From contig NZ_CP063832.1 of assembly GCF_023277925.1 (NCBI RefSeq), forward strand, positions 2,310,001 through 2,374,000: DNA of 64,000 nt, written 5' to 3'. A model generated the notes under the pieces. That model did no database searches and was not told the origin of the DNA. It worked only from the letters and a program-made list of their open reading frames with translations. Below are positions 1-64,000 of the stretch, in pieces. This stretch comes from Pseudomonas entomophila. Its GTDB lineage: Bacteria > Pseudomonadota > Gammaproteobacteria > Pseudomonadales > Pseudomonadaceae. Position numbers and translations under genes: made by a program. Numbering within the stretch: the first letter of the stretch is position 1; every line of letters starts with the position of its first letter.

Positions 1-1580
1 AGGTTCTCGATCCGCACTCCCCACTGCCCCGGGCGATAGGTCCCAGGCTCGATGGAGCTGATCATGCCGGGCTGCATGGCCGTCTGCGGTGTGGTCGCGG
101 CCTGGTAGGCGATCACCTGCGGGCCTTCGTGCACATTCATGAAGTAGCCGACACCATGACCGGTGCCATGGCCGTACTCGACCTGATCGGCCCAGATCGG
201 GGCCCGGGCTATAGCATCGAGCAGCGGCGAGAGTATTCCGCGTGGGAAGCGGGCCCGCGACAGGGCAATCATGCCCTTGAGCACCCGGGAGCAATCGGCC
301 TTCTGCTCATGGCTCGGCTCGCCGATCGGCACCATACGGGTGATGTCGGTGGTCCCGCCCAGGTACTGGCCGCCCGAGTCGATCAACAGTAGGCCATTGC
401 CTTCGATCACGGCGTGGGACTCTTCGGTGGCGCGATAATGCGGCATCGCGCCGTTGGCGTTGTAGGCCGCGATGGTGGAAAAACTCAGCGATACAAAGCC
501 AGGGCGGCGGGCACGGGCCGCGCTCAACTGGTCGTCGATGGTCAGCTCAGTGATCGGTTGCTTGCCGAGGGTCGCTTCGAACCAGGCAAAGAATTCGCAC
601 AGCGCCGCGCCATCCTCCTCCATGGCCTTGCGGATATGAAAAAGATCCCCCTCACCCTTGCGCGACTTGCTCAGGGTGGTCGGGTTGACACTCTCGATCA
701 GCCGCACCTGCTCGTGCAGGTTGTCCAGCAAGCCACGGGTGACCCGCGCCGGGTCCACCAGCAGGCTCGCCGCAGCCGGAATCGCCGTCAGTGCGTCATT
801 GACCTTGGCGTAGTCGCGGACTTCGATGCCATCGGCCGCCAGCACCCGACGCAGGTGGTCATCGACCTTGTCTCGGCCAACAAACAGGAACGCCTTGTCC
901 TGGCTGACCAGCGCGAAGGAAACAAACACGGGGTTGTAGGAGACATCGCTGCCGCGCAGGTTAAACAGCCAGGCGATGTCGTCGAGGGTGGCGATGAAAT
1001 GCCAGTCGGCGCCCTTTTCCCGCAGCGTGCTGCGCAATTCGTCGAGCTTCTGCGCACGGTTGACCGTGGCATGGGGTGGCAGGTGCTGGTACACCGGATT
1101 GCCCGGCAACGAGGGACGGTCAGCCCATACCTGATCCAGCAGGTCGTGATCGGTGCGCAACGTCGCGCCACGCGCCTGCAAGCGCTCGCCCAGTTGGCGC
1201 GCCGAGGCCAGGGCCATGACCGCGCCGTCCACCGCGACGGTGCCGTTCACTTCCGCCCCCAGCCATTCCAGCGCCCCGGGCTGGCCCGGGCGCAGCTTCA
1301 TCAGCTCGATGCCGCTGCCGGCCAGCTCCTTGTTCGCCTGCTCCCAGTAACGGCTGTCGGCCCACAACCCGGCAAAGTCCGCCGTCACCACCAGCGTCCC
1401 CACCGAACCGAGGAACCCGGACAGCCACTGCCGCCCCTGCCAGTACCCCGGCAGGTACTCGGACAGGTGCGGGTCAGCCGAAGGCACCAGCAGGGCATCC
1501 ACACCCTCCCGTGCCATGACCTCGCGCACACGGGCAAGGCGCGCCGGGACGGATTCGTGAAGGGGGGACTGACTGTTCAT
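1..1580 (-). CDS. Aminopeptidase P family protein (Xaa-Pro aminopeptidase, M24B), 3' end outside window
   Basis: Cytosolic metallopeptidase expected to remove N-terminal residues preceding proline. The ATG at 1580 opens MNSQSPLHESVPARLARV, followed by two creatinase-like N-terminal domains (ALLVPSADPHLSEYLPGYW, then ADSRYWEQA) and the pita-bread catalytic domain. Metal-ligand context is readable: the DSGGQYLGGTTDITR segment near 320-380, the HGTGHGVGYFMNVHEGPQ segment near 120-180, and SSIEPGTYRPGQWGVRIENL at the window edge. About 526 codons are present of a family usually near 600, so only the C-terminal end is missing. It is divergent from the DUF3182 gene across about 200 bp. The family call is secure; the gene symbol is not. 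Confidence 0.93.
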   Translation of the reverse strand, partial: MNSQSPLHESVPARLARVREVMAREGVDALLVPSADPHLSEYLPGYWQGRQWLSGFLGSVGTLVVTADFAGLWADSRYWEQANKELAGSGIELMKLRPGQPGALEWLGAEVNGTVAVDGAVMALASARQLGERLQARGATLRTDHDLLDQVWADRPSLPGNPVYQHLPPHATVNRAQKLDELRSTLREKGADWHFIATLDDIAWLFNLRGSDVSYNPVFVSFALVSQDKAFLFVGRDKVDDHLRRVLAADGIEVRDYAKVNDALTAIPAAASLLVDPARVTRGLLDNLHEQVRLIESVNPTTLSKSRKGEGDLFHIRKAMEEDGAALCEFFAWFEATLGKQPITELTIDDQLSAARARRPGFVSLSFSTIAAYNANGAMPHYRATEESHAVIEGNGLLLIDSGGQYLGGTTDITRMVPIGEPSHEQKADCSRVLKGMIALSRARFPRGILSPLLDAIARAPIWADQVEYGHGTGHGVGYFMNVHEGPQVIAYQAATTPQTAMQPGMISSIEPGTYRPGQWGVRIEN

Positions 1581-1776
1581 GCGCACTCCTGCGGATAGGT
1601 GACGACGGGTCCAGGACGCTGATAATGGAACAGCCTGCAAGCGCCCGCAATCACCACGACCGTAACCAGGCATGCATTGCCCCAACTGTCCTGCCGACCG
1701 TCGATCCATCCTCCTGAACTAAACCGACCGCGGACCTTCACAACCCTTGAGTACCCGTGCGTACGCGAGGTCGGCC

Positions 1777-2889
1777 ATGCCCCACTCACGCGAACCGAAA
1801 AATGCTGTCGTGCTGCTCGACACCCGCGAGCACACGCCGGAGCACGAACAGACGACCCTTCTCAGAATCGCCGAGCACCTGGCACGCCTGCTGGGCATCG
1901 AGCGGATCGAACCAGCTCCGCCGCCCTGCGCGGATGCGCGCTGCTACTATGTGCCGACCGCAACCTTGGTCGATCCGACGCGCCAGGCGCTGTTGGGCAT
2001 TCAGGGCGAGCAGGACCTGTTTGGCGGCATGGTCAGCCATCCGCACATGGCCACCAAGGCCATCTCCCACCCGCTGCCGGCCGACGCTAGTTTCCCGCTC
2101 GGCTGGACCGACGCCTTCGCCCTGCATGCCAGCGACGCCCTGCTGCGTGGCTATACCGTGTTCTGCAAGGCCGATGCCCGCCGCGCCGCCGAACTGCTGC
2201 TGCGCGAAGGGCCGGTGCGCATCAAGCCGGTACAGGCCTGCGCCGGCCGGGGCCAGCAGGTGATCATCGATGGCCAGGCTCTGGAGCCGCTGCTGGCGGC
2301 GATGGATGAACAGCAACTGGGTCTGTGGGGGTTGGTGCTGGAGGAAGACCTCGACGCGGTCGAGACCTTCAGCGTCGGCCAGGTGCGAGTGGCCGGGCTG
2401 ACCCTGAGCTATCACGGCATCCAGCACCTCACCCGCGATCATGCGGGCGCCGAGGTGTATGGCGGCTCCGACCTGGTGATCGTGCGCGGCGACTACCAGC
2501 AGTTGCTGCAGTTGCCGCTCGAGGGCCACCTGCGCCTGGCCATCAACCAGGCCATGACCTACGAAGAGGCCGCCGAGCGCTACATGCCGGGCTTCATCGC
2601 CTCACGTCGCAACTACGACATCGCCCGCGGTCAGGACCACCATGGCCACCTGCGCAGCGGTGTGCTAGAGCAATCCTGGCGCCTAGGCGGCGCCAGCCCC
2701 GCCGAAGTCCTCGCGCTGGAGGCTTTCGCCGCCGATCCGCGCCTGGACCAACTATGCGCGTCGACCCACGAGGTCTTCGGTGAAGCACAGTTGCCCGCCG
2801 ACGCCACCCTGTTCTATCAGGGCCACGACAGTGAACTTGGACAACTCAGTAAATATGCACGGATACGCGACCATGACCATCGAGAGTGA
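1777..2889 (+). CDS. DUF3182 family protein
   Basis: Protein of 370 aa matching the DUF3182 family known from Pseudomonas and relatives; no biochemical function is established. The central IKPVQACAGRGQQVI segment resembles the nucleotide-binding lysine region of ATP-grasp enzymes, and a later stretch (residues about 190-300, LVLEEDLDAVETFSVGQVRVAG) fits such a fold, so a ligase-like activity is possible but inferred. The ATG at 1777 is preferred over an in-frame TTG at 1747 because GAGG lies 6 nt upstream. The 3' end overlaps the start of the following alpha/beta hydrolase, implying co-transcription and translational coupling. Confidence 0.8.
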   Translation: MPHSREPKNAVVLLDTREHTPEHEQTTLLRIAEHLARLLGIERIEPAPPPCADARCYYVPTATLVDPTRQALLGIQGEQDLFGGMVSHPHMATKAISHPLPADASFPLGWTDAFALHASDALLRGYTVFCKADARRAAELLLREGPVRIKPVQACAGRGQQVIIDGQALEPLLAAMDEQQLGLWGLVLEEDLDAVETFSVGQVRVAGLTLSYHGIQHLTRDHAGAEVYGGSDLVIVRGDYQQLLQLPLEGHLRLAINQAMTYEEAAERYMPGFIASRRNYDIARGQDHHGHLRSGVLEQSWRLGGASPAEVLALEAFAADPRLDQLCASTHEVFGEAQLPADATLFYQGHDSELGQLSKYARIRDHDHRE

Positions 2890-3643
2890 AACCGTGGAAC
2901 TGCACGTCGAGGGCGACAACATCGTCGGCACACTGGTCAGCCCAGGCAGCCGCATGCCGGGAATCCTCTTCGTCCATGGCTGGGGCGGCAGCCAGCAGCG
3001 CGACCTGGCCCGTGCCCGGCAGATCACCGGGCTCGGCTGCGTGTGCATGACCTTCGACCTGCGCGGCCATGAAAAGACCGAGAGCCAGCGCCTGACCGTC
3101 ACCCGCGAGCAGAACCTGGCCGACCTGCTGGCCGCCTACGACCGGCTGACCAGCCACCCGTCGGTCGATCCCGGCGCCATCGCCGTGATCGGCAGCAGCT
3201 ATGGCGGCTACCTGGCCACCCTGCTCACCCGTCACCGGCCAGTCAAATGGCTGGCGCTGAGGGTGCCGGCCCTCTACTGGGACGATGAATGGGATGCGCC
3301 CAAGCAGGCCCTCGATCGCCAGCGGCTCAACGCCTACCGCCTGCGTGACCTGGGCCCGGCCGACAACCGCGCCCTGGCCGCCTGCGCCGAGTTCGCCGGC
3401 GACGTGCTGCTGGTGGAGTCCGAACAGGACGACTACGTGCCGCACAGCACACTGATGAGCTACCGCTCGGCCTTCGTCGGCGCCCACTCGATGACCCACC
3501 GCCTGGTCGACGGCGCCGACCATGCGTTGTCCAGCGAAGAGAGCCAGAAAGCCTACAGCGCCATACTCACGGCCTGGATAGGCGAGATGGTCATCGGCGC
3601 GCGCCTGGACCGCTACCCGCACTACGCACCCTGGTACGCCTGA
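2873..3643 (+). CDS. Alpha/beta hydrolase
   Basis: Serine hydrolase of 256 aa with the complete fold signature: oxyanion-hole HGWGGS, nucleophile elbow GSSYGG with Ser109, acid residue in ESEQDDYVP and catalytic histidine in VDGADHAL near the end. No signal peptide is seen, so it is cytoplasmic. The substrate cannot be read from sequence; the size and motifs resemble dienelactone-hydrolase/BAAT-like peptidase-esterases. The start is uncertain: ATG 2873 overlaps the upstream DUF3182 stop by 17 nt, and ATG 2855 in the same frame is equally possible; neither has a strong ribosome site. The 3' end overlaps the convergent monooxygenase gene by 22 nt. Confidence 0.85.
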   Translation: MTIESETVELHVEGDNIVGTLVSPGSRMPGILFVHGWGGSQQRDLARARQITGLGCVCMTFDLRGHEKTESQRLTVTREQNLADLLAAYDRLTSHPSVDPGAIAVIGSSYGGYLATLLTRHRPVKWLALRVPALYWDDEWDAPKQALDRQRLNAYRLRDLGPADNRALAACAEFAGDVLLVESEQDDYVPHSTLMSYRSAFVGAHSMTHRLVDGADHALSSEESQKAYSAILTAWIGEMVIGARLDRYPHYAPWYA

Positions 3644-4002
3644 GTACTGCCCAGCTGGCAATGCAGGCCGCCGTCGGCGCCACGCACCAGGCTGCGCAGC
3701 GTCTGGAACGCGGCGAAGTTCACGCCACGGGCCTGGTGCTCGCCCAGCAGATCGAGGAATGGCTCCTCGATAAAGCAGCCTGCGGCAGCGGCCCAGGCCT
3801 GGCGTGATTGCCAGCGCAGATGCTGGAGCACCCGGCGACCGTCGTCGCTGACCTGGATGCTGACGCTCAGCAATCCGTCGCAGCGTTGCGCCAGGTGCTC
3901 GCTGCGCACCACCAGGGCCTCGGCCAGGGCGGCCTGGCGCAAAGGTGGCACGTCGTACTCGATCATCTGGGTGAACCACAGGGAATGGGTGTTAGCCGCC
4001 AT
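3622..4002 (-). CDS. Antibiotic biosynthesis monooxygenase (ABM) domain protein, likely SoxR target
   Basis: Small cytoplasmic protein of 126 aa with the ABM ferredoxin-like fold pattern (FTQMIEYDVPPLRQAALAEALVVRSEHLAQRCDGLLSVSIQVSDDGRRVLQHLRWQSRQAWAAA). ABM proteins are cofactor-free oxygenases or quinol-processing enzymes; the substrate here is unknown. It is transcribed divergently from soxR across a SoxR box, the same arrangement known in P. aeruginosa, where SoxR (PA2273) controls the adjacent monooxygenase gene PA2274. A role in detoxifying redox-cycling compounds is therefore a reasonable inference. The start at 4002 gives MAANTHSLW; longer upstream reading frames run into soxR and are not credible. 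Confidence 0.82.
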   Translation of the reverse strand: MAANTHSLWFTQMIEYDVPPLRQAALAEALVVRSEHLAQRCDGLLSVSIQVSDDGRRVLQHLRWQSRQAWAAAAGCFIEEPFLDLLGEHQARGVNFAAFQTLRSLVRGADGGLHCQLGSTQAYQGA

Positions 4003-4045
4003 GACGCATCTCCTCGTTTCGGGCTCTTGCAGCAGATGGTCGTGG

Positions 4046-4076
4046 AGGGTAAAACCTCCAGCTAACTCAAGGTCAA
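4046..4076 (-). promoter_or_regulatory. SoxR-dependent promoter with SoxR box
   Basis: On the minus strand a TTGACC -35 element (4071-4076) and a TACCCT -10 element (4046-4051) are separated by 19 bp, the overlong spacer typical of MerR/SoxR-activated promoters. The spacer lies inside an imperfect palindrome at 4054-4073, ACCTCCAGCTAACTCAAGGT, which by eye matches 16 of 20 positions of the enterobacterial SoxR box. The direction points to activation of the ABM monooxygenase gene. The same site lies only 16 bp from the soxR start, so autoregulation is plausible. Confidence 0.8.
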
Positions 4077-4089
4077 GGATTTTTTGCCG

Positions 4090-4578
4090 ATGAAGCCCCC
4101 TTCCGCCCAGGAGCGCCTGCTCAGCGTCGGCCAGCTCGCCGCGCGCAGCGGTGTGGCCGTGACCGCCCTGCACTTCTACGAGACCAAGGGCCTGATCCAC
4201 AGCACCCGCAACGCCGGCAACCAGCGCCGCTATCCACGGGCCATGCTGCGCCGGGTCGCGGTGATCAAAATGGCCCAGCGCCTGGGCATCGCCCTGGCCG
4301 ACATCGCCGGCGCCCTGGAGGCCCTGCCGTGCGATCACACCCCTACCGCCGCCGACTGGCAGCGCCTGTCGGCGCGCTGGCGCGACGACCTGAGCCGGCG
4401 CATCGACGAGCTGGTGATGCTGCGCGATCAGCTCGACGGCTGCATAGGCTGTGGCTGCATGTCGTTAAAGGAATGCCCGCTGCGCAACCACCACGACCGC
4501 CTCGCCGATGAAGGCCCGGGGCCGCACCCGACCACCAGCGAAGCTCAGCCGCTGATGACCGCGAAGCGCCGCCGGTAG
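4090..4578 (+). CDS. soxR: Redox-sensitive transcriptional activator SoxR
   Basis: MerR-family regulator of 162 aa. The N-terminal winged HTH reads [27 protein letters not shown], followed by a coiled-coil dimerisation helix and the [2Fe-2S] cluster motif C118-x2-C121-x-C123-x5-C129 ([12 protein letters not shown]), which is diagnostic for SoxR. Oxidation of the cluster by redox-cycling drugs such as phenazines or viologens activates transcription; in Pseudomonas the regulon is small and does not include soxS. ATG 4090 matches known N-termini; a TTG six bases upstream is better spaced from AAGGA but adds only two residues. The 3' end overlaps the convergent AraC-type gene by 34 nt. Confidence 0.96.
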
Positions 4579-5522
4579 TCGCTGGGGGTCATCCCGGTCA
4601 GGCGCTGGAACACCTTGCGAAAGGCGCTGGGGTCCTGGTAGCCGACGCCCCAGGCAATCTGGTCGACGCTGCGCCGGGTGAACTCCAGCAAGCGGCAGGC
4701 CCGGCCGACCCGCACCTGCTGCGCGTACTCGGTGGGGCGCAGACCGGTGGCGGCGCGAAAGCGACGCAGGAAGGTGCGCGGCTCGAGGCCCGCGCAACCG
4801 GCCATGTCGGCCAGGCCGGCATCGCGGGCCTCCTCTGCCTGCAACCAGTGCTGCACCTTCAGCACAGCCTCGTCGCCATGATCCAGGCGCGGCTGGAACA
4901 ACGCGCCGGGCAACGGCGCCGGCGCGGGCTCGACCGCAAGATAGCGGGCCGTTTCGCGGGCCAGGCTGTGGCCGAGAAAGCGCTCGATCAGGTGCAGGCC
5001 GAGATCGGTCCAGGCCATCAGCCCGGCAGAGGTAACGATATCGCCGTCGTCGAGCAGTGGCTGGCTGCCTTGCACCCGCACCTTGGGGAAGCGTTCGCTG
5101 AGGGCCTGGGCATAGTTCCAGTGGGTGCAGGCCACCCGGCCATCCAGCAGACCGCTGCCGGCAACAAGAAACACACCGATGCATACCGAGGCCAGCACGG
5201 TACCCTGGCCGTGCACCTGGCAAAGCGCGGCCCGATGGGCCAGCAGCACCTCGGCCGAAGGGGTCGCCGCCAGGCTCGGAGGAATCATCAGGGCCCGTAG
5301 CGCATGGCCGTTCGCCGGCTGGCTATCATGCACCACCTGCAACTGCGCTGACGCGTCGAGCTGCCAATGGGTGACCCGCAGCACCGGCAGATCGTGGGCG
5401 CCCAGCTGCGCGGCGACCCGGTTGGCGACCGCGAACAGGTCGGTCAGGCCGTGCACCGCCGCGCTCTGCGCGCCGGGATAGATCAGCACGCCGATTTCCA
5501 GGCTGTCAGTTTTTGCCGTCAT
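4545..5522 (-). CDS. GlxA family transcriptional regulator (DJ-1/PfpI plus AraC HTH)
   Basis: Protein of 325 aa. Residues about 8-190 form a DJ-1/PfpI-like class I glutamine amidotransferase fold, with the elbow cysteine C114 in [16 protein letters not shown]. Residues about 220-320 are an AraC-type double HTH ending in [29 protein letters not shown]. Members of this family sense small nitrogenous metabolites and usually activate a neighbouring catabolic gene. It is divergent from the isochorismatase-like hydrolase at 5605 across 82 bp, which is the most likely target. The ligand is not deducible. Confidence 0.9.
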
Positions 5523-5604
5523 TGTGTCGCTCGCGCCTATCCTCGATCAGGTCGCCCAAGCCTATAACTATCGGCAGTTCATCACTACTGCCGCAGGAGG
5601 CACC

Positions 5605-6153
5605 ATGAGCAAGCGCGCCCTGATCATCATCGATATCCAGAACGACTACTTCCCCGGTGGCAAATGGCCCCTGAACGGCGCCGACACGGCCGCCGACAAC
5701 GCCGCCCGGTTGCTGGCCGCCGCCCGTGAGCGTGAGGACCTGGTGGTGCATGTGCGCCATGAGTTCGAGAGCGCCGACGCGCCTTTCTTCGCGCCGGATT
5801 CGGCCGGCGCGCAGATCCACCCCAAGGTCGTGCCGGCAGCCGGCGAGGCGGTGGTGCTCAAGCACAAGGTCAACAGCTTCCGCGACACCCACCTGCAGGC
5901 GCTGCTCGACCAGCACGGCATCAAGACACTGACCATCGCCGGCAACATGAGCCACATGTGCATCGATGCCGCGACCCGCGCCGCCGCCGACTTAGGCTAT
6001 GAGGTCAGCGTAGCCCACGATGCCTGCGCGACATTGGCACTTGAGTTTGACGGCAAGTCGGTGGCGGCGGCCGATGTACATGCCTCGGCGATGGCTGCGC
6101 TGGCGTTCGCCTATGCCAGAGTGGCCAGTACCGACGAGCTGCTGGCCGGTTGA
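5605..6153 (+). CDS. Cysteine hydrolase family protein (isochorismatase-like)
   Basis: Cytoplasmic hydrolase of 182 aa with the isochorismatase-like catalytic triad: D10 in IIIDIQNDYF, K86 in VVLKHKVNSF and nucleophile C119 in GNMSHMCIDAATRAA. Family members hydrolyse amides such as nicotinamide or carbamoyl compounds, or isochorismate; the exact substrate is unknown. ATG 5605 is preceded by a strong AGGAGG at 5595-5600, which settles the start over longer in-frame options. It is probably controlled by the divergent GlxA-type regulator. The gene ends 4 bp from the convergent XRE regulator. Confidence 0.9.
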   Translation: MSKRALIIIDIQNDYFPGGKWPLNGADTAADNAARLLAAAREREDLVVHVRHEFESADAPFFAPDSAGAQIHPKVVPAAGEAVVLKHKVNSFRDTHLQALLDQHGIKTLTIAGNMSHMCIDAATRAAADLGYEVSVAHDACATLALEFDGKSVAAADVHASAMAALAFAYARVASTDELLAG

Positions 6154-6157
6154 GGGT

Positions 6158-6733
6158 TCAGATCACCACGTTGCGCACGAAACGCACCGGCTCCTGGCCA
6201 TCGTTGCGGTAGGCGTAGCGGCAGTCGCTGGGGAAGACGAAGAACTCGCCCTTACCCAGTTGCCGCTCCCCCTCTTCGATAATCAGGGTCAGGCGACCTT
6301 CGGCCACATAGATCTGCTCGCTCCAGCCGGCGGCGTCGGCTTCGCTGGCGTAGCACTCGCCGGGCGCCAGGGTCCACTCCCACAACTCGACTTCCCGTCG
6401 CGCCGGGCTGCTGCCGAGCAGCACGGCGCGGCTGGCGGGATGCACACCAGCCCAGGCCAGCTCTTCGATGCGACTGGGGTCACGCCGGTCCGGTGCCTGG
6501 ATCAGGGTGCTGAATGCCACACCGAGCGCTTCGGCGATGAGGTCCAGAGTGGTGAGGCTGACATTCTTCTCGCCCGCCTCGATGGCCACCAGCATCCGCC
6601 GGCTGACCCCGGAGCGCTCGGCCAGGGCGGCCTGGCTCAGGCCGGCGTCGCCACGCAGGCGACGAACGTTCTGGCTGACATGCTGCAGCACCGATGCCCG
6701 GTGCTCGGAATCTTTGTGCACTATATTGCTCAC
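6158..6733 (-). CDS. XRE family transcriptional regulator with C-terminal cupin domain
   Basis: Regulator of 191 aa: an N-terminal HTH_3 domain (NVRRLRGDAGLSQAALAERSGVSRRMLVAIEAGEKNVSLTTLDLIAEALGV) and a C-terminal cupin_2 barrel (EQIYVAEGRLTLIIEEGERQLGKGEFFVFPSDCRYAYRN). The cupin probably binds a small effector. The most likely start is GTG 6733 (VSNIVHKDSEHR); a second GTG at 6721 is possible. It is divergent from a DMT exporter with a palindrome between them, so it probably represses that exporter and itself; this is inference from layout. Confidence 0.88.
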   Translation of the reverse strand: MSNIVHKDSEHRASVLQHVSQNVRRLRGDAGLSQAALAERSGVSRRMLVAIEAGEKNVSLTTLDLIAEALGVAFSTLIQAPDRRDPSRIEELAWAGVHPASRAVLLGSSPARREVELWEWTLAPGECYASEADAAGWSEQIYVAEGRLTLIIEEGERQLGKGEFFVFPSDCRYAYRNDGQEPVRFVRNVVI

Positions 6734-6746
6734 TGGTAGGGATTGC

Positions 6747-6758
6747 GCAGTATACTGC
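6747..6758. promoter_or_regulatory. 12-bp perfect palindrome, candidate operator of the XRE-cupin regulator
   Basis: GCAGTATACTGC is an exact palindrome lying 14 bp from the regulator's GTG start and about 48 bp before the exporter's ATG. It contains TATACT at 6751-6756, a good -10 hexamer for rightward transcription, with TTGCTC at 6726-6731 as a possible but distant -35. A dimer bound here would occlude the promoter. The regulator-operator pairing is inferred from position. Confidence 0.5.
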
Positions 6759-6805
6759 CCACTTTGTGGCGAATTGTGCGCCGCCCCTTCCGAGTGTGCA
6801 AGACC

Positions 6806-7750
6806 ATGACCCAGGCCCCCGTCCGCAAACCCACTGTCACCTTGCGCCTGAGCAAGGCCGAACTGGTGCTGGTGTTCATCACCGTGCTCTGGGGCGGTAC
6901 CTTCCTGATCGTGCACAACGTCATGACCGTCAGCGGGCCGATGTTCTTCGTTGGTTTGCGCTTTGCCGCCGCCGCCCTGTTCGTCGGCCTGGTATCGGCC
7001 CGCTCGCTGTCGGGGCTGACCTTCACCGAGCTCAAGGCCGGCGTGCTCATCGGCGTGTCGATCATGCTCGGCTACGGCTTGCAGACCATGGGCCTGCAGA
7101 CCATCAGCAGCAGCCAGTCGGCGTTCATTACCGCGCTCTACGTGCCCTTCGTGCCGCTGCTGCAATGGCTGGTGCTGGGCCGCCGCCCAGGCCTGATGCC
7201 AAGCCTGGGCATCGGCCTGGCCTTCGTCGGCCTGATGCTACTGGCCGGCCCCGAGGGCGGCGCGCTGCACTTCAGCGAAGGCGAACTGGTGACGCTGGTC
7301 AGCGCCGTGGCGATCGCCGGCGAGATCATCCTGATCAGCCGTTACGCCGGCAAAGTTGATGTACGCCGGGTCACCGTGGTGCAACTGGCTACCGCTTCGG
7401 CGCTGTCGTTCCTGATGATCGTGCCGACCCAGGAACAGCTCCCAGGCTTTTCCTGGCTGCTGTTGGCCAGCGCGGTGGGCCTGGGGGCCATGAGCGCGGT
7501 GATCCAGGTGGCGATGAACTGGGCGCAGAAATCGGTCTCGCCCACCCGCGCCACGCTGATCTACGCCGGCGAGCCGGTGTGGGCCGGCATCGTCGGGCGC
7601 ATCGCCGGTGAGCGCCTGCCGGGCGTGGCGCTGATCGGCGGGCTGCTGATCGTGCTGGCGGTGGTGGTGAGCGAGCTGAAGATCCGTCGCCAGGACGAGG
7701 CCGACACCTTGCAGAATGATGAGGCCCGCGAGCGCGAGGCGGGGTTGTAG
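6806..7750 (+). CDS. DMT family transporter (EamA)
   Basis: Inner-membrane drug/metabolite exporter of 314 aa with about ten hydrophobic helices arranged as two EamA repeats (ELVLVFITVLWGGTFLIVHNVM at about 15-37; second repeat from about residue 160, ELVTLVSAVAIAGEIILISRYAG). The conserved SSSQSAFITALYVPFVPLLQWLVLG and TRATLIYAGEPVWAGIVGRIAGERL segments are typical. ATG 6806 is preferred to TTG 6743 because it gives a normal N-terminus. Substrate unknown. It is expressed divergently from the XRE-cupin regulator. A 255 bp non-coding stretch follows before the Mrp operon. Confidence 0.9.
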   Translation: MTQAPVRKPTVTLRLSKAELVLVFITVLWGGTFLIVHNVMTVSGPMFFVGLRFAAAALFVGLVSARSLSGLTFTELKAGVLIGVSIMLGYGLQTMGLQTISSSQSAFITALYVPFVPLLQWLVLGRRPGLMPSLGIGLAFVGLMLLAGPEGGALHFSEGELVTLVSAVAIAGEIILISRYAGKVDVRRVTVVQLATASALSFLMIVPTQEQLPGFSWLLLASAVGLGAMSAVIQVAMNWAQKSVSPTRATLIYAGEPVWAGIVGRIAGERLPGVALIGGLLIVLAVVVSELKIRRQDEADTLQNDEAREREAGL

Positions 7751-8005
7751 CACCCTGCACGGCCCACGTTGGGCTGCGCTGTCGCGCAGAGAACTCTGAT
7801 TACGCGGCCAGCGTGCGCCCACAGGGAATGCGCATGGTTTGCATGCAGCCCCACGAGCACACGATCAGCCGCTATGCTCTGAAAGAAACTGTTATAAAAA
7901 AACAGCTTGTCACAGCACATTTGTAGGATCCTGCAATCGCTTGCGTGTTGGTGATCAACCGCCCGGCACGTATGATCCTTGGCAAACTTCTCAGAACAGA
8001 ACGCT

Positions 8006-10911
<2,906 letters not shown>

Positions 10912-10912
<1 letters not shown>

Positions 10913-11256
10913 TGGAAGAAGTCATTGCAGTCGCCATCGGCGTCCTGGCCGCCTCCGGGGTCTGGCTGGTCCTGCGCCCACGAACCTACCAGGTAATCAT
11001 GGGCCTGTGCCTGCTGTCCTACGGGGTCAACCTGTTCATCTTCAGCATGGGCAGCCTGTTCATCGGCAAGGAGCCGATCATCAAGGACGGCGTGCCCCAC
11101 GACCTGCTGCACTACACCGACCCGCTGCCCCAGGCGCTGGTGCTCACCGCGATCGTCATCAGCTTCGCCATGACCGCGCTGTTCCTGGTGGTGCTGCTGG
11201 CCTCCCGCGGTCTGACCGGGACCGACCACGTCGATGGCCGGGAGCGTGAAGAATGA
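10912..11256 (+). CDS. mrpC: Na+/H+ antiporter subunit C (MrpC)
   Basis: NuoK-like subunit of 114 aa with three transmembrane helices (IAVAIGVLAASGVWLVL, VIMGLCLLSYGVNLFIFSMG, LVLTAIVISFAMTALFLVVLLA). The ATG shares one base with the TGA of mrpA (TGATG), indicating translational coupling. The conserved GVPHDLLHYTDPLPQALVLTAIVI segment is typical of MrpC. It acts in the membrane as part of the hetero-oligomeric Mrp complex. Confidence 0.95.
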
Positions 11257-12932
11257 GCGGGATGAACCAACTGATCATCGCGCCGATCCTGCTGCCGCTG
11301 ATCACCGCATCGTTGATGCTGCTGATCGGCGAAAAACACCGCTGGCTCAAGGCGCGCCTGAACCTGCTGTCCACCGCCCTCGGCCTGGGCATCGCCGTCA
11401 CCTTGCTGATGTGGGTGCGCACCCAGGGCCAGGCCGAGTCCATCGGCGTCTACCTGCCGGGCAACTGGCCGGCGCCGTTCGGCATCGCCCTGGTGGTCGA
11501 TCACCTGTCGGCGCTGCTGCTGACCCTGACCGGCATCGTCGGTTTGAGCGCCCTGCTGTTCGCCCGAGCACGCTGGGACGGTGCCGGGGCCAGCTTCCAC
11601 GCACTGTTCCAGATCCAGCTGATGGGCCTGTACGGTGCCTTCCTCACCGCCGACCTGTTCAACCTGTTCGTGTTCTTCGAAGTGCTGCTGGCAGCTTCCT
11701 ATGGCCTGCTGCTGCATGGCTCGGGGCGGGCGCGGGTCAAGGCCGGGCTGCACTACATCGCCATCAACCTGTTCGCTTCGTCGCTGTTCCTGGTCGGCGC
11801 GGCCATGCTCTATGGCGTGACCGGCACCCTGAATATGGCCGACCTGGCGTTGAAAGTGCCGCTGGTGCCGGAAGCCGACCGCGGCCTGCTGCATGCCGGC
11901 GCGGCGATCCTGGCCATCGCCTTCCTGGCCAAGGCCGGGATGTGGCCGTTGAACTTCTGGCTGGTGCCGGCCTATTCGTCGGCCAGCGCGCCGGTGGCCG
12001 CGCTGTTCGCGATCATGACCAAGGTCGGCCTGTACGCCATCTTGCGCATGTGGACACTACTGTTCTCCGGCCAGGCGGGCGCCTCGGCGTTCTTCGGTGG
12101 TGACTGGCTGGTGTACGGCGGCCTGGCGACCCTGGCTGTGGCGGCCATGTCGATCCTCGCCGCCCAGCGCCTGGAGCGCCTGGCGGCCCTGAGCATCCTG
12201 ATGTCCGCTGGCACGCTGCTGGCGGCCATCGGCTTCGGCCAGTCGGTCCTGACCGGCGCCGCGTTGTTCTACCTGGCAAGCTCCACCCTGGCCCTGTGCG
12301 CACTGTTCCTGCTGGCCGAGCTGGTGGAGCGCTCGCGCTCGGCCAACGAAGCGCCGCTGGACGATGAAGAGGACGCAATGCCCTCGCCACTGGAGTCGCT
12401 GCATCCACCCAAGGGCATCAACCTGGACGACGAGCAGCAGGTGGTGATCGGCCAGATCATTCCCTGGACCATGGCCTTCCTGGGCCTGAGCTTCATCGCC
12501 TGCGCCCTGCTGATCATCGGCATGCCGCCGCTGTCGGGCTTCATCGGCAAACTCAACCTGATCAGCGCGCTGTTCAACCCGCAAGGCCTGGGCGTCGCCC
12601 CGGCGCAGCCACTGGGCACCGCGAGCTGGACCTTGGTCACCCTGCTGGTGCTGTCCGGCATGGCCTCGCTGATCGCCTTCGGCCGCGTCGGCATCCAGCG
12701 TTTCTGGAAGCCCGAGGAACGCCCCTCCCCGGTACTGCGCCGCTATGAGTGCGTACCCATCGTGATCCTCCTGAGCCTGTGTATCTTCCTCAGCCTCAAG
12801 GCCGAGCCGCTGCTGCGCTACACCCAGGACACCGCCGCCAGCCTGCGCACGCCGGAGGCCTACATCAAGGCGGTGATGGCGACGCGGCCAGTACCCGGCC
12901 CGACCACCGCCAGCCTGGAGGCACAGCCATGA
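11253..12932 (+). CDS. mrpD: Monovalent cation/H+ antiporter subunit D (MrpD)
   Basis: NuoM/N-like proton-translocating subunit (559 aa, about 14 helices). The family core is present: the MGLYGAFLTADLFNLFVFFEVLLAASYGLLLHG segment, the conserved lysine region LAKAGMWPLNFWLVPAYSSASAPVAALFAIMTKVGLYAILRM, and GMPPLSGFIGKLNLI near residue 430. An acidic cytoplasmic loop (NEAPLDDEEDAMPSPLESL) around residue 365-380 is a Pseudomonas-type insertion. It overlaps mrpC by 4 nt (ATGA) and overlaps mrpE by 4 nt. Confidence 0.95.
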   Translation: MSGMNQLIIAPILLPLITASLMLLIGEKHRWLKARLNLLSTALGLGIAVTLLMWVRTQGQAESIGVYLPGNWPAPFGIALVVDHLSALLLTLTGIVGLSALLFARARWDGAGASFHALFQIQLMGLYGAFLTADLFNLFVFFEVLLAASYGLLLHGSGRARVKAGLHYIAINLFASSLFLVGAAMLYGVTGTLNMADLALKVPLVPEADRGLLHAGAAILAIAFLAKAGMWPLNFWLVPAYSSASAPVAALFAIMTKVGLYAILRMWTLLFSGQAGASAFFGGDWLVYGGLATLAVAAMSILAAQRLERLAALSILMSAGTLLAAIGFGQSVLTGAALFYLASSTLALCALFLLAELVERSRSANEAPLDDEEDAMPSPLESLHPPKGINLDDEQQVVIGQIIPWTMAFLGLSFIACALLIIGMPPLSGFIGKLNLISALFNPQGLGVAPAQPLGTASWTLVTLLVLSGMASLIAFGRVGIQRFWKPEERPSPVLRRYECVPIVILLSLCIFLSLKAEPLLRYTQDTAASLRTPEAYIKAVMATRPVPGPTTASLEAQP

Positions 12933-13417
12933 ACCGACTGTTCCCCGCGCCGCTGCTGTCCGTCGCGCTGTTCATGCTGTGGCTGCTGCTCAACCTCTCG
13001 GTCAGCTCGGGCAACCTGCTGCTGGGGGCCGTGCTGGGCATCCTCGCACCGATCCTTATGGCTCCGCTGCGCCCGCAACACGCCCACGTGCGTCGGCCCT
13101 GGGTGATCGCCAAGCTCATCTGCCGGGTCGGCCTTGACGTGATCCATTCCAACCTTCAGGTCGCCCGTGGCGTGCTGCGTGCCAGCGGCACGCCACCGCG
13201 CTCGGCATTCGTGCACATCCCGCTGGACCTGCGCGACGCCCATGGCCTGGCGGCGCTGTCGATGATCACCACCGTGGTCCCAGGCACCATCTGGTCGGAG
13301 CTGGCCCTGGACCGCAGCGTACTGCTGCTGCACGTGTTCGACCTGGGCGATGAACCGGCGTTCATCGAGCATTTCAAACACACCTATGAGCGCCCGCTGA
13401 TGGAGATCTTCGAATGA
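12929..13417 (+). CDS. mrpE: Na+/H+ antiporter subunit E (MrpE)
   Basis: Small membrane subunit of 162 aa: two N-terminal helices (PAPLLSVALFMLWLLLNLS and LLLGAVLGILAPILM) and a cytoplasmic domain containing the family signature ALSMITTVVPGTIWSELALDRSVLLLHVFDL. The start is fixed by the ATGA overlap with mrpD. It is required for assembly of the Mrp complex in characterised systems. Confidence 0.93.
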   Translation: MNRLFPAPLLSVALFMLWLLLNLSVSSGNLLLGAVLGILAPILMAPLRPQHAHVRRPWVIAKLICRVGLDVIHSNLQVARGVLRASGTPPRSAFVHIPLDLRDAHGLAALSMITTVVPGTIWSELALDRSVLLLHVFDLGDEPAFIEHFKHTYERPLMEIFE

Positions 13418-13692
13418 GCGCCCTGCTCGCCAACGCAGTCCTCGCCAGCCTGTTCATCTTCGCTCTGGCCATGGGCCTGACGCTGATCCGGCTATTCCGC
13501 GGCCCGTCCGCCCAGGACCGGGTGCTGGCCCTGGACTACCTGTACATCCTCGGCATGCTGATGATGCTGGTGCTGGGGATCCGCTATGCCAGTGATACCT
13601 ACTTCGAAGGCGCTTTGATGATTGCTCTGTTCGGCTTCGTCGGCTCCTTCGCCCTGGCCAAGTTCCTCCTGCGTGGCGAGGTGATCGAATGA
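13414..13692 (+). CDS. mrpF: K+/H+ or Na+/H+ antiporter subunit F (MrpF)
   Basis: Three-helix membrane protein of 92 aa with the MrpF hallmark RLFRGPSAQDRVLALDYLYILGM between helix 1 and helix 2 and an acidic C-terminus (LRGEVIE). It overlaps mrpE and mrpG by 4 nt at each end, consistent with one polycistronic message and stoichiometric assembly. Confidence 0.93.
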   Translation: MSALLANAVLASLFIFALAMGLTLIRLFRGPSAQDRVLALDYLYILGMLMMLVLGIRYASDTYFEGALMIALFGFVGSFALAKFLLRGEVIE

Positions 13693-14054
13693 ACGAAACC
13701 ATGGTATTGCCGTTCTGGCTGGAACTGATCACGGCAGCCCTAATGCTCATCGGCAGCCTGTTCGCCCTGATCGGCGCCATCGGCCTGGTGCGCCTGAAAG
13801 AGTACTTCCAGCGCATGCACCCACCTGCGCTAGCCTCCACCATCGGCGCCTGGTGCGTGGCGCTGGCCTCGATCCTGTACTTCTCGGCGCTCAAGCAGAG
13901 CCCGGTGCTGCACGCCTGGCTGATCCCGATCCTGCTGTCGATCACCGTACCGGTGACCACTCTACTGCTGGCCAGGGCCGCGTTGTTTCGTAAGCGTACC
14001 TCGGGCGAGGACGTGCCAGAAGAAGTCAGCAGCGGGCGCGATCGCGGTAATTGA
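13689..14054 (+). CDS. mrpG: Na+/H+ antiporter subunit G (MrpG)
   Basis: Last subunit of the Mrp complex, 121 aa and three helices, with the PhaG/MrpG motif GAIGLVRLKEYFQRMHPPALASTIGAWCVALASIL around residues 35-70. The C-terminal tail (RKRTSGEDVPEEVSSGRDRGN) is hydrophilic. It overlaps mrpF by 4 nt. A GC-rich hairpin at 14092-14117 follows and may end the operon transcript. Confidence 0.93.
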   Translation: MNETMVLPFWLELITAALMLIGSLFALIGAIGLVRLKEYFQRMHPPALASTIGAWCVALASILYFSALKQSPVLHAWLIPILLSITVPVTTLLLARAALFRKRTSGEDVPEEVSSGRDRGN

Positions 14055-14091
14055 GGCTGCTTCAAGGCGCGCACGCCGCTTGTGGGTGCGC

Positions 14092-14117
14092 CCTTGCGCC
14101 GCGAAAAGGCCGCAAGG
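14092..14117. terminator. Hairpin between convergent mrpG and the 69-aa gene
   Basis: CCTTGCG (14092-14098) pairs perfectly with CGCAAGG (14111-14117) across a 12-nt loop. There is no clear T-tract, so it may be a degenerate REP-type element or a weak bidirectional terminator. The position between two convergent units supports a 3'-end role. Confidence 0.35.
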
Positions 14118-14147
14118 TAGCCTTCAGGGAAACGTGTAGAACAATCG

Positions 14148-14357
14148 TCAGGCCTGGCTCAGGCGTTGCAACTCGCGTCGCACCATGGCGACGAAAGGCG
14201 GCGGGCTCATCTGGTAGAGCTCGCTGGCCAGCCAGGCCAGCCAGGCCCCTTGTAGTTCATTGCGGCGCCCAAGCAGGCGTTCGGCCTGCTCGACCGCACG
14301 GGCCTGATGCTGACGATGGAAGTCGGCCCGCGAAGCGAGCGTGTCCTCGTCGCTCAC
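14148..14357 (-). CDS. Small conserved-type hypothetical protein (69 aa)
   Basis: The GTG start at 14357 overlaps the TGA of the upstream gene (GTGA), a coupling that supports it as a real gene. The product (VSDEDTLASRADFHRQHQARAVEQAERLLGRRNELQ...FVAMVRRELQRLSQA) is predicted mostly alpha-helical, soluble and basic, with no transmembrane segment or recognised domain. Its function is unknown; co-expression with the 156-aa protein suggests a shared role. Confidence 0.55.
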   Translation of the reverse strand: MSDEDTLASRADFHRQHQARAVEQAERLLGRRNELQGAWLAWLASELYQMSPPPFVAMVRRELQRLSQA

Positions 14358-14824
14358 TCGCTGGCCTTGAAGGTGGTCAGCTCGCCCTTGCGCCATTTGG
14401 CGACCTTGCCGGTCACCGCCTTGAGCAGTTTGCCCAGGCCTTCCTGGACCTGCTGCTGGGCCGCGAACACCAGCATCACGCCCTGCCCTTCACGGAACAC
14501 GATGGCCTCGCCTTCCGGTACGGAAACAAAGGCATAGTCGCCCTGCCCGTACACATTGAACTTGATCTCGCGAAAACGCAGTTCGAGTTTGCCGCCTTCG
14601 CGGCTGGGCAGCACGGCGGCGCGGAAGTGGTCACCCACTTTCAGCTCCAGGCGCTGTTTGTCATCAACCACCAGGGCGTCGTCGGTATCGATCTCGGCCA
14701 TGTACAGGCCTTCCGGGTTTTGCTCGGTGACATACACGAAGCGCCCCTGGAACAACTTGACCAGCTTGGCGCGCAAATCGCCCAGGGCAAACAACGCATG
14801 GGTATCCAGAGTACTGACTGCCAA
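14354..14824 (-). CDS. Hypothetical protein (156 aa, TTG start)
   Basis: No ATG or GTG gives a sensible start; TTG at 14824 lies 7 nt after GAGGAG and yields LAVSTLDTHALFALGDLRAKLVKLFQGRFVYVTEQNPEGLYMAEIDTDDALVVDD, so TTG is the likely initiator. The protein alternates short beta-like segments with charged turns and ends with a basic helix (GKLLKAVTGKVAKWRKGELTTFKASE). No known domain is recognised and no signal peptide is present. It is the first gene of a two-gene coupled unit with the 69-aa protein. It looks like a Pseudomonas-restricted unknown. Confidence 0.65.
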   Translation of the reverse strand: MAVSTLDTHALFALGDLRAKLVKLFQGRFVYVTEQNPEGLYMAEIDTDDALVVDDKQRLELKVGDHFRAAVLPSREGGKLELRFREIKFNVYGQGDYAFVSVPEGEAIVFREGQGVMLVFAAQQQVQEGLGKLLKAVTGKVAKWRKGELTTFKASE

Positions 14825-15129
14825 TGAAAAGCTCCTCACATCAATTACAGCAGGCCGCACCGCGCACGCCGCTGGGCGTGGGGTGGCAGCCACTCAAAGT
14901 CGAAGTCCGATGGACCATGGATTCGGTAAGCGAAGATCCACGCACACGAACGATACGCCAAGCAGGGAACACTTCCCCGCTGGAACATCCGGCGTGTTTC
15001 GGCAAACTATCCGCAAAATAGGAAACGTAATACCTGACAGCTAAAGGTCAGGAAAGATGCGACTACTGAGGGCGACACTTCAGCTCAGGTGTGCCCCAAC
15101 CCTTCATCGCGAATTACAGGTACACGAAT
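14825..15129. other. 305-bp intergenic region between two divergent small genes
   Basis: No credible gene is seen. Small hairpins are visible: CACGCC/GGCGTG at 14865-14880 and CCTGAC/GTCAGG at 15033-15052. The second lies about 80 bp before the 65-aa gene and could be an operator or leader structure. The region presumably contains the promoters of the flanking divergent genes. Confidence 0.4.
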
Positions 15130-15327
15130 ATGCACGAAAACACCGAATTCCGTCGAGAGGCACGTAGCATTTCTTGTCGCACGGCCGTGCCCGGCATATC
15201 CCGATATAGCGTCGTGGCCGCCGGTATCGGTTTCTTCCACATCACTGAAACTCACTCGGGCAAAGTCCACGGATTCCGCCAACGCTACCAGGACGCCTGG
15301 GAGCTCGCACGCCACCTGGCGGGCTGA
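15130..15327 (+). CDS. Small hypothetical protein (65 aa)
   Basis: ATG 15130 opens MHENTEFRREARSISCRTAVPGISRYSVVAAGIGFFHITETHSGKVHGFRQRYQDAWELARHLAG. Coding character is moderate: the C-terminal part reads like a conserved beta-beta-alpha unit (GFFHITETHSGKVHGFRQRYQDAWELARHL) seen in small Pseudomonas proteins. No membrane helix or known domain is recognised. It ends 4 bp before the convergent 64-aa gene. The function is unknown. Confidence 0.5.
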   Translation: MHENTEFRREARSISCRTAVPGISRYSVVAAGIGFFHITETHSGKVHGFRQRYQDAWELARHLAG

Positions 15328-15331
15328 GGCT

Positions 15332-15526
15332 TCACGCCGCGTGGCTCTTGTCCAGTTGCTGTTGCCACGCAGCCTGGCATTCCAGGGCCTCGCCACGGCT
15401 GGCGAAGGCCGTGCCACGGCGTTCGCCGTCAACCAACACCACCCAGCACGCCCTTTTGCCCAGGGCCTGCAAGGACCGTGGCACACCACTGCCGATCATC
15501 ACGGCTACATCGACTCGGCTAGTCAT
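15332..15526 (-). CDS. Small hypothetical protein (64 aa)
   Basis: Two adjacent ATG codons exist (15529 and 15526). The second is 5 nt after GGAGG and is preferred. The product MTSRVDVAVMIGSGVPRSLQALGKRACWVVLVDGERRGTAFASRGEALECQAAWQQQLDKSHAA reads as beta strands followed by an alpha helix, soluble, with no recognised domain. The strong ribosome site and tight convergent packing with the 65-aa gene support it as real. Confidence 0.5.
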   Translation of the reverse strand: MTSRVDVAVMIGSGVPRSLQALGKRACWVVLVDGERRGTAFASRGEALECQAAWQQQLDKSHAA

Positions 15527-15642
15527 CATTCCCTCCGGAATTTAATTAGCAACCTAACGATGTGTGCATGATACGGCCTGATCATGACGCAAATAAAGCG
15601 CAACGCGGTACAGCAGTGTTGCATTGTGGGCAACAAACCGCC

Positions 15643-17241
15643 TCAGTCGAGCCCGGGTTCCGGCCTGTATCCCAGACGCAGGCCGCCCCAGTGGCGCCCA
15701 GCGACGAAGATCGGCACCGACAGGTCGTGCATCAGTTCACCGGTGTCCCGCGTGTAGGTCTGCAGCAGCACCCGCTGCTGGTGGCTGCCACAGCGGGCGC
15801 CCGTACGGTCGTCGAACATGCGCTTGCTGCGGTTGTGCGCCGTGTCGTGGGCGATATCGCCAGTCATTGGCTGGTTGAAGGCATTGTTGTGGGTCGGCAC
15901 ATAGCCCTGCTGGGTGCAGGCGATGGCATACACCAGCCCGTCGTGCTGCAGCAACGGCTCCTGGAGCTGTGGCAGCACGGTATCGGTGTAGTGGTCGAAG
16001 CGCGTGGTGAAACGCGGTGGCTGCATACCGGCAACCGGCCGGTACTGGCGGTCGAACAGATCGTCCAGGCCGATACGCCCCTGGGCGATGTCCGCCTCAA
16101 AACGCTCGCCAATCTGCCGCGCGCCCGCCTGCGCCAGTTCGAACACCCGCTGATGGTAGGCGTCCAGGCCGACCTCGGCCAGCCGTTCGCTGAGGCTTTC
16201 CACCTGGCCCTCCATCTGCACCGCCGCCTTGGCCAGGCGCCGGGTCTGCTGGTCGCTGACCTCCAGGTCGCCGCGCACCTGGGCCACGGCCTGGAACAGG
16301 GTATCGAGCTGGGCCTGGTTGACCTGGGTCCCTCCGGCGATCTCGCTCACCTGGCCCTCGACACTGGCCGCCAGGCTGGCAATCTGCGCCAGTTGCCCCC
16401 CAGCCTGCTCGACCTGACCGACACCCTTGCCCAGGTCCTCGGCCAGCGTCCGGATCTGCGCCACCACCTGGGCGGTGCGCGCCTGAATGTCCGTGACCAT
16501 CTGGCCGACCTCTTCGGTGGCGCTGGAGGTACGGCCGGCCAGGCCGCGCACCTCGTCGGCCACCACCGCGAAACCACGGCCATGCTCGCCGGCCCGCGCC
16601 GCTTCGATGGCGGCGTTGAGCGCCAGCAGGTTGGTCTGGCTGGCAATGCCCTGGATCACCAGGGTGACCCGGGCGATATCCTCGCTGCGCTGATGCAGGG
16701 CCTCGATCAGCTCGCGGCTGGCCGAGGCGCGCGCACTCAGCTCGCGCATGCACTGGATGGACTCGGCCAGTACCTCGCTGCCGGCCACGCTGCTGCCGTG
16801 GGCGGAACGAGCGGCTTGCAGCGCCTGCTGGCTGAGCTGGGCAGTCTGCTCCTCGGTGGTGATCATGATCTCGGCGCTGCCAACGATCTCCTGGGCAGCC
16901 CCCAGCTGTGATTGCACCCGAGCCGCCAGTTGCTGCACCGAATGCGCCACCGCGGCGGCCGACAGAGCATTGTGGCTGGTGCCACGGGCCAGTTCCTGGA
17001 GCAGCGAGCCGTCCTGGGGCGGCGTCGATGCCGGCTGCACGGCGGCCACCTTGCGCCCACGCGGCAGCCACAGCGCCAGAAGCGACAGCGGCAAGGCCAG
17101 GTACAAGGGCAGCCCGACGAACGCCATGGCCACCAGCACCGCGCACAGCGCGACGCCCTGCAGCAGGGCAACGGCGGCGCCTGCACGGGCTGGGTCGGCC
17201 TTTGGTAATTCGCTGGCCGGCAGAGATCCTTCTCGCATCAT
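15643..17241 (-). CDS. Methyl-accepting chemotaxis protein with C-terminal sensor-like extension
   Basis: Chemoreceptor of about 532 aa (ATG 17241 or 17238). The N-terminus has a short cytoplasmic tail and two closely spaced hydrophobic helices ([22 protein letters not shown] and [16 protein letters not shown]) with essentially no periplasmic domain. The coiled-coil signalling domain contains the hairpin tip [37 protein letters not shown]. After it, from about residue 375, comes a roughly 155-residue globular domain ([39 protein letters not shown]...[19 protein letters not shown]) that looks like a cytoplasmic Cache/PAS-type sensor. The signal is therefore probably sensed inside the cell. No C-terminal pentapeptide tether is seen. 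Confidence 0.88.
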
Positions 17242-17350
17242 CGTCGTGGTCCATCCGCATGTCGTTATTGTGACGTCATTAAACGCCACTATAACGCCAT
17301 TATCCACGCCCACTTGGATGCAAGCCGGCTCCCCGTTGATACAGGGCAAG

Positions 17351-17388
17351 AAAACACGAAGGCCCCAGGGATCGCTCCGTGGGGCCTC
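17351..17388 (-). terminator. Rho-independent terminator of the DksA-like gene
   Basis: On the minus strand a GC-rich stem (AGGCCCCA / TGGGGCCT, 17380-17387 with 17360-17367) is followed by a T-rich tract (TTCGTGTTTTCTT). It lies 16 bp after the stop of the DksA-like gene, a typical intrinsic terminator position. Confidence 0.75.
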
Positions 17389-17403
17389 GCGCAGGGTGCT
17401 GGA

Positions 17404-17808
17404 TCAGATCTGCCGCTGGTGGCGGTCGAGCTGCTCGTGACGCTCCTGGGCTTCGATGCAGTACTTGGTGGTTGGGCTGATCAGCAGGCGTTTCAGGCCA
17501 ATCGGCTCGCCGCTGTCATCACACCAGCCGAAGCTTTCGTCGGCGATGCGGTCCAGGGCCATCTCCAACTGCGGCAGCAGGCGCTGGTCACGGTCGATGG
17601 CGTTGACCAGCCAGGTACGCTCTTCCTCGACCGATGCCACATCAGCAGGATCCGAGGGGCTGTCCAGGCTTTCGATGGACGTGCGGCTGAGTTCGATGCG
17701 CTCGTGCGTTTCGACTTTCATCGCTTGCAGCAGCTTGGTGAAGAACGCGAGCTGTTCGGCATTCATGTAGTCATCGGCCGACATGGCCAGCAACTGTTCC
17801 TTGGTCAT
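17404..17808 (-). CDS. TraR/DksA family protein with two-cysteine (incomplete) zinc finger
   Basis: RNA-polymerase secondary-channel regulator of 134 aa. The coiled-coil tip carries the functional DxxDxA motif (D53-P-A-D56-V-A58), needed for DksA-type action with ppGpp. The C-terminal finger is incomplete: C96-x2-S99 and C117-x2-A120 instead of four cysteines. This resembles DksA2-type paralogues of Pseudomonas that work without structural zinc. By analogy it could replace DksA under zinc limitation or oxidative conditions; no Zur-like site was recognised upstream. It has its own terminator and a 435 bp upstream gap. Confidence 0.85.
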   Translation of the reverse strand: MTKEQLLAMSADDYMNAEQLAFFTKLLQAMKVETHERIELSRTSIESLDSPSDPADVASVEEERTWLVNAIDRDQRLLPQLEMALDRIADESFGWCDDSGEPIGLKRLLISPTTKYCIEAQERHEQLDRHQRQI

Positions 17809-18243
17809 CGATTTCTCTATGAAAAAATGTGCATTTGGGCGATTCGGGTGCTGCCTGCGATGCTTCGCCGGCAGCGGAATTCTTCAAGCGCCAACCGGCA
17901 CTCTTTTACAGGGGGCGGCAGTCTAAGGCGCCAAGCGACGGTGGGCAACAGAAATGACGGCGATTTGGCCGAATCGGCAAGGAATCCGCCAACTGGCTAC
18001 TTACATTTCTGACGTTGCGCGCCTCATAAAGCATGGGCCGACGATATGTCGGCCCCACCATTTGGCCGGCCAAACCCTGGCAAGCGCTCTTCTTGATGCC
18101 TGACGTTTTGCCTTGCCGGCCCATGGCCAGCCACGGAGAACTCGGCACGAGCCCCCAGAAGCAATCCGGGCGATACCCAAGTACCACCTGAGCGTGGTGT
18201 ATCTACCGTCTCATCAGGCTTCAGAACACCGGAGTCTCACACA
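17809..18243. other. 435-bp intergenic region with strong inverted repeat
   Basis: No credible gene is present. It contains a perfect 8-bp inverted repeat, GGGCCGAC (18035-18042) and GTCGGCCC (18048-18055), with a 5-nt GATAT loop and no T-run. The region should also hold the divergent promoters for the DksA-like gene and the 1514-aa gene; no clear consensus hexamers were identified. Confidence 0.45.
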
Positions 18244-21200
18244 ATGAACCTGCAGCAACAACTTCTCGAATTCAGCGATCTGGATTGCGCCGTCGCCAAG
18301 CGATTCCAAGGCCGCCCCATGCTGGGTGATATCGCCAGCAGCATGCTAAGTGAACAATGGCAACAACGTCGGATTGGCTTGTCCCACGACCCCTTGACGC
18401 TGCACTTGATCAGCCGCCGCCCTGGCGGTTCGGGTGCCTGGATTCGCCCGCTGGCGTTCGCGCTGATCGAACGATTCTGTGGGCGCGCCACCCTCAACTT
18501 GACGCAGGGCGAAGACTTCATCAGCAGCCATGCCGTGGACAACCCAACGTGGGCCGTGGACATCGACTTGCATGCCGTCGAGCTGCTGATCAACGAATGC
18601 GGCCCCCTGTTGCTTGAGCGCTACCGTGAAGAGCTGGTGGAGTTTTGGGGTAATTTCGATAGCGGCGGACAAACACCGTGGCAATGGTATGCCGACCACC
18701 TGCAGAAACAGTTTGAGAAGACTGTTGCTTGCAATATCCAAGACAACAGACTGAGCGCTCTGGAGGCCGCCAACGTAAACCAGCTACTCTCAAAAACGGC
18801 GCGTCCCGCGCCTACTATGGTGGGGACTTCGGTCGCACTCTTGAGCACCGACTTCTCCTCCATCAGCAAGATCGATGTTGACCTGGGCAGCGCCCTGCTC
18901 ATCGAGCGCACCAGCACAACGGGCTCAAGTACCCTGCTGTATACGCTGGTCGGCAAATTGCTGGTGTTCCCTTCTCGCCCGACCATGCTGGCGATATTCA
19001 ACAGACTCTGGCCTGCCAATGACACGACGGCCCCACACAAGGTGCACATTGTGCCGCTGGCAGAGGCCCCCTTCGAGGCCCAGGCACTGGAACTGCTCCA
19101 ACAGCAGCTGCGCGTCGCCGACGTGGTTTCCCGTAAGTACCATGGGGAGGCGTACGCACTGCCATTGAGCCAGGATCTCGATCGATTGACATCCCTGGTC
19201 GACCTGTGCGATCGCAAGGAGCGCGCTCAACGCCTGACCCTGAGCCAACATCTACCGGCATGGTTAAGGGACGCCAAGGTGGATGACCAGGTGCACTACG
19301 CGCAGATGCTGGTCGATGTGGCCCAGGCCTACCATGATGCCGATGGCGAGTTCTGGCTCGATGGTGTCGACACCGCACAGGCCTTTGCGAACCGCCAGCT
19401 GGCCCAGCGCTTTGCCACCGACCATCCTGGTAGCGCACTGCTGCCCGAAGATGTACGGATCATCAACCATCAGGTGACCGCGGCGGCGGCGGCTGGACAA
19501 GATGCCCTGTTTGCCTCGGGCGACACGCAAATAGTGGAGTTCAGCTTTGCCGAACTGGCAATCGGTAATCTCGGCCTGCTCAAACCCGGCCGTGTGGAAC
19601 TGGCGTCGAAGACCACGGCCCCCTTGCCCGAATGGATGAATGAAAACTATCTGCGCACCCTCGTCACCGAGCTGGACATCGCCAGCGCATACCCGCGAAT
19701 GTTGCGCGGCAAACTGCTGGACGACGTCGAACAGCAGCGGACCCGCCAGAAGCTGCTGGGCGATCAGCTACGCAAACAGTTGCCGGCCCTGGCAATGGAG
19801 CAGCATCTGCGCGGGATGGGTATCAGCGAAGTCTGCGTCAAAGGTGTGGCACAGATTTTCAACGCGACCGTCAGTGATGGCGAGAATCATTGGGTGATGC
19901 GTCCACTGGGGCTGCTCAAGCAGGTCGACGCCTCTGCTGATCATCCTCTCAATGCCTGGATCATCGAGTTGGCGACACCGGATGCAAGCCCATGTCTGCT
20001 CTATCGCCCGCTGCACCAGCAGCCGTTGCTGCAATACGATGACCGCCTGGCGCTGTTTGTCGCCCTGAGTACCCCTGGCGCACTGCAGGATGACATCCTG
20101 CAACGCCTGCCGGAAGCAGACCGCAAGGTCTACGCGCACGGCGGTTTCCTCGAACCTCACGTGTTCTACCCCCTGGACGACACCTTCGCGGTGCCCTTCG
20201 GCACGCCCCCACCGGCCACCCTGAGCCTCGAAGCCGCCGTCGACGATATTGGCAACGCTATTTACCTGGCGAGCGTCCAGGAGTCTATTCAGCGGTTCCA
20301 GGCACACGCCAGCACTAGCGCCGAAACGCGCTGGAACAGCTGGAAGGAACTGGGCTGGCTGTTGTTCAATACGCTGCTCCCCCTGGCTGGCAGCACACTG
20401 GGCAAGGTCGGTTGGCTCGTGCAGATGGAAGTCGCCTTGGTTCAGGCCGTCGAGTCAGTCAGTAATCGTGACCCCGAGGGCCATCGCATCGCCATGGTCA
20501 ACTTGCTGCTCAACGTTGCGTTGCTACTGCTGTCCCACACCTCCTGGCAATTGAAACTGGAAGAAGGCCAGGAAGGTCCCTTGGCCCGAGAGGTACCCGA
20601 CACCACATCGGCGATCCTGATTAAACCCGCACACATTGTCACCGCACCATCCGCCGATGCCGCGGACTTCAACTGGGCAAGCCCCGCCCCCACTCTGGAT
20701 GCTCAGCGGCGCTCGGAACTGGAGGCCTTGCACGCCGATGTCAGCGTGCAGTCCCTTGGCGCGCCGATTCCATCCGGGCATCTGGCAGGCCTGTACCTGG
20801 CGCAGGATGAATGCTGGGTGCACCTGCAAGGCAAGGTGTACAAAGTCGTGCTCGACGAGTCGGGTGGAGAGCCACGCATCGTCAGCAATACCGCCGAACC
20901 GCAACTGGGGCCTTGGCTGATGCGTGACGAGGCAGGCCGCTGGCAGCTCGACGTGCGCCTGCGCCTGCGTGGCGGCACGCGCTCAGGATCGCGCATAGAG
21001 CGCCTGCGTGAGGCGAACCGCCAGGCGCTGGTCGATCTCGACCAGCAGCTCGACAGCGACCTGGCACAAGGCCTGGCGCAGCTGAAACTCATGCGGGCCG
21101 ATGCGGCAAAGTTCGCTGACAGCACCTCCGACGCAGTTCTGCGGGGTCACCTCAAGTCCTGCCAGGACGCATCCTTGTTCTGGGAAGCCCATCTGGAGCG

Positions 21201-22788
21201 CCTGAACACCCGCAACGCCCTGTCACCACGCAACGGCTTCAAGGTGGAGCGCGCCAACGCCCTGACCCAGCGCGCACTTAGCGAACAGATGGTCAACCTG
21301 ACCCTCAAACGCCTGTGCACGCCTCGCCGCAAGCAGCTTGCCCAATTCCTCAGCAGTTACAAAGGCAGCATGACCCCCTCTGACCTGGCCATCTACAGCC
21401 GACGTCTCGCCGAGCTGTCCCCGTTGATCGACCAGATGGTGGTCAATGCAGACGCCATGAGCGAGATCCACATGGCGCTCAAGAAACTGACCAACCGCGG
21501 CCAGGACAGCATCCAGAAGATGTTTGAAACGCTCAAGCAGACCTGGACCAGCCCAGACGCCCCGTTCACCTGCCGCTACCTGCGCCTGGAAAACCACTTC
21601 AACCAGCTTTTCACTCGCCACCCGATCGACAACAGCAACCCGACCGGCAGTGCCTTCTGGCTAAGCCTGGCCAATGACAATGTGGGACGCGCGATCAGCC
21701 AGCACAGGCAGCTGGCGGCGCTGGACCAACCGAACGCCGAACTGGCCACGCGTCTGCTCAAGGGCATCGACGAATGGCTGAACGATGCCAAACGACAGCT
21801 GGCCAACTTCAAGGAACGCTCCCAGGACGACGACGCCCCCACGTTACTCGAACAAATCGAGAAAGACGTGGCCTACATAAAGGAAAAAGTCCGTGTCGAG
21901 CTGGCCGAATACCCAGACTACCCCCCCTCCATCACCGTTGCGCAACTGCGCAAGCACGTTCCCGGCTTGATCGAAACTGAAGACCACGGGCTGATGCTGG
22001 GCGTCCCTCGCGAAGGCGATGACACCATTGTCGATGTCGCCGGCGCCGATCCGGACAGTCCTCCCGTCGCCTACCGCAGGGAGAACGAAGCCAGTATCGA
22101 GATCGCTCCCACCAATGTACCGACACGCCCCTCCAAGACAGGACTGAAAAGCCTGCTCAAGGACAGTGGCAAACTGATGACCCGCGCACGCACTGAGCTA
22201 GAGCTACTTCAACGCGCCCAATCATCCAGCTATCAGCCCGTCGAGATATATGACTTGCTGATGTCGCAGAAGAAGCGGCTGATGGAGCAGTCGAATGCCA
22301 TCGAACAGCACTTGACCGATGACAACCAGACCGACGAGGCCGCCGCAGACCAGGACGCGGCACGTATCACCAAGGCGCTGAACGACTTGAGCCTGACACT
22401 GGAGAGCCAGGCAGACGAACTACGAACCCAGGCGGCATTGCGGCAGCCCCCCAGGATGGGGGAAGTGCAGTATCTGATCGACAACGACAAAGTCACTGCT
22501 CACAGGCTTGGTGTGCGTAAGTTGCTGGCCAAAGTAAAGGGGCGTGCAGCCGATTATCTTGACGAGTATGTGATCCGCTACCAGCAGCAGCCGCTGTGGT
22601 ACGCCCACTTCCATTACGCGGCGCTCGACACCGACAAGTCCCAGTTCCTCGCTGGCCACCTGAAAACCGCCGCGCAACGCCAACAGGCAGGGAGTACCAC
22701 GATCGACCCGACTACCGGCAAACCGATAGCGATCCACCGTGGGTCCATCTCCAGCGCTGCAGCGGCCAAGTACTTCTTCTCGCTATGA
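18244..22788 (+). CDS. Very large dermonecrotic-toxin-like (DUF6543-type) protein
   Basis: Protein of 1514 aa without signal peptide. Residues about 335-680 resemble the DUF6543 'dermonecrotic toxin' region of Pseudomonas large proteins: LPAWLRDAKVDDQVHYAQMLVDVAQAYHDADG with a following helical array, ending near LPEADRKVYAHGGFLEPH. A hydrophobic segment follows (WLLFNTLLPLAGSTLGKVGWLVQ at about 700-725 and MVNLLLNVALLLLSH near 750), suitable for membrane insertion. The C-terminus is coiled-coil rich and ends with a small conserved-looking domain (RAADYLDEYVIRYQQQPLWYAHFHYAALD). No catalytic motif is recognised. ATG 18244 follows GGAG by 9 nt. It may be a secreted or contact-delivered effector, but the function is inferred from family resemblance only. 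Confidence 0.7.
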   Translation: MNLQQQLLEFSDLDCAVAKRFQGRPMLGDIASSMLSEQWQQRRIGLSHDPLTLHLISRRPGGSGAWIRPLAFALIERFCGRATLNLTQGEDFISSHAVDNPTWAVDIDLHAVELLINECGPLLLERYREELVEFWGNFDSGGQTPWQWYADHLQKQFEKTVACNIQDNRLSALEAANVNQLLSKTARPAPTMVGTSVALLSTDFSSISKIDVDLGSALLIERTSTTGSSTLLYTLVGKLLVFPSRPTMLAIFNRLWPANDTTAPHKVHIVPLAEAPFEAQALELLQQQLRVADVVSRKYHGEAYALPLSQDLDRLTSLVDLCDRKERAQRLTLSQHLPAWLRDAKVDDQVHYAQMLVDVAQAYHDADGEFWLDGVDTAQAFANRQLAQRFATDHPGSALLPEDVRIINHQVTAAAAAGQDALFASGDTQIVEFSFAELAIGNLGLLKPGRVELASKTTAPLPEWMNENYLRTLVTELDIASAYPRMLRGKLLDDVEQQRTRQKLLGDQLRKQLPALAMEQHLRGMGISEVCVKGVAQIFNATVSDGENHWVMRPLGLLKQVDASADHPLNAWIIELATPDASPCLLYRPLHQQPLLQYDDRLALFVALSTPGALQDDILQRLPEADRKVYAHGGFLEPHVFYPLDDTFAVPFGTPPPATLSLEAAVDDIGNAIYLASVQESIQRFQAHASTSAETRWNSWKELGWLLFNTLLPLAGSTLGKVGWLVQMEVALVQAVESVSNRDPEGHRIAMVNLLLNVALLLLSHTSWQLKLEEGQEGPLAREVPDTTSAILIKPAHIVTAPSADAADFNWASPAPTLDAQRRSELEALHADVSVQSLGAPIPSGHLAGLYLAQDECWVHLQGKVYKVVLDESGGEPRIVSNTAEPQLGPWLMRDEAGRWQLDVRLRLRGGTRSGSRIERLREANRQALVDLDQQLDSDLAQGLAQLKLMRADAAKFADSTSDAVLRGHLKSCQDASLFWEAHLERLNTRNALSPRNGFKVERANALTQRALSEQMVNLTLKRLCTPRRKQLAQFLSSYKGSMTPSDLAIYSRRLAELSPLIDQMVVNADAMSEIHMALKKLTNRGQDSIQKMFETLKQTWTSPDAPFTCRYLRLENHFNQLFTRHPIDNSNPTGSAFWLSLANDNVGRAISQHRQLAALDQPNAELATRLLKGIDEWLNDAKRQLANFKERSQDDDAPTLLEQIEKDVAYIKEKVRVELAEYPDYPPSITVAQLRKHVPGLIETEDHGLMLGVPREGDDTIVDVAGADPDSPPVAYRRENEASIEIAPTNVPTRPSKTGLKSLLKDSGKLMTRARTELELLQRAQSSSYQPVEIYDLLMSQKKRLMEQSNAIEQHLTDDNQTDEAAADQDAARITKALNDLSLTLESQADELRTQAALRQPPRMGEVQYLIDNDKVTAHRLGVRKLLAKVKGRAADYLDEYVIRYQQQPLWYAHFHYAALDTDKSQFLAGHLKTAAQRQQAGSTTIDPTTGKPIAIHRGSISSAAAAKYFFSL

Positions 22789-22822
22789 GTCGGCAAGGCC
22801 GCTGCAGCTCAAGGGCCCGCGC

Positions 22823-23596
22823 TCAACGGTCGTTGAACTGCGCTTCGCGCTTCGCGATAAAGGCGGCCATGCCTTCCTTCTGATCCTCAGTGGCGAAGGC
22901 GGCGTGGAACACCCGGCGCTCGAAGCGCACGCCCTCACTCAGGGTGACTTCGAACGCCCGGTTGACGCTCTCCTTGACCATCATGCTCACCGGGATCGAT
23001 TTACCGGCGATGGTCGCGGCCACCTTCAACGCCTCTTCAACCAGCTCGGCTTGCGGCACGATGCGTGCCACCAGGCCGGCGCGCTCGGCTTCCTCGGCGC
23101 CCATCAGGCGACCGGTCAGGCACAGTTCCATAGCCTTGGCCTTGCCTACGGCGCGGGTCAGGCGCTGGGTACCGCCCATGCCCGGCAGCACACCCAGGTT
23201 GATTTCCGGCTGGCCGAACTTGGCATTGTCGGCGGCGAGGATGAAGTCGCACATCATCGCCAGCTCGCAGCCGCCACCCAGGGCGAAGCCCGACACCGCG
23301 GCGATGATCGGCTTGCGCCGGTTGGCGATGCGGTCGGCGTCGCTGAACAGGTCGTCGACGTAGATCTGCGGGTACTTCAGTTCAGCCATTTCCTTGATGT
23401 CGGCACCCGCGGCGAAGGCCTTGGCGGAGCCGGTCAGCACCACACAGCCGATGTTCGGGTCACGCTCGAGCTGGTCCAGGGCCTGGTTGATCTCGCCGAC
23501 GATCTGCGCGTTCAGGGCGTTGAGCGCCTGCGGGCGGTTGAGGGTGATCAGGCCGACCTTGCCGTGGATGTCCAACAGGATGGTTTCGAATGCCAT
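22823..23596 (-). CDS. fadB1x: Enoyl-CoA hydratase
   Basis: Crotonase-family enzyme of 257 aa, hydrating trans-2-enoyl-CoA in beta-oxidation. Oxyanion-hole segments [11 protein letters not shown] and [13 protein letters not shown] and both catalytic glutamate regions ([25 protein letters not shown]) are present. The start at 23596 ([10 protein letters not shown]) gives the standard length; a longer frame is unlikely. Last gene of a five-gene catabolic operon. The gene order matches my recollection of the P. putida KT2440 fadDx-fadB2x-fadAx-acyl-CoA dehydrogenase-fadB1x cluster, hence the symbol. Confidence 0.92.
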
Positions 23597-23609
23597 GCAG
23601 ACTGCTCCT

Positions 23610-24737
23610 TCAAAGATTGCGCGCAATGACCATGCGCTGAATGTCGCTGGTGCCTTCGTAGATCTGGCAGACCCGCACATCGCGGTAGATGCGCTCCAGC
23701 GGGAAGTCGCTCAGATAGCCATAACCACCGAGCGTCTGCAAGGCATCCGAACAGACCTTTTCGGCCATTTCCGAGGCGAAAAGCTTGGCCATCGAGGCCT
23801 CGACCAGTGCCGGGCGCCCGGCATCGCGCAGGGCTGCGGCGTGCAGCACCATCTGCCGGGCCACGGCGATCTTCGTTGCCATGTCGGCCAGGCGGAAGGC
23901 CACGGCCTGGTGCTCGATCAGCGGCTTGCCGAAGCTCTGGCGTTCGTTGGCGTAGTCGCGGGCCACCTCAAAGGCGGCGCGGGCCATGCCCACTGCTTGC
24001 GAGGCGATGCCAATGCGCCCGCCTTCGAGGTTGGCCAGGGCGATCTTGTAGCCCTGCCCTTCTTCGCCCAAGCGGTTGGCCACCGGCACCCGCACATTGT
24101 CGAAGACGATCTGGCAGGTGTCGGAGGCGTGCTGGCCGAGCTTGTCCTCGACCCGCGCCACCTGGTAGCCGGGGGCGTCAGTGGGCACGATGAAGGCGCT
24201 GATGCCACGCTTGCCGGCATCAGGGTCGGTGACGGCGAAGACGATCACCACCCCGGCATTCTGCCCGGAGGTGATGAACTGCTTGCTGCCATTGAGCACG
24301 TAGTGGTCACCGTCCAGGCGCGCGCGCGCCTTCAGGCTGCTGGCGTCGGAGCCGGCCTGGGGTTCGGTCAGGGCGAACGCGCCAAGCATCGCCCCCGTGG
24401 CCAGCGGCGTGAGGAACTGCTGCTTCTGTGCCTCGCTGCCGAACTTGAGGATCGGCACGCAGCCCACCGAGTTGTGCACGCTCATGATGGTCGAACAGGC
24501 ACCGTCGCCGGCGGCGATTTCTTCCAGGGCCATGGCATAGGCCACATAACCCGTGTCGCTACCACCGTACTGCTCCGGCACCAGCATGCCGAACAGGCCC
24601 AGCTCGGCCATCTCCTCGATGGCTTCCTTGGGGAAACGGTGTTCCTTGTCCCACTGCTCAGCGAAGGGTTTCAGGCGTTCCTGGGCGAACCCGCGCACAG
24701 CGTCGGCGATCTGTTGTTGCTCGTCAGTTACCAACAT
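23610..24737 (-). CDS. Acyl-CoA dehydrogenase
   Basis: FAD flavoenzyme of 375 aa catalysing alpha,beta-dehydrogenation of acyl-CoA. The family signatures are visible: [31 protein letters not shown] for FAD, and the catalytic base E361 in [18 protein letters not shown]. The gene sits in the order occupied in KT2440 by the characterised inducible phenylacyl-CoA dehydrogenase, so short or aryl-substituted acyl-CoA substrates are plausible. It is spaced 13 bp from fadB1x and 8 bp from fadAx, consistent with an operon. Confidence 0.93.
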
Positions 24738-24745
24738 GGTTCACC

Positions 24746-25939
24746 TCAGTACAGGCACTCGACGGCCATGGCCGTGGCCTCGCCACCGCCGATGCAGATG
24801 GCCGCCACGCCACGACGCAGGTTGTTCTGACGCAGGGCCGACAGCAGGGTCACCAGGATGCGCGCGCCCGAAGCACCGATCGGATGGCCCAGGGCGCAGG
24901 CGCCGCCATGGATGTTGACCTTGTCATGGGGCAGGTCGAGGTGCTTCATGGCCGCCAGGGTGACCACGGCGAACGCCTCGTTGATCTCGAACAGGTCCAC
25001 TTCAGCCAGGTTCCAGCCGGTGCGCTTCATCAGTTTGTCGATGGCACCGATGGGGGCGGTGGGGAACAGCGCCGGGGTGTCGGCGAAAGCCGCATGGCCA
25101 TGGATCACCGCCAGAGGTTTCAGGCCCCGTTTCTCGGCTTCGGAGCGGCGCATCAGCACCAGCGCCGCGGCGCCGTCGGAGATCGAGCTGGAGTTGGCAG
25201 CGGTCACGGTGCCGCCTTCGCGGAAGGCCGGCTTGAGCTGCGGGATCTTGTCCAGGCGCGCCTTGGGCGGCTGTTCGTCATCCTTGATAACGCGCTTTTC
25301 CTTATCCTCGGTGACTTCCACCGGGACGATCTCGGCAGCGAAGCGGCCGTTCTTGATGGCGTCCTGCGCGCGGGTCAGCGAGGCGATGGCGAAGTTGTCC
25401 TGGGCTTCGCGGCTGAAGTCACCCTTCTGCGCGCAGTCCTCGGCGAAGGTGCCCATCAGGCGCCCCTTGTCGTAGGCGTCTTCCAGGCCATCCATGAACA
25501 TGTGGTCGATGATCTTGCCGTGGCCCATGCGGTAGCCACCTCGGGCCTTGTCCAGCAAGTAGGGGGCGTTGGTCATGCTCTCCATGCCACCGGCGACGAT
25601 CACGTCGGCGCTGCCGGCCAGCAATTGGTCATGGGCCAGGATCGCCGCCTGCATGCCCGAGCCGCACATCTTGTTCAGCGTGGTACAGGTGGTGTGCTTG
25701 TCCAGCCCGGCGCCCAAGGCCGCCTGGCGCGCCGGTGCCTGGCCCTGCCCGGCCGGCAGCACGCAGCCGAACAGCACTTCCCCGACGCTGGCGGCATCGA
25801 TGCCGGCGCGCTCGACGGCGGCGCGGATCGCCGCGCTGCCCAGTTGTGGCGCGGTCAGGCTCTTGAGGTCGCCCTGCAGGCCGCCCATGGGCGTGCGCAC
25901 GGCGCTGACGATGACAATAGGATCGTGGTTCAGGCTCAT
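24746..25939 (-). CDS. fadAx: Acetyl-CoA C-acyltransferase (thiolase)
   Basis: Thiolase of 397 aa performing the final cleavage of 3-ketoacyl-CoA. The nucleophile C92 lies in TTLNKMCGSGMQAAI, the catalytic His in GGACALGHPIGASGARI and the second Cys (C382) in AAICIGGGEATAMAVE, so all active-site residues are intact. It lies between the SDR dehydrogenase (12 bp) and the acyl-CoA dehydrogenase (8 bp). Confidence 0.94.
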   Translation of the reverse strand: MSLNHDPIVIVSAVRTPMGGLQGDLKSLTAPQLGSAAIRAAVERAGIDAASVGEVLFGCVLPAGQGQAPARQAALGAGLDKHTTCTTLNKMCGSGMQAAILAHDQLLAGSADVIVAGGMESMTNAPYLLDKARGGYRMGHGKIIDHMFMDGLEDAYDKGRLMGTFAEDCAQKGDFSREAQDNFAIASLTRAQDAIKNGRFAAEIVPVEVTEDKEKRVIKDDEQPPKARLDKIPQLKPAFREGGTVTAANSSSISDGAAALVLMRRSEAEKRGLKPLAVIHGHAAFADTPALFPTAPIGAIDKLMKRTGWNLAEVDLFEINEAFAVVTLAAMKHLDLPHDKVNIHGGACALGHPIGASGARILVTLLSALRQNNLRRGVAAICIGGGEATAMAVECLY

Positions 25940-25951
25940 GTTCGGTTCTCC

Positions 25952-26719
25952 TTACTTGGCAGCCATGCGCAGCGCGCCGTCGAGGCGGATCACTTCGCCG
26001 TTGAGCATGCTGTTCTCGATGATATGGCGGGCCAACGCCGCGTATTCCTGCGGGCGGCCCAGGCGTGGCGGGAATGGCACGCCAGCGGACAGCGAGGCAC
26101 GTACTTCCTCGGTCATGCCGGCCATCATGGGGGTTTCGAAAATGCCGGGGGCGATGGTCATCACCCGAATGCCGAAGCGCGCCAGTTCACGGGCGGCCGG
26201 CAGGGTGAGGCTGGCGATGGCCCCCTTGGAAGCGGCATAGGCCGCCTGGCCGATCTGGCCATCGTAGGCAGCGATGGAGGCGGTATTGATGATCACGCCA
26301 CGCTCGCCGCCCTCGTCCGCCTGGCCTTCGGCCATGGCCGCGGCAGCCAGGCGCAGCAGGTTGAAGCTGCCGATCAGGTTGACGTTGATGACCTTGGCGA
26401 AGCTGCCCAGGGCATGCGGGCCGTTCTTGCCCAGGACTTTCTCGGCACCGACGATGCCTGCGCAGTTGACCAGCCCGTGCAGGCTGCCGAAGGCGCTGAC
26501 AGCGGCATCGACCGCCGCCTTGGCGGCCTGTTCGTCGCTGATGTCGGCCACCGCGAAGCGGGCGTTGGCGCCCAGCTCGGTGGCCTTGGCCTCGACGGCG
26601 GCGGCATTGAGGTCGACCAGCATGACCTTGGCGCCGGCCTCGATGAGCATCTGCGCGGTGGCGGCGCCCAGGCCCGAGGCCGCGCCGCTGACGATGAAGT
26701 GCTTGTGGGGGATTTGCAT
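25952..26719 (-). CDS. fadB2x: 3-hydroxyacyl-CoA dehydrogenase type II (SDR family)
   Basis: NAD-dependent short-chain dehydrogenase of 255 aa. The cofactor motif [11 protein letters not shown]40-region acidic residue (MLVDLN) favouring NAD, NCAG, the catalytic serine in [10 protein letters not shown] and YAASKGA are all present. The sequence resembles the human HSD10-like type II enzymes used for short or branched 3-hydroxyacyl-CoA. Second gene of the fadDx operon, 12 bp after fadDx. Confidence 0.92.
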
Positions 26720-26731
26720 ATCGGTCTTCCT

Positions 26732-28378
26732 TCAGGCGCCCGCAGCGGTCGGCTGCATGGCTTGTTGTCGGGCGATTTCCTGGTTGCGCAGGATGAAGCG
26801 TTGCAGCTTGCCGCTCGGGGTCTTGGGCAGCTCGCCGACGAATTCGATTTCACGGGGGTAGGCGTGGGCGTAAAGACGCTGGCGAACGTGCTGACGTAGC
26901 GCATCCTCCAGCTCGGGGCTGCCCTCATGGCCCCGGCCCAGTACCACGAAAGCCTTGATCAGTTCGGTACGTTCCGGGTCGGGCTTGCCGATTACCGCGG
27001 CCTCGACCACCGCCGGGTGCTCGACCAGCGCGCTTTCCACGTCGAACGGGCCGACCCGGTAGCCGGAAGTGGTGATCACATCGTCGCTGCGGCCGACGAA
27101 ACTGATGCTGCCATCCTGGTTGAGCTCGACGGTGTCGCCGGAGAGGTAGTACTTGCCGACGAAGGCCTTGGTCGGCAGCCCGTGGTAACCGGCGAACCAG
27201 CACAGCGGCGACTGCTCGCGGTCCACCGCGAGGATGCCGGGCTGCCCGGCGGGCAGTTCGCTGCCCTGTTCGTCCACCACCACGATGCGGTGGCCGGGGA
27301 TGGCAAAACCGGCCGACCCCAGGTGCACCGGGTGCAACAGCGCATGGTGGTTGCACAGCACCATGCCCAGTTCGGTCTGGCCGTAGTGATCGTGGATGGT
27401 CACGCCCAACTCGTCGGCGAACCAGCGGATCACCTCCGGATTGAGCGGTTCGCCGGCACTGCTGACTACACGCAGCCGTCCTTTGATTGGCGCCGAAAAC
27501 GCCTCGCCCGCCGCGATCAACAGGCGATAGGCCGTCGGTGAACCCGCCAGGTTGGTGATGCCCAACTTGTCGATGACCCGCGCGCAACTCTCGACACTGA
27601 ACGGGCCGTCGTAGAAGGTGGTGGCGTGCCCCAGTGACAGCGGCCCGGTGACCGCGTAGTAGAGGCCATAGGCCCAGCCCGGGTCGGCCAGGTTCCAGAA
27701 GTTGTCCTCCGGGCGCAGGTCGATGGCGTCACGCATGTAGCCCTGGAATGCGACGATGGCGCGCAGCGGCACCTCCAGCGGCTTGGCCGGGCCGGTGGTG
27801 CCCGAAGTGAACATCAGCAGGAAGGGATCGTTGCCGGTACGCATCACTGGCGCGCAATAGCTGGCGGCGGCTTCAAGACAACGCTGGAAATCCAGTTCAC
27901 CTTCGGCGGCGCCCACCGTGATGATGGTTGGGCAATCTTCAACCTCTTCAAGCTTGGGTCGGTTGTTGCGATCAGTGACCACTATCTTGGCTTGGGACCG
28001 CTCAAGGCGGTGCTCGATGGCTTTGGGCCCAAACGCGGTAAACAAGGGTTGGTAGACCGCGCCCAAGCGCCAGGTGGCGAGGATCGTCACCAGCAACTCT
28101 GGCGTGCGCGGCATAAGCCCGGCGACCCGGTCGCCGGCCTCTACCCCTTGGCCCTTGAGCACATTGGCGAAGCGAGCTGCCATGACCTGCAACTGGTCGA
28201 AGGTATAGCGCCCACCGTTGCCGTCACGGTCTTCCCAGATCAGGGCAGGCTGGTCGCTACCGGTGTGCCGGTCGCAGCACTCGACACAGGCATTGAGCGC
28301 CTCGAGATTGCCACGCAGCGCCGCAGCGGCGACCTGGGCATGGTCAAACGCACGAGCGGCCTCGGCGTAATCGCGCAT
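26732..28378 (-). CDS. fadDx: AMP-binding acyl-CoA synthetase
   Basis: Adenylate-forming ligase of 548 aa activating a carboxylic acid to its CoA ester, the entry step for the operon. The P-loop FTSGTTGPAK, the A5 motif HYGQTELGM, the hinge GRSDDVITTSGYRVGPFDVE and the C-terminal catalytic lysine in PKTPSGKLQRFI are intact. The sequence is closer to acetyl/medium-chain-type ACS enzymes than to long-chain FadD. Its start codon lies inside a 12-bp stem (see the separate entry). Confidence 0.92.
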   Translation of the reverse strand: MRDYAEAARAFDHAQVAAAALRGNLEALNACVECCDRHTGSDQPALIWEDRDGNGGRYTFDQLQVMAARFANVLKGQGVEAGDRVAGLMPRTPELLVTILATWRLGAVYQPLFTAFGPKAIEHRLERSQAKIVVTDRNNRPKLEEVEDCPTIITVGAAEGELDFQRCLEAAASYCAPVMRTGNDPFLLMFTSGTTGPAKPLEVPLRAIVAFQGYMRDAIDLRPEDNFWNLADPGWAYGLYYAVTGPLSLGHATTFYDGPFSVESCARVIDKLGITNLAGSPTAYRLLIAAGEAFSAPIKGRLRVVSSAGEPLNPEVIRWFADELGVTIHDHYGQTELGMVLCNHHALLHPVHLGSAGFAIPGHRIVVVDEQGSELPAGQPGILAVDREQSPLCWFAGYHGLPTKAFVGKYYLSGDTVELNQDGSISFVGRSDDVITTSGYRVGPFDVESALVEHPAVVEAAVIGKPDPERTELIKAFVVLGRGHEGSPELEDALRQHVRQRLYAHAYPREIEFVGELPKTPSGKLQRFILRNQEIARQQAMQPTAAGA

Positions 28379-28427
28379 CGTCGGACTCCTGGTTTCTTGT
28401 TGTTGGAGTTAACCTAGTCCGACGATG
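28376..28427 (-). promoter_or_regulatory. 5'-UTR hairpin burying the fadDx start codon
   Basis: A perfect 12-bp inverted repeat, CATCGTCGGACT at 28376-28387 and AGTCCGACGATG at 28416-28427, flanks a 28-nt loop. In the minus-strand transcript the 3' arm ends in the ATG initiating fadDx and follows directly after AGG of the ribosome site. The loop also carries ACTCC, complementary to the GGAGT of the ribosome site. Folding would block initiation, so translational control or a DNA operator is possible. The pairing is read directly; the function is inferred. Confidence 0.55.
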
Positions 28428-28465
28428 TTCGCGCCGCTCACCTCAACCGGCAATGGCCAAAGCTG

Positions 28466-31400
28466 TCAATCAGGCTGAGCGGATTGGCCGGCCGGATAGG
28501 GCGTGACCTCAGCCGCTCGCTCCAATGCCTCACGGGTGAGCCCCGTTGCCAAAGCATGCTCGGCAGCCGCACGTGCCACCATCAAGGTACCCCAGCGCTG
28601 TTTGTACTCCTCGCTGGTGAGACCGGCGGCCGGTCCTTCGCTGGAGGGACCGGCGAATGCTTCATCGAGCTTCGCACCCTGATCGTCGAAGGACTGGGCG
28701 AGTGCCATGAATGCAGCGCCGTGCCGCATTTCGAGGAAGGACCGCCAGAAATCACGCTGGCCGATACTGGATGCCAGGGCATCGATATTCTCGGCGGCAC
28801 GTACTGCGGCCAACGCTGCCTTGGCGCGCGCCTCGGTGATATCTGCCAGGCCTGCGAAACGCAGGTGACGCGGCTGGGAGGGCAGATCCAGGTCTGCGGC
28901 AAGCGCCGACCGATAACCCACGATCACTTCCAGTTCATCGATCTCAGGGTCGTCCGGGCCTCGTTGCGCTTCCCTATCCCGGACGTCTTGCGCCGCGTAT
29001 TCATCCACACGGTCCATGCGAAACAGTTGCCGCCCGAGGTTGAGCAGTTCATTTTCACCCTCGCCTCGCGCCCCTTGGGCGCGAGCCTTGAAGGTCAGCA
29101 CATGAAGTTGCAGTCGGCTGAATCGCTCGGCATGGCTGTCATGGCAGCCACGCACCTCGTCCGCATGGAGGAAGACTTCCTCACGCAACGCTGGCTCCTG
29201 GTCGATGGCCTCGAGCAGGGACCAAAGCTGCCCGCGCAGATACTCCGGGGCTCTGGTGAAATCCGGGGTCTGGGTGAGATTGCCGAACAAACGGAACAGA
29301 CCATCGCTGCCAGGCAGCGCCTCGATGCGTTGCCAAAGTGCTGAATGGGCAGCACGACCATTCTCGTCGTCGATCGCCTGCCATCGCGACAACGCCACTG
29401 CGCCCGAGACTTCACCCTGTTCCAATTCCCTGATTAACCGCGCCTGATGCGCATCGACCCTGTACAGTTGCCCTACGGCTTGCGGCGTCAACGGATTGCT
29501 GACGAGTATCAACCTGCGTCGGAAAGACCACGGCATGCGATGCACCGCCTCAGGGATACTGGTGATCTGGTTACGACTCAAGTCCGCCAGGGACAACAAG
29601 CCACAGCTCTGTATTCCGGCGGGGACCTCCAGCAAACCACAACTGTTGGCCCTGAGCTCCGTCAACTGGGGCAAGTGATCGAACTGCAGGGCGAGCTGTT
29701 GTATCGGGTTGAAGCTCAGGTCAAGGGTTCTCAGGTTTGAAAGATGAGCCAGAATGTGTTGGTCCGCCTCGCTCATGCGAATGTGGTTCGACATCAACAG
29801 CAACGAGCTCAGGTCGCCCAAACCGGTGACGCCTGGCGGCAACGCATCAATACGGTTGTTATTGAGGTTGAGCACGCGCAATGACTCGAAGCAGCGCAAG
29901 AAGTTACCCCGCACTTCGGTCAGGTCCATATTGACCATGACCAGTTCGGTCACATGGCTGAAGTCGACCTCGGCAGGCAGATCCGGCAAGCGGCCAACAC
30001 GCCAGCCGCTGACATCCAACCGCAAGCCGTTTACCTGCCCTTGCCCATCGATACCTGGCTCGCCTTCATAACGCCACAGGGAGCGTAACCTATGGGCGAA
30101 CTGAGCACGGATACCGCGCGTGAGCCGCTGCGGTTCGTCTTGAACCCAATCTTCCAGAGCTTCGTCAAGCTGCTGGTAGTTTTCCTCCTGCTCCAGCAGC
30201 GCCATGAATGGGTTCTCATTTTCGCGGATCAAACGCTGAACGATTCGCTCGACCCCCTCATCGCCGATACTGGGATACAGCGCCCGCACCCGCCCCCCCA
30301 GCGTACGGCTCGAGAGTCGCGACGCTCGCCCACCCAGTGGATAACCGACCCGCCCATCGGGCAAGCGCTTGCCGGGATTGAACCACCGGTGCTCGACCCT
30401 CCAACCGAGGCGGGCTAGCACGTGGCTGCGCTGTGCCGGCAACAAAGCCTGAAGAGCTCCCCGCAATTGCTGTGCCGGGTCGCTGTCGACGAACTTGAGT
30501 GCCGTGCGGTCGGCTTCGCCGAGCAATGCGGCGAGCGCCTGGAAAATCCCACCGGGCTCGGCGACGTCTTCTTCGCGTTCGCGCCCCTGGCTGTCATAGA
30601 GGCGGAACTGCCCATCGCGCGCGAACATCACCACTCGCTGATGACTCGGTCCTTGCGGGTCCATGATCGCAAGCAGACGGCCGCTGTCCGAGCCCTCGCG
30701 CAGCTCCACGTTGACTCTGGAGGGCCAACCGGGCAAGCGCCTCAAAAGGGCCAGGACCAATTCACCGGTTTCGTTCGAGTAGGCAGTGGGCAGGTACAGC
30801 CCCTCCACTGCGCGATTCGCTCTCGCCAATTCAAACAGGGCGCGGGCTTTTTTCCCAATCGAGAGCGGTAACCGCGATTCCGCCAGCGCCTGGGCTCGGA
30901 CTTCCGGCGCGACGTCCCTCAATGCCTCCCTGGCGTAAACCTGTGGCAGAAAGGGAAAGTCCCTTTGCAGCAAGGCCAACAAGCCATCATCAGGCAACAC
31001 TTCGCGGGATAAATGATCCAGCAGTGGCCCCTGCAACTCAGATCGCCGCTCGACCAAATGCGCGACGATGGCAGGCTCGTCCAGCGCCTGCATCTGCGCC
31101 CTCCCCCTGCACCACTCGAGCACTTCGGTATCGCCAAGGCGCGCGCCCGGCAGGCGCAGACGCTCAAAGAGTGCCGAAATTCGCGCATCAGCATCGAAGC
31201 GGCGCAAGGTGTCGCGCAAATTGACCGGTGCCGGCCGGTTCTCCACCAGGATACTGCGCAGTTCCTCCTGGTCCACGCCCGCCACCTTCAAGATCTGCTC
31301 AGCCTGTGGCGCATCGAAAGGAGGCTCATGGGGCCACAGCCGGTTGAGCATTTCGACGCTATCGTCCCATTCCATGGGACGCTCCAGGCGTATGCGCCAG

Positions 31401-32977
31401 AAACGCTCGCCATTATGCTGAACCAGAGGCTCGTAGTTACCGTCCCCCCGAGGATGGCGCAGCCTCCAGGCCAGGTTCGGCGCCGGGCGATGAACCTCGT
31501 AGTAGTGCTCACCCACTCGTATCCAGCGTCTCTGCCCGACTGCATACAACCCGTCATCCTGCAGCAGCGGCTGGTCCGGCGTCGATGCGTAAACCTCCAG
31601 GTCTGGGTTCCATAACCGTGCACCACGCCCCTCGACAGTCACCGGCTGCAACGCATCGACAAAGGCGCTGCCTTGGAAGCGGCGTGCAACCAGGCTGAAC
31701 CCAATGACCGTAGCGCTGGTGACAGCCACCGTCTCGGCCACGTGCAACATGTGCTCCATAGCCTCGTGCTGGTGCCCTTGCGACCAGTCGACAGCCCCCT
31801 CGCATGCTTCCCCGAGCGTATCCAAAGTGACCTTCGCCAGCAGCACAACGCCAACGCCCGGCACCGCCAGGCCGACCAACCCAAGCGCCTGCCAGCCGAT
31901 TGCCTTCCAACGATTGAACCGTTGCTCGGCAGCCTGGTGATCGACATCCGTGTTGGCCACCAGCAGCAGCTTGCCCTCATCCTTGAACCGCTCTACCTGC
32001 ATACTCGCCAGAGCCGCGAACACATCGCCATCCGCCACCCTCCCCTGCACATCCAGATCCGGAGCGTCGTCGCGCAGGCGCGTATCGAGCGTCTCGACGA
32101 ATTGCGCACGCTCACCCAGGCCGATCAATTCACGAAAATGTCGGCGCACATCGCCCTTGGCCAACGCTGCGATGAGGTAGGCATTCATGGCCGCCAGCGA
32201 ATCGAATCGCTGCAACGCCATGTCCTGAAGACTGGGCAGGTAGAGAACAATGCCTTGACTGTTCCCCGATTCATCGCGCAACTGGATCTTCAGACCATTC
32301 GCCACCGTGCACCCTAGAATGCGCAATGCACCCGCATAGGCCTGCAATGCGCTCTTGGAAGCCCCCTGCCCACGGCTCGGCAGCTCACTCAATGCCACGT
32401 GCTCGGCCGGGCTGATCGTACCTTTTAGCAAGCCGAGCTGGCAGGCAAGGGCAAAGCCGGTGCGGTGATGCGTGGCAAGCGCCGTCTGCGCCTGAGGGGT
32501 GAACATCCGGTTCAGGTACTCGTGGTACCGCGCCCCTAGGTCCAGAGCGCGAACACGTGCGAGCAGGTTATCCAGGTCTATCGACAACAGCTGTGCCTCA
32601 CCCGTGACGGTAATGCCGGTGCCTGCATAGAAGGAGGCATCGGACGAGAAACCCTGCATCAGGCGCAGCAATGCAGGTAGACGCACCTCGTTGATTTCGT
32701 CGGAGGGCAAGCCGATGAGTGGCGGCACGGAGAATCTGCGTCGGATTTCCAGCCAATCCAGTTCCGCCAACGGCGGACAATCCGAAACAAGTTCGTTCAT
32801 CAGTGGCTGAAAGTGCTGCTCGGCATACCGTTGTGGCGACACGAGCTGCTCGGTGAGCATCGCCAGTGCCTGGCGGCTGAGCGCATGCGCCCTGAAGCAC
32901 TCGGCCAGCGCCCTGACCCTGGCGGGTGTGGCACGCAACCAGGCCGGCAGCCTGGAAGCGATGAAGGTATCGGTCAT
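28466..32977 (-). CDS. NEL-type E3 ubiquitin ligase effector with toxin-like N-terminus and leucine-rich repeats
   Basis: Protein of about 1503 aa (ATG 32977; a GTG at 33121 would add 48 residues and overlap the AraC gene). The N-terminal half resembles DUF6543 toxin proteins (starting ASRLPAWLRATPARVRALAECFRAHALSRQALAML), with a hydrophobic pair near residues 375-430 (WQALGLVGLAVPGVGVVLLAK; ETVAVTSATVIGFSLVA). Residues about 1025-1165 hold leucine-rich repeats (LRVLNLNNNRIDALPPGVTGLGDL, LRTLDLSFNPIQQL). The C-terminal roughly 330 residues fit the NEL domain of IpaH/SspH-like ligases, with the catalytic motif C1278-H-D1280 in DEVRGCHDSHAERF. Such ligases act inside eukaryotic host cells. The delivery route is not visible here. 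Confidence 0.85.
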   Translation of the reverse strand: MTDTFIASRLPAWLRATPARVRALAECFRAHALSRQALAMLTEQLVSPQRYAEQHFQPLMNELVSDCPPLAELDWLEIRRRFSVPPLIGLPSDEINEVRLPALLRLMQGFSSDASFYAGTGITVTGEAQLLSIDLDNLLARVRALDLGARYHEYLNRMFTPQAQTALATHHRTGFALACQLGLLKGTISPAEHVALSELPSRGQGASKSALQAYAGALRILGCTVANGLKIQLRDESGNSQGIVLYLPSLQDMALQRFDSLAAMNAYLIAALAKGDVRRHFRELIGLGERAQFVETLDTRLRDDAPDLDVQGRVADGDVFAALASMQVERFKDEGKLLLVANTDVDHQAAEQRFNRWKAIGWQALGLVGLAVPGVGVVLLAKVTLDTLGEACEGAVDWSQGHQHEAMEHMLHVAETVAVTSATVIGFSLVARRFQGSAFVDALQPVTVEGRGARLWNPDLEVYASTPDQPLLQDDGLYAVGQRRWIRVGEHYYEVHRPAPNLAWRLRHPRGDGNYEPLVQHNGERFWRIRLERPMEWDDSVEMLNRLWPHEPPFDAPQAEQILKVAGVDQEELRSILVENRPAPVNLRDTLRRFDADARISALFERLRLPGARLGDTEVLEWCRGRAQMQALDEPAIVAHLVERRSELQGPLLDHLSREVLPDDGLLALLQRDFPFLPQVYAREALRDVAPEVRAQALAESRLPLSIGKKARALFELARANRAVEGLYLPTAYSNETGELVLALLRRLPGWPSRVNVELREGSDSGRLLAIMDPQGPSHQRVVMFARDGQFRLYDSQGREREEDVAEPGGIFQALAALLGEADRTALKFVDSDPAQQLRGALQALLPAQRSHVLARLGWRVEHRWFNPGKRLPDGRVGYPLGGRASRLSSRTLGGRVRALYPSIGDEGVERIVQRLIRENENPFMALLEQEENYQQLDEALEDWVQDEPQRLTRGIRAQFAHRLRSLWRYEGEPGIDGQGQVNGLRLDVSGWRVGRLPDLPAEVDFSHVTELVMVNMDLTEVRGNFLRCFESLRVLNLNNNRIDALPPGVTGLGDLSSLLLMSNHIRMSEADQHILAHLSNLRTLDLSFNPIQQLALQFDHLPQLTELRANSCGLLEVPAGIQSCGLLSLADLSRNQITSIPEAVHRMPWSFRRRLILVSNPLTPQAVGQLYRVDAHQARLIRELEQGEVSGAVALSRWQAIDDENGRAAHSALWQRIEALPGSDGLFRLFGNLTQTPDFTRAPEYLRGQLWSLLEAIDQEPALREEVFLHADEVRGCHDSHAERFSRLQLHVLTFKARAQGARGEGENELLNLGRQLFRMDRVDEYAAQDVRDREAQRGPDDPEIDELEVIVGYRSALAADLDLPSQPRHLRFAGLADITEARAKAALAAVRAAENIDALASSIGQRDFWRSFLEMRHGAAFMALAQSFDDQGAKLDEAFAGPSSEGPAAGLTSEEYKQRWGTLMVARAAAEHALATGLTREALERAAEVTPYPAGQSAQPD

Positions 32978-33104
32978 GACCTCGGGGGTGAGGGTTGGTG
33001 ATGGTGTACCAGATGAAAATTGCACGGCGTATCGACCTTGATCGTGTAGGGAGGCCCATCCTGCCGATCCTTCGGTACGCCCCTCAGTTGGAAGCGAGCA
33101 CCCG

Positions 33105-34124
33105 CTAGATGGGCGTCGCACCCTGGAGGATCAAGTGGCGGTAGTGCCCTGGGTTGCAGCCAAACCACTTGCGAAATGCCTTGTAGAAAGAACTGCTGTC
33201 AGCGAATCCCAGGCGTTCGGCGATCTGCGCAAGGCTCAGGTCCGCCTCGCAGAGCCAAGCGATCGAAAGCTCCCGCCGCACGCCGTCCTTGATGCCCTGG
33301 TAGGTTTGGCCTTCCTCCGACAGACGACGGCGCAAGGTCGACACCGAAATGTGCAACGTGCTCGCAATCCTTTCAGCGTCCGGCCAGGCCCCCGGTTGCA
33401 GTTGCAGCAATCGGTGGCGCAACTGCCGGGCGAGACTGGCAGGGTCGCGGTACTTGACCAGGATGTTGCCAGGCGCCTCGGCCAGAAAACGCTGCAACTC
33501 TTCGTCGTTGCGGCGCACCGGCAGCTCGAGGCATTCGGCGGCGATGATCATGCGCGTGCGCGGCCTGTCGAACTGCAGGTTCTCGGAGAACATCACCCGA
33601 TAGTCATCGCAGAACGGAGGTTCGGCGCAGCGCAATTCAATGGCCAGGATCGGGATGCGGCGCCCAGCGAGCCAGCACGCCACGCCGTGCACAATCATCC
33701 AGAAAGTGAAGTAGGTGAATGCCCGACGCGGTGCATCACGCGGCTCATTGATGACGATTTCAGCCAGGCTCTGCTGACGCACCAGGCTGGGCTGCAAATC
33801 TTCAAGCATCAATCCAAGGAACGCGAGCGCGGTCTCGATACCGGCAGCCAAGGTTGGCTGTGCCATGCTCGCCCGGCACAGGAACGCCAGGCTGCCGCTG
33901 CGCAGGCCACGCGGATCCATGGCGAAGAACTCGTCATTGCAGCGCCGCGCCAGTAGCCGCCAGAGTCGGGCATAGGCTTCGGCGCTGACACGCGCCTCGG
34001 GCAGATCGAGCTGGCCGACATCGATGCCGGCACGCGTCAGCAGCGCCGTATCCGGCCCCGCCGGGCAAGTCTGCAATAGCGCTTCACGCACCAGCTGCAT
34101 GGAAATGGTGTCTTTTTCGCTCAT
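33105..34124 (-). CDS. AraC family transcriptional regulator
   Basis: Regulator of 339 aa with an Arabinose_bd-type N-terminal domain (DTALLTRAGIDVGQLDLPEARVSAEAYARLWRLL) and a C-terminal AraC HTH (ERIASTLHISVSTLRRRLSEEGQTYQGIKDGVRRE...IAERLGFADSSSFYKAFRKWFGCNPGHYR). ATG 34124 has AGGA 6 nt upstream. OruR/MmoC-type relatives sense small molecules. It lies upstream of the NEL gene and the fadDx operon on the same strand, so it may control either; the fad operon is favoured because this regulator type often accompanies acyl-CoA catabolism. Confidence 0.88.
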   Translation of the reverse strand: MSEKDTISMQLVREALLQTCPAGPDTALLTRAGIDVGQLDLPEARVSAEAYARLWRLLARRCNDEFFAMDPRGLRSGSLAFLCRASMAQPTLAAGIETALAFLGLMLEDLQPSLVRQQSLAEIVINEPRDAPRRAFTYFTFWMIVHGVACWLAGRRIPILAIELRCAEPPFCDDYRVMFSENLQFDRPRTRMIIAAECLELPVRRNDEELQRFLAEAPGNILVKYRDPASLARQLRHRLLQLQPGAWPDAERIASTLHISVSTLRRRLSEEGQTYQGIKDGVRRELSIAWLCEADLSLAQIAERLGFADSSSFYKAFRKWFGCNPGHYRHLILQGATPI

Positions 34125-34181
34125 CGATGATCCTGTCGATTCAGTGCAGGCCATCTTAGGCCGCACCATTACAAACGGCCA

Positions 34182-35045
34182 TCACAGGCCCGCCGCCAGC
34201 CCCAGAAACGCTGCGATCAGGCGCAGCTCCCGACGCCGCTCCAGGCAACCAATCATGTGCTGGTTGACCAGGCCCGCACCACTCAACGGCCGCGCCACCA
34301 CCCGTGGGTCGTGAGCCACCTCGGTGGACGACACCACACCGATGCCCAGCTCGGCCGCCACGGCCTCTGTCACCGCCTCGCGGCTGTCCAGCTCCAGCAG
34401 CACGCGGGGCTGCACCCCGGCCTGAACGCAGGCTTTGTCGAAGGTGCGCCGGGTGGTCGAGCTGGGCTCGCGCAGCACCATGATCTGCTTGTCCAGCGCG
34501 GCCAGCGCCAAGTCGTCGGTGGCCGCGGCCCAAGCGTGCCCTGCCGGCAGCAAAGCACACAGACGCGACTCGCACAGGCTCTGCAGGTACAGCCCCTTGC
34601 GCGGTTCGATTTCGGTCAGCACCGCCACATCGGCGTGTTCGGAGAGCAACGCGGCCAGGGTTTCCTGGGCATTGCCCAGGCGCAAGTTGACGGTGATGCC
34701 GGGGTAGCGCTCGCGCAACTGCGCCAGCATCGGCATGACCCGATGCGGGCCATCGGCGGCGACCTCCAAGCGCCCGGTGAGCAACTGCCGGTTAGCCTCG
34801 AGCATGGCCTGGGCTTCCTCGGCCAAGCCGAACATGGCCCGGGTGATGGCCGCCAGGCGCGTGCCCTCTTCGGTCAGCTCGACCCGCCGCGCTGTGCGGC
34901 GCAGCAACGTGATCTGGTAGTGCTCTTCCAACGCCTTGACGTGCCCGGTGACCGCCGGCTGGCTGATGAACAGCCGCTCGGCAGCACGGGTGAAGCTGCC
35001 CTCACGGGCGACGGCATCGAAGGCGCGGAGCTGGAACAAGTTCAT
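34182..35045 (-). CDS. LysR family transcriptional regulator of the phnWX genes
   Basis: LysR-type regulator of 287 aa: winged HTH at residues 1-60 ([41 protein letters not shown]) and a periplasmic-binding-like effector domain ([36 protein letters not shown]). It is divergent from phnW across 113 bp, the common arrangement for a dedicated activator of 2-aminoethylphosphonate degradation. The effector is probably 2-AEP or an intermediate, by inference. Confidence 0.88.
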
Positions 35046-35158
35046 GTCTATCGGCCTTACTTATCGTTGGCATATCTACAAACAATTTGATTGATGAAAC
35101 GGCGAATTGCAACCTAGCCCCACTAGTTTCCAGCCCACCGCAAGTGAGGAACCACGGA

Positions 35159-36265
35159 ATGAGCAACGCCCCGATCCTGCTGACCCCCGGCCCATTGACC
35201 ACCTCCATCCGCACCCGCCAGGCCATGCTCGTGGACTGGGGCTCCTGGGACCGCGACTTCAACCAGCTGACCGCCAGCGTGTGCGAGCAGCTGCTGGCCA
35301 TCCTCGACGCCAGCACCAGCCACCACTGCGTGCCCTTGCAAGGCAGCGGTACTTTCGCCGTCGAGGCGGCCATCGGCACCCTGGTGCCACGCGACGGCAA
35401 GGTGCTGGTGCTGATCAACGGCGCCTACGGCCAGCGCCTGGCCAAGATCTGCAACGTGCTCGGCCGCGACTTCAGCACCTTCGAAACCGCCGAGGACCAG
35501 CCGACCACCGCCGATGACGTCGACCGCCTGCTGGCCGCCGACCCAGCCGTGACCCACGTGGCGCTGATCCACTGCGAGACCAGTACCGGCATCCTCAACC
35601 CGCTGCCCGAGATCGCCCAGGTGGTCCAGCGCCACGGCAAACGCCTGATCATCGACGCCATGAGCTCGTTCGGCGCACTGCCGATCGATGCCCGTGAAAT
35701 CCCCTTCGAAGCGCTGATCGCCGCCTCCGGCAAGTGCCTGGAAGGCGTACCGGGCATGGGCTTCGTGTTCGCCGAGAAATCCGCCCTGGCCGCCGCCGAA
35801 GGCAACGCCCACTCCCTGGCCATGGACCTGCACGATCAGCACACCTACATGGCCAAGACCGGCCAATGGCGCTTTACCCCGCCGACCCATGTGGTCGCCG
35901 CCCTGCATGAAGCATTGCTGCAATACAACGAAGAAGGCGGCCTGCCCGCCCGTCACCAGCGCTACAAAGACAACTGCCAGACCCTGCTCGCCGGCATGGC
36001 GAGCATCGGCCTGCGAAGCTTCCTGCCCGCCGAGATCCAGGCGCCGATCATCGTCACCTTCCACGCGCCGACCGACCCGCGCTATCAGTTCAAGGACTTC
36101 TACGAGCGGGTCAAAGCCAAAGGCTTCATTCTCTACCCCGGCAAGCTGACCCAGGTCGAGACCTTCCGCGTCGGCTGCATCGGCGTGGTCGGCGCGGCCG
36201 GCATGCAGGCCGCCGTGGATGCCGTGGCCGAGGTCCTGCGGGAAATGGAAGTGCTGGACATCTGA
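35159..36265 (+). CDS. phnW: 2-aminoethylphosphonate--pyruvate transaminase
   Basis: PLP-dependent class V aminotransferase of 368 aa, converting 2-aminoethylphosphonate and pyruvate to phosphonoacetaldehyde and alanine. PLP lysine K192 lies in [21 protein letters not shown]; the N-terminal [18 protein letters not shown] and [12 protein letters not shown] segments are characteristic of PhnW. ATG 35159 is 8 nt after AGGA; the in-frame upstream start at 35087 is rejected. It forms an operon with phnX 34 bp downstream, giving carbon, nitrogen and phosphorus from 2-AEP. Confidence 0.96.
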
Positions 36266-36299
36266 CCCTTTGCCCACCGAATTCAAGGAAAACGCGCAC

Positions 36300-37127
36300 A
36301 TGAACTACAGCAACCCCACCCAGCTGCAAGCCGCCATCCTCGACTGGGCCGGCACCGTGGTCGATTTCGGCTCCTTCGCCCCCACGCAGATCTTCGTCGA
36401 AGCCTTCGCCGAGTTCGACGTGCAAGTGTCCATCGAAGAGGCCCGTGGCCCGATGGGCATGGGCAAGTGGGACCATATCCGCACCCTGTGCAACGTGCCG
36501 GAGATCGCCGAGCGCTATCGCAAGGTGTTCGGTCGTACCCCGACCGACGACGACGTCACCGCCATCTACGAACGCTTCATGCCGCTGCAGATCGAGAAGA
36601 TCGCCGTGCACTCGGCGCTGATTCCTGGCGCCCTGGACACCCTGACCGGGCTGCGCCAGGACGGTTTGAAGATCGGCTCCTGCTCGGGCTACCCGAAGGT
36701 GGTGATGGACAAGGTGGTCGAACTGGCGGCGCAGAACGGTTATGTGGCCGACCACGTGGTGGCCACCGACGAAACCCCGAACGGCCGGCCCTGGCCGGCC
36801 CAGGCCCTGGCCAACGTGATCGCCCTGGGCATCGACGATGTGGCGGCGTGCGTGAAAGTGGACGACACCGTGCCGGGCATTCTCGAGGGGCGCCGCGCCG
36901 GGATGTGGACCGTGGCCCTGGTGTGCTCGGGCAACGCCCTGGGGCTGACCTGGGAAGGTTACCGGGCGCTGAGCGCGGAAAAACTGGAGAGTGAGCGCAC
37001 GCGCATCCACACAATGTTTGCAGGGTCCCGACCGCACTACCTGATCGACACCATCAACGAACTGCCCGAGGTGATCGCCGATATCAACCGGCGCCTGGCC
37101 AAGGGCGAAATGCCGCAAGCTGTTTGA
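36300..37127 (+). CDS. phnX: Phosphonoacetaldehyde hydrolase (phosphonatase)
   Basis: HAD-superfamily enzyme of 275 aa cleaving the C-P bond of phosphonoacetaldehyde to acetaldehyde and phosphate. Nucleophile D15 lies in [15 protein letters not shown] and the Schiff-base lysine K56 in [14 protein letters not shown], both diagnostic for PhnX. The GSCSGYPK and [21 protein letters not shown] motifs II-IV are intact. It follows phnW and is separated from convergent chrR by a REP pair that probably terminates both messages. Confidence 0.96.
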
Positions 37128-37140
37128 TCGCGGTAAATAG

Positions 37141-37203
37141 GCGGTTCGCCGGCAAGTCGGCTCTTACGGGTATGGTGTAGGAGCCAGCTTGCCGGCGAAC
37201 CGC
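37141..37203. repeat. REP palindrome pair between phnX and chrR
   Basis: Two facing REP copies (37141-37167 and 37178-37203) with the core TTCGCCGGCAAG...GGCTC form a long imperfect hairpin with three mismatches. REPs of this type are dispersed in P. putida genomes, usually between convergent genes, where they act as transcript ends. Confidence 0.85.
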
Positions 37204-37208
37204 CTCTA

Positions 37209-37766
37209 TCAGACTGCGCGATTCAGTTTTACCCACGACGCGAACTTGTCGATGAATGCCTGCAAGAACGGCCGGGTCTTGTCATTGAGCTTGCCGTTGT
37301 CGTCGAACAGCGTCGCCGCCCCACCGATATACGCTTCGGGCATCTGCATGCAGGGCATGTCGAGGAACACCAGCGACTGGCGCAGCGCATGATTGGCGCC
37401 AAAGCCACCAATGGCCCCCGGCGAAACACTGGCCACCGCCGCCGGCTTGCCACTCCAGGCGCTCTGCCCATAGGGCCGCGACCCCACGTCGATGGCGTTC
37501 TTCAGCCCTCCCGGTACCGAACGGTTGTATTCCGGCGTCACGAACAACACCGCATCGCTGCGGCGGATCTCGTCGCGAAAATGCTTCCACGCTTCCGGCG
37601 CCTCGGGTTCGACATCCTCGTTGTACAACGGCAGGTCGCCGATTTCGACGATCCGCAGGGCAAGGCTGGACGGCGCCAGCTCGGACAACGCGCGGGCCAC
37701 CTTGCGGTTGTAGGAATCCTTGCGCAAGCTGCCGACGACGACGGCGACCGAATAGACATGGCTCAT
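37209..37766 (-). CDS. chrR: NAD(P)H-dependent FMN reductase / quinone-chromate reductase
   Basis: Flavodoxin-like FMN protein of 185 aa. The phosphate-binding loop GSLRKDSYNRKVA, the FMN contact TPEYNRSVPGGLKNAIDVGSRPYG and the tetramer-forming C-terminal region SPGAIGGFGANHALRQSLVFLDMPCMQMPE match the P. putida ChrR quinone reductase closely. It reduces quinones with two electrons and also chromate, protecting against oxidative stress. Monocistronic, ending at a REP pair. Confidence 0.95.
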   Translation of the reverse strand: MSHVYSVAVVVGSLRKDSYNRKVARALSELAPSSLALRIVEIGDLPLYNEDVEPEAPEAWKHFRDEIRRSDAVLFVTPEYNRSVPGGLKNAIDVGSRPYGQSAWSGKPAAVASVSPGAIGGFGANHALRQSLVFLDMPCMQMPEAYIGGAATLFDDNGKLNDKTRPFLQAFIDKFASWVKLNRAV

Positions 37767-37924
37767 GGCGAAGTGCTTCCTCTGCTGGAAAAGGGACGTA
37801 ACTAGTTATAGATGACCGTTCCTCGGGCCCCGGATTTTTTTCCATCCGGCTGAAAACTTCCCACGCCTTTTGCTGGTCTATGGGTACAGACATTTCCTAC
37901 ACGTTTCCGAGGTTTCCACCCAAA

Positions 37925-38143
37925 ATGGCAGCAGTAATGGTCGGCCAGTTCCACGCCCGCGACGCCGAAGGCCGAATCTACCCCGTTCACGAGTTCCAGG
38001 AGTCCACCCTCCAGGCCGACGGCAGCACCCTGGGCGCGCCCGTCACCACCTACCGCCTGGCCATCGGCGACCGCGTCAACCACTTGGGTGAGGACCGCTT
38101 CGAACTGGCCCAGACCGGCGTCGAGATCATCCGCATTCCCTGA
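37925..38143 (+). CDS. Small conserved-type hypothetical protein (72 aa)
   Basis: ATG 37925 gives MAAVMVGQFHARDAEGRIYPVHEFQESTLQADGSTLGAPVTTYRLAIGDRVNHLGEDRFELAQTGVEIIRIP. It reads as an all-beta domain, soluble, with a pattern (F-x-A-x-D-x-x-G-R-x-Y-x-V) seen in small Pseudomonas proteins of unknown role. The 3' end overlaps the convergent lysine decarboxylase gene by 17 nt. An upstream in-frame start at 37880 (GGTACAGACATT region) is less likely. Confidence 0.65.
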   Translation: MAAVMVGQFHARDAEGRIYPVHEFQESTLQADGSTLGAPVTTYRLAIGDRVNHLGEDRFELAQTGVEIIRIP

Positions 38144-40376
38144 CACAGTCGACCGTGTACAGCGGCCCGTCATGCTGCAGGCCGTGCACATCGGCGACGA
38201 AGCCCGGGAAGCCCTGGTCGAAGGCCCGGGCGAACGCCAGGTAATCGAGGATCGAGCGGGTCGCCTCGGTGAAGCGCTCGCCCGGCATGATCAGCGGGAT
38301 CCCCGGCGGGTAGGGCACCAGCATTACCGCCGATACCCGACCGAGCAGTTGCTCGATCGGCACCGCTTCCACCTCCCCCTTCACCATCCGGTCATAAGCC
38401 TGGGCCGGGCTCATGGCCACCTCAGGTAAGCGCGTGAACAACCGCTTGAGTTGCTTGGCCGTGGCATTGGCGCGGTAGCAGGCGTGCAACTGGTCGCACA
38501 AGTCGCGCAGGCCCAGCCCCCGATAGCGCAGTGGCTGCACCGCCACCACGCTGGCCAGGCACTGGTCGAGCGGCGTGTTGCCATCGTAATGGCGCTTGAA
38601 CTCCAGCAATTCGGTTAGCAACGTGCTCCATTTGCCCTTGGTGATGCCCATCGAGAACAGCACCAGGAAGCTGTACAGGCCGGTCTTCTCCACCACCAGG
38701 CCCCGCTCCCACAGGAACTTGCTGACCACCGCGGCCGGAATGCCCTGCTCGCCCAGCGTGCCCCCGGCATCGAGCCCCGGCATCACCAGGGTTACCTTGA
38801 GCGGGTCGAGCAGCACGTAATCGTCGGCCACCTCGCCAAAGCCATGCCAGTCCGCCCCCAGCTGCAAAACCCAATCCGCCGCCACCAGGCGCTCGACGCC
38901 CTCGGTGGCCGGCGGCTGCCAGATGCTGAACCACCAGTCCTGCGCCGCGATGTGCTGGCGCAGGTTGGCCAGGGCGCGGCGAAAGCTCAAGGCCTCGTCG
39001 AACATCTCTTGCAACAACGAACGCCCTGCCGGCCCTTCCATCATGCTCGAGGCCACGTCCAGCGAGGCGAGGATGCTGTACTGCGGCGAGGTGGAGATAT
39101 GCATCATGAACGCTTCGTTGAAGCGGTCGCGGTCCAACTGGCGGGCCGCGCCATCCTGCACATGGATCATCGACGCCTGGCTGAACGCGGCGAGCAGTTT
39201 GTGAGTGGAATGGGTACTGAACAGCAACGGATCGTGCGCTGCCCGCGGCGTGCCCATGGCATAGCGGCCCTCGAAGAAGTCGTGGAAGGCGGCATAGGCG
39301 AACCAGGCTTCGTCGAAGTGCAGCACCTCGACGCTGGCGCCCAGGGTCTGCTTGATCAGCCCGGCGTGGTAGCACAAGCCGTCGTAGGTAGAGTTGGTGA
39401 CCACGGCCAGTTTGATCCTCGGCGCGCGCCCCTGGGCCAGCGGGTGAGCCTGGATCTTCGCCTCGATCGACGCCGGGCTGAACTCACTGAGCGGGATTGG
39501 CCCGATGATGCCCAGCTCGTTGCGCTCCGGGCACAGGTAGATCGGGATCGCCCCGGTCATGATGATCGCGTGCACCACCGACTTGTGGCAGTTGCGGTCC
39601 ACCAATACCAGGTCGTCGCGCCCGACCATCGCGTGCCAGACAATCTTGTTGGCGGTGGAGGTGCCGTTGATGACGAAGAACGTGTGGTCGGCGCCGAAAT
39701 TGCGCGCGGCGCGGACTTCGGCTTCGGCCAAAGGGCCAGTGTGGTCGAGCAACGAGCCCAGTTCCGGCACCGAGACCGACAGGTCGGAACGCAGGGTGTT
39801 CTCGCCGAAAAACTGATGGAACGCCTGCCCCACCGGGCTCTTGCGGTAGGCCACGCCACCGCCGTGGCCTGGCGTGTGCCAGGAGTAGTTGGATTGCGCG
39901 GTGTGTTGCACCAACGCCTTGAAGAACGGCGGCAGCAGCCCGTCGAGGTAGTTGTGTGCAGCCCGTGCCACCTGGCGGGCGAGAAAGGGCACGGTGTCTT
40001 CGAACAAGTAGAGGATGCCGCGCAGTTGATTGAGTTCGCCCATGGCCTCAGCTGGGGCGTTTTCCAGGGTAACCTGCTCGCCCAGGGCGAAGATCGGCAG
40101 GTTGGGCGCGCGCAGGCGGGCCAGGCGGATCAGCTCGGCCATGTTCTGCAACAGGTGGGAGTTGTCGCCGGCGCCTTCGGCGGCGATCAGCATGCAGGCC
40201 AGGCCATGGTGGGTGGCGGCGACCAAGCGGGCTTCGGCCTGGTCGGCGGCGGCGAGGATGGTGAAGCCGTCCTGGGCCAGTTCATCAGCGATGCCGCGCA
40301 CCCGCTCGCCGGCGACGCTGTCAGCCTTGATCGCACGATGGACGATCAGTATGGGGAACTTGAGGTCCTTGTACAT
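38127..40376 (-). CDS. ldcA: Orn/Lys/Arg decarboxylase (lysine decarboxylase type)
   Basis: PLP-dependent fold-III-type decarboxylase of 749 aa: N-terminal response-regulator-like wing (residues about 1-130), aminotransferase-like core with PLP lysine K393 in FSTHSTHKLLAAFSQASMIHV, and the C-terminal domain (LVPYPPGIPLIMPGER). Pseudomonas relatives (LdcA/LdcC) make cadaverine from lysine in the lysine catabolic route; ornithine is an alternative substrate. It sits next to dnaQ-rnhA as in KT2440 (PP_4140 region, from recollection). The product is cytoplasmic. Confidence 0.93.
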   Translation of the reverse strand: MYKDLKFPILIVHRAIKADSVAGERVRGIADELAQDGFTILAAADQAEARLVAATHHGLACMLIAAEGAGDNSHLLQNMAELIRLARLRAPNLPIFALGEQVTLENAPAEAMGELNQLRGILYLFEDTVPFLARQVARAAHNYLDGLLPPFFKALVQHTAQSNYSWHTPGHGGGVAYRKSPVGQAFHQFFGENTLRSDLSVSVPELGSLLDHTGPLAEAEVRAARNFGADHTFFVINGTSTANKIVWHAMVGRDDLVLVDRNCHKSVVHAIIMTGAIPIYLCPERNELGIIGPIPLSEFSPASIEAKIQAHPLAQGRAPRIKLAVVTNSTYDGLCYHAGLIKQTLGASVEVLHFDEAWFAYAAFHDFFEGRYAMGTPRAAHDPLLFSTHSTHKLLAAFSQASMIHVQDGAARQLDRDRFNEAFMMHISTSPQYSILASLDVASSMMEGPAGRSLLQEMFDEALSFRRALANLRQHIAAQDWWFSIWQPPATEGVERLVAADWVLQLGADWHGFGEVADDYVLLDPLKVTLVMPGLDAGGTLGEQGIPAAVVSKFLWERGLVVEKTGLYSFLVLFSMGITKGKWSTLLTELLEFKRHYDGNTPLDQCLASVVAVQPLRYRGLGLRDLCDQLHACYRANATAKQLKRLFTRLPEVAMSPAQAYDRMVKGEVEAVPIEQLLGRVSAVMLVPYPPGIPLIMPGERFTEATRSILDYLAFARAFDQGFPGFVADVHGLQHDGPLYTVDCVRECG

Positions 40377-40423
40377 CGGGCGGCTACCTCTGCGGGGGCT
40401 TTTCCCTCAGGGTAGTTGATCAA

Positions 40424-40488
40424 GCCCTTTCGCCGGCAAGCCGGCTCCTAGGAGATCTCTGTAGGAGCCGGCTTGCCGGCGAAAGGGC
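40424..40488. repeat. REP pair, perfect 27-bp inverted repeat
   Basis: 40424-40450 and 40462-40488 are exact reverse complements of 27 bp around an 11-bp spacer, with the GCCGGC-AAG-CCGGC core typical of Pseudomonas REPs. It lies between dnaQ and the ldcA start on the same strand and could attenuate or terminate dnaQ transcripts. Confidence 0.9.
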
Positions 40489-40504
40489 CGGTACTGCCGG
40501 AAAA

Positions 40505-41260
40505 TCAGCTGGCGGGCGTCTCCATCAACACCTGCCACATCGCCGGCCCACCCGCCGATTTGGCGATGGCCGCCAACCGCTCGGCGTGTGCTTCCAGTTC
40601 TTCTTCATTGGCCAGGATCACCCGCCCGGCCGCACGCCCCGTAATCCGACGGATCTCACTGCCCGTACCACCCTGCCCGTCCTCACTCTGCGCGCCATCG
40701 CCCGCCAGCGACAGGCTGGTCTGCCCCCCGGTCATCGCCAGGTAGACGTCGGCCAGCAGTTCCGAGTCGAGCAATGCGCCGTGCAGTTCACGGCCGGAGT
40801 TGTCGATACCGTAGCGTTTGCACAACGCGTCAAGGCTGTTGCGCTGCCCTGGGTGGCGCGAGCGCGCCATCATCAGGGTGTCGAGGATGCTGCAGTGCTG
40901 CGAGATATCGGCGCGGTCGTGCTGGCCCAGCAGGGCGAACTCATTGTTGATGAAGCCGACGTCGAACGCCGCGTTGTGGATGACCAGGGTGGCGCCCTCG
41001 ATGAACTCGAAGAACTCCTGGGCCACGTCACCGAAGCGCGGCTTGCCGACCAGGAAGGCGTCGGTGATGCCGTGGACGCCGATGGCACCCTCGTCACTCT
41101 CGCGGTCCGGTTGCAGGTAGACGTGGAAGTGCCGCCCGGTCAGGCGCCGGCCCATGACCTCGACGCAACCGATCTCGATGATGCGATGGCCATCGCCCAC
41201 CGGCATACCGGTGGTTTCGGTATCGAGAATGACCAGCCGTTGATCTTGCTGCTGCTCCAC
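40505..41260 (-). CDS. dnaQ: DNA polymerase III subunit epsilon
   Basis: Proofreading 3'-5' exonuclease of the replicative polymerase, 251 aa. The DEDDh active site is visible: LDTETTGMPVGDGHRIIEIG, VIHNAAFDVGFINNEF and the final RELHGALLDSELLADVYL. The C-terminal part (residues about 180-251) is the alpha-subunit-binding tail. The start is GTG 41260, with GGAG 7 nt upstream. It is last in the methyltransferase-rnhA-dnaQ group, separated from rnhA by a REP pair. Confidence 0.96.
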   Translation of the reverse strand: MEQQQDQRLVILDTETTGMPVGDGHRIIEIGCVEVMGRRLTGRHFHVYLQPDRESDEGAIGVHGITDAFLVGKPRFGDVAQEFFEFIEGATLVIHNAAFDVGFINNEFALLGQHDRADISQHCSILDTLMMARSRHPGQRNSLDALCKRYGIDNSGRELHGALLDSELLADVYLAMTGGQTSLSLAGDGAQSEDGQGGTGSEIRRITGRAAGRVILANEEELEAHAERLAAIAKSAGGPAMWQVLMETPAS

Positions 41261-41327
41261 GGGGTGACTCCAACTTGCGCTGCTTGAATTCGGGGCGGGA
41301 GTATAACGAAATCGGGGCCGCTTTGCG

Positions 41328-41400
41328 GCCCATCGCGGCTGAAGCCGCTCCTACCCAGGTTTGCACGATCCCTGTAGGAGCGGCTTCAGCCGCGATGGGC
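41328..41400. repeat. REP pair, perfect 27-bp inverted repeat
   Basis: 41328-41354 and 41374-41400 are exact reverse complements (core CGCGGCTGAAGCCGCTCCTAC) separated by 19 bp. This is a different REP subfamily from the GCCGGC-core elements nearby. It lies between rnhA and dnaQ, so it could modulate read-through between them. Confidence 0.9.
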
Positions 41401-41420
41401 TGCACAGCAGCCCCTTGCGA

Positions 41421-41867
41421 TCAACGCTGCGCCCGAACCTCGTCGACACCCCGGTTGGCTAACTGGTCGGCCCGCTCGTTGCCCGGATGGCCGATATGCC
41501 CACGCACCCACTTCCAGGTCACCTTGTGCCGGTTGACCTGTTCATCGAGGGCCATCCACAAGTCGGCGTTCTTCACCGGTTCCTTCGCGGCGGTCTTCCA
41601 GCCACGCTTCTTCCAGTTGACCATCCACTCGTTGATGCCCTTCATCACGTACTGGGAGTCGGTGGTCAACACCACCTCGCACTCGCGCTTGAGTGCCTTC
41701 AGGCCTTCGATCGCGGCCATCAGCTCCATGCGGTTGTTGGTGGTCTCGCGCTCGCCGCCCCACAGCTCCTTCTCGACGCCCTTGAAAACCATCAGCACAC
41801 CCCAGCCACCCGGGCCAGGGTTGCCCTTGCAGGCACCATCGGTGTAGATCTCGACGCTATCGCTCAT
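41421..41867 (-). CDS. rnhA: Ribonuclease HI
   Basis: Degrades the RNA strand of RNA-DNA hybrids. The 148 aa protein has the full length and active-site residues: D10 in [20 protein letters not shown], the Glu in [13 protein letters not shown], the Asp in [16 protein letters not shown], and the C-terminal [16 protein letters not shown]. It begins 13 bp after the methyltransferase stop, consistent with co-transcription. Confidence 0.97.
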
Positions 41868-41880
41868 GTACCACTCATGT

Positions 41881-42654
41881 TCAGTGCTTGTCAGTATCGG
41901 GGTTGCTCACCGTGCGGTTGACCTTGGCCAGCGGCAGCGGCAGCAACTTGCCCATGGGCTCGCGGCGCTCCAGGCGCAGGGGCCGCAGGCCGACCACCAT
42001 CTTGCGCGCCACCAGCAGGTAGACGCCGCCGCCGGCACTCTGCCAGCTCCCGGCTACCCGCTCCCAACCCGCCAGGCGCTGCTGCCAGGCGGGCGAGGCA
42101 AGCGGCGGACGATAACACCCGAAACGGCGTTTCTCCAGCGCGAAGCCCAGCAGGTTGAGCCAGTCGCCAACCCGCGACGGCGAGATGCAACGGGCCTTGC
42201 GCAAGGCGCCATGGCTGAAGAGGTGGCGAATGCCCCAGCCACTCCAGGGGTTGATCCCGACGATCAGCAGGTGGCCGCCAGGACGCACGGCGCTGGCGGC
42301 CTCGCGCAGCAGCCCGTGGGGTGAAAGGCTGAAGTCCAGGCCATGTTGCAACACCACCACGTCGGCGGCGTGCTCCGAGAGCGGCCAGGCCTGCTCCTCG
42401 CAGACGATCTCCACCCCCGGCAGCGGCGCCCCCAGGCGTACGTTGCGCTGCACCTGCGGTGCGCTGGGCGGAGGTTCGGCACAGGGGCCGTAGTGCACGA
42501 GGTAACCGCCGAAAAAACGCCGCAGCTCTTCTTCGAGCAACGTTTCCTCTTCCTTGAGCATCAACTGCCCAAGAGGGCCCTCGAACCAGTCGCGGGCCAG
42601 GCTGATCAGTTCGACCCAGTCAGGGTCGGCCTGGGCGAAGGCTTGGTCGGTCAT
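41881..42654 (-). CDS. Class I SAM-dependent methyltransferase
   Basis: Methyltransferase_11-like protein of 257 aa. The SAM-binding core is recognisable around residues 95-140 ([49 protein letters not shown]), although motif I is divergent. The N-terminus ([37 protein letters not shown]) matches the conserved methyltransferase next to rnhA in Pseudomonas and other gammaproteobacteria. The substrate is unknown. ATG 42654 has GGGAG upstream. Divergent from gloB over 80 bp. Confidence 0.88.
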
Positions 42655-42734
42655 TGCGTTCTCCCTCGAAGGTTCTCCGGCCGCGCCATCGCGGCTAAGA
42701 TGCCCTCAATGTCCAGGCTTGGCGAATCCGCACC

Positions 42735-43514
42735 ATGATACAGATCGACGCCCTACCCGCTTTCTCCGACAACTACATCTGGTTGTTACAGGATACTGCC
42801 AATCGCCGCTGCGCGGTGGTCGACCCTGGCGACGCCGCCCCGGTGCTCGCTTGGCTGGGCAAGCATCCCGACTGGGTGCTGGAAGCGATTCTCGTCACCC
42901 ACCATCACCACGACCACGTCGGTGGCGTCGAGGCGCTGAAGCACGCCACCGGCGCCAAGGTGTTCGGCCCGGCCAACGAGCACATCCCAGCCCGCGACAT
43001 CGCCCTCGTGGACGGCGCCCAGGCACACGTGCTGGGCCTGGCGTTCGAAGTTCTGGCCATGCCCGGCCACACCCTCGGGCACATCGCCTATTACACTGCG
43101 CAATCGCCCACGCCGCTACTGTTCAGCGGCGACACCCTGTTCGCCGCCGGCTGCGGGCGCCTGTTCGAAGGCACCCCGGAGCAGATGCACCAGTCGCTGC
43201 AGCGCCTGGCCGCCCTGCCCGAGCAGACCCAGGTGTACTGCGCCCACGAGTACACCCTGAGCAACCTGCGCTTTGCCAAGGCCGTCGAGCCGCACAGCGA
43301 GCCTGTGCAACAACGCTTCGAAGCCGTCACCCGACTGCGTGCCGACAACCGCATCAGCCTGCCTTCGACCATCGGCATCGAGCGCCAGACGAATCCATTT
43401 CTTCGCACAGCTGAAATATCCGTTAAACAAAAAGCAGACGAATGGAAGGGGCATTCCAACCCCACCCAAGCCTCTGTTTTTGCTGCCTTGAGGTCTTGGA
43501 AAGACGTCTTTTGA
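42735..43514 (+). CDS. gloB: Hydroxyacylglutathione hydrolase (glyoxalase II)
   Basis: Metallo-beta-lactamase-fold enzyme of 259 aa hydrolysing S-D-lactoylglutathione in methylglyoxal detoxification. The binuclear metal motif H56-x-H58-x-D60-H61 lies in [16 protein letters not shown], followed by the ligand His in [12 protein letters not shown] and the Asp in [23 protein letters not shown]. The C-terminal substrate domain ([14 protein letters not shown]) is intact. It is divergent from the methyltransferase gene. Confidence 0.96.
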
Positions 43515-43614
43515 TAACCTCAAGATATATCGCGACATAAGCGCAAAGGTTGACCAGGCCGGGGCCGGTTTTTAGAATCGCCGAACTTTTTTGCCCGGAT
43601 ACCCGTCCCAGCCG

Positions 43615-45045
43615 ATGTCTTCCCGTAGCCGCAGAACCTCTCATTCGGTCGCTTTGACGCGACTGGCCCAGATCAGTGCACTGGCGCTGGCCGCCACCCT
43701 GGTCGGCTGCCAGAGCACCCGTCAGCTCGACGAAGCAGACAGCGTTCGCGCGCACAACTACCAGGCGCGGATCAAGCACAAGCCCGCGCCGCTGGCAGTC
43801 AAGCCGAAGGAACAGGCCCCACCCCAGGACGTCTGGGAGCGCATGCGCCAGGGCTTCGCCCTGCAGGACGGCATCGACGTGAACCCGCGCATCGAACAGC
43901 AGCGCCTGTGGTTCGCCAGCAACCCGTCGTTCCTCGAGAACGCCGGCGAGCGCGGCAGCCTCTACCTGCACTACATCGTCGAGCGCCTCGAAGAGCGCGA
44001 CATGCCGCTGGAGCTCGCGCTGCTGCCGGCCATCGAGAGCGCCTACAACCCAATGGCGTATTCGCGGGCGCATGCCGCCGGCATGTGGCAGTTCATCCCG
44101 TCCACCGGGCGCCACTTCAACCTGCGCCAGACGAATTTCTACGACGGCCGCCGCGACATTACCGCGTCAACCAACGCCGCGCTGGACTATCTCAACCGTC
44201 TGCACGACATGTTCAACGGCGACTGGCTGCTGGCCCTGGCCGCCTACAACGCCGGCGAAGGCACCGTCAGCCGCGCCATCGAGCGCAACGAACGGCTCGG
44301 CCTGCCCACCGACTACTGGAACCTGCCGCTGCCGCAGGAAACCCGCGACTACGTGCCCAAGCTGTTGGCCCTGTCGCAGGTGGTCAGCACACCGGATGCC
44401 TACGGCGTCAACCTCAACCCAATCGCCAACGAGCCCTACTTCGAAGCCGTCGCCATCAACGACCGCCTCGACCTGTCGCGCGTGGCGGCCTTCGCCGACA
44501 TCGACGAAGACGAGCTGATCCAGCTCAACCCCGCCTTCAAGAAGCGCATGACCGTGGACGGCCCGCAGCAACTGCTGGTGCCCACCGCCAAGGCGCAACT
44601 GCTGACCGACCGCATGTCCAACCTCAAGCCCGAGGAGCTGGTCAGCCTGCAACCGAACAAGGCCGTGTTCCAGGCCGCGCTGGCTGAGAACAAGGCGCCG
44701 GCTTCGCGCAGCTACCGGGTCAAGCGTGGCGACAACCTGGGCAGCATCGCCAAGGCCAACCGCGTGGCGGTCAAGGATATCCAGCGTTGGAACCGCCTGT
44801 CCGGCAAGGGCGTGAAGGTCGGCCAGGTACTGGCCCTGCGCGGCGGCAATGCCCCCAGCCCATCGGCCAACCGCAGCGCCGATTCGAAGCAGCGCGCCAC
44901 CCAGTACAAGGTGCGCCAGGGCGATTCGTACTACCTCGTCGCCAAACGTTTCAATGTCGAGATGAAGCACCTCAAGCGCTGGAACCCACGCAGCGGGCAT
45001 GCCCTCAAGCCAGGCCAGACCCTGACCGTCTACCTGTCGCATTGA
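43615..45045 (+). CDS. mltD: Membrane-bound lytic murein transglycosylase D
   Basis: Outer-membrane lipoprotein of 476 aa cleaving peptidoglycan. Lipobox LVGC with C32 follows a hydrophobic signal (LAQISALALAATLVGC). The SLT domain has the catalytic E141 in LLPAIESAYNPMAYSRAHAAGMWQFIPSTGRHFNL. Two LysM modules for glycan binding lie at about residues 363-408 (YRVKRGDNLGSIAKANRVAVKDIQRWN) and 430-474 (YKVRQGDSYYLVAKRFNVEMKHLKRWN). ATG 43615 is preferred over TTG 43591. A terminator-like hairpin follows. Confidence 0.96.
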   Translation: MSSRSRRTSHSVALTRLAQISALALAATLVGCQSTRQLDEADSVRAHNYQARIKHKPAPLAVKPKEQAPPQDVWERMRQGFALQDGIDVNPRIEQQRLWFASNPSFLENAGERGSLYLHYIVERLEERDMPLELALLPAIESAYNPMAYSRAHAAGMWQFIPSTGRHFNLRQTNFYDGRRDITASTNAALDYLNRLHDMFNGDWLLALAAYNAGEGTVSRAIERNERLGLPTDYWNLPLPQETRDYVPKLLALSQVVSTPDAYGVNLNPIANEPYFEAVAINDRLDLSRVAAFADIDEDELIQLNPAFKKRMTVDGPQQLLVPTAKAQLLTDRMSNLKPEELVSLQPNKAVFQAALAENKAPASRSYRVKRGDNLGSIAKANRVAVKDIQRWNRLSGKGVKVGQVLALRGGNAPSPSANRSADSKQRATQYKVRQGDSYYLVAKRFNVEMKHLKRWNPRSGHALKPGQTLTVYLSH

Positions 45046-45055
45046 TGTGAATCCT

Positions 45056-45074
45056 GGGGCTGCTGCGCAGCCCC
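45056..45074 (+). terminator. Terminator-like hairpin after mltD
   Basis: GGGGCTGC (45056-45063) pairs perfectly with GCAGCCCC (45067-45074) around a 3-nt loop, 10 bp after the mltD stop. There is no strong T-run downstream (AATATC), so it is only moderately convincing as an intrinsic terminator. Confidence 0.5.
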
Positions 45075-45177
45075 AATATCACGGCATCCATCCTACCTGT
45101 TCGTACTCTTTTTCCATTCCAGACAAGCTGTTACTGTACCCCGACCAAGCCCAACGCCCTCTGGATCGGATGCCGAC

Positions 45178-47010
45178 TTGATACGTCCCCTCCTGCTGTC
45201 CCTCAGCCTGGCCTTGAGCTTCCCCGCCGTCGCGATGGTGAGCGAAAGCCACGGATACGCGCAGTTCGGCACGCTCAAGTACCCGGCCACCTTCACCCAC
45301 TTCGACTGGGTCAACCCGCAAGCCCCGAAAGGCGGCACCTTGCGGGCCATGGCGTTCGGCACCTTCGACACGCTCAACCCTTACACCTTCAAGGGTTCGA
45401 GCCCGGTCACCACGCCCAACTTCCTGCAGTACGGCATCAGCGAACTGAACGAGACGCTGATGGTCGGCACCGGCATGTACGACCCTTCGGGCGACGAACC
45501 CACCTCCAGCTACGGCCTGATCGCCCGCTCCGTCGAGTACAGCGAGGACCGCAGCTGGGTGGTGTTCAACCTGCGCCCCGAGGCACGCTTCCATGACGGC
45601 ACGCCAATCACCTCGGCCGACGTCGCCTTCAGTTACCGAACCCTGCTCAAGGACGGCCACCCGATCTACCGCACCAACCTGCAGGAAGTGGCCCGCGTCG
45701 ATATCCTCAACCCCCTGCGCATCCGCTTCGTGTTCAAGCGCGCCGGCAACCCGCTGCTGATCCTGCGCCTGGGCGAGATGCCGGTGCTGCCCAAGCACTA
45801 CTGGGCAAAGCGCGACTTCAAGGCCACCACCTTCGAACCGCCGCTGGGCAGCGGCCCCTACCGCATCACCGAGGTGCAACCGGGCCGACGCCTGGTGTTC
45901 GAGCGGGTAAAGGACTACTGGGGCAAGGACCTGGCCGTGAACCGCGGCAAGTACAACTTCAACCGTGTCGAATACGAGTTCTACCGCGACGCCACCGTGG
46001 CCTTCGAAGCCTTCAAGGCCGGTGAATTCGACATCTATATCGAGCACCAGGCGAAGAATTGGGCCAACGGCTACACCTTCCCCGCCGTGCGCCGGGGCGA
46101 GGTGATTAAAGCGCAGATCCCGCACCAGATCCCCACGCAAACCCAAGGCCTGTTCATGAACAGCCGCCGCGCCACCTTCAGCGACCCACGGGTGCGCCAG
46201 GCGCTGGGCCTGATGCTCGACTTCGAGTGGACCAACCGCGCCCTGTTCAACAGCGCCTACCGGCGCGCCACCAGCTACTACCCCAACAGCGAGTTCACCG
46301 CCAGCGGCCTGCCCACCGGCAAAGAGTGGCTACTGCTCAAGCCGTTCCGTGACCAACTGCCCGAAAAGCTGTTCACCCAGCCCTACCAGGTCAGCCATAC
46401 CGACGGCAGCGGCATCAGCCGCCCGGCCCTGCGCCAGGCCCTCGCCCTGTTCGCCCAGGCCGGCTGGAAACTCAACGGCCAGCGCCTGGTGGACAGCAAG
46501 GGCCAGCAGTTGCGTATGGAGCTGTTGCTGGTGAACCCGAACCTCGAACGCATCCTGCAACCTTATGTCGAAAATCTGGCCAGTATCGGTATCGATGCAC
46601 GCTTGCGTACCGTCGACCGCGCCCAGTACAAACAACGGCTCGACCAGTTCGACTTCGACATGATCCTGATGACCCTGAACCAGACCCTGAGCCCTGGCCT
46701 CGAGCAATGGTTGTATTTCCACTCCAGCCAGGCCGCCACCAAGGGCAGCAAGAACTATGCTGGCGTGAAGGACCCGGTGGTCGACCACCTGCTCGACACC
46801 CTGCTCGCCGCCCGCAGCCGCGATGACCAGATTGCCGCCGCGCGCGCCCTGGACCGCGTGCTCTCATGGCAGTACTACATGATCCCCAACTGGTACCTCG
46901 ACAATCACCGCCTGGCCTACCGCAACCGGTTCGCCTTCGTCACCACGCCGCCCTACACCCTCGGGCTGAACAGCTGGTGGATCAAGAAGACTTCGGAGAA
47001 AGCCAAATGA
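45178..47010 (+). CDS. yejA: Extracellular solute-binding protein, oligopeptide/microcin C type (first copy)
   Basis: Periplasmic peptide-binding protein of 610 aa (SBP_bac_5). It opens with TTG 45178 and a signal peptide (IRPLLLSLSLALSFPAVAMVSES). The sequence has the YejA signature HFDWVNPQAPKGGTLRAMAFGTFDTLNPYTF and ends with the [13 protein letters not shown] tail. It delivers peptides to the YejBEF importer, a system that can also take up microcin C-like compounds in enterics. It overlaps the second copy by 4 nt. Confidence 0.92.
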   Translation: MIRPLLLSLSLALSFPAVAMVSESHGYAQFGTLKYPATFTHFDWVNPQAPKGGTLRAMAFGTFDTLNPYTFKGSSPVTTPNFLQYGISELNETLMVGTGMYDPSGDEPTSSYGLIARSVEYSEDRSWVVFNLRPEARFHDGTPITSADVAFSYRTLLKDGHPIYRTNLQEVARVDILNPLRIRFVFKRAGNPLLILRLGEMPVLPKHYWAKRDFKATTFEPPLGSGPYRITEVQPGRRLVFERVKDYWGKDLAVNRGKYNFNRVEYEFYRDATVAFEAFKAGEFDIYIEHQAKNWANGYTFPAVRRGEVIKAQIPHQIPTQTQGLFMNSRRATFSDPRVRQALGLMLDFEWTNRALFNSAYRRATSYYPNSEFTASGLPTGKEWLLLKPFRDQLPEKLFTQPYQVSHTDGSGISRPALRQALALFAQAGWKLNGQRLVDSKGQQLRMELLLVNPNLERILQPYVENLASIGIDARLRTVDRAQYKQRLDQFDFDMILMTLNQTLSPGLEQWLYFHSSQAATKGSKNYAGVKDPVVDHLLDTLLAARSRDDQIAAARALDRVLSWQYYMIPNWYLDNHRLAYRNRFAFVTTPPYTLGLNSWWIKKTSEKAK

Positions 47011-48839
47011 CGCCCACCCTGCGCCGCCTGGCCGGCGGCCTGCTGCTGGCCTGCCTCACGCTCCCGGCCCTGGCCGCCCCGCAACACGCCCTGACCCTGT
47101 ACGGCGAGGCGCCGAAATACCCGGCCAACTTCCAGCACTTCGACTTCGTCAACCCCGACGCACCGAAAGGCGGCACCTTCCGCCAGTCCAGCTTCGGCGG
47201 CTTCGACAGCCTCAACCCGTTCATCAACAAGGGCGTGCCCGCCGACAACGTCGGCAGCATCTACGACACCCTGATGCGCCAGAGCCTGGACGAGCCCTTC
47301 ACCGAATACGGCCTGGTGGCCGGCAAGATCGAAAAAGCCCCCGACAACAGCTGGGTGCGCTTCTACCTGCGCCCCGAAGCGCGCTTCCACGACGGCCACC
47401 CGATGCGCGCCGAAGACGTGGTGTTCACCTTCAACGCCCTGATCAAGGACGGCGCGCCGCTGTACCGCCAGTACTACGCCGACGTCGCCGAAGTGGTCGC
47501 CGAAGACCCGCTCAAGGTGCTGTTCAAGTTCAAGCACAGCAACAACCGCGAGCTGCCGCTGATCCTCGGCCAGCTGCCGGTACTGCCCAAACACTGGTAT
47601 GAAAGCCGCGATTTCAACCGCGGCAACCTGGAAATCCCCCTGGGCAGCGGCCCGTACAAGGTCGCCGAGGTGAAGGCCGGCCGCTCGATCCGCTACGAGC
47701 GGGTCAAGGACTACTGGGCCAAGGACCTGCCGATCAACCGCGGCTTCTACAACTTCGACGTGATGACCTTCGACGCCTACCGCGACAACACCGTCGCCCT
47801 CGAAGCCCTCAAGGCCGGCCAGTTCGACTACGCCCTGGAAGTCAGCGCGAAGAACTGGGCCACCGCCTACGACGTGCCCGCCGTGCGCGATGGCCGGCTG
47901 ATCAAGGAAGAGATCCCCAACGGCAACCCGGTGGGCATGCAAGGCTTCATCTTCAACCTGCGCAAACCCATGTTCCAGGACGCCCGCGTGCGCCACGCCA
48001 TTAGCCTGCTGATGGACTTCGAGTGGACCAACAAGCAGCTGTTCAACGGTGCCTACACCCGCACCGGCAGCTACTTCGAGAACTCCGAGATGGCCGCCAG
48101 CGGCCTGCCCACGCCCGCCGAGCTGAAGATCCTCGAACCGCTGCGCGGCAAGGTGCCGGACGCGGTGTTCAACAGCGCCTTCCACAACCCCGTCACCGAC
48201 GCCAGCGGCATGATCCGCGAGCAGCAGCGCCAGGCCTACAAGCTGCTGCAGGAAGCCGGCTGGAAGATCGTCGACGACAAGATGGTGGATAAGGATGGCA
48301 AGCCACTGACCATCGAGTTCCTGCTGGCCCAGACCCAGTTCGAGCGCGTGCTGCTGCCGTTCAAGCGCAACCTCGCCGACCTTGGCATCAACCTCGAGAT
48401 CCGCCGCGTGGACGTGTCGCAGTACATCACCCGCCTGCGCTCGCGCGACTACGACATGATCGTCGGTGGCTTCGCGCAATCCAACTCGCCCGGCAACGAG
48501 CAGCGCGAATACTGGAACAGCGCCGCCGCTGACAACCCCGGCAGCCGCAACTTCATCGGCCTGCGCGATCCTGCCATCGACCAGTTGGTGGAGCAGTTGA
48601 TCAACGCCGACTCCCGGCAGAGCCTGATCGACCATTGCCGCGCCCTGGACCGTGTGCTGCTGTGGGGTTACTACGTGATCCCCAACTGGCACATCAAGAC
48701 CTCCCGCGTAGCCTACTGGAACCACATCGGCCACCCGGACAAGTCGCCCAAGTACGACATCGGCATCGACACCTGGTGGATCAAGCCCGACGTCACGCCC
48801 TCAGTGACCCAAGCCCCCGCACCGCAAGAGGCCAACTGA
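47007..48839 (+). CDS. yejA: Extracellular solute-binding protein, oligopeptide/microcin C type (second copy)
   Basis: Paralogue of the preceding binding protein with the same length (610 aa) and organisation: signal peptide [21 protein letters not shown], then [29 protein letters not shown]. The ATG at 47007 overlaps the preceding stop (ATGA) and GGAGAA lies upstream. The two copies differ throughout, so they probably bind different peptides and feed the same membrane complex. It is 1 bp from yejB. Confidence 0.93.
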
Positions 48840-48840
48840 C

Positions 48841-49914
48841 ATGCTGGCCTATATCCTGCGGCGCCTGCTGCTGATCATCCCCACGCTGTTCGGCATCCTC
48901 ATCATCAACTTCATCATCGTCCAGGCCGCCCCCGGCGGCCCGGTCGAGCAGATGATCGCCAAGCTCGAAGGCTTCGAAGGGGCCACCAGCCGCATCGCCG
49001 GCGGCGGCGCCGAAGTGTCGGTGGCCGGTTCCAACTACCGTGGTGCGCAAGGGCTGGACCCGGCGCTGATCGCCGAGATCGAGCGCATGTACGGCTTCGA
49101 CAAATCCGCGCCCGAGCGGCTGTGGATCATGGTCAAGAACTACGCCCAGCTGGATTTTGGCAACAGCTTCTTCCGCGACGCCAAGGTCATCGACCTGATC
49201 GCCGAGAAGATGCCCGTGTCCATCTCGCTGGGGCTATGGAGCACGCTGATCATGTACCTGGTGTCGATCCCGCTGGGGATCGCCAAGGCGGTGCGCCACG
49301 GCAGCCACTTCGACGTGTGGACCAGCTCGGCGATCATCGTCGGCTACGCCATCCCCGCGTTCCTGTTCGCCATCCTGCTGATCGTGCTGTTCGCCGGCGG
49401 CAGCTACTTCGACTGGTTCCCGCTGCGCGGGCTGACCTCCAACAACTTCGACGAGCTCAGTACCACCGGCAAGGTGCTTGACTACTTCTGGCACCTGGTA
49501 CTGCCCATCACCGCGCTGGTGATTGGCAACTTCGCCACCATGACCCTGCTGACCAAGAACAGCTTCCTCGACGAGATCAACAAGCAGTACGTGGTCACCG
49601 CCAAGGCCAAAGGCCTGAGCCGCACCCGCGTGCTCTACGGCCATGTGTTCCGCAACGCCATGCTGCTGGTGATCGCCGGCTTCCCCTCGGCGTTCATCGG
49701 CATCTTCTTCACCGGGTCGCTACTGATCGAGGTGATCTTCAGCCTCGACGGCCTGGGCCTGATGAGTTTCGAAGCGGCGATCAACCGCGACTACCCGGTG
49801 GTGTTCGGCACCTTGTTCATCTTCACCCTGCTCGGTTTGGTGGTGAAGCTGATCGGCGACCTCACCTACACCCTGGTCGATCCACGCATCGACTTCGCCA
49901 GCCGGGAGCACTGA
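48841..49914 (+). CDS. yejB: Microcin C/oligopeptide ABC transporter permease YejB
   Basis: Inner-membrane permease of 357 aa with six helices and the DppB-like N-terminus [37 protein letters not shown]. The YejB-specific insert between helix 1 and helix 2 ([17 protein letters not shown]) and the EAA loop ([26 protein letters not shown]) are present. It pairs with YejE to form the channel. Confidence 0.95.
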
Positions 49915-49915
49915 C

Positions 49916-50935
49916 ATGGCCCTCTCCCCCCTCAATCGCCGGCGCTTCGAGCGCTTCAAGGCCAACCGCCGCGGCTGGTGGTCGCTGTGGATCTTCCTGG
50001 TGCTGTTCGTGCTCAGCCTGGGCGCCGAGTTCATCGCCAACGACAAGCCCATCGCCGTGCGCTACGACGGCGAGTGGTACTTCCCCGCCTTCAAGCGCTA
50101 CCCGGAGACCACCTTCGGCGGCGAGTTCCCGCTGGAGGCCAACTACAAGAGCCCCTACATCCGCGAGCTGCTTGAGAAGAAAGACGCCTTCGTGCTGTGG
50201 GCGCCGATCCCCTACAGCTACCAGAGCATCAACTACGACCTGAAAGTGCCCGCCCCCGCGCCGCCCTCCACCGACAACCTGCTGGGCACCGACGACCAGG
50301 GCCGCGACGTGCTGGCCCGGGTGATCTACGGTTTCCGCATCTCGGTGCTGTTCGCCCTGACGCTGACCATCGCCAGCTCCATCGTCGGCGTGATCGCCGG
50401 CGCCCTGCAGGGTTTCTACGGCGGCTGGGTCGACCTGGCCGGCCAGCGCTTTTTGGAGATCTGGTCCGGCCTGCCGGTGCTGTACCTGCTGATCATCCTT
50501 GCCAGTTTCGTGCAGCCCAACTTCTGGTGGTTGCTGGGCATCATGCTGCTGTTCTCGTGGATGAGCCTGGTGGACGTGGTGCGCGCCGAGTTCCTGCGCG
50601 GGCGCAACCTGGAATACGTGCGCGCCGCCCGCGCCCTGGGCATGCGCAACGGCCCGATCATGTACCGGCATATCCTGCCCAACGCGATGATCTCGACCAT
50701 GACCTTCATGCCGTTCATCCTCACTGGCGCCATCGGCACCCTCACCGCCCTGGACTTCCTCGGCTTCGGCCTGCCCGCCGGCTCCCCCTCGCTGGGCGAA
50801 CTGGTGGCCCAGGGCAAGTCCAACCTGCAAGCCCCGTGGCTGGGCATCAGCGCCTTCGCCGTGCTGGCGGTGATGCTGAGCCTGCTGGTATTCATCGGCG
50901 AATCCGCCCGCGACGCCTTCGACCCGAGGAAATGA
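49916..50935 (+). CDS. yejE: Microcin C/oligopeptide ABC transporter permease YejE
   Basis: Second permease, 339 aa. The N-terminal motif LNRRRFERFKANRRGWWSLWIFLVLFVLSLGAEFIANDKPI and the periplasmic region before LLGTDDQGRDVLARVIYGFRISVLFALT are typical for YejE. The EAA loop is YVRAARALGMRNGPIMYRHILPNAMIS. It starts 1 bp after the yejB stop and ends 1 bp before yejF. Confidence 0.95.
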   Translation: MALSPLNRRRFERFKANRRGWWSLWIFLVLFVLSLGAEFIANDKPIAVRYDGEWYFPAFKRYPETTFGGEFPLEANYKSPYIRELLEKKDAFVLWAPIPYSYQSINYDLKVPAPAPPSTDNLLGTDDQGRDVLARVIYGFRISVLFALTLTIASSIVGVIAGALQGFYGGWVDLAGQRFLEIWSGLPVLYLLIILASFVQPNFWWLLGIMLLFSWMSLVDVVRAEFLRGRNLEYVRAARALGMRNGPIMYRHILPNAMISTMTFMPFILTGAIGTLTALDFLGFGLPAGSPSLGELVAQGKSNLQAPWLGISAFAVLAVMLSLLVFIGESARDAFDPRK

Positions 50936-50936
50936 C

Positions 50937-52538
50937 ATGAGCCAAGACACCCTGATCGAAGTCCGCGACCTGGCGGTGGAGTTCGTCACTGGCGAGCAGG
51001 TCAACCGCGTGGTCGACGGCATCAGCTTCGACATCCGCAAGGGCGAGACCCTGGCCCTGGTCGGCGAAAGCGGCTCGGGCAAGTCGGTGACCGCCCACTC
51101 GATCCTGCGCCTGCTGCCCTACCCGCTGGCGCGGCATCCTTCTGGCACCATCCATTACCAAGGCAAGGACTTGCTGCACCTGGGCGAAAAGCCCATGCAG
51201 CGTATTCGCGGCAACCGCATCGCGATGATCTTCCAGGAGCCGATGACCTCGCTGAACCCGCTGCACAGCATCGAGAAGCAGATCAACGAGATCCTCTTGC
51301 TGCACAAGGGCCTCACCGGCAAGGCCGCCACGGCGCGCACCCTGGAGCTGCTGGAGCTGGTCGGCATTCCCGAGCCGCAGAAGCGCCTGAAAGCCCTGCC
51401 CCATGAGCTGTCCGGTGGCCAGCGTCAGCGGGTGATGATCGCCATGGCCCTGGCCAACGAACCCGAACTGCTGATCGCCGACGAGCCCACCACGGCGCTC
51501 GACGTGACCGTGCAGTTGAAGATCCTCGACCTGCTCAAGTCGTTGCAGGCGCGCCTTGGCATGGCCCTGCTGCTGATCAGCCACGACCTCAACCTGGTGC
51601 GCCGCATCGCCCACCGCGTGTGCGTGATGCAGTGCGGCAAGATCGTCGAGCAGGCCGATTGCGCCACGCTGTTCAGCAAGCCGCAGCATCCGTATACGCA
51701 GATGCTGATCAACGCCGAGCCCAGCGGGGCACCGGCTGCGAACGCCGAAGGGGCGCCGTTGCTGAAGGTGAAGGACCTGAAGGTGTGGTTCCCGATCAAG
51801 AAGGGGCTGCTGCGCCGCACCGTGGACCATGTGAAGGCCGTGGACGGGGTGAACTTCAGCCTGCCCCAGGGGCAGACGCTGGGCATCGTTGGCGAGAGTG
51901 GCTCGGGCAAGTCCACCTTGGGGCTGGCCATCTTGCGGTTGATCTCCAGCAAGGGCGGGATTCGCTTCCATGGGCAGGATCTTGAAGGGCTGAACCAGAA
52001 GGAAGTACGGCCGCTGCGGCGGGAGATGCAGGTGGTGTTCCAGGACCCCTTTGGCAGCCTGAGCCCGCGCATGTGCGTGGCGGATATCGTTGGCGAGGGG
52101 TTACGGATTCACAAGATCGGCACGCCGGCTGAGCAGGAAGCGGCGATTGTTGCGGCGTTGGAGGAAGTGGGGCTGGACCCTCGGACGCGGCATCGGTATC
52201 CCCATGAGTTTTCCGGCGGGCAGCGGCAGCGGATTGCGATTGCTCGGGCGTTGGTGTTGAAGCCGGCGTTGATTCTGCTGGATGAGCCGACCTCGGCGCT
52301 GGATCGGACGGTGCAGCGGCAGGTGGTTGAGCTTTTGCGGAATTTGCAGGTTAAGTACAACCTGACTTATCTGTTTATCAGCCATGACCTGGCGGTGGTC
52401 AAGGCGTTGAGTCATCAGTTGATGGTGATCAAGCATGGGCAGGTGGTTGAGCAGGGGGATGCGGGGGCTATATTTCATGAGCCGAAGCATGGGTATACGA
52501 GGCAGTTGTTGGAGGCGGCCTTCATTGATAACCATTAA
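50937..52538 (+). CDS. yejF: ABC transporter ATP-binding protein YejF (fused dual ATPase)
   Basis: Cytoplasmic protein of 533 aa with two complete ABC cassettes powering the YejABE importer. Walker A GESGSGKS occurs twice (about residues 42 and 322), with signature motifs LSGGQRQRV and FSGGQRQRI and Walker [13 protein letters not shown] and [12 protein letters not shown]. The last third of the gene (from about 51,950) uses more CGG, GTT, TTG and GGG-type codons than the CTG/CGC-rich start, a visible change near the AT-rich islet. No terminator is seen. Confidence 0.94.
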
Positions 52539-53927
52539 TCGAAAAATACAAGGAAAATCAACAAACCAGATAACAGCCATTTTCCGAAATCAGAGAATAC
52601 AAATTCATACCAAAATAACAATCACCTCAGTGGCGCCATTAAGCACTCTGCCATACGCGCCCCAAAAGCCCCAGAAAACCTAGAAACCATAAACAAACAA
52701 AATAACCACAAAAAAACTATTAGCCCAAGGATTTACTTTGAAAATATCGCTGCAAAGCCGGACAACTAAAGCAGTGAGACTTAATTGTACCAACCAACCC
52801 CCATTTCCTTATAAGCATTCTTGAATGCCTACAATTCACATAACTATACGCAGCCAAGACGATTCGCTCTCCGGGATGAAGTGAGTCTCGAAGTATATTC
52901 ATATACGAGGACTTCAAACCCTTTGAAACCTTGGCGCGATCAACAAACCTCATAACACGCAACGCTCTATTTGAAAACCCTATCAACATATCAGTAGAGA
53001 TTTTTTCCTTCAAAAATTCTCGACTTAACCTAACTTGACCCCTTACACTCTCAGACTTCAATTTCTCAAAAACAGAATAAACCCATTTAGACTTTTGCTT
53101 CTCAACGGTTAAGTTGTTTTTTTCCACTCTGAGATGAATCTCACAATACGACTCCAGCTTGTCAAGCAAAAGAAAAAATGTAGTTTCAAACTTCTCTTTT
53201 TCCATAAGCTCTTGCTGAGACTTTAAAAGTTTCGTTGTCTTCCTGGCCTCTCCGGACTGTATAATAGTCGTCCTCAAAAGAACTATCAAACCAATAAAAC
53301 TTAAAGCCGGATTTGTCAAGCCACCAACAAAATCGCCGATCTGCCCCATATTCGACGCCAACTCGAAATCCTCATCAACAAATCCAAAAAAAATTAGCAC
53401 TACCAACCCAACTACACACACCGCACCCCATCCAATTAAAAAAGGACTGAACGGATAAACTTCTTTCTCCTGACATGACTCTTGCGCCTGACTCTTTAAC
53501 AAAACAGCATAATGAATTGCCAAACCAACCGAAAAAATGCTTATGACAATTGCACCAATAATCAAAAAAAACATAATAGCCCTTTAATGCATTACTCATC
53601 GCGAGCCAATACACTTGTATAAGCCCACCCTTTGCGCGACACCGCAACATTTTGTAGCACTCAAATTACAATGATGTCACATTGACATCAAAAAGAAAAC
53701 TGCTGACGTGAAACTCAAACCTTGATGATGCCAAGCAACCTTGAACCGCTCAAGCTATCGACCAAAGTCAGATTAAACCCCTTTCGTGTAGTCCATTTCC
53801 CAAACATACTCCCACAAGCCTTTTCCCGTTGCGACCACTCAAACATCGTCCTACTCTCGGCAAGTCGCTGAATCCAGCGACCGGCTTTGACAGGCCGCGA
53901 CGGTACTAGGATATGCAGCACCTTCAA
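52539..53927. other. AT-rich islet, probable horizontally acquired DNA
   Basis: From just after the yejF stop to about 53,700 the sequence becomes strikingly AT-rich (runs such as AAAAAATTAGC, CATAATAGC), unlike both flanks. It carries one gene (AbiC-like, 52720-53574). The 52539-52719 flank and 53575-53927 flank have no convincing genes. No transposase, integrase or tRNA target was seen, so the mechanism of insertion is unknown. Confidence 0.75.
52720..53574 (-). CDS. Putative phage abortive infection (AbiC-like) membrane protein
   Basis: Protein of 284 aa. Two N-terminal membrane helices (FFLIIGAIVISIFSVGLAIHYAVLL and LIGWGAVCVVGLVVLIFFGF) are followed by GQIGDFVGGLTNPALSFIGLIVLLRTTIIQSGEA, then a charged segment QQELMEKEKFETTFFLLLDKLESYCEIHL, and near the end SYMNILRDSLHPGERIVLAAYSYVN. 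This order matches the putative AbiC family (two helices, GDxxGGxxNP motif, E-T-FF-LL, L..E motif) found in phage-defence contexts. AAAGG lies 6 nt before ATG 53574. Strong AT bias suggests recent transfer. The defence role is inferred. Confidence 0.72.
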   Translation of the reverse strand: MFFLIIGAIVISIFSVGLAIHYAVLLKSQAQESCQEKEVYPFSPFLIGWGAVCVVGLVVLIFFGFVDEDFELASNMGQIGDFVGGLTNPALSFIGLIVLLRTTIIQSGEARKTTKLLKSQQELMEKEKFETTFFLLLDKLESYCEIHLRVEKNNLTVEKQKSKWVYSVFEKLKSESVRGQVRLSREFLKEKISTDMLIGFSNRALRVMRFVDRAKVSKGLKSSYMNILRDSLHPGERIVLAAYSYVNCRHSRMLIRKWGLVGTIKSHCFSCPALQRYFQSKSLG

Positions 53928-54064
53928 TGGCAGCTGTACGTGCGGGCACGCTTGCGTGCGCCGGAACTTCCTATGTCCGCCGGTCTGTCAACCCACGTAC
54001 AGCTGCCACCCTTCTGTTTGACAGCGGGCAGGTGGTGGCTCCTTTAGGGATATAGGAGCTCAAC
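53928..54064 (+). promoter_or_regulatory. Highly structured leader with SD-sequestering hairpin upstream of the DUF6124 gene
   Basis: A 15-bp perfect stem joins 53928-53942 (TGGCAGCTGTACGTG) with 53994-54008. Inside it are two sub-hairpins: GCACGC/GCGTGC (53946-53951 with 53954-53959) and CCGG/CCGG (53961-53964 with 53980-53983). A second domain, GCTCCT (54038-54043) with AGGAGC (54054-54059), covers the Shine-Dalgarno AGGAG located 6 nt before the ATG at 54065. This architecture (closed multiloop plus SD-masking hairpin) resembles a cis-regulatory RNA such as a riboswitch or protein-binding leader. The pairings are read directly; the ligand is unknown. Confidence 0.65.
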
Positions 54065-54310
54065 ATGTTAAAGATCGTCCCCGATCCACCCCACAACCAC
54101 CACTCCCTCGAAGACACCATCATCCAGGCCACGGAGTACGCTCTCTGCGCGCAGACCGTGGCACATCAGGCTGTTCTGCTGCATCCAAAGTCGCCCGTGT
54201 CGATTCTGGTCATGGCCGCCATGCATGAAATGGAGGCGCTGCGGGTGCTGCTCGAATCGGCGTTGATTCAGGTGCAGATGCCGCAGGTGGAGCCTCCGAC
54301 GTTGCATTAA
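54065..54310 (+). CDS. DUF6124 family protein (81 aa)
   Basis: Small cytoplasmic protein MLKIVPDPPHNHHSLEDTIIQATEYALCAQTVAHQAVLLHPKSPVSILVMAAMHEMEALRVLLESALIQVQMPQVEPPTLH. The M-x-K-x-x-P-x-P-P opening and a helical body resemble the Pseudomonas-restricted DUF6124 family, whose function is unknown. Translation start is fixed by AGGAG 6 nt upstream, which is itself paired in a leader hairpin. A REP pair follows. Confidence 0.75.
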   Translation: MLKIVPDPPHNHHSLEDTIIQATEYALCAQTVAHQAVLLHPKSPVSILVMAAMHEMEALRVLLESALIQVQMPQVEPPTLH

Positions 54311-54344
54311 GCCGGTATGTCGTGAGTTGCCTGGGCGGGCCCTG

Positions 54345-54410
54345 TTCGCCGGCAAGGCCGGCTCCTACCTGGGGCGCGATTCGCCTGTAGGAGCCGGCGT
54401 TGCCGGCGAA
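54345..54410. repeat. REP pair after the DUF6124 gene
   Basis: 54345-54368 and 54387-54410 (core TTCGCCGGCAA..GCCGGCTCCTAC) are reverse complements with one mismatch across an 18-bp spacer. Same subfamily as the elements at 37141 and 40424. Confidence 0.88.
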
Positions 54411-54451
54411 TGGGCCAGGCCAGGCATCGAGACTTTCAGGGAGATCGAGCA

Positions 54452-54721
54452 ATGAGCACAGACGACACCACACCCCACACCACCGTGGGCAAGACCAAGT
54501 TCTACCAGGGTGCAAAGCATACCGACCCGCTGTTCTGCATCGAATCCGGCATCCCGTGCCAGCATGCACGGGAACAGGCTTCGGAGTTGATGGGCTGCGT
54601 GTGCGACCTGACCATCACCGGGATCATGGAGGACAAGCCTCAACTGATCTGGGCGTCGTATTACCTGAGCGCGCTGGCCAAGGCGCTGATGGATGATGCG
54701 GAGTTGGGGATGAAGCACTGA
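54452..54721 (+). CDS. DUF3077 domain-containing protein (89 aa)
   Basis: MSTDDTTPHTTVGKTKFYQGAKHTDPLFCIESGIPCQHAREQASELMGCVCDLTITGIMEDKPQLIWASYYLSALAKALMDDAELGMKH. The pattern F-x-V/I-x-x-G-I-P-x-x-x-A-x-x-x-A-S-x-L-M is that of DUF3077, a small Pseudomonas-specific family of unknown role often beside DUF6124 genes. ATG 54452 follows AGGGAG by about 9 nt. Cytoplasmic, no membrane segment. Confidence 0.8.
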   Translation: MSTDDTTPHTTVGKTKFYQGAKHTDPLFCIESGIPCQHAREQASELMGCVCDLTITGIMEDKPQLIWASYYLSALAKALMDDAELGMKH

Positions 54722-54743
54722 TTTCACTGGTGCATGCGGGCCC

Positions 54744-54787
54744 TGTGGGAGCGGCCTTGCCGAGGCGTCGGCAAGGCCGCTCCCACA
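54744..54787. repeat. REP-like tight hairpin, terminator-like
   Basis: A perfect 20-bp inverted repeat (54744-54763 with 54768-54787, core GTGGGAGCGGCCTTGCCGA) with a 4-nt loop. It is the third REP subfamily in the window and lies 23 bp after the DUF3077 stop, where it could stabilise or end that transcript. Confidence 0.85.
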
Positions 54788-54868
54788 AGGGTGTTGTTCG
54801 ACGATGACATTGGCATCGGCAAGCATTTCCTGTATCACGACCGCTTCACACCACGCCAGGGAAGCCCC

Positions 54869-55336
54869 ATGCACCACCGCCTCACCGCCATCTGCCACAA
54901 AGCCTGTTTTTCCCGCAGCACCTGTGCCTGGTTGGCCATCGATGATGTGCCCATCGAGGTCTGGCTGGCCAAGCATCTGGACCAACCTGATCTCGAACGC
55001 AGCGGCCTGTCCTTGATGTGGTTGCTGGACGAGGAAGAAGACGCCCTCGCCAACCGGCGCATCCTCCCCGCCGCGGATGGCACCTCCACCCTGGTACCGC
55101 TGCTGGTGTGCAGCGACGACATGAACTTCGACTGCTTCGCGCTGATGACCGAACAGGTGATCGACGACGATACCGTGCACTGGCGGCGGTTCGGGCACAG
55201 CGCCACCGGCGGGCTGGAAGTGGGTGCTTCCATGCACTGGTATCCAGACAGCAAAGCGGTGAGCTTCAACCTCAGCGACTTCAACCATGCACTGAGTGAG
55301 CACCGTCGGCTGATCAAGGCGTGTGTCGGTCAATAA
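54869..55336 (+). CDS. Hypothetical protein (155 aa)
   Basis: ATG 54869 follows AGGGAAG and avoids starting inside the REP hairpin. The product is acidic and soluble (MHHRLTAICHKACFSRSTCAWLAIDDVPIEVWLAKHLDQPDLERSGLSLMWLLDEEEDALANRRILP...GLEVGASMHWYPDSKAVSFNLSDFNHALSEHRRLI). The alternating strand pattern with late 'VSFNLSDFNHAL' is reminiscent of small immunity-type proteins but no family is recognised. First of three consecutive unknown genes ending at a truncated VgrG. Confidence 0.65.
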   Translation: MHHRLTAICHKACFSRSTCAWLAIDDVPIEVWLAKHLDQPDLERSGLSLMWLLDEEEDALANRRILPAADGTSTLVPLLVCSDDMNFDCFALMTEQVIDDDTVHWRRFGHSATGGLEVGASMHWYPDSKAVSFNLSDFNHALSEHRRLIKACVGQ

Positions 55337-55398
55337 CCATCGCTACCCTGTTGCAACAACCAATGCTCAATGCCTGCGCCTATAACCAAGGAAGCTGT

Positions 55399-56058
55399 AT
55401 GGACACCTCCCTGCTGGATGACTGGCGCGCCCTGGTCGACGGCCGTAGCGATATCGACAAATCCCAGTTCATCGCGTTGTTCAAGGCGCATGGCCAGCCA
55501 CACGAGGTGGCCACCATCCTCGAAGGTTTCGAGCACGCCCCCGAACTGGCCAGGCGCACGCTCGAAGTGCTGGCCGCCGGCACGCTTCCCTACCTTTATC
55601 TGCTCCCTTCGCAACGTGGCACCCCCGAACAACTGGCAGCCGCCGCCCGGCGTTGGCTGGATGTACAAGCCGACTTTTTCGAGCGCACGGGTGATGCAGA
55701 GCTGATGGCCCTGACTCGCAATGCGCGGGTGATCTGCACACCCATGGCAGACCTCAAGGCCATCGACAACTTCGATATACCGGGCACCTGGGCCAGCGAA
55801 GCATTGGGCGATGCGGTTCGCCAAGCCGCCAACTGCCATACCGCCGCCGACTATGCATTGTTCGAGGCCTGGTATGGCATCGCGGCAGACTATGGGCTGG
55901 CCTGGTACATCGCCGCGCCGCTGATTGCACTGGACATCGACTTTTCCGCCTACTTCGAACTATGGCGGCTGGGTGGCACCTACCTGCACCTGGGGGCGGA
56001 ATGCTGGGTCGCCCAGCGCTTTGAAGCGTCGGCCGAGGGTAACGTCAATGAGCCTTGA
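55399..56058 (+). CDS. Hypothetical protein (219 aa)
   Basis: ATG 55399 preceded by AAGGAAG. Helical, acidic, soluble protein (MDTSLLDDWRALVDGRSDIDKSQFIALFKAHGQPHEVATILEGFEHAPELARRTLEVLAAGTLPYLYLLPSQRGTPEQLAAAARRWLDVQADFFERTG...). No recognised domain. It overlaps the next gene by 11 nt, indicating co-expression. Beside a vgrG remnant, an immunity or chaperone role is possible but unproven. Confidence 0.65.
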   Translation: MDTSLLDDWRALVDGRSDIDKSQFIALFKAHGQPHEVATILEGFEHAPELARRTLEVLAAGTLPYLYLLPSQRGTPEQLAAAARRWLDVQADFFERTGDAELMALTRNARVICTPMADLKAIDNFDIPGTWASEALGDAVRQAANCHTAADYALFEAWYGIAADYGLAWYIAAPLIALDIDFSAYFELWRLGGTYLHLGAECWVAQRFEASAEGNVNEP

Positions 56059-56434
56059 TCTGTTCCTGGAAGCTGATGCGGCACTTGACGCATCAACGCT
56101 GGCAAACGCACTGAAAGAAGCCGGGGCGATTGAACTCACACACTCAATCGACAACCTGGAAGCCTGTTTCGCGTCATGGCTTAGCCTCACCGCCGACTTC
56201 GACATCACCGACCACGCTCTTTATGCCGAAGACACCAAAGGGCTCGACTTCCAGGTCGCCACGCGTTGCAGCATCAGGATCAAAGGGCCTGGGCCGCAAG
56301 CGCATTCACCCATGGCGGACCTGGACAAGATTGCCAATGCCATTGCGCGGGCAGGCTCACGCTTCCTGATCAGCTTTCAATTCGAGCGAACCCTGTATTG
56401 GCAGGATGCAGAAGGCTTGCATGGGGATGTATAG
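56048..56434 (+). CDS. Hypothetical protein (128 aa)
   Basis: ATG 56048 overlaps the previous gene. Acidic soluble alpha/beta protein (MSLDLFLEADAALDASTLANALKEAGAIELTHSIDNLEACFASWLSLTADFDITDHALYAEDTKGLDFQVATRCSIRIKG...FLISFQFERTLYWQDAEGLHGDV). The beta-rich ending resembles immunity-type proteins only superficially. It is convergent with, and ends 52 bp before, the truncated vgrG. Confidence 0.65.
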   Translation: MSLDLFLEADAALDASTLANALKEAGAIELTHSIDNLEACFASWLSLTADFDITDHALYAEDTKGLDFQVATRCSIRIKGPGPQAHSPMADLDKIANAIARAGSRFLISFQFERTLYWQDAEGLHGDV

Positions 56435-56486
56435 CCGGCCCCATGCATCAACTGCATTTCAATACCTCACAGATCCAAGCCAATAG

Positions 56487-57698
56487 TCATTGGCCCGTAC
56501 TAACGCCATCCAATCCCCGCCCCTGACAGCTGCAGCACACGCAACCACTGATCAGCGGCTGATCGGGATCACCTTCAAGAAAAGTCACCCTGACCTCCAT
56601 CCCCGTCCGGGGCGGCGTGGTTTGGCAATGCCAATCGGAGACCAGCTTCAGCCAGCAACTGCGCGTGTCGCCAACGCGCTCTTCGCGGTCCCAGGGGAAC
56701 TCGACCTTGACCCTGGCCAGGCGCCGATCACTGCGCGCCGCCTCATCCTCCACGGCAACGACCACCGCAGTCTGGTTACCGGACACCTGGGGCTTCCTGT
56801 GAGCCAACGGCGGACGGTAGCTCGCGTGCCACGCATACCCCGTGAAGCGATTACGGTAGCCCTGATAAAATTCGCCCTCGTTGCCAGTGGCGAGGTGTTC
56901 ACCGGACAACTGTGGCTGGCGGCCTTCATGGATAACCTGGGTCAGCAACCAGGGGGCGTTCCACGCGTTGTGCGGATGGCCAGTGATTTCCAGCACATGG
57001 CCACTGGCCAAGCGCGGCTGGTCACTGTGCCCTTCCGTTCGGCGACAGGCCGCGTGGTGGCGCTCCATCAGGTGCTTGATCACCGGCTCGTCGGCGACGC
57101 TGTCGGGCGCTTGCCTGTAGGCCGTCGGAATGCCATTTCTGGTAAAGGCGCACTGGTGATCGCCCAGCACCAGCACGTGCCCCCGCGCACTGTGTTGAAA
57201 GTGGAAGTGGATACCCTCCTCTTCGCACAGGCGCTGGACAAAATGCAGGTCCGTTTCGTCGTACTGGGTGCAGATGTCGCGTGCGCGGTAATTCGCCCGT
57301 AGCTCAAGCCGGTAGGCATCGCCCAGGATCCCGTGCTCTTCCAATATCAAGGCAACGATTTCTGGCACCGATAACCGTTGATAGATCCGTTGGTTGATGC
57401 GGTGGCGCAAGTAGGACAGTTGCGGCACCAGGGCCAACTTGTAGCGCGAGTCTTCACCACATTGGGCAATGTGGTAGACCCGCCCATGAACCCCATTGCC
57501 CTGGCTGTCGAAGGCCAGGAACGCCTCGCGGTCGATCAGGCTGTCGAGGTCCAGGTCAGCCCGTTCGCCGACCAGTTCCACATTGAAGAAGTACGGCCTG
57601 CTGATGGCCTCTTCTCCGCTGAACGCGAGTACGTGGAGTCCATGTTCTACACCGTCGATGGTCAAGCTGAAGTGGGTCTGCCGAGTTGGGCTGAACAT
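56487..57698 (-). CDS. vgrG: Truncated type VI secretion tip protein VgrG
   Basis: 403 aa from ATG 57698 (AGGGAAC upstream). The gp27-like part is complete (FSLTIDGVEHGLHVLAFSGEEAISRPYFFNVELVGE; LEEHGILGDAYRLELRANYRARDICTQYDETDLHFVQRLCEEEGIHFHFQH). The OB-fold RVKVEFPWDREERVGDTRSCWLKLVSDWHCQTTPPRTGMEVRVTFLEGDPDQPLISGC is present. Full-length Pseudomonas VgrG proteins continue for roughly 250 further residues with a gp5-type beta helix; here the frame stops after an atypical tail CCSCQGRGLDGVSTGQ. It is therefore likely degenerate or an unusually short tip protein. Confidence 0.85.
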   Translation of the reverse strand: MFSPTRQTHFSLTIDGVEHGLHVLAFSGEEAISRPYFFNVELVGERADLDLDSLIDREAFLAFDSQGNGVHGRVYHIAQCGEDSRYKLALVPQLSYLRHRINQRIYQRLSVPEIVALILEEHGILGDAYRLELRANYRARDICTQYDETDLHFVQRLCEEEGIHFHFQHSARGHVLVLGDHQCAFTRNGIPTAYRQAPDSVADEPVIKHLMERHHAACRRTEGHSDQPRLASGHVLEITGHPHNAWNAPWLLTQVIHEGRQPQLSGEHLATGNEGEFYQGYRNRFTGYAWHASYRPPLAHRKPQVSGNQTAVVVAVEDEAARSDRRLARVKVEFPWDREERVGDTRSCWLKLVSDWHCQTTPPRTGMEVRVTFLEGDPDQPLISGCVCCSCQGRGLDGVSTGQ

Positions 57699-57745
57699 CC
57701 GCTGTTCCCTCTCTACATAAGCCAAGGATTAGGCGCACGAAACCA

Positions 57746-57769
57746 CTGCCTCCCTGAATACGGAGGCAG
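57746..57769 (-). terminator. Hairpin between the PotF-like gene and vgrG
   Basis: CTGCCTCC (57746-57753) pairs with GGAGGCAG (57762-57769) across an 8-nt loop, followed on the minus strand by a short TGGTTTCG stretch. It sits 33 bp after the PotF-like stop and probably ends that transcript. Confidence 0.55.
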
Positions 57770-57801
57770 GCATCGGGCTGCAGGCGAAACTTCAGGTCAG
57801 G

Positions 57802-58905
57802 TCAAACGCCACTTTTCACTTTGGTCCAGACCCGTGTGCGGATTCGCTCGAGTTTCAACGGCAGTGGCTCGAGTGGAATCAGCGTGGCGACCGTCTTTTT
57901 GTCGGGATAGATCCAGGGATTGTCCCGCAGTGCCTGATCGACGAACTGGGTGGCGTCCTTGTTGCCGTTGGGGTACAGCGTGTGGTTCGACGTTTTGGCA
58001 ATCACTTCCGGGCGCATCATGTAATTGATGAACGCCAGGCCCTCCTTGGGGTGGGGCGCATCTTTGAGCAGCACCAGGTTTTCCGACCACACCAGCGCAC
58101 CTTCACGGGGCAGGCTGTAGGTGATCCGGCGCCCGGTGTTGTTCTTCTCGTTGATCGCCTGCGCGGCCAGGGCGCCATTGGCCCAGCCCACCACCGCGCA
58201 GATATTGCCGTCGGCCATGTCGGTGTCGATGCGCGACGAGTCGAAATACAGCACGTACGGGCGGATTTTCATCAGCAGGTCTTGTGCCTTCTGGTAATCC
58301 GCGGGGTTGCTGCTGTTGCTGGGCAGGCCCAGGTAGTTCAGGGCAATCGAGATGATCTCGCTGGGCGAGTCGAGCATCGCCACGCCGCACGCCTTCAGCT
58401 TGCTGATGTTCTCTTCCTTGAAGATCAGGTCCCAGCTGTTCACCGGCGCCTGATCACCCAATGCCGCCTTGACCTTGTCGATGTCGTAGCCAATGCCGGT
58501 GGTACCCCACAGGTAGGGCACCGCGTAGCGGTTGCCGGGGTCATTGACCGCCAGCTGGGCGAGGATGTCCGGGTCGATATGCGCAAGGTTCCCCAACTGC
58601 GCACGGTCCAGCGGCTGAAGCACGCCGGCTGCGATCAGGGTGGGCAACACGTTGGAGGTCGCCACCACCACGTCATACCCGGTGCGCCCGGCCATGACCT
58701 TGCTCTGCATGATGTCGGCGCTGTCGAACGCGTCCATGTGCACGCGGGTGCCGGTTTCCTGCTCGAAGGCCTTCGGGGTCTCCGGCGCCAGCAGCCCGAA
58801 CCAGTTGTACAGGTGCACCCCGGGCTCGGCGGCCGCCACCGAGGTGCTGATCGCCGCGCAGAGCAGCGAGGCCGAAAAAAGGGTTCGCAAACGTGACGTT
58901 CTCAT
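57802..58905 (-). CDS. Extracellular solute-binding protein, polyamine (PotF/SpuD-like)
   Basis: Periplasmic binding protein of 367 aa with signal peptide RTLFSASLLCAAISTSVAAAEP. The PotF/PotD family is indicated by VHLYNWFGLLAPETPKAFEQETGTRVHMDAFDSADIMQSKVMAGRTGYDVVVATSN and by VPYLWGTTGIGYDIDKVKAALG, DSPSEIISIALNYLG and ICAVVGWANGAL. ATG 58905 lies 7 nt after AAGGA. No permease or ATPase is adjacent, so it is an orphan that may supply a distant Pot-type importer. It is divergent from a LuxR-type regulator. Confidence 0.88.
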   Translation of the reverse strand: MRTSRLRTLFSASLLCAAISTSVAAAEPGVHLYNWFGLLAPETPKAFEQETGTRVHMDAFDSADIMQSKVMAGRTGYDVVVATSNVLPTLIAAGVLQPLDRAQLGNLAHIDPDILAQLAVNDPGNRYAVPYLWGTTGIGYDIDKVKAALGDQAPVNSWDLIFKEENISKLKACGVAMLDSPSEIISIALNYLGLPSNSSNPADYQKAQDLLMKIRPYVLYFDSSRIDTDMADGNICAVVGWANGALAAQAINEKNNTGRRITYSLPREGALVWSENLVLLKDAPHPKEGLAFINYMMRPEVIAKTSNHTLYPNGNKDATQFVDQALRDNPWIYPDKKTVATLIPLEPLPLKLERIRTRVWTKVKSGV

Positions 58906-59044
58906 GCAACATCCTTGTCCAGACGATTGTTGTCTCATGGCCATCCCAAGCCTTGACACCGACTATACCGGCCATACCCGGAGAGTAAATACCTCGAAAT
59001 ACTTACCTCTGGCCTACGCATCCTTAACCCAAAAGGGGTAGAAA

Positions 59045-59833
59045 ATGCCGTTCGACCTCCATGGACTGGCGTGGCACCGAACAATCGGCAAGCTGATCAT
59101 GCAACTGAACCGGCCGGAGTTCTGGAGTTCGCTGGTTCGGGTGTTGAATGAATACGTGCAGATCGACAACTGGGTGGTGTTGATTTTCGGCAGCCAGCAC
59201 GTGGAAGTGGTGAGCCTGCCTGAAGTGGCCGATGCCGAAGAAGTGGATGCGTTCATTCACCGCTATGTGACGGAGCTGTATCTGCTGGACCCGTTCTACA
59301 TCGCCAACCGAGAGCACCCGCAGAGCGGTTTCTTCCATTTGCTGGATATCGCGCCGGAGTACTTCTTAGAGACCGAGTACTACCACCAGTACTTTGCCCA
59401 GTACATCTCGGTGGATGAGGCACAGTACAACGTGCAGCTCGACGCCGACAGGACGCTGTGCATTTCCATCGGTAGCAAGGTGCGCTTCACCCAAGAGCAA
59501 ATCACCATTCTCGACATCATCAAGCCCTGGGTGACAGCCTTGATGCACCAGCGCATGAGCTTTGAAAGCGATGCCGAGAAAAACCTTGCCGAGCCAGCGC
59601 CACGGCAAGAAACGCTGGCCCAGCTGGGTGCGCAGTTGACGACGCGGGAAAGCGATGTGCTCAGGCTGCTGTTGAGCGGGTTCTCCAACAAGGAGATAGC
59701 CGGCAAGCTTGCGCTCTCGGCGGAAACGATCAAAGTTCACCGCCGCAACATTTACGCCAAGCTGAATATCAAGTCACAGTCTGAGTTGTTTACTCGGTTC
59801 TTCATGCCCCGCGCCTACCCGAAAGCCCCTTGA
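59045..59833 (+). CDS. LuxR family transcriptional regulator
   Basis: Regulator of 262 aa with a C-terminal LuxR/GerE HTH (residues about 193-250, LTTRESDVLRLLLSGFSNKEIAGKLALSAETIKVHRRNIYAKLNIKSQSELF). The N-terminal domain (residues 1-170) lacks a recognisable autoinducer-binding or receiver signature. A PAS/GAF-like or ligand-binding fold is likely. It is divergent from the PotF-like gene over 139 bp and probably controls it. The target and ligand are inferred from position only. Confidence 0.88.
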   Translation: MPFDLHGLAWHRTIGKLIMQLNRPEFWSSLVRVLNEYVQIDNWVVLIFGSQHVEVVSLPEVADAEEVDAFIHRYVTELYLLDPFYIANREHPQSGFFHLLDIAPEYFLETEYYHQYFAQYISVDEAQYNVQLDADRTLCISIGSKVRFTQEQITILDIIKPWVTALMHQRMSFESDAEKNLAEPAPRQETLAQLGAQLTTRESDVLRLLLSGFSNKEIAGKLALSAETIKVHRRNIYAKLNIKSQSELFTRFFMPRAYPKAP

Positions 59834-60149
59834 CCACGATGTACAGCAGCGGCCCGAGTGACACGAAGCAGGCCACATTGTGTATGGCACCGGCGTCGCC
59901 GGTGTTCGCGGGTAAACCCGCTCCTACAGCTACCCCATAGATGCCAAGCCGCACAGGTAGGAGCCGGCTTGCCGGCGAACGGGCCAGTGCGGTCAACACA
60001 ACACGGTGGCTTCGTTACGGATCGAGCATCTGACTACCCCTGATAGCGACATGGTAAGTCACGGGTCATCCGAGCCTGCCGCAACTGTCGACTAGCGAAC
60101 CATGCGCTCCTAGAATGCCACCTCCCAAATCGCGACAGGAGGTTGCCCG
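59834..60149. other. Intergenic region with facing REP elements
   Basis: Two facing REP copies at 59905-59928 (TTCGCGGG...CCCGCTCCTACAG) and 59958-59985 (GTAGGAGCCGGCTTGCCGGCGAACGGGC) belong to two different subfamilies and form an imperfect pair. The following segment to 60149 contains AGGAGG (60138-60143) of the next gene and no other feature. Confidence 0.8.
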
Positions 60150-60851
60150 ATGACTTTTGATGTGCACCACTACGCCAAGGCCTACTACAGCAACATCCAG
60201 CCGGCGCCAGGTAATCTCTATCCAAGGCTCAAAGCCTGGGAATTTCTCTATGAGTACATCTGGGACGATTCCCGCACCCACTGGTCCGATCTGACATCGA
60301 AAACACAGCTGGAGACGACCGCGCTGCACATCGGTTTCTACCTGGCGAACTGGGGCATGTTCCGGGGCTCCTCGGGGCTGCTGCAGAACAGCAACCTGGA
60401 CCTGATGAAGGCCTTGGCCAAGCTGCTCTTCGAAGGTCAGGGTGCCGAGTTGCTGGAGCTCTCGCTGGAAGACTTCGGACCTGACAACCCACATCGAGCC
60501 CAACATCAGAAACTGCTGGATTCCGTGCTGGGCTCCATGGAGTCCCTGGCGACCAACGTCTCCTGGACGAACACCCTCAAGACCAAGATCCTGATGGGCG
60601 TCTGGGGTGAGTGTCCGGCACTCGATCGCTTCTATATCGCGGCATGCCGCGATCTGTTCCCTCGCCGTTCCTCCATCACCAATGCCAGTGGCAAAGGCCT
60701 TGCCGCGTTGGCGGAACTGGTCGAGGAACTCGCCGTTCCTCCCCTGCCCCTGCACACCGGACGCCTTGAGCGTCAATACCCTACCGCGCGGATCATGGAC
60801 ATGGCGATGTTTCAATACGGGCTCGAACTGGAACAGGGTTTCGACGATTAA
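60150..60851 (+). CDS. Hypothetical protein (233 aa)
   Basis: Strong AGGAGGT 7 nt before ATG 60150 defines the start. Soluble, helical protein (MTFDVHHYAKAYYSNIQPAPGNLYPRLKAWEFLYEYIWDDSRTHWSDLTSKTQLETTALHIGFYLANWGMFRGSSGLLQNSNLDLMKALAKLLF...CPALDRFYIAACRDLFP). Its pattern LHIGFYLANWGMFRGSSGLLQ resembles an uncharacterised family found in many bacteria, sometimes in defence-associated neighbourhoods; this is only a recollection. No catalytic motif is recognised. Confidence 0.75.
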   Translation: MTFDVHHYAKAYYSNIQPAPGNLYPRLKAWEFLYEYIWDDSRTHWSDLTSKTQLETTALHIGFYLANWGMFRGSSGLLQNSNLDLMKALAKLLFEGQGAELLELSLEDFGPDNPHRAQHQKLLDSVLGSMESLATNVSWTNTLKTKILMGVWGECPALDRFYIAACRDLFPRRSSITNASGKGLAALAELVEELAVPPLPLHTGRLERQYPTARIMDMAMFQYGLELEQGFDD

Positions 60852-60938
60852 GCTGCCGTGGCGGTTCAGGGGCGATAGCGGTCTGCCGTGCGAGCCCCAC
60901 AGGGTCGTCGCACGGCCGCTCCATCAGGTAAGGCCGCG

Positions 60939-63131
60939 TCAGAAATCGATAGTGCCGGAGAATTTCACCAACCGCGGATCGCCCTGGGTCATGTAGCCGC
61001 CGTTGGCCGAGGCCCAGTAGTTCTTGTCGGTGATGTTCTCTACGTTCACCCGCAAGGTCAGGTCCTTCTCGGCCAGCTTCAGCTTGTAACGGGCGCCGGC
61101 GTCGAAGCGGTTCCAGGTCGGCAGGCTGAGGTTGTTGGCGGCATCGACGAACTGGCCACCGGTGCGCAGCATGCGGGCATTGAGCGCCAGGCCCGGCACA
61201 CCTGGCACATCCCAATCCACACTGGCATTGAGCTGGAAGGTCGGCACACCGATGGCGTGGTTGCCGTCGTTGGTGCCGTTGAGGGTCTTCTTCTGCTCCG
61301 AGGTCATGCGCGTGCCGCCAGCCATCAGGCGCAGGCCGTCGATGGGCTCGCCGAACACGCTCAGCTCGATGCCCTTGTTGACCTGCTCGCCATCGCGGAT
61401 GAAGCGGTTGCCGAGGGTGTAGCCGTCCGACGGCTTCTCGATGCGGAACACGGCGAGGTTGGCGCCGTAGGTCTGCTTGTCGAGCTTGATACCAGCCTCG
61501 AGCTGCTTGGTGCGCCCTGGCGGGAACATCTCGCCGGCGTTTACCACGTTAGTCGGCGCAGTCGGGCCCTGGGCCAGGCCTTCGATACGGTTGGCGTACA
61601 GCGAGACGCTGTCGGTGGCTTTGAACACGATGCCGTAGACCGGCGTGGTGATTCCCTCGTCGTAGGCAGGACCGTTGCGGCTGCCGTCCTTGGAAGGGTT
61701 GCTGGGGCTGTTAGGGGTGGTGCCGTCGTAGAAGTAGTTCTCCACGCGCAGTTGCTGGCGGCGTATGCCGTAGGTCAGCAACAGGCGGTCATCGAACAGG
61801 CCCAGCGTGTCGGACAAGGCGATGCTGCGGTTGCGGGTTTTCCCGGTCACGCCGGGGTCGCCCATGTCGCCGCCGGTCATGCTGACATCGGTGGGCCGGG
61901 GCAACTTGCCGGTGTTGTAGATGTTGGTGTTGCCGGTGGTCGAGCGATAGAAGGTGTAGGCGTTTTCCGCCTGGGTCCACATCGTGTTGGCGCCCAGGGC
62001 GATCTGGTGGCTGACCGGGCCGGTCTGCAAACGGCCATTGAGGCCGGCGCTGAAGCTGGTGTTGTCTTCGCCGTGGACGATGTCCGAGCCACCGAGGGTG
62101 GCCGTGCCGCTGTTGCCCACCAGCACCGGCGTGCCGTAGGTGCCGTGCTCGCGGGTGTGGCGGGCGCCACCGGCGAGGTAGGCGGTCCAGCTTTCGTTCA
62201 GGTCCCATTCGCCACGGACCATGCCGAAGGTGTCTTCCGACTCGCTATAGGTCCAGTCCTGGCCGTAGTTGTGGCTGGCGTCCGGCGCGGTGGGCACCTT
62301 GGTGGCGGTGCCGGGGCGCACGGAGTTGCGCAGGTGGTTGATGCGCTGCTTCTGGTAGCCGAAGTCGGTGGAAAGACGGAAGTCGTCGCCACGGTAGTCC
62401 AGGCCGGCGACGAACAGCTTGGTGCGCTGGTCCTCGTCGTCGACGGCGGTTTCGCCTTCGCGCTGGCTGAGGTTCAGGCGCGCGCCGAAGCGGTTGTCCT
62501 CGCCGAAGCGCTGGCCGATGTCCAGGTGCTCGCCGATGCGCCCGTCGCTGCTGATGTCCTGGGTGTAGCGGCGGGTCGGGGTGTCGCCGGCGCGCTTGGG
62601 CTGCAGGTTGACGTTGCCGCCCAGGCCAGTGCCGGTCGGGCTCGCGCCGTTGAGGAAGGCATTGGGGCCCTTGAACACTTCCACACGTTCCACCCCGTCG
62701 GTGGACATGATCTGGCGCGGCAGGATCCCGTACAGGCCATTGAAGGCAATGTCGTCGCCCGCCAGTGGCAGGCCACGGATCACGAAGACCTTGGACTGGT
62801 TGCCGAAGCCATACGACTCGCGCACCGACGGGTCGTTGGCCAGCACATCGCCGATGTCCTCGGCCTGCTGGTCCTCGATCAGCTTCGAGGTGTAGCTGGT
62901 CAGGGTGAACGGCACGTCCATGTTGTCCTGGTTGCCCAGCACGCCCATCTGCCCGCCACGGGCGACCTGGCCACCGGCGAAGGCCTCGGGCAATGCGTTC
63001 GGGGCGGGTTTGACGGCGTCGGCGTTGACGTCGGTGGCCTCGAGCTGGATCGGCTCGGCGGCCTGCGCCATCAAGGTGACGGAACAGCAGAGCGCCAGCA
63101 GGGCTGGGCGGGACGGGAAGCGCGGCGCCAT
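60939..63131 (-). CDS. TonB-dependent siderophore receptor
   Basis: Outer-membrane receptor of 730 aa. Signal peptide RPALLALCCSVTLMAQAAEP, a TonB-box-like region after cleavage, a plug domain (VPFTLTSYTSKLIEDQQAEDIGDVLANDPSVR, VFVIRGLPLAGDDIAFNGLYGILPRQIMSTDGVERVEVFKGPNAFLNG) and a beta barrel ending with the C-terminal phenylalanine GTIDF. The plug resembles ferrichrome/hydroxamate-type receptors. ATG 63131 has AGGA upstream. A possible Fur box lies about 40 bp upstream. No TonB system or siderophore synthesis genes are near. Confidence 0.93.
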   Translation of the reverse strand: MAPRFPSRPALLALCCSVTLMAQAAEPIQLEATDVNADAVKPAPNALPEAFAGGQVARGGQMGVLGNQDNMDVPFTLTSYTSKLIEDQQAEDIGDVLANDPSVRESYGFGNQSKVFVIRGLPLAGDDIAFNGLYGILPRQIMSTDGVERVEVFKGPNAFLNGASPTGTGLGGNVNLQPKRAGDTPTRRYTQDISSDGRIGEHLDIGQRFGEDNRFGARLNLSQREGETAVDDEDQRTKLFVAGLDYRGDDFRLSTDFGYQKQRINHLRNSVRPGTATKVPTAPDASHNYGQDWTYSESEDTFGMVRGEWDLNESWTAYLAGGARHTREHGTYGTPVLVGNSGTATLGGSDIVHGEDNTSFSAGLNGRLQTGPVSHQIALGANTMWTQAENAYTFYRSTTGNTNIYNTGKLPRPTDVSMTGGDMGDPGVTGKTRNRSIALSDTLGLFDDRLLLTYGIRRQQLRVENYFYDGTTPNSPSNPSKDGSRNGPAYDEGITTPVYGIVFKATDSVSLYANRIEGLAQGPTAPTNVVNAGEMFPPGRTKQLEAGIKLDKQTYGANLAVFRIEKPSDGYTLGNRFIRDGEQVNKGIELSVFGEPIDGLRLMAGGTRMTSEQKKTLNGTNDGNHAIGVPTFQLNASVDWDVPGVPGLALNARMLRTGGQFVDAANNLSLPTWNRFDAGARYKLKLAEKDLTLRVNVENITDKNYWASANGGYMTQGDPRLVKFSGTIDF

Positions 63132-63167
63132 CGTGGGGATCCTGACAGGGGAATTAAATGAGGGTGT

Positions 63168-63186
63168 GAATGGTAATGCTTCGCAT
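63168..63186 (-). promoter_or_regulatory. Possible Fur box upstream of the TonB receptor
   Basis: The minus-strand sequence ATGCGAAGCATTACCATTC has two of the three NATA/TAT-like hexamer halves of a Fur site but is a weak match to GATAATGATAATCATTATC. Position (about 40 bp before the receptor start) is suitable. Low confidence. Confidence 0.3.
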
Positions 63187-63339
63187 GCGCAAACATCAAC
63201 CTATCCAATTGCGTTATGCCATCTTCGGGATCAACGGTGGATCGAGCCGACCCAATTCCATCGAGTGGATCCGCAGAGAGAGCACAGGGCGCTTGCCTCC
63301 CCGAGGTATGATCGGCGCCTCGACGAACAGGAGGTTGCG

Positions 63340-64000
63340 ATGAGCCAAGGCGACGGAATGCGGGTGATCGTGGTGGGTGCCGGTATTGTCGGCGCGTCAA
63401 TCGCCTATCACCTGGCCCGCAAAGGGGCACGGGTGACGGTGGTGGAAGCTGGCGAGATCGCCTCGGGCGTGACCGGCCGCTCGTTCGCCTGGGTCAACAC
63501 CTGCGCTGCCGGGCCCGAAGCCATCGCGCCGCTGCGCAAGGCCGCGATCGACGACTACCGCCGCCTCGAGCGCGAGCTGCCTGGCCTGGCCGTGCGCTGG
63601 ACGGGTTCGCTGTGCTACGCGCAGCTTTCCCTTGCTGAGCCGGACGCCGCGTCCACGGTGGTGGTTTCCCGGCAACGGATCCGCGACCTGGAGCCCAACC
63701 TTCGGCATCCGCCCGAGCAAGCCATGCATGCGCCGCAGGAAGGCGCGCTGGACGCCGTGGCCGTAGCCCATGCACTGATCGCAGGCGCCAAGGCCCATGG
63801 CGCCACGGTACTGACGCAGACCCAGGTGCTTGGTATGAGGTTCGACCGCGACACCCTGTCGGGCGTGAACACCTCCCAAGGCCCCCTGGCAGCCGATCGG
63901 GTGGTGCTGGCTGCCGGCAACGGCTGCACGGCGCTGGCAGGTGCGCTGGGGGTACCACTTGCCATCGGGCCTTCTCCCGCGATCTTCATCCGCTACCGCG
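63340..64000 (+). CDS. FAD-dependent oxidoreductase (DAO family), 3' end outside window
   Basis: N-terminal 220 codons are present. ATG 63340 follows GGAGG. The Rossmann FAD motif is VIVVGAGIVGASIAYHLARKGARVTVVEAG, then the DAO-type segment RSFAWVNTCAAGPEAIAPLRKAAIDDYRRLERELPGLAVRWTGSL and the GALDAVAVAHALIAGAKAHGATVLT stretch. It probably oxidises an amine or D-amino acid, as glycine/D-amino acid oxidases or sarcosine oxidase do. The C-terminal catalytic part is not visible. Divergent from the TonB receptor. Confidence 0.88.
   Translation, partial: MSQGDGMRVIVVGAGIVGASIAYHLARKGARVTVVEAGEIASGVTGRSFAWVNTCAAGPEAIAPLRKAAIDDYRRLERELPGLAVRWTGSLCYAQLSLAEPDAASTVVVSRQRIRDLEPNLRHPPEQAMHAPQEGALDAVAVAHALIAGAKAHGATVLTQTQVLGMRFDRDTLSGVNTSQGPLAADRVVLAAGNGCTALAGALGVPLAIGPSPAIFIRYR

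Follow-up and report, generated by a model that had tools for sequence, protein, structure and literature searches.

Why would a Pseudomonas chromosome place a large, stably folded RNA leader in front of a gene for a protein of 81 amino acids? The leader in question occupies positions 53928–54064 of a 64,000-nucleotide stretch of the Pseudomonas entomophila chromosome (hereafter the window), where an earlier note, written from the letters alone, had described a multiloop closed by a long stem and a hairpin over the ribosome site. We report here that the leader is a C4 antisense RNA, and that it belongs to a unit found many times in this genome and elsewhere in the genus.

C4 is best known from the immunity of P1 and P7, and in P1 it is cut out by RNase P. 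According to a 2025 review (PMC12197685), C4 prevents translation of ant in the region of the ribosome site, and P1/P7 heteroimmunity is based on it; Weinberg et al. 2010 (PMC2864571) list both c4 antisense RNA and c4-a1b1. A 2016 paper on A. baumannii (PMC5320573) describes many C4-like sRNAs (Group 1) in one genome, with variable target loops, strong expression and apparent processing at a GG motif. The Pseudomonas units described below are alike in having many C4-like RNAs per genome and variable loops. However, the targets are left open in the passages of the Acinetobacter paper that we consulted, whereas in Pseudomonas we identify a matched cis target gene family.

The leader is a C4 antisense RNA

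The 137-nt leader folds with a minimum free energy (MFE) of −65.2 kcal/mol (z = −4.14), and none of 200 shuffled sequences folds as well. The fold contains the perfect 15-bp stem noted earlier, formed by 53928–53942 with 53995–54009 and closing over two hairpins. The hairpin over the Shine-Dalgarno (SD) sequence is present too, although its outer part has 7 bp in the MFE structure and not the 6 proposed. An extra hairpin at about 54010–54035, absent from the earlier note, holds the site that we call a2 below. An Rfam scan of the whole window gave a sole match above cut-off, the C4 antisense RNA (RF01695) at 53923–54013 on the plus strand, at 72.9 bits against the curated cut-off of 45 bits for this covariance model. 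The multiloop is the C4 fold. Permissive scanning adds a c4-a1b1 element (RF03163) at 53851–53901, also on the plus strand, whose 45.5 bits fall just under its cut-off of 46.7. What had been suspected to be an undescribed RNA is therefore a known family with a known companion motif.

The view that the leader is truly structured is borne out by the 28 C4 copies of its own genome. Their MAFFT alignment, a few rows of which seem wrongly placed, shows a two-sided compensatory change in at least one sequence at 13 of the 22 predicted pairs; 8 of these 13 pairs belong to the closing stem and 4 to the first inner hairpin. SD masking by a hairpin does not hold up as a general layout, because GGAG lies within the last 34 nt before the start in just 34 of 75 units from four genomes. 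Among those 34, at least three of the four bases are paired in the local MFE structure in 30, taken as a raw count.

The unit has the layout of the P1 immunity locus

The whole unit runs on the plus strand, like each of its parts, from the promoter region to the end of the DUF3077 gene (53764–54721); this block is common to many non-syntenic copies, and its blastn edges are repeated across the named loci defined below. A candidate promoter, TTGCGA-N17-TACTCT (53829–53857), was picked out by eye, with similar boxes in other class I units; a scan by promoter consensus found none. Positions 53824–53833 are conserved at 0.96 across 16 orthologs, and the second promoter box is less conserved. Two putative targets precede C4: a1 (TTGACAG, 53887–53893), complementary to the a' segment of C4, and b1 (53909–53915), which can form 7 pairs with the b' loop and is statistically weaker than b2. 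Within C4 lie the b' loop (53965–53979) and a' (CTGTCAA, 53985–53991), the latter able to form 7 pairs with either a2 or a1. By analogy with the GG start of P1 C4, we expect the mature 5' end near 53929. Downstream of C4 follow a2 (TTGACAG, 54018–54024), complementary to a' and invariant in the 16 orthologs, and b2 (54048–54058), which includes the SD sequence and matches 53968–53978 of the b' loop over 11 contiguous pairs.

The first gene, ORF1 (54065–54310), encodes the 81-aa protein MLKIVPDPP..., and ORF2 (54452–54721) encodes a DUF3077 protein; its start at 54452 was picked by eye within a mechanical ORF that begins at 54410. The inverted repeat between the two genes (54336–54420) we take, by eye, to resemble a Pseudomonas REP pair. 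Beyond the unit, two ORFs without a Pfam match (54734–56058) are followed by a gene for a VgrG-like protein with Phage_GPD and Phage_base_V domains on the minus strand (56487–57725).

The P1 record has the same order: a1 (48255–48261), b1 (48269–48276), C4 (48343–48419), a2 (48423–48429) and b2 (48452–48459), then icd, starting at 48470, and ant1/ant2. There icd is annotated as an inhibitor of cell division, a2 and b2 as C4 target sites repressing icd-ant translation, and a1 and b1 as putative. The window unit shares with P1 the order a1-b1-C4-a2-b2-gene, similar spacing, the C4 fold and the position of b2 at the ribosome site, and a1 and a2 read TTGACAG in both. It is nevertheless unlike P1 and P7 in several respects. 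The first gene encodes an MxKIVPDPP microprotein and is followed by a DUF3077 gene rather than by icd-ant, so that the operon downstream of C4, an ORF1 without a family match plus the DUF3077 gene, holds no antirepressor. Moreover, one genome carries 28 C4 matches instead of one locus, the unit sits at a fixed chromosomal site, and the b addresses differ between most copies.

Each C4 loop tends to match its own target

In the genome of the window, the longest complementary run between b' and the SD region averages 9.39 nt for cognate pairs and 6.05 nt for non-cognate pairs, and the best of 20,000 permutation means is 7.43. With a slightly different target window, cognate runs in four genomes (28, 17, 16 and 14 units) average 9.32, 9.06, 10.31 and 9.71 nt against about 6, and cognate b'/b2 pairing beats all 20,000 permutations in each genome. 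An earlier duplex test was confounded because it included the GC-rich stem arms; there the cognate target was best in 9 of 28 rows, and none of 10,000 permutations did as well. The predicted specificity is real on average and imperfect. By energy, the cognate target ranks first for 14 of 28, 7 of 17, 9 of 16 and 11 of 14 loops. The contiguous run of b' pairs is no longer than 6–7 in some units, among them 4108002, 120936 and 1580900. Among class I units, cross pairing within a genome is weak (mean −7.5 versus −13.2 for cognate pairs, with 3.2% at or below −12).

The upstream b1 site pairs less convincingly, with permutations as good as the cognate arrangement in 308 of 20,000 cases in the window's genome and in 1, 0 and 0 of 20,000 in the other three. 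The a'/a2 pair is common within classes of units (for example CTGTCAA or TTCTCAC) and so does not single out the cognate target.

C4 units recur within genomes and across the genus

How many such units does one chromosome hold? The 5.76-Mb genome has 28 C4 matches over the cut-off and 25 a1b1 matches at E ≤ 0.001, of which 11 exceed their cut-off; an a1b1 match at E ≤ 0.001 lies directly upstream of C4 in 25 of the 28 cases. A frame with a PDPP motif, mostly KIVPDPP near the N-terminus, starts 44–59 nt after C4 in 26 of the 28 units, the other two being 3467676 and 3469552. In units 604977 and 3707019 this frame has just 18 and 25 codons, so that the MLKIVPDPP start forms a separate short ORF ahead of another small ORF; short ORFs of this kind were also seen in other genomes (loci L199, L210, L228 and L233). 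All 21 KxVPDPP-coding sites of the genome fall inside C4 units, and 21 of 23 DUF3077 matches and 4 of 5 DUF6124 matches lie at most 1.5 kb downstream of a C4, with a chance expectation of about 0.4%. Three further genomes, selected for many KxVPDPP sites, have C4 at 47 of 49 such sites; the remaining two are L203 and L225, the latter cut by a contig end.

A run of at least five T lies between a1-b1 and C4 in 5 of 75 units, with a stem that is not clear in local folds. In units 781020, 780249, 3467676 and 3469552 (L011, L012) the run stands beside GC-rich repeats that look like terminators. Attenuation of C4 synthesis through b1 is possible in T-run units.

Across the genus, at least one C4, phage C4 included, is present in 184 of 199 sampled genomes, and a class-wide sample of 273 other genomes has 17 with a C4; copy counts per genome are lower bounds, with at most 20 (genus) or 15 (class-wide) candidates scored in each. 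By eye, several of the best-scoring genus matches among those listed precede phage-like genes. Phages thus use C4 too, and the figure of 184 is not a count of the microprotein unit. The KxVPDPP pattern itself occurs in 82 of the 199 genomes, with its maximum of 21 in the genome studied here, and the reversed pattern gives 0–2 per genome. Together with the C4 found at KxVPDPP sites in the three further genomes, this upholds the earlier suggestion that an RNA-plus-microprotein unit recurs widely in Pseudomonas.

In phage phiAH14b, an 89-bit C4 lies close to a Rha-like gene. A related unit, made up of C4, a1b1 and a DUF3077 gene, is present on a P. putida plasmid. Among 50,697 phage records there was no match to ORF1 or to the DUF3077 protein; PHROG 36471 matches the DUF3077 protein (E = 1e-43). 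Of seven viral contigs that carry a class I C4, four (L247, L248, L250 and L249, the last read only to KMVPDP) show a KxVPDPP-type start, in stretches that may be prophage or host flank. By eye, C4 and the short KMVPDP start of L249 are followed by a DUF3077-like ORF and then by one resembling an ImmA/IrrE metallopeptidase.

Addresses change at fixed chromosomal sites

We compared 79 named loci, the best 80 of 248 places, of which 78 are labelled Pseudomonas and one Pantoea. C4 could be parsed in 75 of them and b' in 68 of those 75. Of the other four, L118 is without C4, L133 has a partly deleted C4, and L156 and L162 have a C4 visible by eye. At least 16 of the 79 carry the window's flanking stretch 47000–52519, at the end of which lies an ABC transporter ATPase gene. 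The alignment of 16 orthologs consists of the window plus 15 of these 16 loci (L118 was dropped).

Across the orthologs, mean identity reaches 0.93 in the C4 5' arm with the first hairpin, 0.95 in a' with the 3' arm and 1.00 in a2; it is 0.83 in the coding sequence and drops at b1, b' and b2. The three b elements are, unexpectedly, hypervariable: with gaps counted as differences their identities are 0.51, 0.47 and 0.42, compared with 0.72 at third codon positions and 0.65 at 26 four-fold sites. A firm claim of positive selection would be premature, because gaps were counted and the neighbouring spacer just upstream of C4 is itself at 0.46 by the same measure.

At this one site, 11 distinct b' loops occur among the 16 orthologs, and b' pairs with its own b2 at −14.5 kcal/mol versus −7.4 kcal/mol for non-cognate targets, a result that none of 20,000 permutations equals. 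A second site has 9 distinct loops among 11 syntenic loci. The addresses therefore change in place and remain matched.

Do units within one genome avoid each other's addresses? Loops at most two edits apart make up 2 of 60 same-genome pairs and 70 of 2,018 non-syntenic between-genome pairs, which is not a significant difference. Among 96 class I units, identical loops occur in 0 of 185 same-genome and 48 of 4,278 non-orthologous between-genome pairs (p = 0.27), and loops within two edits in 3 of 185 and 129 of 4,278 (p = 0.37).

In two natural loci C4 is not intact. ORF1 is kept where C4 is missing (L118) and where it is partly deleted (L133), so silencing is not strictly required. L118 is also without the usual upstream region, and its ORF1 may therefore be silent. 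Separately, L120 (about 6995–11540, P. entomophila COR5) has three extra partial ORF1-DUF3077 copies beside the unit.

Proteins of the unit

The earlier assignment of the 81-aa protein to DUF6124 finds no support, because ORF1 has nothing at or near a cut-off in Pfam (best E 0.99) and no match in NCBIfam. Two paralogs in the same position score 25.7 and 26.6 bits with the DUF6124 model (PF19619), whose cut-off is 27. ORF2 is a DUF3077 member (PF11275, 56.8 bits, cut-off 21). We found 249 homologs of ORF1; the 120 listed are named hypothetical or uncharacterized, three also DUF3077 in UniRef, and nearly all are from Pseudomonas. An AlphaFold2 model of ORF1 predicts a two-helix hairpin (helices 15–39 and 44–71) with a mean pLDDT of 82 and a pTM of 0.59. 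A search against a defence-system library gave no match. By eye, the 73-aa Icd of P1 shows no visible kinship to the MLKIVPDPP... protein, and where icd stands in P1 gives no more than a lead to what ORF1 may do.

Discussion

The order of the elements and their complementarity make it very probable that the locus is a chromosomal C4 antisense unit that silences ORF1 at translation through b'/b2 and a'/a2 pairing; C4 would most likely block translation of the gene directly after itself. From this layout we infer the following course. A single transcript would run through a1, b1, C4, a2, b2 and ORF1, and probably on through the DUF3077 gene. C4 would be excised from it, presumably by RNase P, as in P1 and as described in the A. 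baumannii paper (PMC5320573). The freed C4 would pair back, a' to a2 and b' to b2, and the b'/b2 duplex would cover the ORF1 ribosome site. Through polarity, silencing of ORF1 would probably also lower expression of the DUF3077 gene. A class of units has the a pair in common, and the b pair appears largely private to each copy; each unit would thus mainly silence itself, together with any copy that arrives bearing an identical address, in the manner of P1/P7 heteroimmunity. Production of the protein would be confined to times when C4 runs short: upon entry into a cell without this address, or when C4 is lost or titrated. We read the whole, from its sequence, as a P1/P7-like heteroimmunity that may have been copied many times over, giving chromosomal microprotein operons an address code.

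What could such a code be for? One reading is that the units are self-silenced selfish Pseudomonas cassettes with C4 as an immunity tag, expressed only in cells that lack the same address, and thus an RNA heteroimmunity outside phages. New addresses would then be continually favoured and mutually deaf sets would accumulate. We regard this as possible and rather doubtful. A stronger candidate, though still short of probable, is domesticated regulation, in which paralogous small helical proteins are each held in check by C4 as a self-limiting translational brake, and the divergence of addresses is compensated drift and not a conflict between copies. The fixed site beside the same transporter genes in at least 16 of the 79 named loci, the lack of ORF1 or DUF3077 matches in the phage records and the non-significant avoidance of shared addresses within genomes all speak for it. 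The divergence of b1, b' and b2 beyond four-fold sites speaks against it, with a force reduced by the counting of gaps as differences and by the equally divergent spacer.

The small protein behind an RNA silencer in many copies also recalls type I toxin-antitoxin systems, in which an RNA represses translation of a small-protein mRNA. If ORF1, alone or with the DUF3077 protein, were harmful, C4 would be its RNA antidote in an addiction module, and in P1 the gene that C4 silences from this position is icd, annotated as inhibiting cell division. Unlike in type I systems, C4 sits within the 5' leader and on the strand of the gene itself, and toxicity is hypothetical here. Moreover, an ORF1 match persists in L118 and L133, where C4 is not intact, the defence-system library gave no match and ORF1 is not visibly related to Icd; we consider such a module unlikely. 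It is less likely still that the C4 set works mainly in trans, as a store of immunity RNAs for use when C4-type phages enter the cell. Such phages exist in the genus, as the phiAH14b locus and the best-scoring matches ahead of phage-like genes attest, and the letters of a2 are identical in P1, but every C4 has a cis target of its own and the cognate pairing is strong. Finally, we give next to no credence to a cis-acting sensor, the riboswitch or protein-responsive leader first envisaged, that would open the SD hairpin. The stable fold and the hairpin over the SD sequence had favoured it. However, the only Rfam match above cut-off is C4, a known antisense family, the SD sequence is the predicted target of its b' loop, the hairpin is not general, and among orthologs the loops vary more than any other part, unlike a ligand pocket.

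The known systems that come closest to the unit are the C4 loci of P1 and P7, the C4-like sRNAs of A. baumannii and type I toxin-antitoxin modules. In the literature that we searched, which left most subscription papers outside, we found neither a coupling of C4 to the microprotein/DUF3077 family nor a description of a fast-changing matched address. C4 itself is known; what appears to be new are C4 units that occur many times per chromosome, with different addresses, before microprotein-DUF3077 operons. C4 is thereby seen attached many times in one chromosome to an uncharacterised small-protein family. The units form a natural antisense-target set whose cognate and cross pairing can be read from sequence, which would make address specificity and turnover directly testable, and they offer a first handle on the DUF3077 and DUF6124 proteins.
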